The notes below the pieces were generated by a model. That model worked only from the letters and a program-made list of their open reading frames with translations. It was not told where the DNA came from and ran no database searches. 64,000 nucleotides of DNA from NCBI RefSeq assembly GCF_001294335.1, contig NZ_LGKG01000112.1, positions 124,001 to 188,000 on the forward strand. Reading direction: 5' to 3'. Position 1 is the first letter of the stretch; each line of letters begins with the position of its first letter. Made by a program: the position numbers and the translations under genes. Origin of the DNA: Streptomyces chattanoogensis. Lineage in GTDB: Bacteria; Actinomycetota; Actinomycetes; Streptomycetales; Streptomycetaceae. Shown piece by piece: positions 1 to 64,000 of this stretch.

Positions 1-1
1 G

Positions 2-1027
2 CCGGTGCTCAACGACGGGCTGCTGGCGGCCGCCGATGCCGCGCAGCAGATCATGGTCGTCACCGACGCCGAGGGCCGGGTGCTGTGGCGGGAGGGCAGC
101 GCGCCGGTCCGGCGGATGGCCGACCGGCTCGGCTTCGACAAGGGTGCCGACTGGACGGAGGGCGTCGTCGGCACCAACGCGATCGGCACCGCGCTGGTGG
201 CCCGGCGCCCGGTGCTGGTGCACTCCGCCGAGCACTTCGTCCGCTCCCACCACCAGTGGACGTGTGCAGCGGCGCCGCTGCACGACCCGCGCGACGGCCG
301 GCTGCTGGGCACCGTCGACCTCAGCGGTCCGGCGCACTCCTTCCACCCCACGACGCTGTCCCTGGTCTCCGCGGTCGCCCGGCTCGCGGAGGGCGAGCTG
401 CGCATCCGGCACCACGCGTCCCTGGAGCGGCTGCGCTCCAGCGCGGCGCCGGTGCTGGCGCGGATCGGCGGACGGGCGCTGGCGGTCGATCCGAACGGCT
501 GGACCGCCGGGGTCAGCGGTATGACCCCGCCGGACCGGGTGGCGCTGCCCAAGGCACCGCAGGCCGGGCCGCTGTGGCTGCCGCGGTACGGGATGTGCAC
601 GCTGGAGCCGCTGCCCGGCGGCTGGCTGGTCCGCATCGGCCGCGACGAGCCGGCCGCCGGGCCCAGCCGGGTGCTGCTGGACGTCAGCGGGCGGGACGGC
701 GCGACGGTCACCGTCACCGGGCCGGCCGGCGGCTGGACCCATGAGCTGTCCCCGCGCCACGCCGAGCTGCTGTTCGTCCTCGCCGTGCACCATCCGGACG
801 GCCGTAGCGCCGCCGAGCTGGCCCAGGACCTCTTCGGCGACCGCAGCCGTACGGTCACGGTGCGCGCCGAGCTGTCCCGGCTGCGCCGCCATCTGGCGGG
901 CGTCCTGGCGCACCGGCCGTACCGCTTCGCGGACGGGGTGGAGGTGGAGCTGCGGCTGCCGTCGCGGCCCGGCCGTCTGCTGCCGCAGTCGTCGGCGCCG
1001 GCGGTGGCGGCGGCTCGGCGCGGGTGA
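2..1027 (+). CDS. GAF-domain transcriptional regulator (5' end missing)
   Basis: The reading frame is open to the left edge of the window, so the true start lies outside it; the first in-window start codon is GTG at 5. The visible 340 residues start inside a GAF sensory domain (about residues 10-140) of the type found in acetoin-regulator (AcoR) relatives, with short motifs such as GVVGTNAIGTAL and TVDLSG. The C-terminal 80 residues (from PRHAELLFVL) look like a winged-helix DNA-binding region of the kind in Streptomyces GAF regulators, and there is no AAA+ sigma-54 domain between the two. The likely role is ligand-responsive transcription control. The ligand and target genes cannot be read from the sequence, and the gene to the right is a decayed oxidoreductase. 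Confidence 0.75.
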   Translation, partial: PVLNDGLLAAADAAQQIMVVTDAEGRVLWREGSAPVRRMADRLGFDKGADWTEGVVGTNAIGTALVARRPVLVHSAEHFVRSHHQWTCAAAPLHDPRDGRLLGTVDLSGPAHSFHPTTLSLVSAVARLAEGELRIRHHASLERLRSSAAPVLARIGGRALAVDPNGWTAGVSGMTPPDRVALPKAPQAGPLWLPRYGMCTLEPLPGGWLVRIGRDEPAAGPSRVLLDVSGRDGATVTVTGPAGGWTHELSPRHAELLFVLAVHHPDGRSAAELAQDLFGDRSRTVTVRAELSRLRRHLAGVLAHRPYRFADGVEVELRLPSRPGRLLPQSSAPAVAAARRG

Positions 1028-1083
1028 GGGGGACGGCCGAGCGGACGGCCGCGGGAAGAACCGGGTGCGGGCGCGCGTTCCCC

Positions 1084-1600
1084 TTCCACCCCCGGGGCCG
1101 CCGGTTCGACGGGCAGATGGCCGAGCTGCGGCGGATCCGGGCCGGTGAGCCGCTCGCCGAGGGCGTCGGGCCGGCCGGTCCCGCTCCGTCGCGGCCCGGC
1201 GGACCCGAGGTGCCCTTCGGCGGCTTCGTACCCGCCGTGGTGGAACGCGTCGCCCGCTTCGGCGACGGCTTCCTCGGCGCCGCGCTGCCGTCCCAGCAGA
1301 TGGACGGCTGTTCCGTGATGTGGAGGCGGCCTTGTCCCGGGCCGGGCGCAGCGGACGGCCCCGGCTGACGGTGCAGGTCAACGCAGCCCTCGGCGCTCCG
1401 CCGGTGGTCGGCCGCGCCCGCCGCGAGCTCCGCGCGTCCTACGGGCCGGACAACAGCTGGACCGACCACATCGTGAACGGTCTGCTCACCACCCGGACGG
1501 CGATCCGCGAGGCGGCGGCCGCGCGTACACGGCGATCGGCGCGGACGAGGCGATGCTCTGCTGCTGGGCCCCGGACCCGGACCAGGTGGGCCTGCGCCCG
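1084..1600 (+). pseudogene. Remnant of an LLM-class flavin-dependent oxidoreductase
   Basis: Three pieces in three different frames together resemble the C-terminal half of a luciferase-like (LLM) flavin oxidoreductase. Frame 1 (about 1084-1312) encodes a stretch including VPFGGFVPAVVERVARFGDGF, the usual G-x-A-x-x-R-A-x-x-x-G-D-G-W region. Frame 3 (about 1320-1520) continues with VEAALSRAGR and SWTDHIVNGLL. Frame 2 (from 1526) ends with YTAIGADEAML. The N-terminal half of the barrel is absent. At least two frameshifts plus the truncation make a working protein unlikely. The order and spacing of the pieces match one ancestral gene, so this is decay and not chance similarity. Confidence 0.6.
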
Positions 1601-1788
1601 GAGGCGGTGTTCGCGCAAGGCCAGGGCCTCTCCGACCCCGGCCCGCCGGACAGGCCCTGGCCCCTGCCGGGTCGTCGGGGGCCGGCGTCCACCCGACCGG
1701 CCGTCTGAGCTCGCCCCGTTCCTCGCGCGCGCCTAGCGTGCCGTCTGCGGACCGTGCGTGGCGGGGGCACGGTCCTGGGAGGAGTGCG

Positions 1789-2460
1789 ATGAGCCTGACG
1801 GGCGGGCCGGAGGAGCCGCGCGCGGAGCCCCCGGCGCGCCGGCCCAACTGGGGCGCGATAGCCCTGGTCGGCCTCACCGGCTTCGCCATGCTGCGCAGCG
1901 GGCTGTCGGACGAGGCCGACGGCCCGCCGCAGCCCGGCGGCGGCGCCGCGCCCGCCCCCGCGCCCGTCCGCGGCCGCCCCTCGGGGCCGGCCCCGCTCGC
2001 CCGCTCCGCCGTCACCCGGGTGACCATCCCCTCCCTCGGGATCTCCGCCCCGGTGGTCCCGCTCGGTCTCGACAAGGACGGCTGGATAGCCGCCCCGCCC
2101 GCCCGGAATCCCCGTCTCGCGGGCTGGTACGCACAGGCCCCGGCCCCGGGCGAGCGCGGCACCGCCGTCATCGTCGGCCATGTGGACACCTATACCGGCC
2201 CCGCGGTCTTCTACCGCCTGGGCACCCTCGAAAAGGGCCGGACGATCCGGGTGACCCGCAAGGACGGGCGCACCGTGGTCTTCGAGATCTACGGCATCCG
2301 GGTCTTCGCCAAGGACCGTTTCCCGGCCCGCCAGGTCTACGGCGCCACCGGGCGCCCCGAACTCCGGCTGCTGACCTGCGGCGGCGGCTATTCCGCGAGC
2401 GGCGGATACGCGGGCAATGTGGTGGTCTTCGCCCGGATGACGGGGACGGATCCCCGATAG
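1789..2460 (+). CDS. Class F sortase
   Basis: This encodes a 223-residue membrane-anchored sortase-fold transpeptidase. I chose the ATG at 1789 because GGGAGGAG sits about 5-12 bases upstream; an earlier GTG at 1738 has no such site. Residues about 20-38 form an N-terminal membrane anchor, followed by a Pro/Ala-rich linker. The catalytic domain shows the His of VIVGHVDT, the Cys of LLTCGG and a downstream Arg in VVFARM, the three residues expected for sortase chemistry. The family cleaves a sorting signal and links the protein to an amine acceptor on the cell wall. No sorting-signal substrate or pilin gene lies next to it, so its target is unknown. Class F sortases in Streptomyces are often monocistronic, as here. 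Confidence 0.88.
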   Translation: MSLTGGPEEPRAEPPARRPNWGAIALVGLTGFAMLRSGLSDEADGPPQPGGGAAPAPAPVRGRPSGPAPLARSAVTRVTIPSLGISAPVVPLGLDKDGWIAAPPARNPRLAGWYAQAPAPGERGTAVIVGHVDTYTGPAVFYRLGTLEKGRTIRVTRKDGRTVVFEIYGIRVFAKDRFPARQVYGATGRPELRLLTCGGGYSASGGYAGNVVVFARMTGTDPR

Positions 2461-2515
2461 CCGTCAACTCCGGGTGAAACAGTGGCACTTCAGCCGGAGC
2501 CACCGAGGAGGACCG

Positions 2516-2985
2516 TTGTCCGCGTACGAGGACCCTTATGACCTGGATGGGCTGGATGGGCTGGATGAAGTGGAGGAGCGCATCGAAGAGGCACTCCTGA
2601 GCAATGCCGATTCGCTGGACCTCTCGGGTCTGGGGCTGGAAACCCTCCCCCGGAACTGACGCACCTCGCCGCCGTCACCGTCACCGAAATCGACCTCAGC
2701 GACAACGCCCTGACCGCGCTCCCCGAATCGCTGGCGGACTTCACGGCGCTGACCGAACTCCACCTGCACGGGAACAGCCTCACCACCCTCCCCGCATGGA
2801 TAGGCGGCCTCACCGCGCTCACCCGCCTGGACCTGGGCGCAAACGCCCTCACCGCACTCCCCGAAGCGCTGACCGGCCTTTCCGCCCTCACCCACCTCGA
2901 CCTGAAGGACAACGGACTCACCGCGCTGCCGGAATGGCTGAGGGACCGCGCCGCCCTCGGCGTCGTCCACGACGTCGAGGAATGA
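2516..2985 (+). pseudogene. Frameshifted leucine-rich repeat protein
   Basis: The gene starts at TTG 2516, just behind a strong GAGGAGG site. It runs through an acidic N-terminus and the first repeat (LDLSGLGLETLP), then hits TGA at about 2657-2659. In the next frame, from the same point, four further regular leucine-rich repeats follow without a break (for example LTALPESLADFTALTEL, then NSLTTLPAWIGGLTALT) and end at TGA 2983-2985. Adding one base to the run of five C at about 2647-2651 restores one ORF of about 156 codons. The repeat periodicity across the break makes the frameshift convincing. Whether it is a true mutation, slippage in a C tract or a sequencing error cannot be decided here. 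Confidence 0.7.
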
Positions 2986-3071
2986 CGTCCGGGAATTCCG
3001 GGCCGGCCGTCGGCCGGGACCGGGGGCGGCCCCGATTCCGGGCCCTGACGGGCGTGTGATGTCCTGACCGC

Positions 3072-3674
3072 ATGAGCCATTCGGTCACGACCTGGTACCT
3101 CGAGCAGACCTCGCCCGCCGATCTCGTCCCCGCCGCGGCGCCGCCCGCCGGCCAGGATGTCCGTATCGTCAGGTCCGAGGTGCCGTCGCCGGAATTCAGC
3201 CGCTTCCTGTACACCACGGTGGGCCGGGACGTCCTGTGGACGGATCGGCTGAGCTGGCCGTATGCGCGTTGGGCGGAACATCTGGAACGGCCGGGGGTCG
3301 AGACCTGGGTGGTGTACGAGCGCGGGACGCCCGCCGGGTTCATCGAGCTGGATCCCCAGCCGGAGGGGGCGGTGGAGATCGTCTACTTCGGGCTGATCCC
3401 GGCCTTCCAGGGGCGCCGGATCGGCGGGTGGCTGCTGACGTACGGCGTCGAGCGGGCCTGGGACCTGGCCGAGCGGTGGCCGGGGCGGGAGCGGACGGCA
3501 CGGGTGTGGCTGCATACGTGCAGCGATGACGGGCCGCATGCGATGGCCAATTACGAGCGGCGCGGGTTCCGCGTGTACGACACCACGGTGACGCAGGAGG
3601 CCGAGGTGGCGATGCCGGAACCCTGGCCCGGCGGCCAGGGGACGGCACCCGCCCGGAACCCCGGCGGAAAGTGA
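3072..3674 (+). CDS. GNAT-family N-acetyltransferase
   Basis: This 200-residue protein has the single-domain GNAT fold. The core includes a strand with GFIELDP, the strand VEIVYFGLIP and the acetyl-CoA pyrophosphate-binding loop QGRRIGGWLL (Q/R-x-x-G-x-G/A pattern). It ends with NYERRGFRVYDTT, the usual C-terminal substrate-closing segment. It would transfer an acetyl group from acetyl-CoA to an amine, but nothing in the sequence or the neighbours identifies the acceptor. It stands alone between the broken LRR gene and the sulfur locus. The ATG start has no strong ribosome-binding site. Confidence 0.85.
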   Translation: MSHSVTTWYLEQTSPADLVPAAAPPAGQDVRIVRSEVPSPEFSRFLYTTVGRDVLWTDRLSWPYARWAEHLERPGVETWVVYERGTPAGFIELDPQPEGAVEIVYFGLIPAFQGRRIGGWLLTYGVERAWDLAERWPGRERTARVWLHTCSDDGPHAMANYERRGFRVYDTTVTQEAEVAMPEPWPGGQGTAPARNPGGK

Positions 3675-3710
3675 CCCACGACACAGCGTTCCGCCATTCG
3701 GGACGCTGAT

Positions 3711-3735
3711 GTCCAAATCCTGGACGACGGTGGAC
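3711..3735. promoter_or_regulatory. Possible operator repeats upstream of the sulfur leader peptide
   Basis: GTCCA at 3711-3715 is followed by TGGAC at 3721-3725 and again at 3731-3735, giving an inverted repeat plus a direct repeat at 10-bp spacing, one helical turn. It lies 30-55 bp upstream of the leader-peptide ATG, where a promoter and regulator site would be expected. No experimentally defined motif is being matched, so this is only a candidate. Confidence 0.25.
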
Positions 3736-3766
3736 TGGCCGGAGAACGCCGTGCCACGCTTCCGTC

Positions 3767-3850
3767 ATGTCCAGAGCTGGAATTGCCTTGGTGAGTCGGC
3801 GACACGTCGACCTCGGCCGCATGTCCAGCGCCATTTGTCGAGCGGGCTGA
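3767..3850 (+). CDS. Leader peptide of the sulfur assimilation operon (27 aa)
   Basis: ATG 3767 to TGA 3848-3850 encodes a 27-residue peptide containing ALVSRRHVDLGRMSSAIC. Short peptides with this RRHVDL core and a Cys near the end are found upstream of Streptomyces sulfur genes and are annotated as putative leader peptides. It precedes the sulfite reductase by 213 bp. It has no good ribosome-binding site, so it may be translated from a leaderless or near-leaderless mRNA. A role in attenuation, with ribosome stalling coupled to cysteine supply, is an inference from position and the single C-terminal Cys. It is too short for ordinary gene finding. Confidence 0.75.
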   Translation: MSRAGIALVSRRHVDLGRMSSAICRAG

Positions 3851-4063
3851 CGTAGCGCCGCCCGGGGCCCGTCGGCCCCGGACAGCACCGCCGGCACCAC
3901 CGATTTCCCGCCGTCCCCATCGTCGCGGACGCGGCCGCACCCCCGCCCAGCAGCTCACCCCCGACGCGTTGCCACGCGCCGCGCTTCGGTGTGTCTGCAC
4001 AGGTCACCGCGGGTGTGTCGCGCCCGTCCGCACCCTTGAGCCCGCCCAGAAGGACGTACACCC

Positions 4064-5776
4064 ATGGCCGCCGACACCCCGGAGAACCCCCAGCCCACGG
4101 CCGGGGCCGCAAAGCCGCGCCGCAAGGCCGGCCGCCACCGCGGCGAGGGCCAGTGGGCCGTTGGCCACTTCACGCCGCTCAACGGCAATGAGCAGTTCAA
4201 GAAGGACGACGACGGTCTCAATGTGCGGACACGCATTGAGACGATCTACTCCAAGGCCGGCTTCGACTCCATCGACCCCAACGACCTGCGCGGGCGGATG
4301 CGTTGGTGGGGCCTGTACACCCAGCGCAAGCCCGGGATCGACGGCGGCAAGACCGCGATCCTGGAGCCGGAGGAGCTGGACGACAGGTACTTCATGCTGC
4401 GCGTCCGGATCGACGGCGGGCGGCTGACCACCGAGCAGCTGCGGGTGATCGGCGAGATCTCGCAGGAGTTCGCGCGCGGTACCGCGGATCTCACCGACCG
4501 GCAGAACGTCCAGTACCACTGGATCCGGATCGAGGACGTCCCGGAGATCTGGCGGCGGCTGGAAGAGGTCGGGCTGTCCACCACCGAGGCGTGCGGTGAC
4601 ACCCCGCGCGTCATCCTGGGCTCGCCGGTCGCGGGTATCGCCGAGGACGAGATCATCGACGGCACCCCGGTCATCGAGGAGATCCAGCGCCGGATCATCG
4701 GCAACCCCGCGTTCTCCAACCTCCCGCGCAAGTTCAAGTCCGCGGTCTCCGGCTCGCCGCTGCTGGATGTCGCGCACGAGATCAACGACATCTCGTTCGT
4801 GGGCGTCGAGCACCCCGAGCACGGCCCGGGCTTCGATGTGTGGGTCGGCGGCGGACTGTCGACCAACCCCAAGCTCGGGGTCCGGCTCGGCGCCTGGGTT
4901 TCGCGCGAGGAGGCCGCCGATGTCTACGAGGGCGTCATCTCGATCTTCCGCGACTACGGCTACCGGCGGCTGCGCACCCGTGCCCGGCTGAAGTTCCTGG
5001 TCGCGGACTGGGGCGCGGAGAAGTTCCGGCAGGTGCTGGAGGACGAGTACCTCAAGCGCAAGCTGACCGACGGGCCCGCCCCGGCGCAGCCCGTCCAGCA
5101 GTGGCGCGATCACGTCGGTGTGCACAAGCAGCAGGACGGCCGCTTCTACGTGGGCTTCGCGCCGCGCGTCGGCCGGGTCGACGGCGCCACCCTCACCAAG
5201 ATCGCGGAGCTGGCGGCGGAGCACGGCTCGGGCCGGCTGCGGACCACCGCCGAGCAGAAGATGATCGTCCTCGACATCGACGAGTCGCGGGTGGAGTCGC
5301 TGGTCGCCGGGCTCGAGGCGCTGGACCTGCGGGTCAAGCCGTCCCCGTTCCGGCGCGGCACGATGGCCTGCACCGGTATCGAGTTCTGCAAGCTGGCGAT
5401 CGTCGAGACGAAGGGGCGCGGCGCCTCGCTGATCGATGAGCTGGAGCGCCGTCTCCCGGAGTTCGACCAGCCGCTCACCATCAACATCAACGGCTGCCCC
5501 AACGCCTGCGCCCGTATCCAGGTCGCGGACATCGGTCTCAAGGGCCAGCTGGTCCTCGACGACCAGGGCGAGCAGGTCGAGGGCTACCAGGTGCATCTGG
5601 GCGGTGCGCTGGGTCTGGAGGCCGGGTTCGGCCGTAAGGTCCGCGGCCTGAAGGTCACCGCCGACGAACTCCCCGACTACGTCGAGCGGGTGCTGCGCAA
5701 CTTCCAGGAGCAGCGCACCGACGGCGAGCGGTTCGCCCAGTGGGCGGCCCGTGCGGAAGAGGGTGCGCTGAAGTGA
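4064..5776 (+). CDS. sirA: Assimilatory sulfite (nitrite-type) reductase, ferredoxin-dependent
   Basis: This 570-residue enzyme reduces sulfite to sulfide with six electrons from ferredoxin, using siroheme and a [4Fe-4S] cluster. Two tandem ferredoxin-like plus siroheme-binding halves are visible. The cluster/siroheme ligands are Cys436 and Cys442 (ACTGIEFC) and Cys478 and Cys482 (NGCPNAC), the expected C-x5-C...C-x3-C pattern. A Tyr near residue 66 (ETIYSKAG) and a Cys in TEACGDTPR correspond to the cross-linked Tyr-Cys pair known in the mycobacterial homologue, which argues for sulfite over nitrite. The neighbouring cysH, cysC, cysD and cysN genes support this too. AGAAGGA precedes ATG 4064. 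The next gene overlaps its stop by 4 bp. Confidence 0.92.
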   Translation: MAADTPENPQPTAGAAKPRRKAGRHRGEGQWAVGHFTPLNGNEQFKKDDDGLNVRTRIETIYSKAGFDSIDPNDLRGRMRWWGLYTQRKPGIDGGKTAILEPEELDDRYFMLRVRIDGGRLTTEQLRVIGEISQEFARGTADLTDRQNVQYHWIRIEDVPEIWRRLEEVGLSTTEACGDTPRVILGSPVAGIAEDEIIDGTPVIEEIQRRIIGNPAFSNLPRKFKSAVSGSPLLDVAHEINDISFVGVEHPEHGPGFDVWVGGGLSTNPKLGVRLGAWVSREEAADVYEGVISIFRDYGYRRLRTRARLKFLVADWGAEKFRQVLEDEYLKRKLTDGPAPAQPVQQWRDHVGVHKQQDGRFYVGFAPRVGRVDGATLTKIAELAAEHGSGRLRTTAEQKMIVLDIDESRVESLVAGLEALDLRVKPSPFRRGTMACTGIEFCKLAIVETKGRGASLIDELERRLPEFDQPLTININGCPNACARIQVADIGLKGQLVLDDQGEQVEGYQVHLGGALGLEAGFGRKVRGLKVTADELPDYVERVLRNFQEQRTDGERFAQWAARAEEGALK

Positions 5777-5973
5777 GTGAACGTGCGGCCCCGTTCTACT
5801 GCCCGTACTGCGGTGACGAGGACCTGCGGCCCTCGGAGGAGGGCGCGGTCCGCGGTGAGGGCGCGGCCTGGGAGTGCCGGTCGTGCAGCCGCGCGTTCCG
5901 GCTGAAGTTCCTGGGCCTGCTCTCCCAGGGCCCGTCCACTGTCCCGTCATCGTCCGCCGGAGGTGCCTCGTGA
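5773..5973 (+). CDS. Small double-CxxC protein between sulfite reductase and cysH
   Basis: This 66-residue protein begins at GTG 5773 in a GTGA overlap with the sulfite reductase stop. It has two CxxC pairs (YCPYCGDE and ECRSCSRAF), about 26 residues apart, which can form a small zinc ribbon or rubredoxin-like metal site. The tail is Ser/Gly rich. It is translationally coupled at both ends, since cysH starts in another 4-bp overlap. It is therefore an integral part of the operon and not a chance ORF. A plausible role is as an accessory to the reductases, for example electron transfer or cluster handling, but the sequence does not prove a function. Confidence 0.8.
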   Translation: MSERAAPFYCPYCGDEDLRPSEEGAVRGEGAAWECRSCSRAFRLKFLGLLSQGPSTVPSSSAGGAS

Positions 5974-6659
5974 CTGCCGCCAGCGATCTGCCGCAGCTCG
6001 CCGAACGTGCGGGCCGTGAGCTGGAGGAGGCGGCCCCGCTGGAGATCCTCCGCTGGGCCGGCGAGACCTTCGGCGCGCGCTTCTGCGTGACCTCCTCGAT
6101 GGAGGACGCGGTGGTCGCACACCTGGCCTCGCGTGCCGTGCCGGGTGTGGACGTGGTGTTCCTCGACACCGGCTACCACTTCCCGGAGACCATCGGGACG
6201 CGGGACGCGGTGGCCGCGGTGATGGACGTCAACGTCCTCACCCTGACGCCTCGTCAGACGGTGGCCGAGCAGGACGCCGAGTACGGGCCGAAGCTGCACG
6301 ACCGCGACCCGGACCTGTGCTGCGCGCTGCGCAAGGTCAAGCCGCTGGAAGAGGGCCTGACCGGCTATGACGCCTGGGCGACCGGGCTGCGCCGGGACGA
6401 GTCCCCGACCCGGGCGAACACCCCGGTCGTCGGCTGGGACGCCAGGCGGCAGAAGGTCAAGATCTCGCCGATCGCGCGCTGGACGCAGGCCGATGTGGAT
6501 GCGTACGTCGCCGAGCACGGCGTGCTCACCAACCCGCTGCTGATGGACGGTTACGCCTCCGTCGGCTGCGCCCCCTGCACCCGCCGGGTCCTGGCGGGCG
6601 AGGACGCGCGGGCGGGCCGGTGGGCAGGCAGCAACAAGACCGAGTGCGGCCTGCACTGA
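5970..6659 (+). CDS. cysH: Adenylylsulfate (APS) reductase
   Basis: This 229-residue protein reduces APS to sulfite plus AMP. The start is GTG 5970, overlapping the previous stop (GTGA). The PP-loop ATPase-like fold is seen with SSMEDAV (a variant of the SGGKDS loop) and VVFLDTGYHFPET. Two Cys pairs, DLCCALRK and GCAPCTRR, are the [4Fe-4S] ligands that mark APS-type over PAPS-type enzymes. The catalytic Cys is in the C-terminal ECGLH. Because the operon also has cysC (APS kinase), both APS and PAPS may be made, but the cluster cysteines point to APS as the reductase substrate. Electrons normally come from thioredoxin. Confidence 0.92.
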   Translation: MTAASDLPQLAERAGRELEEAAPLEILRWAGETFGARFCVTSSMEDAVVAHLASRAVPGVDVVFLDTGYHFPETIGTRDAVAAVMDVNVLTLTPRQTVAEQDAEYGPKLHDRDPDLCCALRKVKPLEEGLTGYDAWATGLRRDESPTRANTPVVGWDARRQKVKISPIARWTQADVDAYVAEHGVLTNPLLMDGYASVGCAPCTRRVLAGEDARAGRWAGSNKTECGLH

Positions 6660-6715
6660 TGGCCGGACTTCAGGAACATGATGTTGAGGAACGTGCGGAT
6701 GTTCAGGAGAAGCCG

Positions 6716-7249
6716 ATGACGGGCGCCACGGTGTGGCTGACCGGTCTGCCGAGCGCGGGCAAGACCACCATCGCGTACGCGCTGGCGGAGCGGCTGCGCG
6801 GCGAGGGCCGCCGGGCCGAGGTCCTGGACGGCGACGAGATCCGCGAGTTCCTCTCCGCCGGTCTGGGCTTCACCCGTGCCGACCGGCACACCAACGTCCA
6901 GCGGATCGGCTTCGTCGCCGAGCTGCTGGCGAGCAACGGGGTCATCGCCCTGGTGCCGGTGATCGCGCCGTACGCGGACTCCCGGGAGGCGGTGCGCAAG
7001 CGCCACCAGACCGAGGGCAGCGCCTATCTCGAAGTGCATGTGGCGACGCCCGTCGAGGTGTGCTCCGAGCGCGATGTGAAGGGGCTGTACGCCAAGCAGG
7101 CGGCCGGCGAGATATCCGGCCTGACCGGCGTGGACGACCCGTACGAGGCCCCCGAATCGCCCGACCTGCGCATCGAGTCGCACACCCAGACCGTGCAGGA
7201 GTCCGCAGCCGCGCTCCACGGGCTGCTCGTCGAAAGGGGACTGGCGTGA
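6716..7249 (+). CDS. cysC: Adenylylsulfate kinase
   Basis: The 177-residue enzyme phosphorylates APS to PAPS with ATP. The P-loop GLPSAGKTT begins at about residue 9, followed by VLDGDEIREFLSAGLGF and the DPYEAP segment conserved in APS kinases. I chose ATG 6716 because AGGAG lies 7-11 bases upstream. ATG 6659, which overlaps the cysH stop as TGATG, would add 19 residues and is the alternative. The region between the two starts contains an 11-bp palindrome (AACATGATGTT, 6675-6685) that may fold at the junction. CysD follows in a GTGA overlap. Confidence 0.9.
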   Translation: MTGATVWLTGLPSAGKTTIAYALAERLRGEGRRAEVLDGDEIREFLSAGLGFTRADRHTNVQRIGFVAELLASNGVIALVPVIAPYADSREAVRKRHQTEGSAYLEVHVATPVEVCSERDVKGLYAKQAAGEISGLTGVDDPYEAPESPDLRIESHTQTVQESAAALHGLLVERGLA

Positions 7250-8184
7250 CCACCGCGGCCATAGCTACCGAGACCGAGGGCGACAACCCCTACGCCCTGT
7301 CGCACCTGGACGCTCTGGAGTCCGAGGCGGTGCACATCTTCCGCGAGGTGGCGGGTGAGTTCGAGCGGCCGGTGATTCTGTTCTCCGGCGGCAAGGACTC
7401 CATCGTCATGCTGCATCTCGCGCTGAAGGCGTTCGCGCCGGCACCGGTGCCGTTCTCCCTGCTGCATGTCGACACCGGGCACAACTTCCCCGAGGTGATC
7501 GACTACCGCGACCGTACGGTGGAGCGGCACGGCCTGCGGCTGCATGTCGCCTCCGTGCAGGACTTCATCGACCGCGGTGAGCTGCGCGAGCGCCCCGACG
7601 GGACGCGTAACCCGCTGCAGACCGTGCCACTGCTGGACGCCATCGACAAGAACCGCTTCGATGCGGTCTTCGGCGGCGGGCGCCGGGACGAGGAGAAGGC
7701 GCGCGCCAAGGAGCGGGTGTTCTCGCTGCGGGACGAGTTCGGCGGCTGGGATCCGCGCCGGCAGCGCCCGGAGCTGTGGCAGCTCTACAACGGGCGGCAC
7801 TCGCCCGGCGAGCATGTCCGCGTCTTCCCGCTGTCCAACTGGACCGAGCTGGACGTGTGGCAGTACATCGCCCGCGAGAAGATCGAACTGCCCGCCATCT
7901 ACTACGCACACGAGCGCGAGGTCTTCGCCCGCAGCGGTATGTGGCTGGCGCCCGGCGAGTGGGGCGGGCCCAAGGACGGCGAGGTCCTGGAGACCCGGCT
8001 GGTGCGCTACCGCACGGTCGGCGACATGTCGTGCACCGGCGCGGTGGACTCCGACGCCGGGACCATCGAGGCCGTCATCGCGGAGATCGCCGCCTCGCGC
8101 CTCACCGAACGGGGCGCGACGCGGGCCGACGACAAGCTGTCCGAGGCCGCCATGGAGGACCGTAAGCGCGAGGGGTACTTCTAA
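7246..8184 (+). CDS. cysD: Sulfate adenylyltransferase small subunit
   Basis: This is the 312-residue catalytic subunit of ATP sulfurylase, which forms APS from sulfate and ATP. GTG 7246 overlaps the cysC stop by 4 bp. The PP-loop SGGKDSIVMLHLA is at about residue 45, followed by LLHVDTGHNFPEV, the basic FGGGRRDEEKARAKER segment and the FPLSNWTELDVW motif. The partner GTPase CysN is encoded 2 bp downstream. Length and motifs match the family throughout, with no sign of damage. Confidence 0.95.
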   Translation: MTTAAIATETEGDNPYALSHLDALESEAVHIFREVAGEFERPVILFSGGKDSIVMLHLALKAFAPAPVPFSLLHVDTGHNFPEVIDYRDRTVERHGLRLHVASVQDFIDRGELRERPDGTRNPLQTVPLLDAIDKNRFDAVFGGGRRDEEKARAKERVFSLRDEFGGWDPRRQRPELWQLYNGRHSPGEHVRVFPLSNWTELDVWQYIAREKIELPAIYYAHEREVFARSGMWLAPGEWGGPKDGEVLETRLVRYRTVGDMSCTGAVDSDAGTIEAVIAEIAASRLTERGATRADDKLSEAAMEDRKREGYF

Positions 8185-8186
8185 CC

Positions 8187-9542
8187 ATGAGCACCACCCA
8201 TGTTGTTGAGGGCGCGGTGGACGCCGGCGCGACCTCGCTGCTGCGTTTCGCCACCGCCGGTTCCGTCGACGACGGCAAGTCGACCCTGGTCGGCCGGCTG
8301 CTGCACGACTCCAAGTCGGTGCTCGCGGACCAGCTGGAGGCCGTCGAGCACGCCTCCCGCAACCGCGGGCAGGAGGCGCCGGACCTGGCGCTGCTGACGG
8401 ACGGGCTGCGGGCCGAGCGGGAGCAGGGCATCACCATCGATGTCGCCTACCGCTACTTCGCCACGCCCCGCCGCCGCTTCATCCTCGCCGACACCCCCGG
8501 GCATGTGCAGTACACCCGCAACATGGTCACCGGCGCCTCCACCGCCGAGCTGGCCGTGGTGCTGGTCGACGCCCGCAACGGCGTGGTCGAGCAGACCCGC
8601 CGGCACGCGGCCGTCGCCGCGCTGCTGCGCGTCCCGCATGTCGTCCTCGCGGTCAACAAGATGGACCTGGTGGACTACCAGGAGTCCGTCTTCGCCGCGA
8701 TCGCCGAGGAGTTCACGACGTACGCCGCCTCGCTGGGCGTTCCGGAGATCACGGCCATCCCGATCTCCGCGCTGGCCGGTGACAACGTCGTGACGGCCTC
8801 CGCCCACATGGACTGGTACGGCGGCCCGACGGTGCTGGAGCACCTGGAGACGGTGCCGGTCGTCGCCGACCCCTCGGACGACCCCGGCCGGTTCCCGGTC
8901 CAGTACGTCATCCGCCCGCAGACCGCCGAACACCCCGACTACCGCGGCTACGCGGGCCAGATCGCCTCCGGCGTGCTGCGCGTCGGCGACCCGGTGACCG
9001 TGCTGCCCTCGGGCCGCACCAGCACCATCGAGGCGATCGACGCGCTCGGCCAGGCCGTGGACGTCGCCTGGGCGCCGCAGTCGGTGACCGTCCGGCTGAC
9101 CGACGACATCGACATCTCGCGCGGCGACCTGATCGCCCCGACCGCCTCGGCGCCGTCGGCCTCCCAGGACATCGAGGCCACGGTCTGCCATGTCGGTGAC
9201 CGCCCGCTGACCGTGGGGCAGCGGGTGCTGATCAAGCACACCACCCGCACCGTCAAGGCGATCGTCAAGGACATCCCGTCCCGGCTGACCCTCGACGACC
9301 TCTCCCAGCACCCCGCACCGGGCGAGCTGGCCGCCAACGACATCGGACGGATCGTCGTCCGCACGGCCGAGCCGCTGGCCCTGGACGCCTACGCCGACTC
9401 CCGGCGTACCGGCTCCTTCCTCCTGATCGACCCGGCGGACGGTACGACGCTGACCGCGGGTATGGCGGGTACCGCCTTCGCGGAGGCGGCCGCGGACGCC
9501 GCCCCCGCCGACGAGGCGGACGACGACGGATGGGATTTCTGA
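8187..9542 (+). CDS. cysN: Sulfate adenylyltransferase large subunit (GTPase)
   Basis: This 451-residue EF-Tu-like GTPase couples GTP hydrolysis to APS synthesis by CysD. The G motifs are clear: G1 AGSVDDGKST at about residue 25, G3 DTPGHVQY, and G4 NKMD followed by LVDYQ. Two beta-barrel domains follow. There is no C-terminal APS kinase fusion, consistent with a separate cysC in this operon. The C-terminus is acidic (DEADDD). It is the last gene of the cys block before an intergenic stretch with an inverted repeat and a second leader-like ORF. Confidence 0.95.
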   Translation: MSTTHVVEGAVDAGATSLLRFATAGSVDDGKSTLVGRLLHDSKSVLADQLEAVEHASRNRGQEAPDLALLTDGLRAEREQGITIDVAYRYFATPRRRFILADTPGHVQYTRNMVTGASTAELAVVLVDARNGVVEQTRRHAAVAALLRVPHVVLAVNKMDLVDYQESVFAAIAEEFTTYAASLGVPEITAIPISALAGDNVVTASAHMDWYGGPTVLEHLETVPVVADPSDDPGRFPVQYVIRPQTAEHPDYRGYAGQIASGVLRVGDPVTVLPSGRTSTIEAIDALGQAVDVAWAPQSVTVRLTDDIDISRGDLIAPTASAPSASQDIEATVCHVGDRPLTVGQRVLIKHTTRTVKAIVKDIPSRLTLDDLSQHPAPGELAANDIGRIVVRTAEPLALDAYADSRRTGSFLLIDPADGTTLTAGMAGTAFAEAAADAAPADEADDDGWDF

Positions 9543-9562
9543 ACATGCTCAAGGACATGTTC
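9541..9562. promoter_or_regulatory. Inverted repeat upstream of the sulfonate transporter leader
   Basis: GAACATG (9541-9547) and CATGTTC (9556-9562) form a perfect 7-bp inverted repeat with an 8-bp spacer. It starts on the cysN stop codon and lies about 70 bp before the leader-like ORF at 9634. It could be an operator for the transporter promoter or a small hairpin between operons. A related palindrome (AACATGATGTT) sits in front of cysC at 6675-6685. Confidence 0.3.
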
Positions 9563-9633
9563 TCCACTTTCGCCATTGAGGGCGGCCGGATCGGGAGCGG
9601 CGCTCTCGGCAGTGGCCAGGGAGGAGTCGGGCG

Positions 9634-9714
9634 ATGTGTGTGCTGACGATGCTCGACTCCGTACCCCCCACTCCCCCCTTCCGAAGATCCATTGACCTGC
9701 CGGGCGTGCCTTAG
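9634..9714 (+). CDS. Candidate leader peptide of the sulfonate transporter (26 aa)
   Basis: ATG 9634 to TAG 9712-9714 gives a 26-residue peptide, and GGGAGGAG sits 7-8 bases before the start. The peptide contains FRRSIDL, which echoes the RRHVDL core of the leader upstream of the sulfite reductase, and it has one Cys at position 2. It ends 42 bp before the transporter gene. This position and similarity suggest a second cis-acting leader controlling sulfur uptake. The match is short, so chance is not excluded. Confidence 0.45.
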   Translation: MCVLTMLDSVPPTPPFRRSIDLPGVP

Positions 9715-9756
9715 AAGGGCGCTCACCGTCCCGGCCCTCCGAGAGGAACTCCTCCC

Positions 9757-10863
9757 GTGTCTGCCGTTCGACACCGCCTGCTGGCGGCCGCCGTCACCGT
9801 CCCGCTCCTCGTCGGCGCGCTGGGCGCCTGCGGCTACGGCTCCGAGGCCAAGAAGGACACCGCTGCCCGGGTCGCCCCCAAGGGCCCCAAGACCGATGGG
9901 CTCGATCAGGTGAAGATCGGGCTCTTCGGCAACACCACGCACGCCACCCCGCTGATCGGCCTCAACAAGGGCCTGTTCCAGAAGGAACTGGGCGGCACGG
10001 AGATCAAGCCCTCCGTCTTCAACGCCGGTCCCGCCGAGATCGAGGCCCTCAACTCGGGCGCCATCGACATCGGCTGGATCGGCCCCTCCCCCTCGATCAA
10101 CGGCTATGTCAAGTCGCACGGCAAGAGCCTGAAGATCATCTCCGGTTCGGCCTCCGGCGGCGTCTCGCTCGTGGTCAACCCCAAGAAGATCAAGAGCCTG
10201 GACGACCTCAAGGGCAAGAAGATCGCCACCCCGCAGCTGGGCAACACCCAGGACGTGGCGCTGCTGAACTTCCTGGCGGAGAAGGGCTACAAGGTCGACG
10301 CCACGACCGGCAAGGGCGATGTCACCGTCCAGCGCATCGACAACAAGGTGACGCCGACCTCCTTCGAGCAGGGCGCCATCGACGCGGCCTGGGTGCCCGA
10401 GCCGACGGCCTCCAAGCTCGTCGCCGCAGGTGGCAAGCCGATCCTCGATGAGAAGAAGCTGTGGAAGGACGGCAAGTTCGTCATCACGAACGTGATCGTC
10501 TCCCAGAAGTTCCTCAAGGAGCACCCGAAGGCCGTCGAGGCAGTGCTGCGCGGCTCGGTGAAGACCAACGCCTGGATCCGGTCCCACCCGGACCAGGCGA
10601 AGCAGGCGCTCAACGAGCAGCTCGGCCAGCCGGAGTTCGCCGGCAAGAAGCTGCCGGACAACGTCATCGACCCGGCGTTCAAGAACGTCGCCATCACCGA
10701 TGACCCGCTGGCCGCCACGCTGCAGGAGGAGGCGGACCACGCCGTCAAGGCGGGCCTGCTGAAGAAGCCCGAGCTCAAGGGCATCTACGACCTCACCCTG
10801 CTGAACAAGGTGCTCAAGTCGGAGGGCAAGGCGCCGGTCGACGACGCCGGCCTCGGCAGCTGA
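9757..10863 (+). CDS. ssuA: Aliphatic sulfonate ABC transporter substrate-binding lipoprotein
   Basis: This is a 368-residue extracytoplasmic solute-binding protein. It has a lipoprotein signal peptide with lipobox LGAC at about residue 25. The mature part is an NMT1/SsuA-type periplasmic-binding fold: VKIGLFGNTTHATP, then INSGAIDIGWIGPSP-like text around residues 95-110, and TSFEQGAIDAAWVPEP. It would capture sulfonates (or taurine/sulfate esters) outside the membrane and deliver them to the permease at 11700. The location behind the cys operon and before a siroheme gene supports a sulfur role. The exact substrate is not readable. The start GTG 9757 is used. Confidence 0.88.
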   Translation: MSAVRHRLLAAAVTVPLLVGALGACGYGSEAKKDTAARVAPKGPKTDGLDQVKIGLFGNTTHATPLIGLNKGLFQKELGGTEIKPSVFNAGPAEIEALNSGAIDIGWIGPSPSINGYVKSHGKSLKIISGSASGGVSLVVNPKKIKSLDDLKGKKIATPQLGNTQDVALLNFLAEKGYKVDATTGKGDVTVQRIDNKVTPTSFEQGAIDAAWVPEPTASKLVAAGGKPILDEKKLWKDGKFVITNVIVSQKFLKEHPKAVEAVLRGSVKTNAWIRSHPDQAKQALNEQLGQPEFAGKKLPDNVIDPAFKNVAITDDPLAATLQEEADHAVKAGLLKKPELKGIYDLTLLNKVLKSEGKAPVDDAGLGS

Positions 10864-10909
10864 CACCCCTCCGTTCCGTAGCACCGCAGTCCCCCAGGAG
10901 GTGACACCG

Positions 10910-11713
10910 ATGACGACCACCACACTCACCAAGCAGCCCGCCCCGGCGGCTTCGGCCGGCACCGTGCCGTACGCGGCTCGAATCGACCACGTCTCGAAGT
11001 CGTTCGGCCGCCCAGGCGCGCAGCAGCATGTGCTGGATGACATCAGCATCGATGTCGCACCGGGCGAATTCGTCTGCCTCCTGGGGGCTTCGGGCTGCGG
11101 TAAGTCCACCCTGCTCAACCTCGTGGCCGGCCTCGACGCGCCGTCGGCCGGCAGCATCGAGACGCCCGGCGGCCGGCCGGCCCTGATGTTCCAGGAGCAT
11201 GCGCTCTTCCCGTGGCTGACCGCGGGCCGCAACATCGAACTGGCGCTGCGGCTGCGCGGGGTGCCGCGTGCCGAGCGCCGCGCCGAGGCCGAGCGGCTGC
11301 TCGAACTCGTCCGGCTGGGCGGGGCGTACGGCAAGCGTGTGCACGAGCTCTCCGGCGGTATGCGCCAGCGCGTCGCCATGGCCCGTGCGCTCGCCCAGGA
11401 CAGCCAGCTCCTGCTGATGGACGAGCCGTTCGCCGCGCTCGACGCCATCACCCGTGATGTCCTGCACGACGAGCTGACCCGCATCTGGCGCGAGACCGAC
11501 CTCTCGGTCCTCTTCGTCACCCACAACGTCCGCGAGGCCGTCCGGCTCGCCCAGCGGGTGGTACTGCTCTCCTCCCGTCCCGGCCGGATCGCCCGCGAGT
11601 GGCAGGTGGACATCCCCCAGCCGCGCCGTATCGAGGACGCCGCGGTCGCCGACCTTTCCGTCGAGATCACCGAACAGCTCCGTGGGGAGATCCGCCGCCA
11701 TGGCCAGCACTGA
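10910..11713 (+). CDS. ssuB: Aliphatic sulfonate ABC transporter ATP-binding protein
   Basis: This 267-residue ABC ATPase energises sulfonate import. I chose ATG 10910 because AGGAGG ends about 8 bases before it; the upstream in-frame GTG 10901 overlaps that site. Walker A is GASGCGKST, the signature is LSGGMRQRVAMARAL, Walker B is LLLMDEPFAALD, and the switch His is in LFVTHNVREA. It matches the nitrate/sulfonate/taurine subfamily in length and motifs. The permease gene starts 14 bp inside its 3' end. Confidence 0.92.
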   Translation: MTTTTLTKQPAPAASAGTVPYAARIDHVSKSFGRPGAQQHVLDDISIDVAPGEFVCLLGASGCGKSTLLNLVAGLDAPSAGSIETPGGRPALMFQEHALFPWLTAGRNIELALRLRGVPRAERRAEAERLLELVRLGGAYGKRVHELSGGMRQRVAMARALAQDSQLLLMDEPFAALDAITRDVLHDELTRIWRETDLSVLFVTHNVREAVRLAQRVVLLSSRPGRIAREWQVDIPQPRRIEDAAVADLSVEITEQLRGEIRRHGQH

Positions 11714-12647
11714 GACCAAGGCCCAGTCCGCCGCCGGACCGGCCGACGACGCAGCCGGTGCCACCACCGTCGCCACGCCCGACGATGCCTCCGGTGATCT
11801 CGCCGGTCTGGAGGCCGGGCTCGACGCCCTGGAATCCACCGTCGTCGCCCGTCAGCCCTGGCTGCGTACGGTTGCTTCAAAGACGTTCCCTCCTCTCATC
11901 GCCATCGCGATCGTGCTGGGGTTGTGGCAGCTCGCCTACCACTTCCAGGTCAAGCCGCACTATCTGCTGCCGAGCCCCGTCGACGTCGCCCGCTCCCTCC
12001 AGGAGAAGTGGCTCGAGGGCACGCTGCTGGGCTATGTGTGGACCAGCATCTCCCGCGGCGGCCTCGGCTTCCTGGCCTCGGTCGCCCTCGGTACGGTCCT
12101 CGGCCTGATCGTGGCCCGCGTCAAGGCCGTACGGTCCGCGATCGGCCCGATCCTGAGCGGTCTGCAGTCCCTCCCCTCGGTGGCGTGGGTCCCGGCGGCG
12201 ATCATCTGGTTCGGGCTGAGCGATGCCACCATCTACGCGGTGGTGCTGCTCGGCGCCGTCCCCTCCATCGCCAACGGCCTGGTGGCCGGCGTCGACCAGA
12301 TCTCACCCCTCTACCTGCGGGCCGGCCGCACCATCGGGGCCACCGGCCTGGCCGGCGTACGGTTCGTCCTCCTCCCCGCCGCGCTCCCCGGCTACATCGC
12401 CGGCCTCAAGCAGGGCTGGGCCTTCTCCTGGCGCTCGCTGATGGCCGCCGAACTCATCGTCAACGCTCCCGACCTGGGCACCGGCCTGGGCCAGCTGCTG
12501 GAGCAGGGCCGCGAGATCGGCGACTTGTCCTGGGTGCTGTCCGCCATCCTGCTGATCCTCATCGTCGGAATCGGTATCGAGCTGCTGATCTTCGCGCCGA
12601 TCGAGCGACGGGTGCTGCGCAGCCGCGGCCTCCTCGTCAAGAGCTGA
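11700..12647 (+). CDS. ssuC: Aliphatic sulfonate ABC transporter permease
   Basis: This 315-residue integral membrane protein overlaps the 3' end of the ATPase gene by 14 bp, so translation is coupled. The first 55 residues are an Ala/Asp-rich cytoplasmic extension, longer than in enterobacterial SsuC. About six hydrophobic segments follow, with the binding-protein-dependent transport EAA-type loop near GRTIGATGLAGVRFVLLPAALP. It forms the channel for the substrate bound by the lipoprotein at 9757. Confidence 0.9.
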   Translation: MASTETKAQSAAGPADDAAGATTVATPDDASGDLAGLEAGLDALESTVVARQPWLRTVASKTFPPLIAIAIVLGLWQLAYHFQVKPHYLLPSPVDVARSLQEKWLEGTLLGYVWTSISRGGLGFLASVALGTVLGLIVARVKAVRSAIGPILSGLQSLPSVAWVPAAIIWFGLSDATIYAVVLLGAVPSIANGLVAGVDQISPLYLRAGRTIGATGLAGVRFVLLPAALPGYIAGLKQGWAFSWRSLMAAELIVNAPDLGTGLGQLLEQGREIGDLSWVLSAILLILIVGIGIELLIFAPIERRVLRSRGLLVKS

Positions 12648-12661
12648 GCACGAGCCGGACC

Positions 12662-13447
12662 ATGAACGCACGCCCCACGCTCCTCGTCATCGCCCACGGC
12701 AGCCGCGATCCGCGGCACGCGGCGACCGTCTCCGCGCTCTGCGCGCGGGTGCGGACGCTGCGGCCGGGGCTGCGGGTCGAGGTCGGCTACCTCGACTTCA
12801 ACGCGCCCAGCGTGCCCCGTGTGCTGGAGCGTCTGTCGTCCGAGGGCGTGCGGGATGTGGTGGCTCTTCCTCTCCTCCTCACTCGCGCCTTCCACGCGAA
12901 GTCCGATATTCCGTCGGTGCTGCGGGAGGCCGCACGGCGGCTGCCCCTGCTGACCGTCCACCAGGCCGATGTGCTCGGCCCCTCCTCCCTCCTGACCGCC
13001 GCCCTGGAGCGCCGGTTGGAGGAAGCCGGGCTGCGGCCCGGCGACCGCCGCTCGACCGGGGTCGTCCTGGCCTCGGCGGGCTCCAGTGACCCGGAGGCGA
13101 TCGCAGTGATCGCTGAAATCGCGCGGGAGTGGCGGTGCACCGCCAACTGGTGTGCCGTGCGACCTGCGTTCGCCTCCGCTGCTTCTCCCGCTACGGGGGT
13201 CCCCCGTACCGCGGACGCCGTGCGGGCGCTACGGGCCGAGGGTGCCGACCGGGTGGCCGTCGCCCCCTACGTCATCGCGCCCGGCTTCCTCCCGGACCGC
13301 ATCGCCACCGGGGCCCGCGAGGCCGGTGCGGACCTCCTCGCGCCGGTGCTCGGCCCCGCCCCCGAGCTGGCCCGGCTGCTGCTCCGCCGCTACGACCAGG
13401 CGGCGGAGAGCCGCGTCCGGCCGGAGCTGACGGCGCTGAGCGCCTGA
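12662..13447 (+). CDS. Sirohydrochlorin chelatase (CbiX/SirB type)
   Basis: This 261-residue chelatase inserts Fe2+ (or Co2+) into sirohydrochlorin, the last step to siroheme, which the sulfite reductase at 4064 requires. Two tandem CbiX-like halves are visible. The first has LLVIAHGSRDPRH (metal-binding His near residue 12) and a second His in TRAFHAKSDIP near residue 77. The second half has VVLASAGSSDPEA and VAPYVIAPGFLPDRI. It starts 14 bp after the permease, so it is probably co-transcribed with the transporter. This arrangement ties cofactor supply to sulfur uptake. Confidence 0.88.
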   Translation: MNARPTLLVIAHGSRDPRHAATVSALCARVRTLRPGLRVEVGYLDFNAPSVPRVLERLSSEGVRDVVALPLLLTRAFHAKSDIPSVLREAARRLPLLTVHQADVLGPSSLLTAALERRLEEAGLRPGDRRSTGVVLASAGSSDPEAIAVIAEIAREWRCTANWCAVRPAFASAASPATGVPRTADAVRALRAEGADRVAVAPYVIAPGFLPDRIATGAREAGADLLAPVLGPAPELARLLLRRYDQAAESRVRPELTALSA

Positions 13448-13464
13448 CGCATGCCGGGTGCCGG

Positions 13465-13490
13465 GTGCCGGCGGGTCATGCGGCCGGCAC
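13465..13490. terminator. Bidirectional hairpin between chelatase and glycosyltransferase
   Basis: GTGCCGGC at 13465-13472 pairs perfectly with GCCGGCAC at 13483-13490 around a 10-base loop. The hairpin lies between two convergent genes, and its loop holds the stop codon of the glycosyltransferase. There is no clear T tract, as is common for Streptomyces terminators. Confidence 0.5.
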
Positions 13491-14567
13491 CACGGACGCC
13501 GCCCCCGGCCGGAAATCGGCCCGGCCCTTCTCGTAGACCGTGAGGCCCCTGGCCAGGTGCAGCGGCACCAGCACCAGCTCCACGACGAGTGCCTTCCAGG
13601 CGTATACGAGGTTGACGGCCTTGGTTGCGTAGACGCAGGGGAGATTCACCAGGACGCCGCTCAGCGGGAGTTTGCGGCGGCGGGCTGCGTAGATCAGTGG
13701 TGGCGCCGTCAGCAGCAGCTCGGCTCCGGCCCACCATCCGAAGGCGACCGGCAGCGGCTGGTCGGTGGCCGCGGCGGCCACGAAGGGGGTGGCCCACCAC
13801 AAGGGCGCGGTGAGGATCTCCAGCAGGGCGAGCAGCACCCAGACCGCCAGCAGGGGTTTGTGGATGACCAGCCGCCCGAGATGCAGCCGGACGTTCTGGC
13901 AGAAGCCGGCCATCCAGCGCCAGACCTGTTTCCGCAGATAGGTGAGGTCTTCCGGGTCGGCGGCCAGGGCGACCGCGTCCGCGACGTAGACGGCACGCCG
14001 GCCCGCGATCTGCTGGCTCCAGGTGTAGTCCATGTCCTCGACGATGGTCCGTTCCGGGAATCCGCCGAAGGCCACCAGGTCGTCGCGCCGGAAGACGGAG
14101 CAGCAACCCGAGCACACCATGGGGCTGTTGGCGCGAGCCTGGATGGGGCGGTGCCAGTGGAACCCGAAGAGATACTCGGTGGAGCGGCCGCGCTCCCAGA
14201 CGGTGCGGGTGTGGCGGGTGCGGACCGTGCCCGCCGCGACGGAGACGCCGGGGTCGTCGAAGACGGGAAGGACCGTCGCGATGTAGTCCGGCGCGAGGAC
14301 GGTGTCCGCGTCGACGGCCAGTACGAGGTCGGTGGTGCAGTGCGGAAGCGCGTAATTCTGCGCCTTGGCCTTGCTGCCGAGGTTGCGTGACGGGCGGAGA
14401 ACGGTGACGCCGTGTGAGGCCGCTACTTCGCCCGTGCGGTCCGTGGAGGCGTCGTCCACGACCAGGATGCGGTCAGGTGGGACCGTTTGCCGGGCAAGGG
14501 ACTCCAGCGTCGCCGGAAGTCCCTCCTCCTCGTTGTGAGCTGGGACGATGACGGTGATGGTGTGCAT
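13476..14567 (-). CDS. GT2-family glycosyltransferase with C-terminal membrane segments
   Basis: This 363-residue protein starts at ATG 14567, where GGGGGAG lies a few bases upstream. The N-terminal GT-A fold has VIVPAHNEEEGLP, the nucleotide-binding VVDDASTDRT, the DxD-like VDADTV and the acceptor-site motifs VEDMDYTW and QVWRWMAGF, close to Q/R-x-x-R-W. Several hydrophobic segments after residue 235 place it at the membrane, as in processive polysaccharide synthases. It probably polymerises or transfers a sugar from a nucleotide sugar; donor and product are unknown. An N-terminal membrane helix seen in many relatives may be encoded in the overlapping upstream frame (see 14473-14673). Confidence 0.85.
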   Translation of the reverse strand: MHTITVIVPAHNEEEGLPATLESLARQTVPPDRILVVDDASTDRTGEVAASHGVTVLRPSRNLGSKAKAQNYALPHCTTDLVLAVDADTVLAPDYIATVLPVFDDPGVSVAAGTVRTRHTRTVWERGRSTEYLFGFHWHRPIQARANSPMVCSGCCSVFRRDDLVAFGGFPERTIVEDMDYTWSQQIAGRRAVYVADAVALAADPEDLTYLRKQVWRWMAGFCQNVRLHLGRLVIHKPLLAVWVLLALLEILTAPLWWATPFVAAAATDQPLPVAFGWWAGAELLLTAPPLIYAARRRKLPLSGVLVNLPCVYATKAVNLVYAWKALVVELVLVPLHLARGLTVYEKGRADFRPGAASVVPAA

Positions 14568-14673
14568 GCTGGGCTCCCCCTGTCCTGCGGATGGCGTCGG
14601 CCGCGACAACGGTCAGGCCGATCACGCCGTAGACGATGGTGCTGATGCCGATGAACGGCAGTCCTCCGTGCAT
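14473..14673 (-). CDS. Possible small membrane peptide overlapping the glycosyltransferase start
   Basis: A 66-codon frame starting at ATG 14673 encodes a clear hydrophobic segment (LPFIGISTIVYGVIGLTVV), followed by a charged region. Its last third runs inside the glycosyltransferase gene in another frame and looks non-coding there (His/Arg/Gly-rich). There are two readings: a real small membrane protein coupled to the glycosyltransferase, or the original N-terminal membrane helix of that enzyme, separated by an indel. The hydrophobic stretch is the only support. Confidence 0.35.
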   Translation of the reverse strand: MHGGLPFIGISTIVYGVIGLTVVAADAIRRTGGAQHAHHHRHRPSSQRGGGTSGDAGVPCPANGPT

Positions 14674-14778
14674 GTCACCGACCGTAGCGGGATAGGGGTG
14701 TTGAGCGGTTTCGGAGGCAGCCTCCTGTGGATAACTCCGCCTTCGCGGTGCTCGGGGTGGCTGAGTCCTGCGGCGGGC

Positions 14779-15180
14779 TCAGCGCCCGACGAGCGCATCG
14801 AACAGCGGCCAGCCGTCGATCTCCCTCTCACCGGCAGCCACCGGCAGGGCGCCGCGTGCCGCTGCCTCCTCGAGGAATCCGCGGACGACGGCGGGCTCGT
14901 GGAGGTTGAGGTGGAGAGGGGGGCGGGGGCCATGCGCGCCGCCGGGTACGTGATCCCGGTCGCCGGCTCCGCCGATCCCACCCGAACCTTCAAGGTAGCG
15001 GCCGGGGGCGCCCTCGCTGAAGACGAGACGCAGAGTTGCCCTGGCGCCCTCGTAAGGAAGATGGAGCGAGAGAACCTCGCAGCATTCCGGCGGCCGGTGC
15101 CTGTGACGCACCGACCAGAGCCATGTCGCACCGCCCACGGCAAGGCGGCGAAGCTGGTGATCCTTCCGCACGGCGGCCAT
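14779..15180 (-). CDS. Conserved hypothetical protein
   Basis: This encodes a 133-residue soluble protein from ATG 15180; an in-frame start at 15225 would add 15 residues. Visible blocks are TWLWSVRHRH near the N-terminus, CCEVLSLHL, LRLVFSEGAPGRYLEG, LNLHEPAVVRGFLEEA, and WPLFDALVG at the C-terminus. I know this pattern from uncharacterised Streptomyces proteins but not a function. Its conserved Trp-Arg-His strand and the closing helix suggest a compact alpha/beta domain. No cofactor motif, membrane segment or signal is seen. It is transcribed in the same direction as the flanking genes but separated from both. Confidence 0.65.
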   Translation of the reverse strand: MAAVRKDHQLRRLAVGGATWLWSVRHRHRPPECCEVLSLHLPYEGARATLRLVFSEGAPGRYLEGSGGIGGAGDRDHVPGGAHGPRPPLHLNLHEPAVVRGFLEEAAARGALPVAAGEREIDGWPLFDALVGR

Positions 15181-15233
15181 CCTACGGAGCGTGCCGCGCT
15201 CGTACGGGCGCGCCCGCCACCGCACACAACGGC

Positions 15234-15274
15234 GCCGGCCGCCGCGCCCCGTGGGGGAGAGCGCGGCGGCCGGC
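15234..15274. terminator. GC-rich hairpin terminator after the subtilisin gene
   Basis: A perfect 14-bp stem (GCCGGCCGCCGCGC at 15234-15247 with its complement at 15261-15274) encloses a 13-base loop. It sits 26 bp past the stop of the leftward serine protease at 15300. No T run follows; stem strength and position make it a likely terminator. Confidence 0.6.
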
Positions 15275-15299
15275 GGTGGGTGCTGAGGGGTTGAGCTGG

Positions 15300-16505
15300 T
15301 TACTCGACGACCTTCAGCAGCTTGTTGGGCGTGCCCTCACCCGGGTTGCTGATCTTGTCGGGCGTGGCACCGTCCGTCAGGGCCTTCTCCACGTCCGCGG
15401 GCTTGGCGTCCTTGTGGTTGGCCAGGTAGACCGCGGCCGCACCGACGACGTGCGGGGTCGCCATGGACGTGCCGGAGATGGTCTTGGTGGCGTCGTCGCT
15501 GCCGTTCCAGTCCGAGGTGATGTCGGAGCCCGGAGCGTAGATGTCCACCACGCTGCCGAAGTTGGAGAAGTCCGACTGCTCGTCCTTGTTGGTGCTGGAG
15601 GCCACCGTGATGGCCTCCTTGACGCGGGCCGGGGAGCCCTGGCCGGCGTCGGTGGACTCGTTGCCCGCCGCGACGCCGAAGGTGACACCGGAGTCGACGG
15701 CCTTCTTCACGGCCGCGTCCAGCGCCTCGTCCGCGCCGCCGCCGAGCGACATGTTGGCGACCGAGGGGCCCTTGTGGTTCTTGGTGACCCAGTCGATGCC
15801 CGCGACGACCTGCTCGGTGGTGCCGGAGCCCTGGCCGTCGAGGACCTTGACGGCCACGATCTTGGCCTTCTTGGCGACGCCGTGCTTCTCACCGGCGATG
15901 GTGCCCGAGACATGGGTGCCGTGGCCGTTGTCGTCCTCGGCCTTGTCGCTGTTGTCGATGGCGTTGAAGCCGTACGACGCACGGCCGCCGAAGTCCTTGT
16001 GGCTGATGTGGACACCGGTGTCGATGACGTAGGCGGTGACGCCCTCACCCGCGCTGTCGGGGTAGTTGTACTTCTTGTCGCCCTGGGTGTCCGCCTGGTC
16101 GATGCGGTCCAGGCCCCACGACGGCGGGTTGTCCTGGGTGGCGTCGATGTGGAACTTCTTGTTCTGGACGACCTTGTCGACGGCCGGGTCGGCGGCCAGG
16201 CGCTTGGCCTCTTCCTCGTTGAGACCGGTCGTCGAGAAGCCGTCGACGGAGGAGTAGCTCCGCTTGACCTGGCCGCCGTACTTGGCGGCGAGGTCGGTGC
16301 TCGCGGCGGTACGGATCGACTTCTTCAGCATGACGATGTAGCTGCCGTTCACGGCACCCTTGGCCTGGGCGCCGTAGATCTTGCCCTCGGCAGGAGCGGG
16401 CGAAGCACCGGCGGTGACCGCGGTGATGGTGGCGATACCAGTGGCGGCAACTGCGGCGGTTATCGCCGTGATGAGCCGCTTCTTGCTGGAACGCTTGTGA
16501 TCCAT
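15300..16505 (-). CDS. Secreted S8 family serine protease (subtilisin/proteinase K type)
   Basis: The 401-residue preproprotease starts at ATG 16505 behind GAGGAG. A Sec signal peptide (MDHKRSSKKR plus a hydrophobic core, cleavage near residue 35) is followed by an I9 propeptide inhibitor domain (about 45-110, with YIVMLKKS). The peptidase S8 domain carries the triad: Asp in AYVIDTGV (about residue 161), His in NGHGTHVSG (about 196) and Ser in SGTSMATPH (about 346), with the oxyanion Asn in AAGNEST. There is no C-terminal pro-protein convertase or sorting domain. It would mature by autocleavage outside the cell and degrade extracellular protein. A strong hairpin follows the gene. Confidence 0.95.
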   Translation of the reverse strand: MDHKRSSKKRLITAITAAVAATGIATITAVTAGASPAPAEGKIYGAQAKGAVNGSYIVMLKKSIRTAASTDLAAKYGGQVKRSYSSVDGFSTTGLNEEEAKRLAADPAVDKVVQNKKFHIDATQDNPPSWGLDRIDQADTQGDKKYNYPDSAGEGVTAYVIDTGVHISHKDFGGRASYGFNAIDNSDKAEDDNGHGTHVSGTIAGEKHGVAKKAKIVAVKVLDGQGSGTTEQVVAGIDWVTKNHKGPSVANMSLGGGADEALDAAVKKAVDSGVTFGVAAGNESTDAGQGSPARVKEAITVASSTNKDEQSDFSNFGSVVDIYAPGSDITSDWNGSDDATKTISGTSMATPHVVGAAAVYLANHKDAKPADVEKALTDGATPDKISNPGEGTPNKLLKVVE

Positions 16506-16904
16506 TGCGAGGGTTCTCCTCGTTCGTGGTGTGGGGGGAAAGCGTTGCTGCAATAGACCGTGGAGACCGGAAGATCTGCGACGGACTGGTTCGAAACCCT
16601 GTCGGATTGACGGGGTCAATTCAAGGGCCGTCCAGCCGTGTGAGATACGCAACAACCCTCGATATTGGCGATAGTTAGCGGAATCGGGCAAAGAACGTCA
16701 CGCAGTTGACGGAGGGCGACTCAACTCCGTTTACGTTTGCGCAATCCAGGTGTAATAGAGGGCGACGGAGGGTGACCTCCGTTGCCCAATCTGCGTTGCC
16801 CAGGAGGGCAGTTGAGCCTCGGTGCGGTCAGCCGCCCGGCGCGCGCCGCCCTCGGGACGAGGCGTCTCGCGCAATGCGAGGGAGTGCGGCTCCCCTCCCC
16901 CGGC
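16506..16904. other. Gene-free stretch between protease and sugar transporter
   Basis: I see no credible gene in these 399 bases. The part next to 16505 must hold the protease promoter. An imperfect dyad (GGAGGGTGACCTCC, about 16767-16780) and a direct repeat GTTGCCCA (16781-16788 and 16795-16802) lie about 265-300 bp upstream of the protease start and could be regulator sites. Nothing more can be supported. Confidence 0.5.
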
Positions 16905-18242
16905 TCATCTCTGATAGCGCGCCAGCACCAGATTGCCGTCCTCGACGAGCCGTTGGCGCAGGGCGTCCAGGCCGATCGCGCCGCTGTAGTACTCCTGCAG
17001 ACCGGGCGTGGCGATCTTGTCCTTCCATTCCGGATAACCGCGTACGGACTGGGCCGGCGCCGAGCGCAGGGCGCCCGCCAGGGCGGTGCCGGTGGCCCAG
17101 TCGTGCCGGGCCACGTGCAGCGCCGGGTCCTGGAGCGCCTGCCGGCCGGTCGGCAGCAGCCAGTCGCCCAGGGCGAGCCGGACCATGTTCGGCGGGCGGA
17201 GGAGAAAGTCGATGAAGGCCATCGCCTCCTCCTTGTACGGGCAGTCCTCGGCCACCGACAGGGTCTGCGGGCTCACCCCCTGGTCCAGGGTCGTGCCCTT
17301 GGGGGCGGGCAGCACCGTCCAGTCGAAGCCGTCGGGGGCCTGCTGGACGATCTGCTGGCGGTAGGAGAACCCCAGCGGCACCATCGCGTACCGCCCGGCG
17401 AAGAAGCCCGGCAGGGTGTCGGCGCCGCCCATGCCGAGGGTCGAACGGGAGGCGGTGCGGGCGACGTTGACCTGGTGGTGGATGGTGCGCGGCACCACCT
17501 GGTCGACGGCGTCGAAGCGGACCTCCACCTTGCCGTCGGGGCGGCGGTGGAAGACCCGGCCGCCGGTGGACAGGGCGAGGTTGAGGGTGGCGGAGACCGG
17601 CTCCTTCAGCGGCCAGGCGACTCCGTAGGTGCCGCGATGGGTCAGCCGCTGAGCGGCGTCGGCGAACTCCTCCCAGGTCCAGGGGTGTTCGGGGGCCGGG
17701 ATCCGGACGCCGGAGCGGTGCAGCTTCGTGCGGTTGGCGATCAGCACCCGGGGTTCCTGGAGGAACGGAACGCCGTGGATCCGGCCGTTGAAGGTGGCGG
17801 TGTCCCAGCTCTGCTGCGGGATGTCCGCCTTGAGGCGGGGCGGCAGCAGAGTGGTGAGGTCGGCGAGATCGCCGCCGTAGGCGAAGTCGGCGAGGTCGTC
17901 GGTGGCGTCATGGATGATGTCCGGCGCCTCGCCGCCCTCGAAGGAGGTGAGCAGCTGGTCGTGGACGGTGGCCCAGGCGCCCTGGACGTAGCGCACCTGG
18001 ACGTCGGGGTGGCGGCGGTTCCATTCGGCGACCAGCTGTCGGTTGGCCTTGAGGGAGTCCTGCTGCCAGGCCAGGGACTGGAAGCGCAGGGTGATCCTGC
18101 CGCCGCGGCCGCGCCGCTGCCGGTCGTCGGAACAGCCGGGCAGCAGGGCCGCGGCGGGCAGCGCGGCGGCGGCCGCGAGCAGTCTCCGGCGAGCGGGGCC
18201 GGGGCGAGGGCGGGGGCGCGGCGGTTCGCTCTCGTACGGCAT
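16905..18242 (-). CDS. Sugar ABC transporter substrate-binding lipoprotein
   Basis: This 445-residue extracellular solute-binding protein (family 1) starts at ATG 18242, overlapping the stop of the permease before it (ATGA). A twin-arginine-like N-terminus (PARRRLLAAAA) leads into a lipobox LLPGC near residue 37. The mature fold shows typical family-1 text such as LVAEWNRRHPDVQVRYVQG, GEAPDIIHDATDD, HGVPFLQEPRVL and PYKEEAMAFIDFLL. It would bind an oligosaccharide and feed the two permeases encoded upstream. No ATPase gene is present, so it probably shares an MsiK-type ATPase encoded elsewhere, the usual arrangement in Streptomyces. Confidence 0.88.
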   Translation of the reverse strand: MPYESEPPRPRPRPGPARRRLLAAAAALPAAALLPGCSDDRQRRGRGGRITLRFQSLAWQQDSLKANRQLVAEWNRRHPDVQVRYVQGAWATVHDQLLTSFEGGEAPDIIHDATDDLADFAYGGDLADLTTLLPPRLKADIPQQSWDTATFNGRIHGVPFLQEPRVLIANRTKLHRSGVRIPAPEHPWTWEEFADAAQRLTHRGTYGVAWPLKEPVSATLNLALSTGGRVFHRRPDGKVEVRFDAVDQVVPRTIHHQVNVARTASRSTLGMGGADTLPGFFAGRYAMVPLGFSYRQQIVQQAPDGFDWTVLPAPKGTTLDQGVSPQTLSVAEDCPYKEEAMAFIDFLLRPPNMVRLALGDWLLPTGRQALQDPALHVARHDWATGTALAGALRSAPAQSVRGYPEWKDKIATPGLQEYYSGAIGLDALRQRLVEDGNLVLARYQR

Positions 18243-19144
18243 CAGCTCTTCACCGCCCCCGCCAGCATCCCGCCCGTGATGCGCCGCTGGATGACGGCGA
18301 ACAGGAGCAGGCTCGGGAGGGTGGCGAGCAGCGCGGCGGCGGCGAGCGGGCCGAGGTCGGCGACGCCCTCCGTCCCGATGAAGTGGGTCAGCACGACCGG
18401 CAGCGTCTGTTTCTCCGGGGACTTGAGCAGGACCAGGGCGAAGAAGAACTCGTTCCAGGCGGTGATGAAGGCGAACAGGCCGGTGGCGACGATGCCGGGC
18501 GCGAGCAGCGGTGCGGTGACCGAGACGAGGGTGCGTATCCGGCCCGCGCCGTCGACGGCCGCGGCCTCCTCCACTTCGGGCGGTACGGCGCGGACATATC
18601 CGGTCAGCATCCACAGGGCGAACGGCAGCGACCACACCGCATAGACCATGACCAGCCCGGCCCGGGAGTCCACCAGATGGAAGTTCTTCAGGATCAGGAA
18701 CAGCGGGATGATCACCAGGACCAGGGGGAACGCCTGGCTGATGACGACCCAGCCGGTGGCGGCCCGTGCGAGGCGGCCCCGGTGGCGGGCCAGGACATAC
18801 GCCATCGGCGTCGCCAGGACGATCGCGATCACCGCGGAGACCGCCGCGGCGAGCAGGCTGTTGCCCGCCGCGGTCAGCAGCGGCTGCTGGGTGAACGCCT
18901 GCCGGAAGTTGTCCAGGGTCGGCGCGCCGGGGATCCAGGTGGGGTGGATGCTGCCCAGTTCACGCGGTGGCTTGAAGGCGGTGGAGACCAGCCAGAGGAA
19001 CGGGAAGGCGAGGAACGCCAGATAGGCGAGGAGGGCGGCGTACTGCCCAGTGCGGGTGGCGGTGCGCCGGGCGGCCGTGCGGCGGCCCGCAGGGCGCACC
19101 GGGCTCTTCCGGCCCGCTCGGCGCACGGTGCTCACTTGGCTCAT
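18242..19144 (-). CDS. Carbohydrate ABC transporter permease (MalG type)
   Basis: This 300-residue membrane protein starts at ATG 19144 in a 4-bp overlap with the upstream permease. Six hydrophobic segments are seen, the first at about residues 35-55. The EAA loop is EVEEAAAVDGAGRIRTL, which contacts the ATPase. MalG-family text is clear (FITAWNEFFFALVL). It forms the inner-membrane channel with the permease encoded at 19141-20076 and receives sugar from the lipoprotein at 16905. The N-terminal 30 residues are Arg-rich and cytoplasmic. Confidence 0.9.
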   Translation of the reverse strand: MSQVSTVRRAGRKSPVRPAGRRTAARRTATRTGQYAALLAYLAFLAFPFLWLVSTAFKPPRELGSIHPTWIPGAPTLDNFRQAFTQQPLLTAAGNSLLAAAVSAVIAIVLATPMAYVLARHRGRLARAATGWVVISQAFPLVLVIIPLFLILKNFHLVDSRAGLVMVYAVWSLPFALWMLTGYVRAVPPEVEEAAAVDGAGRIRTLVSVTAPLLAPGIVATGLFAFITAWNEFFFALVLLKSPEKQTLPVVLTHFIGTEGVADLGPLAAAALLATLPSLLLFAVIQRRITGGMLAGAVKS

Positions 19145-20076
19145 CTGTCGTCGTCCCCCTTCAGCCGGCCGGCCAGATAGACGGCCAGCAGGATGGAGAT
19201 GACCGCGACCATCGCCAGGCCCATGGCGGCGGCGTATCCGAACTGCCCGTAGCGGAAGGCCTCTTCGTAGGCGAAGAGCATCGGCAGCCGGGTGCGGCCG
19301 CCGGGGCCGCCGTCGGTGAGCACGAAGACCAGGGCGAAGGAGTTGAAGTTCCAGATGAAGTTGAGGGCGGTGATGGCGAGGGCGACGGGCTTGAGGGCGG
19401 GCCAGGTGACCGTACGGAAGCGGCGCCAGGCGCCCGCGCCGTCCATGGCGGCCGCCTCGTGCAGCTCCTTGGGGACGTTCTGCAGGCCGGCCAGGAGGGA
19501 GACGGTGGTCTGCGGCATGCCCGCCCAGACGCCGACGACGATGACCGCGGGCAGAGCCGTGGCCAGACCGCTCAGCCAGTCCCGGCCGTCGCCGGTCCCG
19601 GACAGACCCAGATCCCGCAGCGTCTCGTTCAGGATGCCGGCGTCCGGGTGGTAGACCAGCCGCCACATGATGCCGACGACGACCTCCGGCATCGCCCACG
19701 GGACGATCGCCAGCGCCCGGGCCAGCCAGCGCAGCCGCAGGTTCACGTTGAGCAGCAGGGCGAGGCCGAGGGCGAGGAAGAACTGCGGGACGGTGACACC
19801 GAGCGCCCACACCAGGCCGATGCGGAAGGAGTCCCAGAAGAGGGTGTCGTGGAGGAGGTCGGTGAAGTTGAGCGCGCCGACGAAACCGGTGGCCCGGGTC
19901 CGGCCCGACTGGGCGTCGGTGAACGCCAGCCCGATGCCGTAGAGCAGTGGTCCGACGCTCAGCACCAGGATCGGGATCAGGGCGGGCAGGACCAGGAACC
20001 AGGTGGCGTGGTCGCGCCGGGGCGCGGGGGTACGGCCCGGGGCGGCAGAGCGCCGGGGCGCGGTGGCGAGGGTCAC
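19141..20076 (-). CDS. Carbohydrate ABC transporter permease (MalF/UgpA type)
   Basis: This 311-residue permease is the first gene of the sugar-import operon. GTG 20076 is chosen because GAGGAG lies about 10 bases upstream. Six membrane segments are visible, starting with TWFLVLPALIPILVLSV. The EAA loop is ELHEAAAMDGAGAWRRF, and FIWNFNSFALVFVLTDGGP is the conserved stretch after it. Its partner permease overlaps its stop by 4 bp. The substrate sugar cannot be predicted: no glycosidase or LacI regulator lies beside the operon. Confidence 0.9.
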   Translation of the reverse strand: MTLATAPRRSAAPGRTPAPRRDHATWFLVLPALIPILVLSVGPLLYGIGLAFTDAQSGRTRATGFVGALNFTDLLHDTLFWDSFRIGLVWALGVTVPQFFLALGLALLLNVNLRLRWLARALAIVPWAMPEVVVGIMWRLVYHPDAGILNETLRDLGLSGTGDGRDWLSGLATALPAVIVVGVWAGMPQTTVSLLAGLQNVPKELHEAAAMDGAGAWRRFRTVTWPALKPVALAITALNFIWNFNSFALVFVLTDGGPGGRTRLPMLFAYEEAFRYGQFGYAAAMGLAMVAVISILLAVYLAGRLKGDDDR

Positions 20077-20277
20077 GGCCCGGGCTCCTCGCGCTCGGCT
20101 CCCGCCGTCGGCACTGCCCGCATCGCGCGCCACCTCTCCCCCGTTGTCCGCGTCATCGTCGTGACGGCCGTCACAGCAGTCAAGGCCCCGGCCGGATTCC
20201 CCGGCAGATCTCCCCGTCCGGGCCGCACCGGGGACCTGCGACACTGGTCGCGTTCCCGCACCGCAGGAGGCACCCCG

Positions 20278-21168
20278 ATGACCGTTCCGAGCACCGTCGC
20301 CTTCACGGAGGCGCGCGCCCGGGACGTCCTGGCCGCGGCCGGACGGCCCGAAGCGGCGGCGGACGCCCGGCTGCTCTCGCTCGGCGAGAACGCCGTCTTC
20401 GCGCTCGGCGAGCGCGGGCCCGTCGTCCGGGTGGGCCGCAGCGCCGAGCTGCTGGAGCGCGCCGAGCGGGAACTGGGCGTGGCCCGGTGGCTGGAGGAGG
20501 CGGGTGTGCCGGCCGTACGGGCCGAGGAGCCGCTGGCCTCCTTGGTGGACGGGCATCCCGTGACGTACTGGCGGCGGCTCCCGGAGGCCGTCCGTCCCGC
20601 CGGGCCGGGCGATCTCGCCGAGCTGCTGAAGGCGGTCCACGCGCTGCCGGAACCGCCGTTCGCCCTCCCCCGCCGGGAACTCCTCGGCGGTGTGGAGCGC
20701 TGGCTGCGGCTGGCGGGCGACGCCGTCTCGGCCGAGGACGCGGAGTATCTGCGCGGGCGCCGCGATGCGTTCGCGGCGGCCGCGTCGGCGCTGGAGCCGC
20801 ACCTGGGCCGCGGCCCCATCCATGGCGATGCGCTGCCGCGTAACGTCCATGTCGGGCCGGACGGGCCGGTGCTGGTCGATCTGGAGACCTTCTCCTCCGA
20901 TCTGCGCGAACACGATCTGGTGGTGATGGCGCTGAGCCGGGACCGCTACGGCCTGGGGCCGGACGCCTACGACACCTTTGCGGCGGTGTACGGCTGGGAC
21001 GTACGGGACTGGGCGGGCTGCGCCGTGCTGCGCGGGTCCCGGGAGACGGCGAGCTGTGCCTGGGTGTCCCAGCACGCGCCCGGCAACCCGGCGGCCCTCA
21101 GGGAATTCCGCCGCCGGATCGCGTCACTGCGCGAGAAGGACGCGACGGTGCGGTGGTACCCCTTCTGA
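20278..21168 (+). CDS. APH-family phosphotransferase
   Basis: This 296-residue protein has the aminoglycoside-phosphotransferase/kinase-like fold. It starts at ATG 20278 with GCAGGAGG upstream. The catalytic loop HGDALPRNV (H-x-D-x4-N) is near residue 182 and the metal-binding VLVDLETFS follows about 18 residues later; the N-lobe has ENAVFALGERGPVVRVGR. The family phosphorylates small hydroxylated molecules such as antibiotics, choline or sugars. The substrate cannot be told from sequence. It is divergent from the sugar transporter operon, and 200 bp between them hold both promoters. Confidence 0.85.
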   Translation: MTVPSTVAFTEARARDVLAAAGRPEAAADARLLSLGENAVFALGERGPVVRVGRSAELLERAERELGVARWLEEAGVPAVRAEEPLASLVDGHPVTYWRRLPEAVRPAGPGDLAELLKAVHALPEPPFALPRRELLGGVERWLRLAGDAVSAEDAEYLRGRRDAFAAAASALEPHLGRGPIHGDALPRNVHVGPDGPVLVDLETFSSDLREHDLVVMALSRDRYGLGPDAYDTFAAVYGWDVRDWAGCAVLRGSRETASCAWVSQHAPGNPAALREFRRRIASLREKDATVRWYPF

Positions 21169-21213
21169 CACCCGGCCGGGCCGGCCCGTGGCCGTGCCGC
21201 GCCCCGGCGCTGC

Positions 21214-21927
21214 TCATGCCTGGTAGGGAATGAGGGGCCAGGCCCCTTCGACTATCGCCCGGGGATCGCCCGAGCGCCGCAAGTACGCCTGGAACGAGGC
21301 GGCTTGTCCGGCGGCGGCCTCCTCCTGGAGGGTGTGCAGGGCGCGCGGCGACGGGACGGCGACGGCCGGGTACTTCTCCCCGATGCGCCGGGCGACACCG
21401 GCCGCGGCCGCCGCGTCGGCACCCGCTTCGTGCGCACCGTCGAGCCGTACGCCGTAATGCCCGCACAGCGCCTGGAGCGCGCGCTTGCCCTTGCGGTAGC
21501 GGTCCACATGCTTGTCCAGGACCAGGGGGTCGATGACCGGCGCGGGGGCGTGGCCGAGGCGGTCGCTCAGCGTCCGTACGCCGTGCCGCCGGCATTCGCG
21601 GTCCAGCAGGGAGAGGTCGTACCGCGCGTTCATCACCACCAGCGGGATCTCGGCGCGCAGGGCCTCGGCCAGCGCCTCGGTGATCTCCTCTATCGCGGCG
21701 GCAGGGGCGCGGCCGTGCTCCCGGACATAGGCGGTCGAAATGCCGTGGATGTCCGCTGCCTCGTCGGGAATCGGGATGCCCGGATCGATCAGCCAGGACC
21801 GTTTTCCGGCCATCCGGCCGTCGCCCTCCAGCCGGATCAGCGCGGCGGTGACGATGCGGTCCCGCTCGACGTCGGTACCCGTGGTCTCCAGGTCGAAGCT
21901 GACCAGCAGCTCCTGATGCCAACTCAT
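21214..21927 (-). CDS. DnaQ-like 3'-5' exonuclease
   Basis: This 237-residue DEDDh exonuclease starts at ATG 21927 behind AGGAGGGG. Exo I is FDLETTGTDVERDRIV, Exo II is the NARYDLSLL segment and Exo III carries HEAGADA, giving the D-E-D-D-h set. It removes nucleotides from 3' DNA or RNA ends in repair or turnover. It is a single domain without polymerase or helicase parts. The GC-rich gap of 45 bp to the convergent kinase gene contains a small dyad (about 21175-21190) that may act as a weak terminator. Confidence 0.88.
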   Translation of the reverse strand: MSWHQELLVSFDLETTGTDVERDRIVTAALIRLEGDGRMAGKRSWLIDPGIPIPDEAADIHGISTAYVREHGRAPAAAIEEITEALAEALRAEIPLVVMNARYDLSLLDRECRRHGVRTLSDRLGHAPAPVIDPLVLDKHVDRYRKGKRALQALCGHYGVRLDGAHEAGADAAAAAGVARRIGEKYPAVAVPSPRALHTLQEEAAAGQAASFQAYLRRSGDPRAIVEGAWPLIPYQA

Positions 21928-22052
21928 GCGGCCCCTCCTTCGGTGGTACATCCCCCGTTGCCGATTCACTCTCGCACGCACCACTGACAATCCCCCCTCC
22001 GCCCGTCGCGGCAGGGCAGCGGCGGCCTCCCGCCCGCCCCTACGCTGACCGC

Positions 22053-22778
22053 ATGGACCTACGGCTGGCAGGACACGGCGCGCTGGTGACGGGCGGCAGT
22101 TCGGGGATCGGGGCGGCGATCGCCGGGACGCTGGCGGGTGAGGGATGCGGCGTCCTCGTCCACGGCCGGGACGCGGCGGCCGCGGCGGCGGTCGCCGAAC
22201 AGGTCGCGGCCCGCGGGGTCCGCGCCGAAGTGGTGCTCGGCGACCTGACGGAGCCGGGCGTCGCCGAGGAGGTCGCGGTCACCGCACGCCGCTTCGGGGC
22301 CCGGATCCTGGTCAACAACGCCGGCCCGTTCACCGGGCACGACTGGGACAGCTCCGGGCCGGCCGACTGGCGGGCCGCGTTCGAGGGGAACGTGCTGCCG
22401 ACCGTACGGGTCACCCAGACCCTGCTGCCCTCCCTGCGCCAGCACGGCTGGGGCCGGGTGATCACCATCGGCACCCGGGCCCTGCGGACTCCGCCCCCCG
22501 ACACGGGCGCCTGCTCCGCGGCCAGGGCCGCCATGGTGAACATGACCACGAGCCTGGCGCACCACCTCGCCGGCACCGGGGTCACCGCGAACTGCGTCAG
22601 TCCCGGCGTCATCGTCATGGACGAGGAGCGGGTCGACGGTTCGGCGGGCGAGCGGTCCCGCCGGCCGGGCCGCCCGGAGGACATCGCGGCGGCGGTCGCC
22701 TATCTGGCCAGCCCGCTCGCCGACTACGTCAACGGGATCGAGCTGCGGGTGGACGGCGGGGCCACGGGGGCCCCGTAG
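22053..22778 (+). CDS. SDR-family protein with altered catalytic residues
   Basis: This 241-residue protein has the short-chain dehydrogenase fold. The cofactor motif TGGSSGIG is at about residue 14, NNAGP at about 90, and the C-terminus ends in the usual YVNGIELRVDGG. The active site departs from the family: the Ser position reads Thr (TIGTRAL), and Tyr-x3-Lys reads Cys-x3-Arg (GACSAARAAM). Without Tyr and Lys, ordinary hydride-transfer catalysis is unlikely. It may bind NAD(P) for a non-catalytic role or use different chemistry. It stands between the exonuclease and the HEPN gene and converges on the latter. Confidence 0.85.
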   Translation: MDLRLAGHGALVTGGSSGIGAAIAGTLAGEGCGVLVHGRDAAAAAAVAEQVAARGVRAEVVLGDLTEPGVAEEVAVTARRFGARILVNNAGPFTGHDWDSSGPADWRAAFEGNVLPTVRVTQTLLPSLRQHGWGRVITIGTRALRTPPPDTGACSAARAAMVNMTTSLAHHLAGTGVTANCVSPGVIVMDEERVDGSAGERSRRPGRPEDIAAAVAYLASPLADYVNGIELRVDGGATGAP

Positions 22779-22785
22779 AGCCGCC

Positions 22786-24036
22786 TCACGACACCGGCCG
22801 CGAGTCCGCCCACACGCTCTCGAACTCCTCGCGGTAGACCTCGAAGAGGCCGTGCTCGCCGTCGCGCCCGTCCCGGTCGTCCGCCCGGACGATGTCCCGG
22901 CCGCCCCCGCGCAGCACCAGGACCGGCGACTCCATCCCGCGGCTCTTGCGCAGATAGCTCTGCACCACCGCCAGGCCGTCCGCTCCGTCGCCGTCGACCA
23001 GATAGGCGGTGAAGCGCGGGGTCTCGTCGAAGACCTGGATCTCGAAGGCGCCGGGGTCGCGCAGCCGGGCCCGCACCCGCCGCATATGGAGGATGTTCAT
23101 CTCGATGGAGCGGCTCATCTCGCCCTTTTTCAGGCCGATTTCGCGCTCCCGGCGGCGGACCGCGCTGCTTGCGGGGTTGAGGAAGAGCAGGCGGACGCGG
23201 CAGCCGGATTCGGCGAGCCGGACGAGGCGGCGGCCGGAGTAGTTCTGGACGAGGAGGTTCAGGCCTATGCCGACCGCGTCGAGGCGGCGGGCGCCGCCGA
23301 AGAGGTCCTCCGCGGGGAGCTGGCGCTGCAGGCGCACCCGGTCGGGGTGGACGCCGACGACATCGGCGTAGCGGTCGCCGACGAGGTCCTCCACGGCGTC
23401 GATGGGCAGCCGGCCGGAGATCCGGGTGCCGGCGCCGGAGCCCAGTATGTCGAGCAGCCGGGCCGAGGCCCGCTCCGCCTGGGCGAGTACGGTCTGGGAC
23501 AGCGCGCGGTTGCGGGAGACGATGTTGCGGGCGACCTCGAGCTCGTCCAGGGCCAGCTCGACCTCGCGGCGGTCGTCGAAGTACGGCTCGAAGCAGGGCC
23601 AGTGCTGGACCATCAGCTCGCGCAGCTGGGGCAGGGTGAGGAAGCTGACGATGTTGTCGTCGGCGGGGTCGAGGAGGTAGCCCTTGCGGCGGCTGACCTC
23701 CCGGACGGCGACGGCGCGCTGCACCCATTCCTGCCCGGCCGGGCCGGCCGCGGCGATCACCCATTCGTCGCCGTGCACCGGCTCGTAGACGGGGCGCAGC
23801 ACGGCCGCCACGACGGCCCGCAGCCGCTGCTCGACCAGATTCAGCCAGATGTAGGCGCGCCCGGCCCGGCGGGCGCGGGTGCGCACCTCGCTCCAGGCGT
23901 CGGCGCCCCAGTCCAGCTCCGCCCCGATCTCCAGCGGCCGTGCCAGGGACACCGCGCCGGGCGGTGCGTCGACGGAGCCGCCCTCATGACCCTCGTGACT
24001 CCCGTCACCAGGGGGCAACTCCAGCCCGCCGCTCAC
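22786..24036 (-). CDS. SAV2148-type HEPN-domain protein
   Basis: This 416-residue cytoplasmic protein matches what I recall of the SAV2148 HEPN family of Streptomyces, with landmarks GGLELPPGD near the N-terminus and WLNLVEQRLRAVVAAVLRP at about 65-85. I use GTG 24036, with GGAAGG about 10 bases upstream; an in-frame start at 24066 is possible. HEPN proteins are often RNases or toxin-like effectors, but the function of this family is unknown. A C-terminal stretch (EIQVFDETPRFTAYLVDGD and SYLRKSRGMESP) resembles the sensor-like half of phospholipase-D-like/DUF5919 proteins. It is convergent with the SDR, 7 bp apart. Confidence 0.75.
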   Translation of the reverse strand: MSGGLELPPGDGSHEGHEGGSVDAPPGAVSLARPLEIGAELDWGADAWSEVRTRARRAGRAYIWLNLVEQRLRAVVAAVLRPVYEPVHGDEWVIAAAGPAGQEWVQRAVAVREVSRRKGYLLDPADDNIVSFLTLPQLRELMVQHWPCFEPYFDDRREVELALDELEVARNIVSRNRALSQTVLAQAERASARLLDILGSGAGTRISGRLPIDAVEDLVGDRYADVVGVHPDRVRLQRQLPAEDLFGGARRLDAVGIGLNLLVQNYSGRRLVRLAESGCRVRLLFLNPASSAVRRREREIGLKKGEMSRSIEMNILHMRRVRARLRDPGAFEIQVFDETPRFTAYLVDGDGADGLAVVQSYLRKSRGMESPVLVLRGGGRDIVRADDRDGRDGEHGLFEVYREEFESVWADSRPVS

Positions 24037-24526
24037 CTGCCACCGCCTTCCGAACCCCCGTGCCAACGATCAAGGCAGACTACTGCGGTGCGGGAGACGG
24101 TGCAGCAGGATGGATCGAGTCGGCTGCCAACTCCCCTGCACCGCAGGGCGCGTTGGCCCCGGGCCGGGACGGCGGAGTGAGCGGATTCATAGCTGTGACG
24201 TCGCAGGGAACCGGGCGGAGGCGATGCCGGCCCACGCGATGGGGTGTTTCGGCGGCCGGCCGTTGACCCGCGTGCCGGTCCGCGGTGGACCGCGCCGCCC
24301 CGGGGTGCGTGCGGGCCCGGAACGAAGGGCGGACGACGGCCTCGGTACGACCATCCGACCACCGTCCGGCTTCGCCGCCGATTGCCCACATTTCAGCGAA
24401 GTTACCGGGAAATTCACCGGGCCGGGGCCGGGTCCGGGCCACATTGGGGAAGCATTTCGGTTCGGTCCGCGGACGCGTGTCGTGGAGTCGCCGCAGCCCC
24501 CGACGAGAAGGTGGAAGAGTCTACGC
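24037..24526. other. Gene-free divergent promoter region
   Basis: This 490-bp stretch separates the leftward HEPN gene from rightward glgX. Frames that cross it give only Arg/Pro/Gly-rich translations without family resemblance. It should hold both promoters. Near glgX the sequence becomes less GC-rich (about 24375-24470, with TTTCAGCGAAGTTACC). I cannot assign a defined -10/-35 pair with confidence. Confidence 0.5.
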
Positions 24527-26695
<2,169 letters not shown>

Positions 26696-28052
26696 CCGGG
26701 CGGGCGGCGGTGGGCACCCGGGTGGTGGCCGCGACGGCGAGGATCAGGGCGGCGGCCCCGACAGCCACCGCGAAGGCGGCGTACGGGCCGTGGGCGGCGG
26801 CGAGCCGCCCGGAGACGGCCAGCGCCAGGGCCTGGCCGCCGACCACCGCGCTGGTGAGGAAGGCCATCGACTCGGCCAGCCGGGCGGCGGGCACGGCCCG
26901 TTCGGTGAGCCCGAAGACGGTGATCAGATGCGGTGCGAAGGCCACGCCGAGGACCACGACGACCAGATAGAGCGCCCACAGCGACGGGACGAACAGCAGC
27001 GGCACCGACAGCACGATCAGCGCGGCGCCGGACGCCCGCCACCGCGTCGGCAGCCCGATCCGGGCGGGCACCAGGGCCAGCGACAGGCCCGCGGCGGCGC
27101 TCATCACGCCCATCGCGGCATAGACGAGACCGGCCTGCGCGGGCTGGTGGAGGCGTTCGGTGAGCGCGGTGATACCGGCCTGGCAGGCGCCGAACATCCC
27201 GCCCTGGAGCGCCATCGAGGCCCGCATGGCGTGGACGCCGCGCGGCAGCCGGGCGCGGGGCGGCCGGGCGCCGGGCGGGAACGCGACGGGCCGGAGCACG
27301 GTCGCCGTGCGGTGCAGTGCGAAGGCCGAGCCGCAGCCCGCGAGCAGCACGGCGGCCAGCCCCAGTGCGACGGCCGGATGGGCGACGGTGGCGGCCAGCC
27401 CCACCAGCGCCGGGCCGAGCACGAACGACACCTCGTCCAGGGTTCCTTCGAAGGACAGCGCGGCGCCGACGGTCCGGTCACCGGCCCCCGCCCGACGGGC
27501 GAGGGCCACCGTGCGGGTGCGGGCCAGCGGCCCGATCCCCGGCACGGTGGCGCCGGCCAGCAGCCCGATCAGAGCCAGCGGCGGCGTCGCGATCCGCGCG
27601 AGGGAGGCCGCCACCAGGGCCGTTACGGCGAGCGCGTTGCACCAGCAGGCGATCAGCACGACGGGGCGCTGCCCGCGCCGGTCGGCGAGGCGGCCGATCA
27701 GCGGCCCGGCGACGGTCTGCCCCGCCGCCAGCGCGCCGCCCACCAGGCCTGCGGTGGCGAGCGAGCCGCTGGTGCGCGCCACCAGGAGCAGACTGCCGAG
27801 CTGGCACATGGCGGTCGGAAGTCTGCCGAGGAAGGAGACGACGGGCAGCACCGGCCCGCCCAGTGCGATCACCCGGCGATAGGTGGCGTATGCAGCGGTC
27901 ATCGGCCGACGCTAGCCGGGACGCGCCGCGCACCGTAGCCACGGGACCTACGAAGGGACGGGGCGCATCGCAGGACCGGTTCGGAGGAAACGCCGACGCG
28001 GATGCCCCGGATCGAGGGCACAACGAGGCGTCAACGGGGTACGGGTGTTCCC

Positions 28053-30521
28053 ATGACGCAGCCTTCGAGACCGTCGCCGACCGCCACCTACCGGCTGCAG
28101 CTCCAGCCGGACTTCCCGTTCGCCGCGGCCGGGCGGGCGGTGCCGCAGCTGGCCGCGCTCGGCGTGTCCCATCTGCACCTCTCCCCCGTCCTGGAGGCGG
28201 TGCCGCGGTCCACCCACGGCTACGACGTCGTCGACCACACGGCGGTACGGGCCGAGCTCGGCGGCGAGGACGGGCTGCGGGCGCTGGCGGCCACGGCCCG
28301 GTCGCACGGCCTGGGCCTGGTCGTCGACGTCGTGCCGAACCATATGGCGCTGCCGGCCCCGGCCTCGCTGAACGGGCCGCTGTGGGAGGTCCTCAAGGAC
28401 GGCCCCGGCTCGCCGTACGCCCGGTGGTTCGACATCGACTGGGACGGCGGGCACGGCGGGCGGGTGCTGCTGCCGGTGCTCGCGGGGCGGCTGGGCGAGG
28501 AGATGCGGCAGCTGCGGGTCGAGGGCGGGGTGCTGCGCTATCAGGAACACGCCTTCCCGCTGCGCCCCGGTACGGAGGGGCTGCCGCTGGCCCGGCTCCT
28601 GGAGGCCCAGTGGTACCGGCTCGCGTGGTGGCGGCTGGCCCGCAGTGAGCTCAACTACCGGCGTTTCTTCACCATTTCGGAGCTGATCGGGGTGCGGGTG
28701 GAGGACCCCGAGGTGTTCGCGGCGACCCATGGCACGCTGCTGCGGCTGATCCGCGAGGGCGTCATCGACGGGCTGCGCATCGACCACCCCGACGGCCTGG
28801 CGGACCCCCGCGGCTATCTGGACCGGCTGCACACCGCCACCGGCGGCCGCTGGACGGTCGTCGAGAAGATCCTCACCGGTGACGAACGGCTGCCGGACGG
28901 CTGGGCGTGCGCCGGCACCACCGGCTATGACGCGCTGCGGCACATCGATGCGCTGTTCGTCTGCCCGCAGGGCGCCGGGCGGCTCTTCTCCCACTACCGC
29001 GACTTCGTCACCCCGCTGGCCGACGAGGGCGGCGACTGGGAGGAGACGGTGCGCCGGGCCGCGTACGAGGTCGTCACGCACGATCTGGCCGCGGAGGTGG
29101 CGCGGCTGGTGCGCACGGCGACGCGGATCAGCGAGCGGGCGGCGTGGCCGGGCGACCATGCGCCGTGGGCGCTGCGGCAGGCCGTCCGGGAACTGCTGGT
29201 GCGGCTGCCGGTCTACCGGCCCTACGCCACGGACCCCGGGCGGGCGGCGCACGACGCGGCGATGCTGGGCAAGGCCGCGGCGCGGGCACGGGGCACGTTC
29301 CGGGTGCCGGAGGAGGCGCGGGCGGTGGATCTGATCCACGATCTGGCGCTGGGACGCTACGGCGAAGGCCCCGACCGCGACGGCCCGGACCCCGTCACCG
29401 CCTCCGACCTGGCCGACTTCGCCGCCCGCTTCGCCCAGACCGCCTCCGCGCTGCACGCCAAGTCCGTGGAGGACACCGCCTTCTACCGCTATCCGGTGCT
29501 GCTGTCGGCCTGCGAGGTCGGCGGCGACCCCGGGACGCCCGCGCTCGGCCCGCAGGCGTTCCACGACTTCTGTGCCCGGGTGCAGCGCGACTGGCCCGCC
29601 ACCGGGACGGTGCTCTCCACCCACGACACCAAGCGCAGTGCCGATGTCCGGGCGCGGATCGCGGTGCTGTCGGAGTGTCCGGACCGGTGGCGCGATGTGC
29701 TGGGCGAGGTGGCCGACGGGGCGGGCGGCCCCGTGTCGGCGAACGGAACGGCCGATCCGATGGTGGCCTGGCCGGCCTGGCAGACCGTGTTCGGGCTGGG
29801 CGGGCCGTCGGCCGGTGGTGCGGTGGCCGCCGACCGGGTGGCGCCGGCGGTCCTCAAGGCCGTACGGGAGGCCGGGCTGCGCACCTCCTGGACGGAACAG
29901 GACGCGGAGTACGAGGAGGCGGTGGCGGAGTTCGTCCACGGCGGGCCGTGCGGCCCCGCGGCCGGCCCGCTGGCCGTGCTGGCGGACGAACTCGCCCCGT
30001 TCGTCCGCGCCAATGTGCTCGGTGCGACGCTGCTGCACCTCACCATGCCGGGCGTGCCGGACCTCTACCAGGGCACCGAGCGGGAGTACACCGCGCTGGT
30101 AGACCCCGACAACCGGCGGCCCGCCGCCTTCCGGCCGGACCTGCTCGCCGGACCGGACGACGGGGCCGCGGCCTGCGATCTGTCCGCCGAGAAGCTCCGG
30201 TTGACGGCCGCCGCGCTGCGGCTGCGCCGCGCGCACCCCGAGTGGTTCGGCGACCGGGCCGGATACGCACCGCTGCGCGCGGAGGGGCCCGCCGCCGAAC
30301 ACTGTGTGACCTTCTGCCGGGGCGGGCGGGTGGTGACGGTCGCGACCCGGCTGTCGCTGCGCCTGGTGGAGACCGGCGGCTGGTGGGACACGGTGCTGCG
30401 GCTGCCGCCCGGCGGCCCCTGGCGCGAGCTGCTGACCGGCCGGGTGGTGGACGGGGGCGCGGCGGTGGGGCTGAGCGAGCTGCTGGAGGGGTCGCCGGTG
30501 GCGCTGTTCGTGGCGGAGTGA
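28053..30521 (+). CDS. treY: Maltooligosyl trehalose synthase
   Basis: This 822-residue GH13 enzyme isomerises the reducing-end alpha-1,4 bond of a maltodextrin to alpha-1,1, giving maltooligosyl trehalose. ATG 28053 leads straight into the family N-terminus (TATYRLQLQPDFPF). The barrel shows HLHLSPVLEA, VVDVVPNHMA, GLRIDHPDGLADP (nucleophile Asp) and VVEKILTGDERLP (acid Glu). The TreY-specific insertions account for its length. The downstream partner TreZ is encoded 5.3 kb away at 35852, and four unrelated genes separate them. GlgX at 24527 supplies the substrate. Confidence 0.95.
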   Translation: MTQPSRPSPTATYRLQLQPDFPFAAAGRAVPQLAALGVSHLHLSPVLEAVPRSTHGYDVVDHTAVRAELGGEDGLRALAATARSHGLGLVVDVVPNHMALPAPASLNGPLWEVLKDGPGSPYARWFDIDWDGGHGGRVLLPVLAGRLGEEMRQLRVEGGVLRYQEHAFPLRPGTEGLPLARLLEAQWYRLAWWRLARSELNYRRFFTISELIGVRVEDPEVFAATHGTLLRLIREGVIDGLRIDHPDGLADPRGYLDRLHTATGGRWTVVEKILTGDERLPDGWACAGTTGYDALRHIDALFVCPQGAGRLFSHYRDFVTPLADEGGDWEETVRRAAYEVVTHDLAAEVARLVRTATRISERAAWPGDHAPWALRQAVRELLVRLPVYRPYATDPGRAAHDAAMLGKAAARARGTFRVPEEARAVDLIHDLALGRYGEGPDRDGPDPVTASDLADFAARFAQTASALHAKSVEDTAFYRYPVLLSACEVGGDPGTPALGPQAFHDFCARVQRDWPATGTVLSTHDTKRSADVRARIAVLSECPDRWRDVLGEVADGAGGPVSANGTADPMVAWPAWQTVFGLGGPSAGGAVAADRVAPAVLKAVREAGLRTSWTEQDAEYEEAVAEFVHGGPCGPAAGPLAVLADELAPFVRANVLGATLLHLTMPGVPDLYQGTEREYTALVDPDNRRPAAFRPDLLAGPDDGAAACDLSAEKLRLTAAALRLRRAHPEWFGDRAGYAPLRAEGPAAEHCVTFCRGGRVVTVATRLSLRLVETGGWWDTVLRLPPGGPWRELLTGRVVDGGAAVGLSELLEGSPVALFVAE

Positions 30522-30542
30522 CCAGGTCCGGCGGGACCCGGC

Positions 30543-31415
30543 TCAGCGATTCCCGGCGTCCCGCAGCAGCTGGGTGAACTCGGCGGCGGCGCCGGTGAGT
30601 TCGACGCGTGAGAAGACCGTGATGTCGCGTCTCCAGGGCGGGTCGGTGGGGACCTGGGCGCAGTCGAGTCCGGTGAGTTCATGGGCCGCCGTCAGCAGCA
30701 CCCCGACGCCGGCCGCGGCCATCCGGACGGCGGTCGAGCTGTGCTGCGTACGGACCGCGGTACGCGGGGTGAAGCCCGCGCGTGCGCATTCCCGGTCGAG
30801 CCAGCGCACGCCGTCGATCACCGGCTCCAGGCTGCAGCGCACCCAGGGCCGGTCCGCCAGGTCGGTGAGGCGTATGGACTGCCGGGCGGCGAGCGGGTCG
30901 TCGCACGGCACGACCAGCACGATCTCCTCCTGTCCGACGACGGTGACCGGTCCCGGCCAGTCGTCGGGGCGCGGGCCGACCGCCACATCGGCGACGCCGC
31001 GCGCCATCTGGTCGTACAGCTCGTCGGTGGTGGCGTATTCGTGGAGGACGAGCCGCACCCCGGGGTGCTCGCGGGCCCACCGGGCGCAGACCCCGGGCAG
31101 CACGCCGATGGCCTGCGCATGCACCGTGGCGATGTGCAGTTCGCCGCTTTCCGCCCCGGCGGCCGCCAGTGCGGCGCGGCGGGCCTGCCGGGCGCTGCGG
31201 ACCGCGAGTTCGGCGTAGGGGAAGTAGGCCCGGCCCATGGGGGTCAGCCGCACCCCGCGCGGCATCCGCTCCAACAGCGCGCCGCCCGCCTCCCGTTCGA
31301 GCGCCTTGATCTGGTGCGAGAGCGCGGACTGGGTGACATGCAGTGCCTCGGCGGCGCGGGTGAAGGACTCCTCCTCGACGACCGCCACCAGGTATTCCAT
31401 CTGCCGCAGGCTCAT
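30543..31415 (-). CDS. LysR-family transcriptional regulator
   Basis: This 290-residue regulator begins at ATG 31415. The winged helix-turn-helix (about 1-60) has the typical SFTRAAEALHVTQSALSHQIKALE pattern (seen as AAEALHVTQSALSHQI). A linker helix and a type 2 periplasmic-binding effector domain (about 90-285) follow. It is divergent from the dihydrolipoamide-dehydrogenase-like gene at 31503, and LysR proteins usually control the divergent neighbour. A 9-bp direct repeat CTCATCGCC lies in the 87-bp gap. The effector molecule is unknown. Confidence 0.92.
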   Translation of the reverse strand: MSLRQMEYLVAVVEEESFTRAAEALHVTQSALSHQIKALEREAGGALLERMPRGVRLTPMGRAYFPYAELAVRSARQARRAALAAAGAESGELHIATVHAQAIGVLPGVCARWAREHPGVRLVLHEYATTDELYDQMARGVADVAVGPRPDDWPGPVTVVGQEEIVLVVPCDDPLAARQSIRLTDLADRPWVRCSLEPVIDGVRWLDRECARAGFTPRTAVRTQHSSTAVRMAAAGVGVLLTAAHELTGLDCAQVPTDPPWRRDITVFSRVELTGAAAEFTQLLRDAGNR

Positions 31416-31439
31416 GCCCGGCCCCTCCCATGCAGAGCG

Positions 31440-31479
31440 CTCATCGCCTCCATAAAAACATTGCCTTGGACTCATCGCC
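31440..31479. promoter_or_regulatory. Direct repeats in the LysR/oxidoreductase divergent promoter
   Basis: CTCATCGCC occurs at 31440-31448 and 31471-31479, 31 bp apart, which is about three helical turns on the same DNA face. The short AT-rich block between them (CATAAAAACATT) is striking in this GC-rich DNA and may be the promoter core. Binding by the LysR protein is an inference from the divergent layout. Confidence 0.35.
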
Positions 31480-31502
31480 CCAGGTGGGCGGAGCCTTACC
31501 GC

Positions 31503-32981
31503 ATGAGCGAGCGCATGACCGAGACAGACATGGTCAAGACAGGCAGCACCAAGACAGGCACGAACACCGCGGATGTCATCGTCATCGGCGGCGGCACCGG
31601 CGGCTACGGCACCGCACTGCGCGCCGCGTCCCTGGGACTGCGGGTGGTGCTGGCCGAACGCGATCTGATCGGCGGTACCTGTCTGCACCGCGGCTGCATC
31701 CCCAGCAAGGCGATGCTGCACGCCGCCGAGCTGGTGGACGGCATCGCGGAGGCACGGGAGCGGTGGGGTGTGAAGGCCACCGTGGACGCCCTGGACTGGC
31801 CCGCCCTGGTGGCCACCCGGGATGACATCGTCGCCCGTAACCACCAGGGCGTGGCGGGGCACCTGGCGCACGCCGGAGTGGAGGTGGTGCGCGGCACGGC
31901 GCGGCTGACCGGGACGCGTACGGTCCGGATCGAGGGCGCCGGGGAGTTCACGGCGCGGCGCGGCATCGTGCTGGCGACCGGCTCCCGGCCGCGGCTGCTG
32001 CCGGGCCTGACACCCGATGGCCGACGGGTCGTCACCAGCGACGACGCGCTGTTCGCCCCGGGGCTGCCGGCGTCCGTACTGGTCCTGGGCGGCGGCGCGA
32101 TCGGCGTGGAGTACGCGTCCTTCCACCGCTCCATGGGAGCCGAGGTCACGCTCGTCGAGGCGGCGGAGCGGCTGCTTCCGCTGGAGGACGAGGCTGTTGG
32201 CCGCCATCTGGTGCGCGGCCTGAAGAAGCGCGGCATCACGGTCCGTACGGGCTCGACGCTGTCCGGGGCCGAGCTGCTTCCGGACGGGGTGCGGGCCACC
32301 CTCCGCACCGCCAAGGGGCAGGACGTCGTCCTGGAGGCGGAGCGGCTGCTGGTCGCCGTGGGGCGGACGCCCGTGACGGTGGGGCTGGACCTGGCGGCGG
32401 CCGGGCTGTCGGCGGACGCGCGGGGGTATGTGGCGCCCGCCGACTGGTCGCGGCTGGAGACCGCCGTGCCGGGCATCCATGTGGTCGGCGATCTGCTGCC
32501 GCCGCCGTCCCTGGGCCTCGCACACGCCTCGTTCGCGGAGGGACTGCTGGTCGCCGAGACCCTGGCGGGCATCCCGTCGCCCCCGGTGGACTACGCGGCC
32601 GTGCCCCGGGTGACGTACTCCTCGCCGCAGACCGCGTCGGTCGGCCTGACCGAGGCCGAGGCCCGCGCCCGGGGGCTGGCGGTCAAGGTGAACACCCTGC
32701 CGCTGACGGCAACGGCCAAGGGGATGGTCCACGGTCAGGGCGGCATGGTGAAAGTGGTCGCGGCGGCGGACGGGGCGGGCGGTGAGGCCACGGGGACGGT
32801 GCTCGGCGTCCATCTGGTCGGCCCGCATGTCTCGGAGATGATCGCCGAGAGCCAGCTGATCGTGGGCTGGGACGCCGAACCGTCCGATGTGGCCCGGCAC
32901 ATCCATGCGCACCCGACGCTGTCGGAGGCGGTGGGCGAGGCGTTTCTGACGCTGGCGGGGCGGGGGCTGCACCAGCACTGA
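31503..32981 (+). CDS. Dihydrolipoamide dehydrogenase-like FAD/NAD disulfide oxidoreductase
   Basis: This 492-residue flavoprotein has the full class-I pyridine nucleotide-disulfide oxidoreductase layout. The FAD motif is VIVIGGGTGGYG, and the redox disulfide is GGTCLHRGCIPSKA (C-x4-C). The NAD motif VLVLGGGAIGVEYAS is at about residue 195. The C-terminal catalytic dyad HAHPTLSEAVGE is at about residue 465. It oxidises dihydrolipoamide or a related dithiol. The first 22 residues are a polar extension. No 2-oxoacid dehydrogenase E1/E2 genes are next to it, so it may serve another complex. The divergent LysR gene is its probable regulator. Confidence 0.9.
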   Translation: MSERMTETDMVKTGSTKTGTNTADVIVIGGGTGGYGTALRAASLGLRVVLAERDLIGGTCLHRGCIPSKAMLHAAELVDGIAEARERWGVKATVDALDWPALVATRDDIVARNHQGVAGHLAHAGVEVVRGTARLTGTRTVRIEGAGEFTARRGIVLATGSRPRLLPGLTPDGRRVVTSDDALFAPGLPASVLVLGGGAIGVEYASFHRSMGAEVTLVEAAERLLPLEDEAVGRHLVRGLKKRGITVRTGSTLSGAELLPDGVRATLRTAKGQDVVLEAERLLVAVGRTPVTVGLDLAAAGLSADARGYVAPADWSRLETAVPGIHVVGDLLPPPSLGLAHASFAEGLLVAETLAGIPSPPVDYAAVPRVTYSSPQTASVGLTEAEARARGLAVKVNTLPLTATAKGMVHGQGGMVKVVAAADGAGGEATGTVLGVHLVGPHVSEMIAESQLIVGWDAEPSDVARHIHAHPTLSEAVGEAFLTLAGRGLHQH

Positions 32982-33074
32982 GCGGAACGGGGCGAGCGGT
33001 TAATCCGGTTGCGCTGCCGCGCACGTCCGCCGACCATGGCGCGGTAAGCACATCCCCCCACTCAGGAGCACGGA

Positions 33075-33197
33075 ATGCGCCGATTCCTCGGAACTACTCA
33101 GCGCCCCCATCGGACGTCGGTTTTCGAGGACTCAATCACCCATGCACATCCGTCACACCCTGAACATCGGGATCGTCGCCCACGTCGACGCGGGTAA
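33075..33197 (+). CDS. Candidate regulatory upstream ORF overlapping the ribosomal protection gene
   Basis: ATG 33075, with AGGAG 9-13 bases upstream, opens a 40-codon frame that ends at TAA 33195-33197, 53 bp inside the ribosomal protection gene and in a different frame. It has a better ribosome-binding site than the resistance gene itself. The peptide is Arg/His rich (MRRFLGTTQRPHR at the start, ending RRPRRRG) and resembles no family. An ORF translated across the real start codon would be positioned to control its translation. Leader-based control is known for tet(M)-type genes, but it is not shown for this one. Confidence 0.4.
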   Translation: MRRFLGTTQRPHRTSVFEDSITHAHPSHPEHRDRRPRRRG

Positions 33198-35073
33198 GAC
33201 CAGCCTCACCGAGCGGCTGCTGTTCGACACCGGCACCATCGACCGGCTCGGCAGCGTCGATGCCGGTGACACCCGTACGGACACCGGCGCGCTGGAGCGG
33301 CAGCGCGGGATCACCATCCGCTCCGCCGTCGCCTCCTTCACGGTCGGCGACACCCGGATCAATCTCCTCGACACCCCCGGCCACTCCGACTTCATCGCCG
33401 AGGTCGAGCGCGCCCTGGGGGTGCTCGACGGCGCCGTACTGCTGCTGTCCGCGGTGGAGGGCGTCCAGGCCAGGACCCGGGTCCTGATGAAGACCCTGCG
33501 ACGGCTGGGGCTGCCCACCCTCCTGTTCATCAACAAGATCGACCGGGTCGGTGCCCGGGACGAGGCGCTGCTGGCGGACATCCGCCGGCTGCTGGCCCCG
33601 GTGGCCGTGCCGATGACGTCCGTGACCGGTCTGGGCACGGCGCGGGCCCGGGTGTCGCCGTACGACCTGGAGGACGCGCGGACCCGCGACCGGATCGCGG
33701 AGGCGGTGGCCGAGGCGGACGATGCGCTCCTCGCCCGGGTGGTGGACGGTGCGCCGCCGACCGCGGTGGAGGTGCGCGCGGCGCTGGCCGCGCGCACGGC
33801 CGACGGGTCGCTCCACCCGGTGTACTTCGGTTCGGCGCTGGGCGGGCAAGGCGTCGGTGCGCTCGTCCAGGGAATGGCAGCGCTGATCCCGCCGGCGCCG
33901 GTGGCCGCGGGCGATGAGCCGCGGGGCACGGTGTTCGCCGTCCATCAGCCGCCGGGCGGCGAGCGTACGGCGCATATCCGGCTCTACGGGGGCGAGTTGC
34001 GGCCACGTCAGCGCATCGAGCTGCACCGGCGCGCAACGGACGGCGGCCTGGGACGGCTGACCGGCCGGATCACCTCCCTCGAGGTCGTCGGCCGGCCACC
34101 GGGCGACTCCGGACCGCTCACCCCGGGCAATATCGCGGTGATCCGCGGGCTGCCGGGTATCCGGACCGGCGACCGCCTCGGGCCGCTGCCGGAATCCGAC
34201 GACGCCCTGTTCGCCTCCCCCACCCTGGAGACCGTCGTCCGGGCCCACGATCCGGGCCGCGCCGCCGCCCTGCGCGCCGCGCTGCTGGCGCTGGCCGACC
34301 AGGACCCGCTGCTGCAGGCGCGCCCCGCGGCCGACGGCGCCACCTCCGTACTGCTGCACGGCGAGGTGCAGAAGGAGATCATCGCGGCCACCCTCCGCGA
34401 CGAGCACGGCATCGGGGCGGAGTTCGCGCCCAGCCGGGTGGTGTGTGTGGAGCGGCCGTGCGGGGTCGGCGAGGCGTCCTACGAGATCGCCAAGCGGGGC
34501 CACACCGGGCACTGGGCCACGGTCGGGCTGCGGGTCGAGCCGGGTGCCCGCGGCTCCGGCCCGATCTTCACCTACGAGACCGAACTGGGCGCGCTGCCGC
34601 ACGGCTTTCACCAGGCCATCGAGGAGACCGTCCTGGCGACGCTGCGGCAGGGGCCGCGGGGCATGGCGGTGACCGACTGCCGGGTGGTGCTGACCCGGTC
34701 CGGGTTCGTCGGCCCGGTGAGCACGGCCGGGGACTTCCGTACGGTCACGGCGGGCGTGCTGCTGCGTGCGCTGCGGCGGGCCGGAACCCGGGTCCACGAG
34801 CCGTATCACGCCTTCGAGGCGGAGCTGCCGCCCGATGCGCTGGCACCGGTCACCGCGCGGCTCGCGGCGCTGGGCGCGGAGCTCGGCGAGACGGCGGGCG
34901 GACGGCATTCCTGGCTGGTGCGCGGGGTGCTTCCGGCGCGTCACGTCCAGGAGGCCGAGGGGATGTTGCCCGGCCTGACGCACGGTGAGGGGGTGTGGAG
35001 CTCGTACCCCTCGGGGGACCGCCCGGTGCGCGGGACCGCCGGGGCCGGGGGTGAGCGCGCCTCCGGGGCGTAG
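33142..35073 (+). CDS. otrA: OtrA-type tetracycline resistance ribosomal protection protein
   Basis: This 643-residue EF-G-like GTPase resembles Streptomyces Otr(A) in length and text. The G motifs are AHVDAGKTSL, RQRGITIRSAV (switch I/G2), LDTPGHSDF and NKIDR. Domains II-V follow, with LLHGEVQKEI and, near the end, LPGLTHGEGVW. Such proteins displace tetracycline from the 30S ribosome. It is too divergent in the loop regions to name the drug with certainty, and orphan copies occur in Streptomyces that make no tetracycline. The symbol is given by resemblance. GAGG lies 12 bases before ATG 33142, longer than ideal, and a short ORF overlaps the start. Confidence 0.85.
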   Translation: MHIRHTLNIGIVAHVDAGKTSLTERLLFDTGTIDRLGSVDAGDTRTDTGALERQRGITIRSAVASFTVGDTRINLLDTPGHSDFIAEVERALGVLDGAVLLLSAVEGVQARTRVLMKTLRRLGLPTLLFINKIDRVGARDEALLADIRRLLAPVAVPMTSVTGLGTARARVSPYDLEDARTRDRIAEAVAEADDALLARVVDGAPPTAVEVRAALAARTADGSLHPVYFGSALGGQGVGALVQGMAALIPPAPVAAGDEPRGTVFAVHQPPGGERTAHIRLYGGELRPRQRIELHRRATDGGLGRLTGRITSLEVVGRPPGDSGPLTPGNIAVIRGLPGIRTGDRLGPLPESDDALFASPTLETVVRAHDPGRAAALRAALLALADQDPLLQARPAADGATSVLLHGEVQKEIIAATLRDEHGIGAEFAPSRVVCVERPCGVGEASYEIAKRGHTGHWATVGLRVEPGARGSGPIFTYETELGALPHGFHQAIEETVLATLRQGPRGMAVTDCRVVLTRSGFVGPVSTAGDFRTVTAGVLLRALRRAGTRVHEPYHAFEAELPPDALAPVTARLAALGAELGETAGGRHSWLVRGVLPARHVQEAEGMLPGLTHGEGVWSSYPSGDRPVRGTAGAGGERASGA

Positions 35074-35076
35074 TGC

Positions 35077-35622
35077 TCAACGCTCCGTCAGGACGTAATC
35101 CACCTGTCCGAACCTGATGTGATCGCCCGGCCCGACCGGCACCTCGCCCACCACCCGGCGCCCGTTGACGCAGGTGCCGTTGGTGGAGCCGAGGTCGCGC
35201 AGCATCCAGCCGCTGCCCGCGCTGCGCAGTTCGGCGTGGGCGCGGGAGACCGTCTCGTGGTTGAGCCGCAGGCCCACGCCGGGTGCCCGCCCTATGAGCA
35301 GCGGAAAGGGGCCGGGCTCCGGCAGCAGAAGCTTCGGCAGCCGCTCCGTGCGCCAGGCCCGGCGCACCCGGATATGGAACGCCGACACCCGGCCGACCAT
35401 CCGCAGGACCGCCCCCTGGACCTTGCCGCGGCTTTCCAAGTCGGCGGTGGCCAGGTCGAGATCGGAGTGCTGCTGGGCGGTGAGCACGAGTTCCAGCCGG
35501 CGCAGGAAGGTGTCCTGGGACAGCCGTCCCTGGGCCGCGCCGTCGCGCAGCAGATCGAGGGCGCGTTCCCGGTCGGCGTCCGACGGGCGCGCCGGTCGTG
35601 CGGGGAACTCGAGCGACGTCAT
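35077..35622 (-). CDS. DUF1707-FHA domain protein
   Basis: This 181-residue protein starts at ATG 35622. Residues 10-65 form a DUF1707 domain (RPSDADRERALDLLRDG, then GRLSQDTFLRRLE). Residues 95-180 form a forkhead-associated domain with the phosphothreonine-binding set GRAPG, VSRAHAEL and LGSTNGTCVNG. It would read Ser/Thr-kinase phosphorylation, but no kinase gene is adjacent. There is no membrane segment. It converges on the resistance gene with only 3 bp between the stops. Confidence 0.88.
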   Translation of the reverse strand: MTSLEFPARPARPSDADRERALDLLRDGAAQGRLSQDTFLRRLELVLTAQQHSDLDLATADLESRGKVQGAVLRMVGRVSAFHIRVRRAWRTERLPKLLLPEPGPFPLLIGRAPGVGLRLNHETVSRAHAELRSAGSGWMLRDLGSTNGTCVNGRRVVGEVPVGPGDHIRFGQVDYVLTER

Positions 35623-35851
35623 GCCGTGATTCTCCGGCCGGTGTGCGCCGCTGTCCAGCGAGGTAGCACGCACGACCGGCCGTTATGCGGCGGCCGGTCA
35701 CCCGGCGGCGCGGCGGAATGGCGCAATTACCGGTGCGAAGACGCGCCATCTCGCCACGTCGGGCTGTCGGCCGGGCGGGCAGCGTGCTTTCTTCGTCTGG
35801 AGGCCGGGCGGCCGGGAGGGCACCCCGCGGGGCGAGTGAGGAGGCAGCGCC

Positions 35852-37639
35852 GTGCTGTTCGAGCTGTGGGCGCCGGGCGCCGGACGGGTCGTGCTCCAGT
35901 GGGCCGGCGGCCGGGCCGGCGAACCGCCGCTCGCTCTGGAGCGCGACGGTGAACGCGACGGCTGGTGGCGCGCGGAGGCGCCGGCCCACGACGGCGACCG
36001 CTACGCCTACCGTCTCGACGGCGGTCCGCCGCTGCCCGATCCGCGCGCCGCCCGGCTGCCGGAGGGCCCCGGCGGCCCCGGTGCGGTCGTCGACCACGGC
36101 CGCTTCACCTGGCGCCATTCGTGGCCCGGCCGCCCGCTGCCCGGCGCGGTCCTCTACGAGCTGCACATCGGCACGTACACCGCCGAGGGCACCTTCGACG
36201 CCGCCGCCGAGCGGCTGCACCACCTCGCCCACCTGGGCATCACTCATGTTTCCCTGATGCCGGTGTGCCCGTTCCCCGGTACGCACGGCTGGGGTTACGA
36301 CGGGATCGCCCCGTGGGCGGTGCACGAACCGTACGGCGGGCCGGACGGCCTCAAGCGGTTCGTGGACGCCGCGCACGGCCACGGCCTCGGGGTCGTCCTC
36401 GACGTCGTCCACAACCACCTCGGCCCGTCCGGCAACCATCTCCCGTCCTTCGGGCCGTATTTCACCGACACCCATCACACGCCCTGGGGAGCGGCGGTCA
36501 ATCTCGACGCCCCCGGTTCCGACGAGGTGCGCCGCTACTTCATCGGCAGCGCGCTCGCCTGGCTGCGCGACTACCGGATCGACGGGCTGCGGCTGGATGC
36601 CGTCCACGCGCTGCACGACTCCCGCGCCCGGCACTTCCTGGCCGAACTCTCCGCGGCCGTGGATGCGCTGGCCGGGCGTCTGCGGCGTCCGCTGTTCCTG
36701 ATCGCCGAGTCGGACCGCAACGATCCGGCCACCACCGCGCCGCGTGCGAGCGGCGGTCACGGCCTGCACGCCCAGTGGAACGACGACTTCCACCACGCCC
36801 TGCACACCGCCCTCACCGGCGAATCCCACGGCTACTACGCCGACTTCGCCCGGGCCCCGGTCGCCGCCCTCGCCAAGACGCTGACCGGCGGCTTCTTCCA
36901 CGACGGCACATACTCCAGCTTCCGCGGCCGGACCCACGGCGCCCCGCTCGACCCGCGCCGCACACCCCCGTACCGGCTGCTCGCCTACGCACAGACCCAC
37001 GACCAGATCGGCAACCGCGCCCTCGGCGACCGTCTCGCCGCCGCCCTCTCCCCCGGTCTCCTGGCCTGCGCCGCCGCGCTGGTCCTGTGCTCGCCCTTCA
37101 CGCCCATGCTGTTCATGGGCGAGGAGTGGGGCGCGCGGACGCCCTGGCAGTACTTCACCGACCATCCGGATCCCGAGCTGGCGGAGGCGGTACGGGCCGG
37201 GCGCCGCCGGGAGTTCGCCGCCCACGACTGGTCGGGCACGGACGCCGACTGGCCCGACCCACAGGATCCGGCCACCCGCGACCGCTGCGTACTGGACTGG
37301 AGCGAACCGGACCGTGCACCGCATGCCGCCCTGCTGGCCTGGTATCGCACCGTGCTCGGCCTGCGCCGCGGGCTGCCCGCGCCGGCCGGTCCCGATCCGG
37401 CCGCCACGCACGTCACTTACGACGAGGACGCCCGCTGGCTGCTGCTGCGGAACGGGGCCGTCCGGGTGGCGGTCAACCTGGCACGCGACACCGTGGCGGA
37501 CATCCCGGTGGGCACGGCGGGCGAACCCGACCCGGAGCTGCGGGTGCTGGCCGCTTGGGGGGTGGTGGACGGGGCCGGTGGGGCGGGGATGGTGCGGGTG
37601 GGGGCGGAGTCGGTGGTGATTTTGGGGGAAATCCCCTGA
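35852..37639 (+). CDS. treZ: Maltooligosyl trehalose trehalohydrolase
   Basis: This 595-residue GH13 enzyme cleaves trehalose from maltooligosyl trehalose. GTG 35852 is preceded by GAGGAGG. A CBM48-like N-terminal domain (about 1-95) leads into the barrel with YELHIGTYTAEGTF, VVLDVVHNHLGPSGN, GLRLDAVHAL (nucleophile Asp), LIAESDRND (acid Glu) and QTHDQIGNRA. The motif LFMGEEWGA is typical of TreZ. Together with treY and glgX it completes the glycogen-to-trehalose route. The unrelated genes between treY and treZ suggest insertions into, or dispersal of, an older cluster. Confidence 0.95.
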   Translation: MLFELWAPGAGRVVLQWAGGRAGEPPLALERDGERDGWWRAEAPAHDGDRYAYRLDGGPPLPDPRAARLPEGPGGPGAVVDHGRFTWRHSWPGRPLPGAVLYELHIGTYTAEGTFDAAAERLHHLAHLGITHVSLMPVCPFPGTHGWGYDGIAPWAVHEPYGGPDGLKRFVDAAHGHGLGVVLDVVHNHLGPSGNHLPSFGPYFTDTHHTPWGAAVNLDAPGSDEVRRYFIGSALAWLRDYRIDGLRLDAVHALHDSRARHFLAELSAAVDALAGRLRRPLFLIAESDRNDPATTAPRASGGHGLHAQWNDDFHHALHTALTGESHGYYADFARAPVAALAKTLTGGFFHDGTYSSFRGRTHGAPLDPRRTPPYRLLAYAQTHDQIGNRALGDRLAAALSPGLLACAAALVLCSPFTPMLFMGEEWGARTPWQYFTDHPDPELAEAVRAGRRREFAAHDWSGTDADWPDPQDPATRDRCVLDWSEPDRAPHAALLAWYRTVLGLRRGLPAPAGPDPAATHVTYDEDARWLLLRNGAVRVAVNLARDTVADIPVGTAGEPDPELRVLAAWGVVDGAGGAGMVRVGAESVVILGEIP

Positions 37640-38118
37640 AGAACGAGTGGACCCCTTGTGACCATAACGCCGGAGACGAGCAGATAATTCCGGACCGGAC
37701 GTCATTCCTCAGGACGCGGGCACCCGACGCCTCCAATACGCAGAAGATGCGGACATCTCCCGCCTTCTCAGTCCGTCGGACACCCGTTGAACCGAAAACG
37801 CATATTTGCCCGCAGAGGGCTTGCACAAGGAATTTACCGGAAGGTTGCCCCGTAGACGGCTTGCCTGGTGATTCGCCATCTAGAGATCAGCAAAGACCCA
37901 GGTCAGGGCGATTGTTGCGGCGAATTTCCTACAGGTAAAAAACCTCACGGTGAGTTGCCCGGCACCCCGTCGGCGTGATTGCATCCTGCGCACATGAGTC
38001 GCCGTTATTGACGCCGTATTCGAGCGGACAGTGACCGTGTGACCGGCCTTATTGACATTTCCGTCAACTCGGCCGGTATGAGTTCCAAAACCCACCGCAC
38101 CGAAGGAAAGGGCACGCC
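37640..38118. other. AT-richer gene-free region upstream of the orphan peptide
   Basis: These 479 bases contain no supported gene and are visibly richer in A/T than the flanks (for example TACAGGTAAAAAACCTC at about 37930). AGGTAAAAAACCT forms a short dyad. The right end holds the candidate promoter of the precursor peptide. The base composition suggests a regulatory or horizontally acquired segment. Confidence 0.5.
38052..38082 (+). promoter_or_regulatory. Candidate promoter of the precursor peptide gene
   Basis: TTGACA at 38052-38057 matches the -35 consensus, and TATGAG at 38077-38082 is a possible -10. The spacer is 19 bases, slightly long for a vegetative promoter. The start codon is 37 bases downstream, giving a short leader with AAGGAAAGG as the ribosome-binding site. 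Confidence 0.4.
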
Positions 38119-38334
38119 ATGCGCAACTCCACCCCGGCGATCGACACCTACGAGATTTCCGACAGCGAGCTCGACGGCATTTCCGGCGGCATCGCCAGCG
38201 CCGGCGGCGAGGTCGCCGGTCACGGCGCCGCTGTGAGCATCGGCGATGTCGCCGGGACCGCCCAGTCCCTCGCGCCCCAGCTGCCCGTCTCGCAGTTCGC
38301 CGGCCTCGTCACGGTGCAGAGCACGGACGTCTGA
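38119..38334 (+). CDS. Orphan RiPP-like precursor peptide with double-glycine leader
   Basis: This 71-residue peptide starts at ATG 38119 with AAGGAAAGG upstream. Residues 1-25 look like a class II lanthipeptide/bacteriocin leader: acidic EISDSELDGISGG with the E-L-x-x-I-S-G-G pattern, cleaved after GG by C39-type peptidase/transporters. The remaining 46 residues (beginning IASAGGEVAGHG, ending VTVQSTDV) are rich in Ala, Gly, Ser, Val and contain no Cys, so lanthionine rings cannot form. No modification enzyme, protease or exporter gene is next to it. Similar peptides in Streptomyces are labelled type A2 lanthipeptides. It may be processed by distant machinery or act unmodified. A strong hairpin follows. 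Confidence 0.7.
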   Translation: MRNSTPAIDTYEISDSELDGISGGIASAGGEVAGHGAAVSIGDVAGTAQSLAPQLPVSQFAGLVTVQSTDV

Positions 38335-38372
38335 GCACGGACTCCGAGAACACCGCGGGCCGCACGCCGCGG

Positions 38373-38410
38373 CGCGTGAACCCCGGGACCACGGTCCCGG
38401 GGTTCACGCG
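38373..38410. terminator. Bidirectional terminator, perfect 18-bp stem
   Basis: Bases 38373-38390 and 38393-38410 are exact reverse complements separated by only AC, giving a near-continuous 38-bp palindrome (core CCCCGGGACC / GGTCCCGGGG). It is 39 bp past the peptide gene stop and includes the stop codon of the convergent PfpI gene (38404-38406). It therefore serves both strands. Confidence 0.75.
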
Positions 38411-38946
38411 TTACCGGGCAGGAATTCCTTGACGACGGCCGCGTCGAACGCCTCCAGGTCCCGCGGCCTCCGGCTGGTGATGAGGGTGTTGGGGCCGGCC
38501 GTGCAGATGCTGACCTGCTCGTCGACCCAGGTGCCGCCCGCGTTGCGGATGTCGGTCCGCAGGCTCGGGTACGAGGTCAGCGTGCGGCCGCGTACGACAT
38601 CGGCCTCGACCAGGATCCAGGGCGCATGACAGATGGCGGCCACCGGCTTGCCCGCGCTGAAGAACGACGCGACGAAGGCCACCGCCCGGGCATCCAGGCG
38701 CAGCGCGTCCGGATTGGCCAGACCGCCGGGCAGCACCAGACCACCGAAGGGCACCGTGGACGCCTCGTCGACGGTCAGGTCGACGGGGAAGCTGTCGGCA
38801 CGGTCCAGGTGGTGGAACGCCTGCACCTCGCCCGACGCCGTGGAGACCAGCTTCGGGGTGCCGCCCGCGTCGGCCACCGCCTGCCACGGGCGGGTCAGCT
38901 CGGCCTGCTCGGCGCCCAACGGGGCCACCAGGAACGCCACCTGCAC
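38404..38946 (-). CDS. DJ-1/PfpI family protein
   Basis: This 180-residue single-domain protein starts at GTG 38946, 8 bases after GGAGGTGA. The nucleophile elbow AICHAPWIL carries the conserved Cys at about residue 104, with the supporting Glu in the N-terminal part and GLVLPGGLANPD preceding it. This resembles the PfpI/YhbO branch, active as deglycase/protease-like or stress proteins on damaged proteins or glyoxals. The biochemical activity of this member is not certain. Its stop codon lies inside the terminator palindrome. Confidence 0.85.
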   Translation of the reverse strand: MQVAFLVAPLGAEQAELTRPWQAVADAGGTPKLVSTASGEVQAFHHLDRADSFPVDLTVDEASTVPFGGLVLPGGLANPDALRLDARAVAFVASFFSAGKPVAAICHAPWILVEADVVRGRTLTSYPSLRTDIRNAGGTWVDEQVSICTAGPNTLITSRRPRDLEAFDAAVVKEFLPGNA

Positions 38947-39116
38947 AGCGCACTCACCTCCGTCCGGCGGGCGGGAACGGCGGGAAAGTCGGACGAGGAA
39001 GGCGGACGAGGAAGGGCTCGCCCGCCCCCATTAATCGACCATAACGGGGCGAATCCCCCACGGCGAGCGCCACGGCAGCGACCGATCGTCCATCCCGTGG
39101 AGATGTGCTGGACACT

Positions 39117-40667
39117 ATGTCCATGCCACTGCACATCGCGGACCTCCTGGCCCGGCCCGACCTGAATCTGTCGGTCACCTATGACGTGCCGGCCCCGCTG
39201 CTGGCCCGCACCGTCGAGGCGGCGACCGTCTCGGATCTGCCGGCCCCCGGGAAGTGGCTGCAGGGCGGTGAGCTGCTGATGACCATCGGCCTGCTGCTGC
39301 CGATGGAGCCGGGCGCGTGCAGGGCGTACGTACGGGATGTGGCCGAGGGCGGGGCGGCCTGTCTGGCGCTGGGGCTCGGACAGGGGCTGCCGTACCAGGA
39401 GGCGCCCGAGCCGCTGGTGCGGGCCGCCGAGGAGGCCGGGCTGCCGCTGCTGACGGTGCCGGACGAGGTGCCGTTCATCGCCGTGACCAAGGCGGTATTC
39501 GACGCCCGCGCCGACGAACAGCGCGCGGCCCTGCACCGGGCGTTCGCCACCCAGCGGCGGCTGACGGCCGCGGCGGCCGGTGACGGGCTGCGGCCGATGC
39601 TGGAGGAGTGGACGGCCGCCACCGGGGTGGGGGCGGCGGTGCTCGACCCGTTGGGGCGGCTGCTCGCGGCGGGTGAGCGGGAGGCGAGTCCGCCGCTGGG
39701 GGAGGCGCGGGAGCTGATCGAGCGGGTCGCCGCGCGGGGGCTGCGCGGCAGCGCGTCCAGTACGGCCGCGGGGCGCCAGTTGGAGGTCCAGCCGCTGGGC
39801 GCCCGGCGGCTGCGCGGCCTGCTGCTGCTCACCGGCCGCCCCGACGACGCCGCCCGTTCGGTCGTACCGGGTCTGGTCTCGCTTCTCTCGCTGGAGCTGG
39901 AGCGCCGTCATCTGCGCGATGAGCCGGAGCGCCGCCGCAGGTCGGCGCTGCTGTCGGAGCTGCTGGCCGACGAGGAGCCGTCGGGCGCGCGGGCCCGCGA
40001 CCTGCTGGCCTCGGCCGGTCTGACCGCCGAACGGGTGCGCGGCGTCGTGGTGGAGACCGTGGGGGACCAGGGGCACGGGGCGCCGTCGCCGCCCTCGGAG
40101 AGCGCCGCCCACGACACGGCGGCCGACCTGGCGCTGGCGATGCCCGGCGGCCTGGTCAGGGTCGCGGGCGGCGTCATCGAGGCGGTGGTCGGCGAGGATC
40201 TGGACATCCGCGATGTGCTCGGCCGGTTCGCGCCGCGCTGCCCGGCCGGCATCGGCCCGGCCACCGCGCCCGAAGCCGTGCGGGTCTCGCTGCGCCAGGC
40301 GACCGGGCTGCTCGCCGTCAGCCGGGCCGGCGGCGCGCCCGCCGAGGCCCGGCAGAGCGAGGCCAGCAGGCTGCTGCTCGACCTGGGCGACCGCCGTACG
40401 CTGCACGGCTACGCCGATACGGTGCTCGGCCCGCTCGATCTGGCGGACAACGGCGAGGAGTTGATCGCCACCCTGGCGGCCTGGCTGGAGACCGGCGGCG
40501 CCTGGGACGCCACCAGCCGACGGCTCGGCGTGCACCGCCACACCGTACGCAACCGCCTCGACAAGGCCATGGACCTCACCGGCCGCCGCCTCGACGACCC
40601 CGACGACCGCTTCGACCTCTGGCTGGCCACCCGCATCCGCCGCGGCGGCACCCCACCCGGCCCCTGA
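39117..40667 (+). CDS. PucR-family transcriptional regulator
   Basis: This 516-residue protein has the PucR layout. An N-terminal PucR (purine catabolism regulator-like) domain covers about 1-125 (SVTYDVPAPLLARTVEAATVSD; GGELLMTIGL). A middle GGDEF-like/sensor region follows, and the C-terminal helix-turn-helix has GAWDATSRRLGVHRHTVRNRLDK. ATG 39117 is used; ATG 39123 two codons later is equally possible. Such regulators control catabolic genes for purines, amines or amino acids. No catabolic operon is adjacent, so the target is unknown. It is divergent from the PfpI gene over 170 bp. Confidence 0.9.
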   Translation: MSMPLHIADLLARPDLNLSVTYDVPAPLLARTVEAATVSDLPAPGKWLQGGELLMTIGLLLPMEPGACRAYVRDVAEGGAACLALGLGQGLPYQEAPEPLVRAAEEAGLPLLTVPDEVPFIAVTKAVFDARADEQRAALHRAFATQRRLTAAAAGDGLRPMLEEWTAATGVGAAVLDPLGRLLAAGEREASPPLGEARELIERVAARGLRGSASSTAAGRQLEVQPLGARRLRGLLLLTGRPDDAARSVVPGLVSLLSLELERRHLRDEPERRRRSALLSELLADEEPSGARARDLLASAGLTAERVRGVVVETVGDQGHGAPSPPSESAAHDTAADLALAMPGGLVRVAGGVIEAVVGEDLDIRDVLGRFAPRCPAGIGPATAPEAVRVSLRQATGLLAVSRAGGAPAEARQSEASRLLLDLGDRRTLHGYADTVLGPLDLADNGEELIATLAAWLETGGAWDATSRRLGVHRHTVRNRLDKAMDLTGRRLDDPDDRFDLWLATRIRRGGTPPGP

Positions 40668-40729
40668 CGCAACGCGCCGGACCCCGACCGCCCTTTCACT
40701 CTCACCCCGCCACCGTCTTTACTTCGACC

Positions 40730-41707
40730 ATGGCTTACGAGATCCGGAGCATCCCCAGGGAGACCACCCCGGCGCGGGACACCGCCCCGACACCCGCCGC
40801 CGGCCCGCCAACGGGCCACGGCCCAGGGCAGCGGCAGGAACGCGGCAAGCTGGTGGCCGTCAGCGATCTGCATGTCCGCTACGAGGAAAACCGCGACATC
40901 GTCGAGAAGTTGCGCCCGGAGTCCGACGACGACTGGCTCCTGATCGCCGGCGACATCGGCGAGTACATGGCCGACATCCGCTGGGCACTCACCCTCCTCA
41001 GCAGCCGCTTCGCCAAGGTGGTGTGGGTGCCGGGCAATCACGAACTGTGGACCCCGGCCGACGACCCGGTACAGCTGCGCGGCGTCGCCCGCTACGACCA
41101 TCTCGTGGCCCTCTGCCGGGAGTTGGGCGTGGTCACCCCCGAGGACCCCTACCCCGTCTGGAACGGCGAGGGCGGCCCGGTCGCCATCGCGCCCCTCTTC
41201 CTGCTGTACGACTACACCTTCCGGATGCCGGGACTGGACACCAAGGAGGCGGCGCTCGCCGCCGCCGAAGAGGCGGGCGTGGTCTGCACCGACGAGTTCT
41301 TCCTCCACCCCGACCCGTATCCGTCCCGCGAGGCCTGGTGCCAGGCGCGGCTGGCCGCCACCGAGGAGCGCCTCGCCGCCCTCCCGGAGGAGCTGCCCAC
41401 CGTGCTCGTCAACCACTGGCCGGTGGTACGCGAACCCACCCGGCCCCTGTGGCATCCGGAGTTCGCCCTGTGGTGCGGCACCGAGGCGAGTGCCGACTGG
41501 CCCCGCCGCTTCCGGGCCGCGGCCGTGGTCTACGGCCACCTCCACATCCCCCGGCTGCTGATCTGCGACGGCGTACCCCACCAGGAGGTCTCGCTCGGCT
41601 ATCCGCGCGAGTGGCGCCGCCGCTCCACCGCACCGGGCCGCCCCGTACAGATCCTGCCCGCCACGCCCGCCACCGCCGCCGCCGACACCACCGGGACCCC
41701 CGCATGA
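40730..41707 (+). CDS. Calcineurin-type metallophosphoesterase
   Basis: This 325-residue phosphoesterase has all five metal-site motifs: VSDLHV (about residue 44), GDIGE, PGNHE, VNHWP and YGHLH. A 38-residue Pro/Thr-rich N-terminus precedes the catalytic domain. The reaction is hydrolysis of a phosphate ester, but the substrate is unknown. The stop overlaps the start of the phosphopantetheinyl transferase gene by 4 bp (ATGA). In my experience this pair occurs together in many Streptomyces, which suggests a shared role, for example control of carrier-protein arms or coenzyme A metabolites. Confidence 0.88.
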   Translation: MAYEIRSIPRETTPARDTAPTPAAGPPTGHGPGQRQERGKLVAVSDLHVRYEENRDIVEKLRPESDDDWLLIAGDIGEYMADIRWALTLLSSRFAKVVWVPGNHELWTPADDPVQLRGVARYDHLVALCRELGVVTPEDPYPVWNGEGGPVAIAPLFLLYDYTFRMPGLDTKEAALAAAEEAGVVCTDEFFLHPDPYPSREAWCQARLAATEERLAALPEELPTVLVNHWPVVREPTRPLWHPEFALWCGTEASADWPRRFRAAAVVYGHLHIPRLLICDGVPHQEVSLGYPREWRRRSTAPGRPVQILPATPATAAADTTGTPA

Positions 41708-42363
41708 TCGACAAACTGCTCCCGGCGCCCATAGCGACCGCCGAGTCTTTCGAGGACGAGCCGCTGTCCGCGATGTTCCCCGAGGAACGGGCGCTGGTGG
41801 CCAACGCGGTCCCGCACCGCCAGCGCGAATTCGGCACCGTACGCCACTGCGCCCGCACCGCCCTGTCGGAATTCGGCATCGAGCCGGCCCCCATACTCCC
41901 CGGCCCCGGCCGCGCCCCCCGCTGGCCGCACGGCATCGTCGGCGCGCTGACCCACTGCACCGGCTACCGGGCGGCGGCGGTGGCCCGCGCGACGGACCTG
42001 CACGCCATCGGCGTGGACGCCGAACCCAACCAGCCGATCAGCGACCCCGGCGTCCTCGACCTCATCGCCCTCCCCGAAGAACGCGCCCAGCTGCGCCACT
42101 TGGCCACCCTCGAACCCGGCGTCAGCTGGGACCGCCTGATATTCAGCGCCAAGGAATCCGTCTACAAGGCGTGGTACCCCCTGACATCCCGCTGGCTCGG
42201 CTTCGAGGACGCCCACATCACCCTCGACCCCACCGACGCCACCTTCACCGCCCGTCTCCTCGTCCCGGGCCCGGTGGTCGCCGGGACCGTGCTCGAGGAG
42301 TTCAGCGGGCGCTGGACGGTGGGTGCGGGGCTGGTGGTGACGGCGGTGGTGGTCGAACGGTAG
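41704..42363 (+). CDS. 4'-phosphopantetheinyl transferase (EntD/Sfp type)
   Basis: This 219-residue enzyme moves the phosphopantetheine arm from coenzyme A to the Ser of carrier proteins. ATG 41704 overlaps the previous stop. The motifs are HGIVGALTHCTGYRAA (CoA-binding), IGVDAEPN (Mg-binding Asp/Glu) and FSAKESVYKAWYP (W/F-x-x-K-E-x-x-x-K). The HTC variation fits the EntD-like group that acts on NRPS/PKS carriers. It is the nearest candidate to activate the two carrier domains of the NRPS at 48347-55666, which has no PPTase of its own. It could equally be the general secondary-metabolism PPTase of the strain. Confidence 0.92.
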   Translation: MIDKLLPAPIATAESFEDEPLSAMFPEERALVANAVPHRQREFGTVRHCARTALSEFGIEPAPILPGPGRAPRWPHGIVGALTHCTGYRAAAVARATDLHAIGVDAEPNQPISDPGVLDLIALPEERAQLRHLATLEPGVSWDRLIFSAKESVYKAWYPLTSRWLGFEDAHITLDPTDATFTARLLVPGPVVAGTVLEEFSGRWTVGAGLVVTAVVVER

Positions 42364-42474
42364 GCGTCCTGGCCGTCACCGCCCCGCGTCCGCATCCACC
42401 GGACGGTTGTCAAGCCCGCGGATTCCCTGTCCGGCAGGCCACTACCGTGGAGCCGAGCGGTCTTCCCGAGACAG

Positions 42475-44844
42475 GTGATTCCCATCGGCTCCCACGGTTC
42501 GGCGCTGACCCGTTGGCTGCGTACGCTCGCTGCCGGTCGGCTCCAGGAAGTACTGGACACACGCCCCGACAGCGCATCCGCCCCCGAGCCCCTCACCTTG
42601 GGTGAACTCGCCGACCGGCTGCAACGGCCGGGATCGGTCGCCCGGGCCTTGACCCGGGTGCCGCTCCCCTGCCTGCAGGCCGCCGAGGCGCTCGCCGCGC
42701 TGGGCGCCCCGGCCCTGCGCGAGGATCTGGAGCGGCTGCTCGGCACGGATGCGGCCGGTCTCGACCCGGTGCTCGACACGCTCGGCGCGCATGCGCTGGT
42801 CTGGCCCGGACCCGGGGGCGAGCTCCAGATGGCGGCGGCGCTGCGCGACGTCTGGGAGGCGCCCCTCGGTCTCGGCCCCGGGCTCGCCGAGCTGTTGGCC
42901 GGCCAGACCTCCGACGAACTGCGCAAGACGGCCACCGCTCTCGGTCTGCGTCCCGGCTCCCGTAAACAGGACCGCCTCGATGCCGTACTTGCCCACCACC
43001 GTGACCCGGCCCGGCTCCGGGCGCTCATCGACTCCGCTCCGCCGGCCGCCCGGGAGCTCCTGAGGCGCCGCGACCGGCCCGAACCGGCTTTCCTCGTGTT
43101 CGGCTCGGTCACCTCGGATCCGGCCGAGCGCTGGTTGGTGGAACGGGCGTTGCTGGTGGGCCGCGCCTGGTCGCCGGAGCCCGCACGGGTACCTGCCGAG
43201 GTGACGCGCGCGGTGCGGGGCCCCGGCTGGCACGCCCCCTTCGAGCCGGCTCCGGCCGGTCCTCCGCTCGTCTCGCTCACCACCGCCGAGGTGGAGCGTG
43301 AAGCGTCGGCCGCGGCCTCCGCCTTCGTCGGGCAGGCCGGTGCACTGCTCGCCGCCTGCGCGGCACGTCCCCCGGCCACGCTGAAGTCCGGTGGGGTCGG
43401 CGCCCGCGAACTGGCCCGCCTCGGCAAGACCGCCCGGTGTGCGGAGCCGGTGGTACGGCTGGTGCTGGAGACCGCCCACGCTGCCGGTCTGCTGGCGTGC
43501 GAGAGCACTGCTCTTCCGGTCACCGAGGCGTACGACGACTGGGCCGGGCAGGAACCCGCCGAGCGCTTCGCCGCTCTTCTCGGTGCCTGGTGGCTGCTCG
43601 GCCTGACGCCGTCCGGCTCCCGGGACGAGGACGGCAAGGTCCTGCCCGCGGTGGCCCGCGGACCGGCCTGCACCGGATGCCGGTCCGCCCGGCGAGGTCT
43701 GGTGACGGCCGCGGCGGGCCTGCCCGGCTCCCACGGCGTACGCAACCCTGCCGATCTGGGCCCGCTCGTGGCGTGGCACCGGCCGTTCGCGGACGAACTG
43801 CCGCAGGACAGCACGCCGTTCGCCACGCTGGTCCGGGAGGCCGAGCTGCTGGGTGTCCTGGCCCGCGGCGCCCTGTCCCCCTTCGGTGCGGCCCTGCTGC
43901 ACCGGAGCGACGCCCCGGAACTGCTGCACACCCATGCCCGGCGCCTGTTGCCGCCCTCCGCCTCCAAGGTCCGCATCGGCGGCGACCTCACCGCGGTGGC
44001 AACCGGTACGCCCGCCGGCCGGCTCTCGTCCCTGCTGGACTCGCTGGCCGACCGGGAGACCCAGGGCACGGCCTCCGTCTGGCGGTTCGGCCCGTCATCG
44101 CTGCGCCGGGCTCTCGATGCGGGCCGGACTCCGGAGGGGATCGAGGCCGACCTGCTGGAGATCTGCGAGGGCCCGCTGCCCCAGCCCCTCCTCTATGTGA
44201 TCGCCGATGTGGCACGGCGGCACGGCCGGATCCGCCTGGCCTCCGCGGCGTGTGTCCTCCACAGCGACGACACGGCGCTGCTCGCCGAGATCTCCGCCCA
44301 CCGCAAGCTGTCACGGCTCGGTCTGCGCAGCATCGCGCCGACGGTGCTGCTCTGCCGCACCGCACTGCCCGAGGCACTCGACGCCCTGCGCGCCGAAGGG
44401 TACGCGCCGGTCGCCGAGGAAGACGACGGAGCGCTCCGCCTGGAACGGCCCGAGCAGCCACGCGCCACCCAACTCCTGCCCCGCCCACGAGAGGCCTCCC
44501 GGGCGGTGGCTCCGGCTCCCGGGCTCGCGGAGCGCCTGCTGTCGGCGCCGGACCGCGATCCGTACCCCGAGCCGGAGCGCGGTATCCCCTTCCCGTCCGA
44601 TACCGAGGAAATCCTCGCCGGGTGCGCGAAGGCACTGAATCCGACGGACATCCGGCAGCTGGCCCATGCCGTCCACGAGCAGGAGGCCATCACCATCGAA
44701 TACGTCGCGGCCTCGGGAAGCCGCACCGTGCGCACCGTGGGCGCACTCGACGTCGACCCGCCCTACCTCTACGCGTACTGCCATCTCCGCGAGGACCAGC
44801 GGGTCTTCACGCTCTCCCGGATCCAGGCCGTCATGCCGGTCTGA
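42475..44844 (+). CDS. XPB/Ssl2-like helicase-associated protein with C-terminal WYL domain
   Basis: This 789-residue protein starts at GTG 42475. The bulk matches the XPB/Ssl2-like "helicase C-terminal" family of actinobacteria: LRTLAAGRLQEVLDTR at the start, then all-helical winged repeats (WLVERALLVG) and a middle block RIGGDLTAVATG at about 500. The ATPase motors I and II are not seen, so helicase activity is doubtful. The last about 60 residues (ITIEYVAASG, GALDVDPPYLYAYCH, REDQRVFTLSRIQAV) form a WYL domain, often a nucleic-acid or ligand sensor. It probably has a DNA-repair or regulatory role. A damaged copy of this WYL end occurs at 60316-60417. Confidence 0.8.
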   Translation: MIPIGSHGSALTRWLRTLAAGRLQEVLDTRPDSASAPEPLTLGELADRLQRPGSVARALTRVPLPCLQAAEALAALGAPALREDLERLLGTDAAGLDPVLDTLGAHALVWPGPGGELQMAAALRDVWEAPLGLGPGLAELLAGQTSDELRKTATALGLRPGSRKQDRLDAVLAHHRDPARLRALIDSAPPAARELLRRRDRPEPAFLVFGSVTSDPAERWLVERALLVGRAWSPEPARVPAEVTRAVRGPGWHAPFEPAPAGPPLVSLTTAEVEREASAAASAFVGQAGALLAACAARPPATLKSGGVGARELARLGKTARCAEPVVRLVLETAHAAGLLACESTALPVTEAYDDWAGQEPAERFAALLGAWWLLGLTPSGSRDEDGKVLPAVARGPACTGCRSARRGLVTAAAGLPGSHGVRNPADLGPLVAWHRPFADELPQDSTPFATLVREAELLGVLARGALSPFGAALLHRSDAPELLHTHARRLLPPSASKVRIGGDLTAVATGTPAGRLSSLLDSLADRETQGTASVWRFGPSSLRRALDAGRTPEGIEADLLEICEGPLPQPLLYVIADVARRHGRIRLASAACVLHSDDTALLAEISAHRKLSRLGLRSIAPTVLLCRTALPEALDALRAEGYAPVAEEDDGALRLERPEQPRATQLLPRPREASRAVAPAPGLAERLLSAPDRDPYPEPERGIPFPSDTEEILAGCAKALNPTDIRQLAHAVHEQEAITIEYVAASGSRTVRTVGALDVDPPYLYAYCHLREDQRVFTLSRIQAVMPV

Positions 44845-44867
44845 CCCGGCATCCGGCCCCGCCCGGC

Positions 44868-45755
44868 CTATCGCTCCCCGGTGACCGCACGGAAGCCGCG
44901 GTCCAGGACGGTATCCGGCAGCAGCCGCGCCAGCCTTGCGGCCGCCCGCGCATCGGAGCCGACGCAGTAGCGGGTCCGGGGCCGCGGGGCGGTCAGTGCC
45001 CGGAAGACGGTGCGGGCGAAGTCCTCCGGGCGGGTGGTGCTGGACTGTGCCCGTTCCTCGTTCATCTGCAGGAACCGTGCGAAGGACGCCCGGTAGAGGG
45101 CGGCGATGTCTTCGGGTGCCCCGTCCAGGATCTCCTGGCCGGCCTCCCGCACCTTGTCCCAGATCGGGGTCGCGATCGCGCCCGGCTTCACGACGGAGAC
45201 CGAGACGCCGAAGGGCCGCAGCTCGCGGCGGAGCGCATCGCTCATCCCCTCCTTCGCGAACTGGCCCGCCGCATAGGCGCCGAGGTAGGGAAGGGCCACG
45301 CTGCCCAGACCCGAGGAGACGTTGACGATGCGCCCGCGGCTCTGGCGCAGCTGGGGAAGGAAGGCCTGGGTGACGGCGAGCGCACCGACGACGTTGGTGT
45401 CCAGCTGCTGCCGCAGCCGTTCGGGCGGCACACACTCCAGGGGTGCCGAGACGCAGGTACCGGCGTTGTTCACCAGCGCCCACACGCCCCGCTCGCCGGT
45501 GGACCCGGCGGCCTCGGCCGCGGCCGCCCGGACCGACTCCTCGTCGGTCACGTCGATGAGCACCGGCCGTAAGGACGCGGAGGGTGCCTCGGCGCGCAGC
45601 CGCTCGCCGTCCTCCGCCCTGCGCACTCCGGCGAAGACGCGGAAGCCGCGCTCCGCCAGCCGGAGCGCGCACTCCTTGCCGAGCCCGGAGGAGGCGCCGG
45701 TGACGACGACGGTGCGTCCGGCCGGGGGGAGGGGCTTGGGCTGTGGGTTCAGCAC
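44868..45755 (-). CDS. SDR-family oxidoreductase of the NRPS operon
   Basis: This 295-residue protein starts at GTG 45755 behind AAAGGAAAG. It has TGASSGLG (about residue 19), NNAGTC and VNVSSG, and the C-terminal half VSVSVVKPGAIATPIW, close to the retinol/steroid dehydrogenase branch. The Tyr is present (GAYAAG) but the usual Lys four residues later is Gln (YAAGQFAKEG); a Lys three positions further on might substitute. A TTA leucine codon (plus-strand 45570-45572) implies bldA control. It is the last gene of the leftward operon, 22 bp after the monooxygenase fusion. It may reduce or oxidise a hydroxyl of the NRPS product. Confidence 0.85.
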   Translation of the reverse strand: MLNPQPKPLPPAGRTVVVTGASSGLGKECALRLAERGFRVFAGVRRAEDGERLRAEAPSASLRPVLIDVTDEESVRAAAAEAAGSTGERGVWALVNNAGTCVSAPLECVPPERLRQQLDTNVVGALAVTQAFLPQLRQSRGRIVNVSSGLGSVALPYLGAYAAGQFAKEGMSDALRRELRPFGVSVSVVKPGAIATPIWDKVREAGQEILDGAPEDIAALYRASFARFLQMNEERAQSSTTRPEDFARTVFRALTAPRPRTRYCVGSDARAAARLARLLPDTVLDRGFRAVTGER

Positions 45756-45777
45756 GTCGCTTTCCTTTGGTAGTCGG

Positions 45778-48342
45778 TTATGCGCGGTCGGACAGGTGCA
45801 GCGCGGACAGCAGGGTGTGTACGGAGGCGTCGGCGAGGTGCCGGGCGCGGGGTGCCGTCACCATGCCGTCGATATAGCTGAAGTTCCAGGCGAGTCGGCC
45901 GTGGCTGGTGAGGGCGGTGGCCACGAGGGCTCCCGTCACCGAAATGCCCGCGACGAGCTGGGTACCGGAGACGCGCCAGGGGCCCACCCGGTCGGGGAAG
46001 CCGTGGCGGCCGAGGTTGGAGAGGCACAGGTTGAGCGGGCCCTGTTCGTCCAGATAGCGCATGAAGGCCTCGCCGTCGGCCGGTGTCCTGGGCCCGGCCC
46101 GGTCCAGCAGGTTGACCAGGGACAGGTGTTCCGCACGCTGCCGGCGGTCCGCCAGGTCCCGGGCGATGGCGCGGGCCATGGGCCACAGGGGCGTGCCGGG
46201 CCGGTAGAGGACGCGGGAGGGAAGGGTGGCCGCGTAGGTGCCGGCCTCGTCGTAGGCGACGGCGGGGTCCAGTTCGCCGCGGAAGTCGAGCGGGGAACCG
46301 ATCGAGAAGTGGGCCGGCTCCGGTGTGCCCGCCTCCTGGGCGACGGCGGTCACCATGGCAGCGGCAAGGGCTCCGTGCACCGTGGTCCCGTGCCGCTTGC
46401 AGGCGTCCACGAGCAGCTCCAGCTGCCCGGCGGTGAGGGACCGGTGCACCATCCGGGTGCGCCGCCGTGCGAAGGGGACCGGCCGGCTGGGGGTGAGGCG
46501 CCGTGGCTGCAGCCGGCGGGCCTCCTCCGCGTCACGCTCCATCAGGGCCGCAAGAGCGGCGGCGCCCGCCTCGCCCCTGTGGGGGCGCGGAAGCAGATCC
46601 TCCGCGGCGGGCAGCGCCCGGCGCGACGTACGGGACGGCTCCTCGCCGGCGCTCAGCTGCGCGGCGATGTCGATCCACTCCCCGAGCACGGACAGCCCCG
46701 TCATGCCGTCGGCCATGCAGTGCGCCGCCGTGAGGAGGAGGTCATGGACGTCCGCCCCGCGCCCGGCGCCCTGTTGTGTGATCACGACGGCCCGCAGCAG
46801 GGGTCCGGTGCGCCAGTCGATGCCCTCGGCGAGCTCGTGCTCGTCGATCTCGCGTTGCCACCGTGCGTCCGCCTCGGGGTCGCCGGCCGGCACCTGGACG
46901 TGGCGCAGCGGGATGGGCCGTCCGCCCACCGGACGGAACGCGGGGGCTGCGCCCTCGTCGTCGCCGCTGATCGCGACGCGCAGCAGAGGGTGCCGGGCCT
47001 GGAGAACGTCCAGGGCGCGGCGCAGCAGCGGCAGCTCCAGGGGGCCGTGGAGCCGGGCCCGGATGACGCCGTTGAGCGGTGAGGTCCGGTCCGCGATCCA
47101 GTACCAGCGCTCCAGGGGGCTGAGGTTCCGGCGGACGCGGGGTTCGGGGTCCGGGATGCCGGGGAAGGTGAGGGCCTCCTCGTTCCGGCGGGCAAGTTCC
47201 TGACGGGCCGTCAACCTGAAGTAGTCGTCCCGGACCTTGCGCCGTTCGGGGGTGTCGGCCTGTTCGAGGTCACTCATCGACCGGGACGCGGCGACCATGG
47301 CCCGGGTGCGGTCGCGGCGGCGGTCCTCGTACGTCCGCAGGGCGAGCGGCAGATCGTCGCGCGCCCCGGGCTCGGCCAGGGTGTGGGCCAGGACGACGGC
47401 GTCCTCGATCGCCATGGCCGAGCCCTGGCCGAGGGTGGTCAGCATGGGGTGCGCGGCGTCGCCGAGCAGGGTGACGGGACCCTCTCCCCACCGCTCCAGG
47501 AAGGTGCGGTCGCGGGAGGGCACGGCGAGGATGTCCCCGGGCGGGGTGGCTTCGATCACGGCCCGGACCTCGTCGGCCCAGCCCGCGTAGGCCTGGGCGA
47601 TCTCGTCCTTGGTGCCGTCCCAGGCGTGCGAGCGGGCGGCGGGCATGTTCGTGGTGCCCCACCAGTAGGCGCGGCCGTGGCCGATGTCGACGAGGCCGAA
47701 GCGCTGTCCGCTGCCCCAGTAGTGGCGCACGCCGCCCGGGGCGAGGGCGGGGTGGCGGAAGGGGACGATGCCGAGCCAGCAGACATAGCCGCTGTCCTGA
47801 GACGTCTCGGGCCCGACCAGCCGGGCGCGGACGGCGGAGTGGAAGCCGTCGGCGCCGATGAGGAGGTCGCCGTGGGCGGAACTGCCGTCCTCGAAGCGGA
47901 CGGTGACGCCCGTGTCGCCGGTCTCGAAGCCGGTCGCGACGGCGCCCAGCCGGACGGGGCAGTCGGCGGCCGCGTCCAGCAGGGCCTCCTGCAGGTCCGA
48001 ACGGCTCAGGCAGACGCTGGGCGCGCCCGCCTTCTCGCAGACCTCCTTGAACGGCAGGTCCCTGATCTCCCGGCCGCGGTGGTCCAGGACCGTGAAGGAC
48101 TCCACGACCCGGCCGCGCTTGTCCAGGCCGAGGTCGATGCCCAGCGTGGCGAGCGCGGTGACGGCGTTGGACATCACCGACAAACCGGAACCGGCGGCGC
48201 GCAGCTCGGTGGCGCGCTCGTACACCGCCACCTCGATGCCGACCCGCCGGAGGGCGACGGCGCAGGTCAGTCCGCCGATACCGGCTCCGATGACGAGGGC
48301 CTTCACCGGCCAGTCGCCTGGCATTGCCGACTTACGTGACAT
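45778..48342 (-). CDS. FAD monooxygenase fused to PapA5/condensation-type acyltransferase
   Basis: This 854-residue protein starts at ATG 48342 (GAGGAG upstream), 4 bp after the NRPS stop. Residues about 8-400 are a class A flavin monooxygenase: VIGAGIGGLTCAVALRRVG (FAD), LIGADGFHSAVR (DG motif) and LLGDAAHPMLTTLGQG (GD motif). From about residue 420 a second domain begins with NLSPLERWYWIADRTSPLNG, typical of PapA5-like acyltransferases related to NRPS condensation domains. It contains the active-site H-x3-D-G as AAHCMADG (about 539) and closes with LSNLGRHGFPDR. The two parts are joined in one frame without a stop. It may hydroxylate the peptide and then acylate it. I do not know a described protein with this order. 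Confidence 0.88.
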   Translation of the reverse strand: MSRKSAMPGDWPVKALVIGAGIGGLTCAVALRRVGIEVAVYERATELRAAGSGLSVMSNAVTALATLGIDLGLDKRGRVVESFTVLDHRGREIRDLPFKEVCEKAGAPSVCLSRSDLQEALLDAAADCPVRLGAVATGFETGDTGVTVRFEDGSSAHGDLLIGADGFHSAVRARLVGPETSQDSGYVCWLGIVPFRHPALAPGGVRHYWGSGQRFGLVDIGHGRAYWWGTTNMPAARSHAWDGTKDEIAQAYAGWADEVRAVIEATPPGDILAVPSRDRTFLERWGEGPVTLLGDAAHPMLTTLGQGSAMAIEDAVVLAHTLAEPGARDDLPLALRTYEDRRRDRTRAMVAASRSMSDLEQADTPERRKVRDDYFRLTARQELARRNEEALTFPGIPDPEPRVRRNLSPLERWYWIADRTSPLNGVIRARLHGPLELPLLRRALDVLQARHPLLRVAISGDDEGAAPAFRPVGGRPIPLRHVQVPAGDPEADARWQREIDEHELAEGIDWRTGPLLRAVVITQQGAGRGADVHDLLLTAAHCMADGMTGLSVLGEWIDIAAQLSAGEEPSRTSRRALPAAEDLLPRPHRGEAGAAALAALMERDAEEARRLQPRRLTPSRPVPFARRRTRMVHRSLTAGQLELLVDACKRHGTTVHGALAAAMVTAVAQEAGTPEPAHFSIGSPLDFRGELDPAVAYDEAGTYAATLPSRVLYRPGTPLWPMARAIARDLADRRQRAEHLSLVNLLDRAGPRTPADGEAFMRYLDEQGPLNLCLSNLGRHGFPDRVGPWRVSGTQLVAGISVTGALVATALTSHGRLAWNFSYIDGMVTAPRARHLADASVHTLLSALHLSDRA

Positions 48343-48346
48343 GTGG

Positions 48347-51300
48347 TCAGTTCTCCTCGGGGGATCCGGCATCGGGGGATCCGGCCGGGCCGGATCCGAT
48401 CAGGTCGGCGACCGTTCTCGCCACTTGCGCCACGTGCGGTTCTTCCATGATCGAGAGGTGGTCACCGGGCACGCTGACGACCTGGAGCGGGCCGTCGGTC
48501 ATCGCGCTCCAGCCGTTGGCCGGGTCCGCGTGGCGGCTTCCGGCGGCGCCGTGCATCGCGGCGAGGACGTCCGGCAGCGGTTCCATGGCCCGGATCAGGG
48601 TGAGGCCCTGGTCCCCGGGCCCGGGCCGGTAGTCCAGCGCCGCCTGCCAGTTCGCCCGGTAGACGCGGAAGAGCCGGCGTATGACGGCCCCCGAACTGCC
48701 GGCCGGCAGCACACCCGCATCGGTCGCGAGACGGGCGATATGGTCGAACTTCTCCTCCAGCGAGGTCAGTTCGTCGGGTATGGCCTCCATCGGGGAGTCG
48801 CCGCCGCGCTCCAGCCAGAGCAGTTCCCAGAAGAACCACCCCAGCAGTGCGTCGTCGGCGTGGCGGGGACGCTCTCCCTGGGTCAGCGCGGTCGTGTCCA
48901 GGAGCACCAGCCGGGCCACGTCCTCACCCGAGGCCCGCAGCCGGCGGGCCATCTCGAAGGCGACGAAACCGCCGAAGGACCACCCGCCGAGGGTGTACGG
49001 ACCGTGCGGCTGCACCCTCCGCAGCGCGGCGAGGTAACTGTCCGCGATCTCCTCCACGGTGCGCAGCGGCGTGGTGCCGGGGTCCGCCCCGGCCGCCTGG
49101 AGCGCGTACAGCGGCTGATCGTCCGGAAGGTGCCGGGCGAAGCGTACGTAGCACAGGACATTGCCGCCCATGGGATGGACCAGGAACAGCGGCGGGCGGG
49201 TGCCCTCCGGGCGGATGGGCACCAGGGGGTCGTACGCCGCGACCGCGCCGCCCGCGCGCAGCCGTGCGGCGAGCCCGGACACGGTGGGGGCCGCGATGAA
49301 CTCGGACAGCGGGATGTTCACCCCGTAGCGCTGCTCGATCCGGACCACCAGCCGCATCGCGGTGAGGGACGTGCCGCCCAGGTCGAAGAGGCTGTCGTGC
49401 ACGCCGACGGCGGGCCGTTGCAGCAGGTCCGCCAGCATCTCGGCCAGCGCGCGTTCGTAGGCGTCGCCCGGCCCGGCCCCGGTGGCTTCAGTGGTGGGGG
49501 CGAGCGGGATCCGGCGCAGGGCGGCGTCGTCCCGCTTCCCGCTGGGGGTCAGCGGGAGGTGGGTCACCCATTGCAGGTGGGCGGGCACCATGTGGTCGGG
49601 CAGCGTGGTGCGCAGCCGCCTGCGGATGCCGGCCAGGTCCGCGGCGGTGCCTTCGCCGACGAGGAAGGCCGCGAGGAGGCATTCGCCGTTCCCCTGCTGC
49701 CGGGCCACGACCGCGGCGTCGCGCAGGCCCGGGTACCGCCGGGCGAGACCGGTGACGGCCAGCTCCACCTCGGCGAGTTCGACGCGGAAACCGCGCACCT
49801 TGACCTGGGTGTCGGCCCGGCCGGCGTAGGCGATCGTCCCGTCGGGCAGCACCAGGCCGAGGTCCCCGGTGTCGTAGAGCATGCGGTCCTGGCCCGCGAA
49901 GGGATGCGGGACGAAGCGCTCCTTGGTGAGGTCGGGGCGGCCTTCGTAGCCGTCGGCCAGGCAGCTGCCGCCGAGGTGGATGGTGCCGCGCGCTCCGGCG
50001 GGCACCGGGCGCAGCCGGTCGTCCAGCACATGGGCCTCGGCGCCGTCGACGGGGCGGCCGATCGGGGGCAGCGCCGGGAAGGCCGCCGGATCCCCGGTCA
50101 TGGTGAAGGCGGTGGCGACATGGGTCTCCGTCGGCCCGTACTGGTTCTCCAGGACGGCGCCCGGGAGCGCGGCGCACAGCCTGCGGATCTCCTGGGTGAC
50201 GCGCAGCTGTTCGCCGGAGGAGATCAGCACCCGCAGCGCACGGGGCGTGATGCCCAGCGCCTGTGCGGTCTCGGCCAGTTGCTGGAGTGCCACGTAGGGG
50301 AGGAAGACCCGCTCGATGCCCGCGCGGTCGATCAGCCGCAGCAGTTCCGGCATATCGCGCCGCTCGGCGTCGCCCACCAGGTGCAGCGTGCCGCCGGAGC
50401 ACAGCGTGGAGAAGATCTCCTGGAAGGAGACGTCGAAGCTCAGCGGCGCGTACTGGAGGGTGACGCCGCCCGTGGCGCCGCTGGTGGCCGCTGTCTGCCA
50501 GGCGACCAGGCCGGCCAGGGAACGGTGCGGCATGGCCACGCCCTTGGGCCGGCCGGTGGAGCCGGAGGTGAAGAGGACGTAGGCGGTGCTGTCGGCGGGG
50601 ATCTGTGCCGGTGGCTCCGCGCCGGGGTCCGTGGCCGGACCGGTCAGCGACTCGGCGGGCAGCAGCAGCGACGGGTCACCGGCCAGGTGGGCATGGGGAG
50701 CGTCGGCGATGACGCGGAAGGGCCGGGCCGCCTCCAGCATCGTGGCCAGCCGCCGGGCGGGGTAGCCGACGTCCAGCGGCACCACGGCGCACCCGGCCCG
50801 CAGCACGCCCAGGAGCACGGCGACCGTCTGCGGTGAGCGGTCCATGGCGATCCCGATCCGGGCCCGCGGCGGGGCTCCGAGCGCGCACAGCCGCCGGGCC
50901 ACCCGGTCTGCCGCCCCGGCCAGCCGTGCGTAGCTCCACCGCTCCTCACCGCTCACCACGGCCGTCGCGTCCGGAGTGCGGGCGGCCTGGCGTGTGAAGC
51001 GTTCGACGACCGTGGGACGGGGCGTGGTGCGGGCGAGGACCGGCCGGTCGGCGAGGAAGGCGAAGTCGGGCTCCGCGTGCGGGTCCGTCACCATCCTCCG
51101 CAGGATCTTGCGGTACCCGTCGGCGAAGAGGCGGGCCTGGCCGGCGGAGAATCCGTCGCCGTCGATCCGCAGCCATACGCGTCCGCCGTCCGGTTCGGTG
51201 ACCGCGTTCACCAGGAGCCGGAAACTGGTCTCTTCCCAGGTCCGGAAGTCCCGCAGCCGTATGCCCGGGAGGCGGAGGACCTCGGACAGCTGGTGGAAGT

Positions 51301-54300
51301 GCACATAGTTGAAGGCGGTGTCCAGGACCGGGCCGCCGTGGTCCTCCTGGACGGCGCTCAGCGGGTAGCGGCGGTGGGGGTGGCCGTCCTGTTCCTGCCG
51401 GAAGGCCTCGCGCGCCACGTCCAGCCAGGTGGCCTGCGCGACGTCGAGACGCAGGGGCACCGTGTTCAGGAAGAGCCCGGCGGTGCGTTCCGCATGGGCG
51501 AGCTCGGGCCGGCCATGGGTGATCAGTCCGGTGGTCACGTCGTGAGTGCCGGTCGACCCGGCAGACCCGGTAAGCCCGGTAGACCCGGTGAACCCGTTGA
51601 ACATGGCCAGTGTCAGGCAGTGCGCCGCGAAGAGCACGGACTTCACCGGCAGCTGGTGCGCGGCGGCGAACTGCCGTACCTGTGCGACGAGTTCGCCGGA
51701 CAGGTCGGCGCGGTGCGTGGCCGGCTCCTGGCCGGTACCGGGCAGATGCGCCCGGAACGCTTCGATCCGGAGGGGTTCGCAGCCGGCCAGCTTCTCCTTC
51801 CAGTACCGTCGCGCCTCCGCGGACCCCAGGGCGGCCAGCTCCTCCTGTACGTGGGACGCCGCCGAGGGCGACGGGGTGCCGTCGACGGGGCCGATGCCCA
51901 GCCCCAGGCGGTGCGCGTAGTCCTGCAGGAGTTCCTGGAGGAGGTTCGCCACGCTGCCGCCGTCGAGCAGGGCGTGGTGGAAGCTGAGGACCAGGTCGAC
52001 GGTGCCGGGCCGGATGTGCGCCCGGAAGAGGTACAGCGGCGCCCGTTCGACGGCGTAGGCGTGGCGGCGGCGTTCCTCGATGTGCGCGCGGATCTCGGCG
52101 TCGGCCGCGGCGGCATCGAGCGGGCGCAGATCGACGACGTCCAGGCCGCCGGGCGCCTGCGGGCGGACGATCTGCAACGGCTCGGAGCAGCCCGCCAGGT
52201 CGAAGGCGGAGCGCAGCGCCGGATGCCTCGCCACCAGCCCGTCGAACGACCGGCGGAACGCGTCCTCGTCCCAGGGGAGTTCGAGGGTGTACCGGAAGAC
52301 GTCCTTGTAGGTGGCGGAGCTCTCGTGACGGCGGCTGTGGTAGAGCAGGCCGAGCTGGAGCCGGGTGAGCGGCCAGGCGTCCTCGGCGCCGTCCAGACGG
52401 GCCCGGTCCCTGCCGGACACGAGGGCGAACGGGGCCGGGGCGTCGTCGCTCCCGGGCGCTGTCCGGCTCTCGACGCGGGTGGCCAGCCCCGCCACCGTGG
52501 GGTTGCGGACGAGGTCGGTGAGGGAGAAGCGCAGGCCCCGTGCCTCGGCCTGGGCGCGCACCGTGAGCATGAGGATCGAGTCGCCGCCGAGGGTGAAGTA
52601 GTCGTCGTGGACGCCGACGGTCTCCCGGTCCAGTACCCCGGCCCAGATCTCGGCCAGGGCGGCCTCGGTGCGGTTGCGCGGCTGCCCGTCGGCGGCGGTG
52701 TCCGCGGTGTCCTGGGGCGGGGGCAGCGCGCGGCGGTCGGCCTTTCCGTTGGGGGTCAGTGGAATGGCGTCGATCCGTACGAAGTGGGCCGGGACCATGA
52801 ACGCCGGCAGCGTTCGTGCGAGCAGTTCGCGCAGCCGTGCGGGGGCGATGGCGGCGTCGGCGACGTAGTAACCGACGAGGTGGGTGCCGCGGGCGGCGGT
52901 GGTGCGGTCCACGACGAGGGCGTCGCGGATGCCGGGGACCGCGCGCAGGGCGCCCGCCACCTCGCCCGGCTCCACGCGATTGCCCCGGATCTTGACCTGG
53001 CCGTCGATCCGTCCGAGGTACTCCAGGGTGCCGTCCGCCAGCCATCGTGCGAGGTCACCGGTGCGGTAGAGGCGGCCGTCCGGTACGAACGGGTCGGGGA
53101 CGAACTTCTCGGCGGTCAGTTCCGGGCGGTCCAGGTAGCCCCGGGCGACACCGGCTCCGCCGATGCACAGCTCACCGGCGACACCCACCGGCTGCGGCAG
53201 ATCGCCGGGGCCCAGTACGTACAGCCGGGTGTTGTCGATCGGCCGGCCGATCGGGACCCGGGTGACGCTCCGGGCGGGATCGGCCGGGCAGTCGTAGGAC
53301 GAGACGTCGACCGTGGCCTCGGTCGGCCCGTACAGGTTCACCAGCCGGACGGGACGCTCCGCGCGGGGTGTGGTCAAGACGCGGTGGAACTGCTCGACCC
53401 GTTCCGGCGGCAGGGCCTCGCCGCTGCAGAAGACGTAGCGCAGGGAACGTAAGCCCTCCGGTGCCTCCGGTAACTCCTGGAGCAGGTCGAGGAACGGTCC
53501 GAGCATCGAGGGCACGAAGTGCACGACGCTGACCCGCCGTTCACGGACGGTCCGCAGGATCTCCCGCGGATCCTGCTGGCCACCGGGCGGCAGCAGGGCC
53601 ACCGCGGCGCCCTCGACGGCCCACCAGAACAGCTCCCACACCGACACGTCGAAGGAGACCGGGGTCTTCTGCAGCAGAACGTCGCCGTCGCCGAGCGGAT
53701 AGCGGCGCTGCATCCATGCGAGGCGGTTGACCACACTGTGGTGCTCCACCATCACGCCCTTGGGCCGGCCGGTGGAGCCGGAGGTGTAGATGACGTAGGC
53801 CAGGTCCCGGGAGCCGGCGAGCGGTGGGAGCGGGGCGCCGCTGCCGTGCAGCAGCTCCTCGACATGCCGCACCTTCGCGCCTTCTGCTGCCCCGGTGGCC
53901 GGGCCGTCGCCGTCCACGATCACGACCTTGGCGCGGCTGTCCGCCAGCAGGAACCGCACGCGTTCGGCCGGGTAGCCGCGGTCCACCGGTACGTAGGCGC
54001 CTCCGGCCTTCAGTGTGCCGAGGAGCGCCACCAGCAGCTGCGGCCCCCGCTCCATCATCACCGCGACCCGGTCGTCCGGGCCGACGCCCTCGTCGCGCAG
54101 GGCCCGGGCGACCCGGTTGGCGCGCTCGTCCAGTTCGGCGTAGGTCAGGGTCTCGCCCGTGGCGCCGATGACGGCGGTCTGCCCGGGGCGGCGGGCGGCC
54201 TGCTCCTCGAACAGGCCGTGGAGCGTGGCCTCGTCCGCGTACGGCACCTCCGGGCCGTGGCTGCGTACCGCGGTGAGGTCCCGGTGTTCGGCGGGCTCCA

Positions 54301-55666
54301 GCATCGGGACGGCCGACGCGGGCCGGTCCAGCATGTCCACGCCGCGCTCGAGCAGCGTCCTGAGGTGGCCGGCGACCGAGGCGATGGGCAGGTCCTCGTC
54401 GAACACGTCGAGGGCGTAGTCCAGGGCGATGTGCAGGTCGGCGGTGTCGTCGAAGGCGCACACGAGGACGCCCAGGGCGTCCTGTTCGTGCGAGGGGGCC
54501 ATCATGGCCGTCTGCCGTTCGACTCCCGGTATCGGTGCCGGGCGCGACCAGTGCAGATAGGAGACCGTCACGTCGAAGAGCCGGCGGGGGCCCTGCGCGG
54601 ACGGGGGCAGTTGGCGCAGGACGTCGCCCAGCGAGAGCCGTTCGTGGCTCCGGAGCGCACGGGTCGCCTCCTGGGTCGCGGCGACCAGTTCCCGCACCGT
54701 CCGCCCGCCGGGTGCCGCCACCCGCAGCGGAAGGGTGTTGGCGAACTGGCCGAGGACGGCCTTGTGGTGAGGCTCCGGCCGGTTGAGGAAGGGGATGCCG
54801 AGGACCACTTCCTCGCTGCGGTGCAGCCGTGTCAGCCAGGTGCCGAACATGGTGGCCAGGTACGCGAACGGCGAGAGGCCGGCGGCGCGGACCCGGTCGG
54901 CGAGAGCGCCCCCGACGACGAACGAGTGGCGGCCGCGCCCGCTGCCGCCCCATGCACGGAGGAAGAGCGCGGGCGCCACGCCGGCGAGGGCCTCCCGGTG
55001 GAAGGCACGGTCCCGGTCGCCGTCGGCGCCGGCGCGGTAGGCGGCTTCCTCGTCGACGAACGCGAGGTAGGAGGACGGCTCGCGAGGGCCGGTGTGCTCA
55101 GGGCCGGGGTGCTCACGGACGTCGCCCGTGGCCCGCGCGTAGTCCTCGAGGATCTCGTGGCTCAGCCGGTCGACGGTCCAGCCGTCGGCGACGATGTGGT
55201 GCGCCTTGATGTGCAGATGCGTGACGTCCGGGCTCTCCCGCAGCAGCGTGGCTTCGACCAGGGAGCCGCCGTCCGTGAGCGGCAGCGCCGTCGCCATCGA
55301 GCGCCGCATCCACGCGGCACACGCGGCGTCCGGATCGGGCTCCTGAGAGAGGTCGATGCCGCTGACCCGGATGTTCCCGCCCGCCACCCACTGGAACGGC
55401 GTCCCCGCGCGCTCGCCGAACCGCAGCCGGAAGGTCTCGTGGCGGTGCAGCGCGCGCTCGGTGCACTCGGCGAGCACGCCATGGTCGACGCCGCCGCGCA
55501 GACGTTCATGGAGGACGCAGTTGAACTGCGGTGATCCCGGAGCCTGAGAACCGGCGGCCCAGATGTCCCGCTGATACGCCGTCAGCGGGCTCTGTGCATG
55601 TTCCGGCACCTGCGTTCCACGGAGGGCTGCCCGGGCAGCCGCGGTCCTCGTCATGATCAACATCAT
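48347..55666 (-). CDS. Two-module nonribosomal peptide synthetase, C-A-T-C-A-T-TE
   Basis: This protein is about 2439 residues. Order with approximate residues: C1 (25-450, HHIVADG at 160), A1 (480-970, YTSGSTGRPKG at 629), T1 (LGGDSI at 1024), C2 (1075-1510, FHHALLDG at 1230), A2 (1554-2040), T2 (LGGTSL at 2094), TE (2150-2420, GWSFGG at 2230). The A1 pocket reads D-V-W-H-F-S-L-V-D-K, the EntF-type serine code. A2 reads about D-V-Q-F-I-S-Q-V-A-K, nearest proline codes but uncertain. C1 begins like EntF starter condensation domains, so an acyl or aryl starter in trans is possible. Two TTA codons at plus-strand 53471-53473 and 53450-53452 imply bldA dependence. ATG 55666 is chosen; ATG 55654 is the alternative. 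No MbtH gene is visible. Confidence 0.92.
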   Translation of the reverse strand: MMLIMTRTAAARAALRGTQVPEHAQSPLTAYQRDIWAAGSQAPGSPQFNCVLHERLRGGVDHGVLAECTERALHRHETFRLRFGERAGTPFQWVAGGNIRVSGIDLSQEPDPDAACAAWMRRSMATALPLTDGGSLVEATLLRESPDVTHLHIKAHHIVADGWTVDRLSHEILEDYARATGDVREHPGPEHTGPREPSSYLAFVDEEAAYRAGADGDRDRAFHREALAGVAPALFLRAWGGSGRGRHSFVVGGALADRVRAAGLSPFAYLATMFGTWLTRLHRSEEVVLGIPFLNRPEPHHKAVLGQFANTLPLRVAAPGGRTVRELVAATQEATRALRSHERLSLGDVLRQLPPSAQGPRRLFDVTVSYLHWSRPAPIPGVERQTAMMAPSHEQDALGVLVCAFDDTADLHIALDYALDVFDEDLPIASVAGHLRTLLERGVDMLDRPASAVPMLEPAEHRDLTAVRSHGPEVPYADEATLHGLFEEQAARRPGQTAVIGATGETLTYAELDERANRVARALRDEGVGPDDRVAVMMERGPQLLVALLGTLKAGGAYVPVDRGYPAERVRFLLADSRAKVVIVDGDGPATGAAEGAKVRHVEELLHGSGAPLPPLAGSRDLAYVIYTSGSTGRPKGVMVEHHSVVNRLAWMQRRYPLGDGDVLLQKTPVSFDVSVWELFWWAVEGAAVALLPPGGQQDPREILRTVRERRVSVVHFVPSMLGPFLDLLQELPEAPEGLRSLRYVFCSGEALPPERVEQFHRVLTTPRAERPVRLVNLYGPTEATVDVSSYDCPADPARSVTRVPIGRPIDNTRLYVLGPGDLPQPVGVAGELCIGGAGVARGYLDRPELTAEKFVPDPFVPDGRLYRTGDLARWLADGTLEYLGRIDGQVKIRGNRVEPGEVAGALRAVPGIRDALVVDRTTAARGTHLVGYYVADAAIAPARLRELLARTLPAFMVPAHFVRIDAIPLTPNGKADRRALPPPQDTADTAADGQPRNRTEAALAEIWAGVLDRETVGVHDDYFTLGGDSILMLTVRAQAEARGLRFSLTDLVRNPTVAGLATRVESRTAPGSDDAPAPFALVSGRDRARLDGAEDAWPLTRLQLGLLYHSRRHESSATYKDVFRYTLELPWDEDAFRRSFDGLVARHPALRSAFDLAGCSEPLQIVRPQAPGGLDVVDLRPLDAAAADAEIRAHIEERRRHAYAVERAPLYLFRAHIRPGTVDLVLSFHHALLDGGSVANLLQELLQDYAHRLGLGIGPVDGTPSPSAASHVQEELAALGSAEARRYWKEKLAGCEPLRIEAFRAHLPGTGQEPATHRADLSGELVAQVRQFAAAHQLPVKSVLFAAHCLTLAMFNGFTGSTGLTGSAGSTGTHDVTTGLITHGRPELAHAERTAGLFLNTVPLRLDVAQATWLDVAREAFRQEQDGHPHRRYPLSAVQEDHGGPVLDTAFNYVHFHQLSEVLRLPGIRLRDFRTWEETSFRLLVNAVTEPDGGRVWLRIDGDGFSAGQARLFADGYRKILRRMVTDPHAEPDFAFLADRPVLARTTPRPTVVERFTRQAARTPDATAVVSGEERWSYARLAGAADRVARRLCALGAPPRARIGIAMDRSPQTVAVLLGVLRAGCAVVPLDVGYPARRLATMLEAARPFRVIADAPHAHLAGDPSLLLPAESLTGPATDPGAEPPAQIPADSTAYVLFTSGSTGRPKGVAMPHRSLAGLVAWQTAATSGATGGVTLQYAPLSFDVSFQEIFSTLCSGGTLHLVGDAERRDMPELLRLIDRAGIERVFLPYVALQQLAETAQALGITPRALRVLISSGEQLRVTQEIRRLCAALPGAVLENQYGPTETHVATAFTMTGDPAAFPALPPIGRPVDGAEAHVLDDRLRPVPAGARGTIHLGGSCLADGYEGRPDLTKERFVPHPFAGQDRMLYDTGDLGLVLPDGTIAYAGRADTQVKVRGFRVELAEVELAVTGLARRYPGLRDAAVVARQQGNGECLLAAFLVGEGTAADLAGIRRRLRTTLPDHMVPAHLQWVTHLPLTPSGKRDDAALRRIPLAPTTEATGAGPGDAYERALAEMLADLLQRPAVGVHDSLFDLGGTSLTAMRLVVRIEQRYGVNIPLSEFIAAPTVSGLAARLRAGGAVAAYDPLVPIRPEGTRPPLFLVHPMGGNVLCYVRFARHLPDDQPLYALQAAGADPGTTPLRTVEEIADSYLAALRRVQPHGPYTLGGWSFGGFVAFEMARRLRASGEDVARLVLLDTTALTQGERPRHADDALLGWFFWELLWLERGGDSPMEAIPDELTSLEEKFDHIARLATDAGVLPAGSSGAVIRRLFRVYRANWQAALDYRPGPGDQGLTLIRAMEPLPDVLAAMHGAAGSRHADPANGWSAMTDGPLQVVSVPGDHLSIMEEPHVAQVARTVADLIGSGPAGSPDAGSPEEN

Positions 55667-55668
55667 GC

Positions 55669-55682
55669 CTACTCGCGAGTAG
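55669..55682. promoter_or_regulatory. 14-bp perfect palindrome at the NRPS start
   Basis: CTACTCGCGAGTAG ends 2 bp before the chosen start codon of the NRPS operon. It occupies the place where a ribosome-binding site would be, and no other good site is seen. It could be an operator for a dimeric repressor, or the -10 region of a leaderless transcript. Both ideas are inference; the palindrome itself is exact. Confidence 0.5.
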
Positions 55683-55927
55683 AGCCACGGCGGGGCCGGA
55701 TCGCGGGAGGGCAAAGGGAGACGAAATCACGCCAAGGCCCGCGAGCGTCCCTCAGCCGCGCATACCAGACCCGGCGGTCCGGCGATCTACCGGAGTGCCC
55801 CCCTCCGCCGGCCGGAGCGACAAGCCTCTTTACACGCCGGTTACATGGGCCGGAAGTTGTCCGAATCCGGAGGGAGGCGTATGAGGCGCATGAGGCGGGC
55901 GTTGCGGACCGGCACTCTTCCCGCTCC

Positions 55928-58900
55928 TCAGCTGCGGACTCTCTGCCGGGCTGTGTCCACGGCATCAGGGTCGACGTCCCGCGCCCGCTGGCCCATCTCG
56001 TCCCAGAACCGGCGCATACCGGCGACCGGCACCTTGCGCTGCCATGGAGCCTTCCGCCAGAACTGCAGACCGAGCCACGACCGGGGCCGCCACCACCGCA
56101 GCAGATCGTGCTGCTGCAGGCAGAAGACCTCGCTGAACTCCATCCGCAGGTCCTCGACCTTCGCCGGGTAGGGGCACATCCTCAGCCGGCACTCGTCCGT
56201 GCAGTTGGAGCCCGGCTGCGAGGCGCGCTCCGCGCCCCGTACGGGGTCCAGGCGGTTGCGGTCCCTGATCACACAGGACGGGATCTGCGTCCGCTCCTGG
56301 GAACAGAAGTCCACGACGCGGAACAGGTCCTTCGGCCGGTACGCCCGCTCGCCGAGCACCACCAGCAGCAGTACGTCCGACAGCAGTTGCTGGGCGATGG
56401 GATCGAGGGTGCTCCACCCGCTGGACGGCGGGATCCAGAGGTTGTGGGCGCGCTGGTCCCCGGGAAGACCGACCTGTGTACCCACGCCGTCGGCCGTGGC
56501 GGCGTCATCGATCCACAGATACCGCTCCGGCCGCCGGGTCTGCAGCGCGCGGACCGCCAGCTCGCCCGCCGCCTTCACCAGCGGGTGTTCCTTCTCCTTG
56601 CCGTCGCCCATGGCCAGCCACTCCTGGACCTGCCCCTGGGGATCGGAACCGTGCCCGCGGATCGGCATGTCCTCCGTGACGTCATCGGGCAGGGACCACA
56701 GCGTCAGGGCATGCAGAAGGGTCAGCCGGGTGTACCAGAACGTGCTGCGCTTCAGCATCTCCTGGGCCTGCTTGACCAGGAACTCCCGGGCCTGCCGGTC
56801 GGACTGCGGGACCGGACGGCGGTTGGCGGCGTACCTGAATCCCTGGGCAAGGGCAACGCCGAGGCCGATGTTGATGCCTGGCGTGGCCTCGGCGGCCGGA
56901 GAGCCGGATTCCCCGGTCGCGATACGTACCCAGTTCTCCAGGTCGGCGCGCGGGGTGCCGATGTGACGGGTCATCCTGGCGGAGTCGACGAGCATGGGGA
57001 GGATCCATGCCTGCAGGGTGTCGCTGTACCATCTCCGCTTCTCCGCCATGGCCTCGTGCTCGGCCCACTGCCACTCTTCCCGTTCCAGGTACCTCACCCA
57101 CACCCGCCGCCGCGCGCGGTCCATCCGCTCTCCCTGCGTCGGGTCCGACTTCGGCTTCCAGTGGCATCCGCGCTCCGGACGGTCCGTGGCGATGACCGCA
57201 TCGAGTTCGGGCTCGCGCAGAGAGTGGTACACGGCCAGGTACGCCTGCTCGCCGCCGGCTCCTATCTCCTGCACGATCCCGGCGCGCACCCGGTAGTCCA
57301 GTTCCTTGCAGCCGACCTTGAACAGTTCCAGGTACGCGGGATTGCAGCTGCGGTCGGCAGCCACCCGGCGGGCCGCCGCGCCGCACTGTTTCACCAGAGT
57401 GAGTTTCGCCTCGCGCAGCCGCACGGGGTCCTCGCCCTGTTCCAGGTCTTCCCATCTCTCCTTGATCATCTCGATGAGGCGCTGCTGTTGCGGGGCGGCC
57501 GCGACGTTGTCGATCTCCACGGCGGTGCCGAAGAGCTCCAGGGCCCTCAGGCGCGGGCTGCCACGGTCGTCAAGGCCGCCTGCCGGGGAGCTGCCGGCCT
57601 GCCACCGCCCCTGCATGTGCTCCCCCCTCTTCGCCTTCTTCAGCAGGTCCAGCGCCCGCTGCTCCAGCAGCTTGGGCAGGGTGAAGTCCGCACACGCTTC
57701 GGGTCTGCTCGCACCACAGCCACAGCTACGGCGATGACCTGCGCAGTGCCCCTTCCACGAGCGCGAGCGGAGCGTGAGGGCTATGAGGAGTTCCCGTCCG
57801 CCGGCTTCCAGGGCCGTGGCGAGGAGGCGTTCCGACGCCTTCGGACGCGACGGTGTGTCCCCGGCCGCCGGGAGGAGACGGGAACCGAGATATGCCTGCA
57901 TGATGCTGTGCTGGAAGTGGACCTTCTCCCCTTCCTCGTGGACCAGCCCCATGCGCCTGCCCCATGTGGCAGCCAGCCGGACATCGATCCGGGCTCCGTG
58001 CACCGGGACCTTCCTGTCCTCGCGCCCGTACTCGGGGCCCCAGCACTGCTGAGCCCTGACGGCCTCCATGCGGTCGTCGAACTCCTTCGGATCGCGCGAC
58101 CACCGCAGCGTCGACAGCGCCCGGTCCAGTTTCTCGGCGACGCACTGGTTCCATGCGTCGCCGTCGACAGGCCGCCCTGTGCCCACGGACGGGTCGAGTT
58201 CCCACAGCCCGACATCGGCACGGTCCGACGCCAGCCCGATGCAGGCGAGCGCGGAGAGGTACTCCACCACCACCTGTCTGGTGTCGCGGCCGATCGGCAG
58301 TTCGGGGTGGATCTCCCCGTCGACCAGCGCGTCGACCCACCTCTCCAGGAGGTCCGCCCGCAACGCCCAGCTGTCGTGGAGCATCAGGTCGGCCCCGCCC
58401 TCGTCCTGCGTCCACAGCGGCTCCAGCAGGTTCTTGCCGTGCAGATCCCTTGCGATCTGCAGGTAGAGCGGGGATTCCGACATTTTGGCGGCTTCCACGA
58501 CCCGGTCGAGCAGCATCGGGTCCGAGCGCCGGCCGCCGCTGCCGGCGATGTACTGCAGTGCCGCCTCATCGCTCAGCGGCTCCAGCTCCGTGATCGCGGC
58601 CTGCATCGCCCGCAGCGGGTCGTGCGGCCGCGAGGCGATGACCAGCGGCAGCCCCTCCTCGTCGGCCCGGGCGATCGCCTCCCGGATCAGAATGTCGCGC
58701 TGGCCGTTCACCCGGTCGTCGTGGTTGAGCGCCTCTTCCAGACCGTCGGCGAGCACCACGATCCGGTCCGTGTGCTGCCGGAGCCACCGCCAGACCCGGT
58801 CCACTTCGCCATCGGACCGGACCACCGGCCGCACGATGTCCTCGAAACGCTTACGGGCCAGCTCGGCGAAGTCCAGACGGTCCTGGGCATCGCGCAGCCG

Positions 58901-59557
58901 TACCGCTATGGGGACCGCGGCCTCCGCGGCAAGCCGCTCGGCAAGACGGACCAGTACCGCCGTCTTGCCCGTCCCGACCTTGCCGGAGACGACATGCGGA
59001 CGCCGGACCTTCCGTTCCCGCAGATTGTTCATGATCGAGTTGCAGAGCTGGTCGCGGCCGACCACCTCGCCCATCAGACTCCCTGCCGTCGGCACGAAGC
59101 GGCAGGGGTCGCTCCTCGCCCGGCTCGCACAGAACCGGCGGATCCGTCTCAGCCGCCAGTAGAGGAACAGCGCGGTCGAGGCGGCCAGCAGCAGCACCGG
59201 CATGGCCACGTCCTGCACCGCGGGCGTAACGGGAATGCGCACCAACTCCGCCGAACGGTGATGCTTCTCGCGGAGGGTGCCCACGACGCCGTCGAGCACC
59301 CACGCCACGAGCGCCAGAGCCAGGAGGGAGACGATCCAGGCTGCCAGGGTGGTCCGCCACGGATTCCACCACCGATGGGCATGGATGGCGCCCCGGCGCA
59401 GCAGCCACCGGGTACGCCAGCGCCACAGCGGAGCGACGAACCAGAGGCGAAGGTGCGCCCAGCCCTCCCTGATGACGCCGCCCTCCGGCGGCCCCGTCAC
59501 GATCCTGACCCTGGGCGGTCGGAACGTGGCCTTGGGCGGGTGGAGTTGGTGCGCCAT
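55928..59557 (-). CDS. Membrane-anchored STAND/NACHT-like NTPase
   Basis: This 1209-residue protein starts at ATG 59557 with GGAGG 8 bases upstream. The N-terminus (1-65) is basic and Pro/Trp rich. Two membrane helices lie at about 70-92 and 115-137. Walker A is SGKVGTGKTAVL (about 190), and the Walker B-like strand is RIVVLADGLEEAL (about 275). A long helical region without recognisable repeats follows. A central Cys/His cluster (GHCAGHRRSCGCGASRPEAC, about 610-630) and a C-terminal CTDECRLRMCPYP with SEVFCLQQHDLL could bind metal or nucleotide. The layout fits STAND sensors with an unknown effector. Defence or signalling is an inference. No partner gene is coupled to it. Confidence 0.75.
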   Translation of the reverse strand: MAHQLHPPKATFRPPRVRIVTGPPEGGVIREGWAHLRLWFVAPLWRWRTRWLLRRGAIHAHRWWNPWRTTLAAWIVSLLALALVAWVLDGVVGTLREKHHRSAELVRIPVTPAVQDVAMPVLLLAASTALFLYWRLRRIRRFCASRARSDPCRFVPTAGSLMGEVVGRDQLCNSIMNNLRERKVRRPHVVSGKVGTGKTAVLVRLAERLAAEAAVPIAVRLRDAQDRLDFAELARKRFEDIVRPVVRSDGEVDRVWRWLRQHTDRIVVLADGLEEALNHDDRVNGQRDILIREAIARADEEGLPLVIASRPHDPLRAMQAAITELEPLSDEAALQYIAGSGGRRSDPMLLDRVVEAAKMSESPLYLQIARDLHGKNLLEPLWTQDEGGADLMLHDSWALRADLLERWVDALVDGEIHPELPIGRDTRQVVVEYLSALACIGLASDRADVGLWELDPSVGTGRPVDGDAWNQCVAEKLDRALSTLRWSRDPKEFDDRMEAVRAQQCWGPEYGREDRKVPVHGARIDVRLAATWGRRMGLVHEEGEKVHFQHSIMQAYLGSRLLPAAGDTPSRPKASERLLATALEAGGRELLIALTLRSRSWKGHCAGHRRSCGCGASRPEACADFTLPKLLEQRALDLLKKAKRGEHMQGRWQAGSSPAGGLDDRGSPRLRALELFGTAVEIDNVAAAPQQQRLIEMIKERWEDLEQGEDPVRLREAKLTLVKQCGAAARRVAADRSCNPAYLELFKVGCKELDYRVRAGIVQEIGAGGEQAYLAVYHSLREPELDAVIATDRPERGCHWKPKSDPTQGERMDRARRRVWVRYLEREEWQWAEHEAMAEKRRWYSDTLQAWILPMLVDSARMTRHIGTPRADLENWVRIATGESGSPAAEATPGINIGLGVALAQGFRYAANRRPVPQSDRQAREFLVKQAQEMLKRSTFWYTRLTLLHALTLWSLPDDVTEDMPIRGHGSDPQGQVQEWLAMGDGKEKEHPLVKAAGELAVRALQTRRPERYLWIDDAATADGVGTQVGLPGDQRAHNLWIPPSSGWSTLDPIAQQLLSDVLLLVVLGERAYRPKDLFRVVDFCSQERTQIPSCVIRDRNRLDPVRGAERASQPGSNCTDECRLRMCPYPAKVEDLRMEFSEVFCLQQHDLLRWWRPRSWLGLQFWRKAPWQRKVPVAGMRRFWDEMGQRARDVDPDAVDTARQRVRS

Positions 59558-59789
59558 GGCCGCCACCTCCGTACGCTGCCGCCGGGAGTGGCGCTTGCGT
59601 CTGGGACGGTCGGAAGAAGCCCATCGGCATTGCGGCCCGCTGGGCGCCCGACCCCGATACTCCGGTGCGGGATGTTGCAGTGAGGCATCTCCTCCTTCCA
59701 CAGCTACCACCCCTCACCCGGCCCCGCCACCGGGCGACAAGGCCCCTTCCCTGCCTGTGACGTGGGGGCGCGGGCCCTGGAGACGGCGG

Positions 59790-60044
59790 TCATGAGCCGG
59801 CCTCTTCCGGCCACCTTTGCTGCTCCGGCTCCCATGCCTGCTGCTTCAGCGCCATACGGGCAGCCGGCGCATGGCCCGGGATGCTCGTCCAGTACGGGTG
59901 CGTGGTGATCCGTACGGACAGCCGCTGCAGCGTGCGCCGCAGAACCGTGGTCTGCGAGGGATTCTCCGTCGTGGCCAGCTGCTGATACGCGGCGTACCAG
60001 TCGCGCTGCGCCTGCAGGAGATCGTCGGGGAAGGCGTAAGGCAT
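59790..60044 (-). CDS. Conserved small hypothetical protein
   Basis: This 84-residue soluble protein starts at ATG 60044; a GTG at 60047 directly before it would add one residue. It begins MPYAFPDDLLQAQRDWYAAYQQLA and has TTVLRRTLQRLSVRITTHPYWTS as a second helix-rich block; I recognise this pattern from Streptomyces hypothetical proteins. No membrane segment or cofactor motif is visible. It may form a short helical bundle. It reads towards the STAND gene with about 230 bp between, in which I see no further gene. No function can be assigned. Confidence 0.65.
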   Translation of the reverse strand: MPYAFPDDLLQAQRDWYAAYQQLATTENPSQTTVLRRTLQRLSVRITTHPYWTSIPGHAPAARMALKQQAWEPEQQRWPEEAGS

Positions 60045-60203
60045 CACCCAAGAATTGCATCACATGTTCGAATTACGAGGCAGCACACTCAAGGGTGAAT
60101 TGAGCGCCTCGGACAGCCGCTTCGACGCTCCGGACCGGCCGCCGTCAACCCGCCCCCGCAGTACGGCGGTTCCGCCCGTTCCCCAGAGGCCGGGTCCCGC
60201 CGT

Positions 60204-60312
60204 TCACTCCTCGTCCGACACCGGTCGCAGCGAGATCAAGTTGATGCAGTACCGCTGATCAGTGGGGCCACGGCGCCCTTACCGCGCGCATCGTAGAAGC
60301 TCGGCCGGCTGA
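60204..60312 (-). pseudogene. Degenerate C-terminal scrap of msrB (copy 1)
   Basis: Read on the minus strand, the last codons give QRYCINLISLRPVSDEE and a stop at 60204-60206. These match the end of methionine sulfoxide reductase B, including its catalytic Cys. About 40 bp further, at 60282-60312, a stretch matches the FYD region of copy 2 at 61577-61793. The segment between these two parts has been deleted. It is a relic; similarity to copy 2 is about 80% by eye over the aligned part. Confidence 0.65.
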
Positions 60313-60315
60313 ACC

Positions 60316-60417
60316 ATCCGCACGGTGAGCGCAATCGCAGACGACCCGCCGTACCTCTGCGCGTACTGCCATCACCTCCGCGAAGACCAGCGGGCCGTGG
60401 GCTTCGGCCTCACATAG
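60316..60417 (+). pseudogene. Scrap of a WYL-domain gene (end of the XPB/WYL family)
   Basis: This frame encodes DDPPYLCAYCHHLREDQR, nearly identical to the C-terminus of the protein ending at 44844 (DVDPPYLYAYCHLREDQR), with one added His codon. It then diverges and stops at TAG 60415-60417. Only about 34 codons remain. It must come from a paralogous gene or a partial copy. Confidence 0.65.
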
Positions 60418-60576
60418 CGCGTCCTGGACCAACTCGGCGGAATTCCCACGGTGGAGAAACCGCACCGTGAGCCCGAAACCCACGCCTCCGTGCTCAACCC
60501 GGCCTACAGGGCAAGGCACTGCGGCAGACTCGACGGCGCGGCGGCGAACGTTCCGTCCGTGGAAAGGGAGCCATCG

Positions 60577-61299
60577 ATGAGTCCGCTGAGTCTGGAGAAG
60601 GTGCAGCAGTCTGCACCACCGCTGGTGAGCCTCTACAAGGAGGCCGGCGTCAGCCTGCGCAAGCACGGGCTGCAAGGGCAGCGGGCCACGGTGTACCTGG
60701 TGATGGACCGGTCGGGGTCGATGCGTCCGTACTACAAGGACGGGACGATGCAGCATCTGGCCGAACAGGTGCTGGCCGTCTCGGCACACCTGGACGATGA
60801 CGGTGTTGTCCCGCTGGTGTTTTTCTCCACCGATGTCGACGGGGTCCATGAGATCGGTCTGGACAACCATGCGGGGCGCATCGCTGCCTTGCACGAGCAG
60901 CTGGGCCACATGGGGCGCACCCACTACGAGGCCGGGATGGATGCTGTACTGGATCACTATCTCGCCTCGGATGCGGCCGTCCCGGCACTGGTGATCTTCC
61001 AGACCGACGGCGGACCCACCAGCCGGCGCGCCGCCGAGAAGTGGCTGTGCAAGGCGGCAGAGCTGCCACTGTTCTGGCAGTTCATCGGTTTCGGCGACCC
61101 CGACGACCGGGACTTCGAGTTTCTGCACCGGCTGGACGAACTTCCCGTACCGAGCCGCCGGATCGTCGACAACGCAGGCTTCTTCGCCGCCGGCACCGAC
61201 CCACGCTCGCTGTGCGATGCCGACCTGTACGACCGGCTTCTGGGGGAATTCCCTGCCTGGCTTGCCGCCGCCGGGCATCGCGGCATCCTGCCCCTCTGA
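60577..61299 (+). CDS. VWA-domain protein of the TerF/TerY type
   Basis: This 240-residue protein starts at ATG 60577 with AAGGGAG upstream. It consists of one von Willebrand A domain. The metal-ion-dependent adhesion site is complete: DRSGSM near residue 51, the conserved Thr in THYEAG and Asp in FQTDGGP. The text matches the VWA of tellurium-resistance TerF/TerY proteins (VYLVMDRSGSM; FGDPDDRDFEFLHRLD). These bind ligands or partners through a metal ion. The full TerD/TerC machinery is not nearby. It is flanked by two partial msrB copies, so it may have been inserted there or duplicated with them. Confidence 0.85.
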   Translation: MSPLSLEKVQQSAPPLVSLYKEAGVSLRKHGLQGQRATVYLVMDRSGSMRPYYKDGTMQHLAEQVLAVSAHLDDDGVVPLVFFSTDVDGVHEIGLDNHAGRIAALHEQLGHMGRTHYEAGMDAVLDHYLASDAAVPALVIFQTDGGPTSRRAAEKWLCKAAELPLFWQFIGFGDPDDRDFEFLHRLDELPVPSRRIVDNAGFFAAGTDPRSLCDADLYDRLLGEFPAWLAAAGHRGILPL

Positions 61300-61551
61300 T
61301 CGCTGAGGCGCGGCGGGGCAGCGGAGGACTCGCCGTACAGCACACGGGACAGGCACAGCCGACGGCGCGCGTATGCCTGGACCGCTCAGGCTTCCCTCTC
61401 GCGCAGGCAGTGCTGAGCGCCGACGGCTGTCCCGTACCTGGCCGGCCCGGCCGATACCTACGGCCCGGGCGGGCGCTGGGCCTGCCGCAGGGTGCCGGCC
61501 CTCAGAAAGCGGCACATCTTCACGGGCACGAGAGGACGCTGAGCCCCACCG

Positions 61552-61587
61552 CTCACGTCTCGTCTCACGTCTCGTCTCACGTCTCGT
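61552..61587 (+). repeat. Three perfect tandem 12-mers at the msrB end
   Basis: CTCACGTCTCGT is repeated three times without change (61552-61563, 61564-61575, 61576-61587). On the minus strand each unit encodes Asp-Glu-Thr-stop, so the truncated msrB ends in the first unit. It probably arose by replication slippage and expanded the stop region. Confidence 0.8.
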
Positions 61588-61793
61588 CCGGAACCAGCCG
61601 CAGCGAGATCGAGTTGATGCAGTACCGCTGGTCCGTGGGCGTCGGGTAGCCCTCCCCCTCAAAGACATGCCCCAGGTGAGACCCGCACTTCGCGCAGCGG
61701 ACCTCCGTCCGCACCATCCCGTGCGAACGATCGGACACAAGCTCCACGGCGTCCGTATCGCGCGGATCGTAGAAGCTCGGCCAGCCGTGACCC
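61577..61793 (-). pseudogene. Truncated msrB (methionine sulfoxide reductase B), copy 2
   Basis: The minus-strand frame carries the C-terminal half of Msr[18 protein letters not shown], the zinc pair [12 protein letters not shown] and the catalytic Cys in [12 protein letters not shown]. The N-terminal half, with the first CxxC zinc pair, is missing. The gene could not make a normal enzyme, which is about 130-150 residues. The frame stays open to about 61903 but the extra codons overlap the PIN gene and look meaningless. Together with copy 1 it brackets the VWA gene. Confidence 0.75.
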
Positions 61794-61832
61794 GTTACCC
61801 CCAGGAGCCAGAGGAGTTCACTTCCGCCACGC

Positions 61833-62318
61833 TCACACCGGGACGATGTGAGCGTCCGGCGGCTGCAGCACCTCCAGGTACGCGTGGATGTCATCCGGGT
61901 CACTGGTGAAGATCACCGCGCTGCGGTGCCGGGCAGCAGCCGGCGCCACCCACACGTCCACCGCGTCCGAGCGCTTCTTCGCCGGCATTGCCGCCTGCCC
62001 GAGCATCGTCGCGATGCGCCGCCAATCGGCGGCATCCGGGCCAGTCGCGCAGGTCAGACACTCCGGCCGACCCGCCTTCGCCTCCTGTATCGCCGACTCG
62101 GCCGACCGGGCCTGCGACACCGTGCACTCTTTCGATGCCCCGGCCAGAGCGTGCACCAGGGCCGGGTCGGCACGCCAGACCTGCGTCAGAACAGGCCCGA
62201 GCACCAGCGTACGGTGCGGGGAGGTGCGCAGCCCTTCGTGCAGAGCGACCGCTTTGGCCTTTCGGTCGGCAGGAGCGATCAGCATGCCGGAGTCGTACAC
62301 CGGCGCCCGCCCACTCAC
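61833..62318 (-). CDS. PIN-domain toxin-like nuclease
   Basis: This 161-residue protein starts at GTG 62318. The first active-site Asp is in YDSGMLIA (about residue 9). Further acidic residues are in KRSDAVDVW (about 118-122) and [15 protein letters not shown] (about 138-144), giving the four-acidic-residue PIN pocket. Such proteins are Mg-dependent RNases, usually held in check by an antitoxin encoded directly upstream. Here that upstream gene is broken by two frameshifts (62319-62600). The nuclease itself looks complete. It may be silent, inactive or regulated otherwise. Confidence 0.75.
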
Positions 62319-62600
62319 GCGGCGTGGCCGCGACGTCCGGCTTCCCCGCCGATGCTCACCACGCACCAGCGCCTCATCGACCTCTGGGCACTCCTGCTCG
62401 GTCAGCTCCCCCGCCTGGGCCGTCGGCTCCATAGTCGCAACCAGCCTCTTCTTCCACCCGCGCGACCAGCGTATCCACCCCCGCGAACTGCTCTGGCATC
62501 GCTCTCCGACATCTGCCGCGTCGCCGCGTGCACCAGGTATGCCGAGACGTCCATACCTGCCCGCTCCGCATGCGACGACCGGACCAACCCGAAGTGGACT
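62319..62600 (-). pseudogene. Frameshifted antitoxin of the PIN toxin
   Basis: Antitoxin text is found in order in three frames of the minus strand. AERAGMDVSAYLVHAATRQM comes first (about 62600-62495), MPEQFAGVDTLVARVEEEAG next (about 62500-62430), and EPTAQAGELTEQECPEVDEA last (about 62430-62330), running into the toxin start. Two single-base indels would restore one ORF of ribbon-helix-helix-like antitoxin type. The order and joint with the toxin make the interpretation strong, but sequencing errors are possible. Confidence 0.6.
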
Positions 62601-62775
62601 CCCCGGAGGCCGACCCCTCGGGTGGCTCGCCGACAAGCCGTTGAGCGGGGCTGACTCGTGCTCCGCGCCGCTCGCCGACATGATCCGCCGTTGCTGGAGC
62701 CCGGCTCGGCACCGGTCGGCGACTGGCACAATGCATCGAAAAACCACGGGAGTTCACGGGGACGGGGGATGCGTC

Positions 62776-64000
62776 ATGCGGCGTCAGGCGTTGGTGGTGG
62801 GCGTCGAAGGACCTGCCGCGGACCCCGCCGACGACTCACCCCCACAGTGGCAGCAACTCACCTACGCGGCACCGTACGCGCAACGGGTGAGTAAGACACT
62901 GGAGAAGGAGTACGCCTATGTCCTCCTGGAACCCGCTCACGACGCCGCGTCCACCGCCGCCGCGCTGGGCGGCGCCCTGACTCAGGCCGTCAGCAGCGAG
63001 GCCGACTTCACCGTCATTCATCTCCTCGCACACGGAGAACCGACCCGCAACGGTCACGGCATCCAGGCGGTGGGCGGGGACGGCCGCCTCACCGAGGAGC
63101 TGGCCCGTTGGGTCAACATGGCAGAGAACCAGGACACGGACGACAGCGGCGATCCAGCCGTTCTGCTGATCCTCGATCTGTGCCATTCCGGCGCCGTGGT
63201 GACCGAGCACCTGCGGTCGCTGGTCCGGCCGGAGCGTCGCCGTGTCTGGGTGCTCGCCGCCTGCCACTCGGAGCAGGACGCCTATGACGGCCGCCTGAGC
63301 GCCGCCGTCGACGAGGTGCTTCGCGGCTTCGCCTCCGGGACCCTGAAGCTTGACACATCGGTGCCGTACATCCCGATCGCCCGGTTCTGCCGCGAGGTGG
63401 CTCTCCACGTGGAGTCGCGGAGTACATCCCTGAATCCGCAATCCGTCGAGCAACCACTGGCCGCGCTCGGTGCAGACCTCTCGCATCTGAGGTTCTTCGC
63501 CAACCCTCGATACGAACCGGCCGACGCGCGCAGGCTCAGTGGCGTGGATTCTGCTGTATTCACCCTCCTCGACGAAGTGGCCGACGCCCGCCATTTCGTG
63601 ATCCGGGCGCATGGTGCCGACAGCGCCTTTGGCGACCTCGGCGCTCCGTCCTTCACCGGACGGAGCGACGAACTCCGTAAATTGGCAGGCTGGTTGGAAG
63701 GCCGCGGGCCCTCGTTGCGCGTGGTCACCGGCGTACCAGGGGTCGGCAAATCCGCTCTGATCGGCACCTTCGTGTGTGCTGCGCATCCGGCGCTGCATGA
63801 GACCACCGAGCAGTTGTGGCGGCCATCGGGCGGCGACATTCACGAGACCACCGACGACCTCGCGATCGTGCACGCGCGACGGCGCGGTGTCCCGGAGATC
63901 CTCACCTCGCTCGCCACCCAGTGGGAGCTCGGATCTCCCGGCGACGCAACGACGTGGACAACGGACCAACTGGTCACGGCACTGCGGGTCAAGCCCGTAC
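62776..64000 (+). CDS. Caspase-like protease fused to a P-loop NTPase (3' end missing)
   Basis: The frame opens at ATG 62776 and runs past the right edge (408 codons visible). Residues 1-245 form a caspase-like (C14/metacaspase or CHAT-type) domain. The catalytic His is in IHLLAHGEP (His86) and the Cys in LILDLCHSGA (Cys136), at the correct spacing, followed by LAACHSEQDAYDG. After a linker, FTGRSDELRKLAGWL (293-307) marks the start of a STAND-type NTPase, with Walker A GVPGVGKS at 319-326. The continuation, probably NB-ARC/NACHT plus repeats, lies outside the window. Such fusions act as NTP-driven suicide proteases in several bacterial defence systems. Phage defence is inferred here. Confidence 0.8.
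   Translation, partial: MRRQALVVGVEGPAADPADDSPPQWQQLTYAAPYAQRVSKTLEKEYAYVLLEPAHDAASTAAALGGALTQAVSSEADFTVIHLLAHGEPTRNGHGIQAVGGDGRLTEELARWVNMAENQDTDDSGDPAVLLILDLCHSGAVVTEHLRSLVRPERRRVWVLAACHSEQDAYDGRLSAAVDEVLRGFASGTLKLDTSVPYIPIARFCREVALHVESRSTSLNPQSVEQPLAALGADLSHLRFFANPRYEPADARRLSGVDSAVFTLLDEVADARHFVIRAHGADSAFGDLGAPSFTGRSDELRKLAGWLEGRGPSLRVVTGVPGVGKSALIGTFVCAAHPALHETTEQLWRPSGGDIHETTDDLAIVHARRRGVPEILTSLATQWELGSPGDATTWTTDQLVTALRVKPV

Follow-up and report, generated by a model that had tools for sequence, protein, structure and literature searches.

We found that a flavin monooxygenase and a condensation-fold domain are encoded in one chain by a single gene of the soil bacterium Streptomyces chattanoogensis (45778..48342, minus strand; 854 aa). 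It lies in the window, which here means the whole 64,000-nucleotide stretch of DNA that was analyzed. The two halves are predicted to be a Baeyer-Villiger monooxygenase of the LgnC/AzeC type and an AzeD-type domain. The fusion is real, it occurs in many relatives, and it is a fused variant of a known enzyme pair in a known pathway. The fusion, the homology of both halves, the catalytic residues, and the surrounding cluster were all observed directly. We consider it probable that the protein is a monooxygenase-dehydratase acting on the product of the neighboring NRPS, where it would carry out two tailoring steps in a pyrrolizidine or bicyclic-carbamate alkaloid pathway.

The fused gene and its neighbors

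The open reading frame at 48372-45778 (minus strand) is stop-free over 864 aa, and residue numbers of the fused protein refer to this translation (P0001). The ATG at 48342 is the likely start, giving 854 aa. GAGGAG, a likely ribosome-binding site within the 3' end of the NRPS gene, lies ahead of it (48353..48358, minus strand), and the database copy of the protein (P0003, 100% identity) has 854 aa. The NRPS stop codon ends at 48347, which leaves 4 bp between the genes. An earlier note on this DNA had given this spacing and the gene coordinates correctly, with the minus strand to be added.

The monooxygenase domain occupies residues 21-395 (47188..48312, minus strand) and the AzeD-type domain occupies residues 417-864 (45781..47124, minus strand). 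The linker between them (residues ~396-416; 47125..47187, minus strand) has pLDDT values below 50 at 407-411 in a predicted model, and that model (pTM 0.61) does not fix the domain arrangement. Pfam matches were FAD_binding_3 at residues 23-362 (104.7 bits, cutoff 22), PapA_C at 638-742 (50.1 bits, cutoff 30), and Condensation (PF00668) at 439-580, which at 27.6 bits is below its gathering cutoff of 30.6. These matches and the open frame bear out the earlier claim that a monooxygenase and a condensation-like domain with an H-x3-D-G motif are both complete in one chain.

The earlier note had also raised a missing stop at 47150-47250. Reading the true junction, which is slightly lower (47187-47125), revealed none. 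There is also no in-frame start codon for a separate C-terminal protein in residues 388-430. The monooxygenase and the linker both have a GC3 of 0.95, and the C-terminal half has one of 0.91. Both halves scored above 100 bits in 68 of 318 collected proteins (the query and the identical P0003 counted), and the linker, extrapolated from alignment ends, was 14-17 residues in all 68. The fusion is in frame, beside a homologous NRPS, in L012 (S. coffeae), L105, L106, L107, and L118. The open frame, the 14-17-residue linker, and the in-frame relatives rule out a missing stop or frameshift at the junction. Crude dN/dS counts against L012, L105, L106, and L107 were 0.23-0.37 for the monooxygenase, 0.34-0.52 for the C-terminal half, and 0.08-1.19 for the short linker. 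Both halves of the protein are under constraint.

The minus-strand gene order is NRPS, fused gene, SDR. The NRPS is bimodular (C-A-T-C-A-T-TE; 48347..55714, minus strand; listed with a TTG start, although the true start may be slightly downstream) and ends in a thioesterase domain (residues 2175-2437; 48404..49192, minus strand). Its A1 code, DVWHFSLVD, is one that we take to specify Ser. The A2 code, DVQFISQVA, is Pro-like and near that of a Xenorhabdus homologue (L018, DVQYISQVI). By automatic reading, the Ser code was present at 27 of 30 further loci, with no reading for L112 and other readings for L118 and L154. The fused gene has the acyl-Ser-Pro bimodular NRPS neighbor by which LgnC/AzeC/PxaB-type enzymes are recognized, and the tailoring role on a small NRPS product that the earlier note proposed, with its tie to the NRPS, is supported.

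The next gene downstream (44868..45755, minus strand) encodes an SDR oxidoreductase in an AzeE-like position. SDR homologues were present at 17 of 31 loci compared, the window counted. (L111, a duplicate of L017, and L113-L115, with no NRPS or monooxygenase in the stretch, were left out.) AzeD and SDR were both found at 10 loci, AzeD only at 3, SDR only at 7, and neither at 11 (Fisher p = 0.067). The coupling gave p = 0.047 at the first 18 loci and p = 0.007 after damaged AzeD copies (L112 and L117) were regrouped, a division made after seeing the data; these statistics take no account of relatedness among loci. These three neighbors show a further fusion in the database protein P0081, a single chain with an AzeD-type domain and, after it, an SDR domain.

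Directly upstream of the NRPS is a gene for a 1260-aa NACHT ATPase protein (55928..59710, minus strand), a putative cluster member. No homologue of more than 40% identity was found near the NRPS at 13 other loci compared. Pfam scans of 20 window ORFs revealed no KS, ACP, azeJ-like, or fabH-like gene. A clpP gene for self-resistance was not found in the cluster. The window, on contig C112, has no clpP, and the three clpP matches of the genome are all on C196 and C162.

The two halves of the protein

The best NCBIfam match of the N-terminal half was the HpxO urate hydroxylase model (NF033623), at 254.1 bits, far below the cutoff of 500. An HpxO-like urate hydroxylase was rejected because the LgnC residues decide against it. 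H217, R224, Y236, and W238 of the fused protein (residues 217-238; 47659..47724, minus strand) correspond to LgnC H200, R207, Y219, and W221, as placed by spacing, a constant offset of 17, and the YWWGTTN motif rather than by direct alignment with LgnC. According to the available text of PMC11457151, LgnC is inactive with H200A or W221A, loses 95% of its activity with Y219F, and loses about half with R207Q. All 73 fused rows carry the LgnC-type His/Tyr/Trp set (H200, Y219, and W221), and none of 78 paralogue control loci of lower identity does. Of the best 80 of at least 467 relatives, L012-L018 and L086 (at least 47% identity) were used as cluster loci, and the rest (at most 40%) as controls.

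The motifs described for LgnC-type enzymes are GxGxxG, YWWxTKN, and GDAAH (PMC7820566, available portion). P0001 has GAGIGG at 29-34 and GDAAH at 304-308, and its YWWGTTN differs from the second motif by one change; L118 has an exact YWWGTKN. YWW itself was present in 61 of 61 aligned fused proteins, many with YWWAA. Where LgnC has Q350, P0001 has Ser, but the alignment is unsure in this region. Judged by these residues, the N-terminal half would be a flavin Baeyer-Villiger monooxygenase of the LgnC/AzeC/PxaB type, predicted to insert oxygen into an indolizinone.

The closest solved structure to the C-terminal half is 8s6l, titled "AzeD dehydratase" (48% identity over 433 residues), and this half agrees with it in sequence and fold. 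Its H-x3-D-G motif is HCMADG (residues 551-556, with H551, D555, and G556; 46705..46722, minus strand). No PapA structure was among the best 50 structure matches listed, but these were mostly to the monooxygenase half and have no bearing on the fold. The C-terminal half is an AzeD-type protein with a condensation/PapA fold, and a predicted dehydratase. The dehydratase label comes solely from the PDB title of 8s6l; our literature search for work on this protein found no paper, and we saw no assay. Members also occur in unrelated clusters, so that the family is not tied to a single reaction. One such member is encoded on a plasmid of Streptomyces sp. NBC_01260 (L119, 8959-10332), with genes for a type III polyketide synthase, a P450, methyltransferases, a DAHP synthase, and a prephenate dehydratase.

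The earlier note had assigned acyl transfer to this half, which is not supported. In such a reading, a true PapA-like acyltransferase would work on a hydroxyl or amine made after oxidation. The half has the H-x3-D-G motif of PapA5, but the PapA5 model (NF006787, NCBIfam) scored 52.9 bits against a cutoff of 396, and the closest solved relative is titled a dehydratase. Also, metaze A and azetidomonamide B each have just one acyl chain in the available text of PMC13386464, and the starter C domain of the NRPS could supply it. We regard an acyltransferase as unlikely. Another reading gives the AzeD half a noncatalytic role, in which it would serve the monooxygenase as a partner, scaffold, or binding domain. 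It would suit a second, distant lineage of the fusion, the pair P0070 and L116/L117 (genome G527), which has Tyr in place of the motif His and yet keeps the fusion, with the NRPS also kept at L116/L117 (in L117, the fused gene is upstream of it). The AzeD half of these proteins is possibly noncatalytic. Overall, we consider a noncatalytic role very improbable, because the motif His and Asp are both kept in 69 of 71 fused rows and 127 of 127 single rows.

Distribution and evolution of the fusion

Monooxygenase homologues (E ≤ 1e-105) were found in 22 of 246 sampled Streptomyces genomes, the window's own counted, and all 22 have a homologous NRPS at the locus. The gene was fused in 5, one of them (L112) having a frameshift within its AzeD half, and it was accompanied by a separate AzeD gene in 4. 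In the remaining 13, the stretch had no AzeD, but one of these genomes (G113) encodes a distant relative of AzeD on a different contig. AzeD relatives (E ≤ 1e-40) were present in 12 of the 246 Streptomyces genomes, 2 of 296 in a class sample, and 1 of 198 in a phylum sample, the window's own genome counted each time. These genome counts are lower bounds, because only the best few candidates per genome were scored.

Monooxygenase and AzeD-type proteins are encoded by separate genes of the same cluster in the Streptomyces loci L016, L017, L108, L109, and L110. A 905-codon open frame suggested a fusion in L110, but this was ruled out because its two parts are in different frames. Directly before the separate AzeD gene, L108 (11722-12678) and L109 (7404-8060) have PhyH-type dioxygenase-like genes, the match in L109 being weak and below cutoff. 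This gene may encode another tailoring enzyme of the cluster type.

FastTree analysis of the AzeD domain placed 68 fused and 14 single rows in one clade, with 11 fused/single label changes, counting L110, which was mislabeled as fused. The monooxygenase tree had one clade of 69 fused and 11 single rows with 8 label changes; here L110 was labeled correctly, and L112 (fused but frameshifted) was among the single rows. Long branches were flagged in both trees. P0078 carried the fused label in both, but it looks frame-disturbed and was not counted as an independent fusion. Among the single rows inside the clades, P0067 and P0069 start inside what was once the monooxygenase tail, of which P0071, P0072, and P0074 retain worn remnants. 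In these five proteins, fusion preceded the splits or losses. In L142 (genome G038), a stand-alone monooxygenase 84% identical to that of the window is accompanied by a homologous NRPS, with neither AzeD nor SDR in 20 kb, an apparent loss of both.

The NRPS-fused gene-SDR set is also on a 968-kb linear plasmid, pSSP121038, of Streptomyces sp. YIM 121038 (L118, 3667-15402). A transposase gene lies between the fused gene and the SDR gene, with further mobile-element genes around, and horizontal transfer of the set is possible. This plasmid relative is annotated only as an FAD-dependent monooxygenase, an annotation that our analysis corrects. A predicted protein named as from S. stramineus (P0066) has an NRPS thioesterase-like start, followed by the monooxygenase and an AzeD part in which the protein stops; it is either an NRPS-oxygenase fusion or a sequence error.

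The earlier note did not recall this architecture as described. It is not rare, with 68 proteins having both halves, but we found no characterized member. Judged by protein record names, fused homologues are also present in S. rimosus, S. noursei, and S. albofaciens. The fusion is undescribed in the literature that we searched, in which coverage of key azabicyclene/clipibicyclene work is incomplete. The available portions of PMC10458595, PMC13200232, and PMC12566167 contain nothing on it.

Proposed reactions and comparison with known systems

We infer the substrates, the order of steps, and the channeling as follows. The NRPS would load an acyl group together with Ser and either Pro or an analogue of it, and the thioesterase domain would then release a bicyclic acylamino-indolizinone. 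The N-terminal half would insert oxygen next to the ring ketone to form a [5+7] carbamate, which might stay or contract to a pyrrolizidine. Rather than acylate this same alkaloid, the C-terminal half would dehydrate it. In acyl-Ser-Pro NRPS pathways, indolizinone release, Baeyer-Villiger oxidation, and a [5+7] carbamate lead to pyrrolizidine or carbamate products (PMC11177316, available text). Against a monooxygenase-dehydratase are the Tyr for the motif His in P0070/L116, the absence of AzeD from L142, and the Ser at the LgnC Q350 position.

Dehydration might occur at either of two points. Our tentative choice is ketone reduction by the SDR followed by AzeD-catalyzed dehydration of the resulting alcohol, with the acyl side chain as the most likely site. 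More doubtful is dehydration by AzeD of a hemiaminal formed on ring contraction, directly after the Baeyer-Villiger step. The side chain is slightly favored because azetidomonamide B has a crotonyl group and metaze A combines a retained azetidopyrroline core with a dienoyl chain (PMC13386464, available text), so that core reduction is seemingly unneeded in those clusters. This choice is weakened by the occurrence of SDR without AzeD at 7 of 18 AzeD-less loci and of AzeD without SDR at 3 of 13, and further by the lack of a KS or ACP gene among the window ORFs scanned. Dehydration on ring contraction would better fit fusion with the oxygenase. However, it is weakened by the fast, nonenzymatic water loss at ring contraction in the Pxa system (PMC11177316, available text).

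AzeD might instead act before the monooxygenase, converting the NRPS-bound seryl group to dehydroalanine. Some condensation-fold domains are known to dehydrate seryl intermediates, and AzeD also matches a chain of AmbE, which has a modifying condensation-type domain, at a low score (22 bits). However, the homologous NRPS has no AzeD in the stretch at 18 of 31 loci, including Xenorhabdus L018, and pxaA alone yields indolizinone in E. coli (PMC11794875, available text). Such an NRPS can therefore do this step itself, and we consider this order quite improbable.

If the protein is a monooxygenase-dehydratase, fusion would hold the two active sites in a fixed ratio and near any unstable intermediates. 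A bolder proposal, and a rather unlikely one, is that the single chain performs both the ring expansion of the released indolizinone and the loss of water without freeing the reactive carbamate, and so sets whether a carbamate warhead or a pyrrolizidine results. This would make it a new two-domain catalyst and would give condensation-fold dehydratases a new place, in free-standing reactions of an alkaloid that has already been released. As a natural link, the fusion indicates that AzeC and AzeD work together in this alkaloid family, a joint role for which we found no description in the literature searched. It also offers a single-gene handle on what the AzeD fold does to a released small molecule, and a testable order of steps replaces "monooxygenase plus acyltransferase."

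The C-terminal half shares its fold and H-x3-D-G motif with PapA5-type acyltransferases and NRPS condensation domains, but it falls far below the PapA5 cutoff and its nearest solved structure is named a dehydratase. With LgnC (legonmycin), PxaB (pyrrolizixenamide), and BraC (brabantamide), the window has in common the essential LgnC His/Tyr/Trp, the motifs, and an adjoining Ser/Pro NRPS. Those proteins are described, in the text available, as single enzymes, whereas the window monooxygenase is fused to a second domain. Azetidomonamide A and metaze B, both members of this alkaloid family, are ClpP inhibitors that act by way of a bicyclic carbamate (PMC13386464, available text), and clpP-linked azetidomonamide/clipibicyclene clusters carry a clpP copy, unlike the window. 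The window also differs from the P. aeruginosa aze (azetidomonamide/azabicyclene) cluster, the source of 8s6l, in having no azeJ-, fabH-, or ACP-like gene, and its product probably has Pro in place of the azetidine carboxylate. The "new tailoring logic" proposed by the earlier note is too strong a term, because azeC (PA3328) and azeD (PA3329) are consecutive genes in P. aeruginosa and several Streptomyces clusters likewise encode the two enzyme types separately. In P. aeruginosa, azeC and azeD sit between the NRPS gene azeB and the SDR gene azeE; in the window, one fused gene likewise sits between NRPS and SDR.
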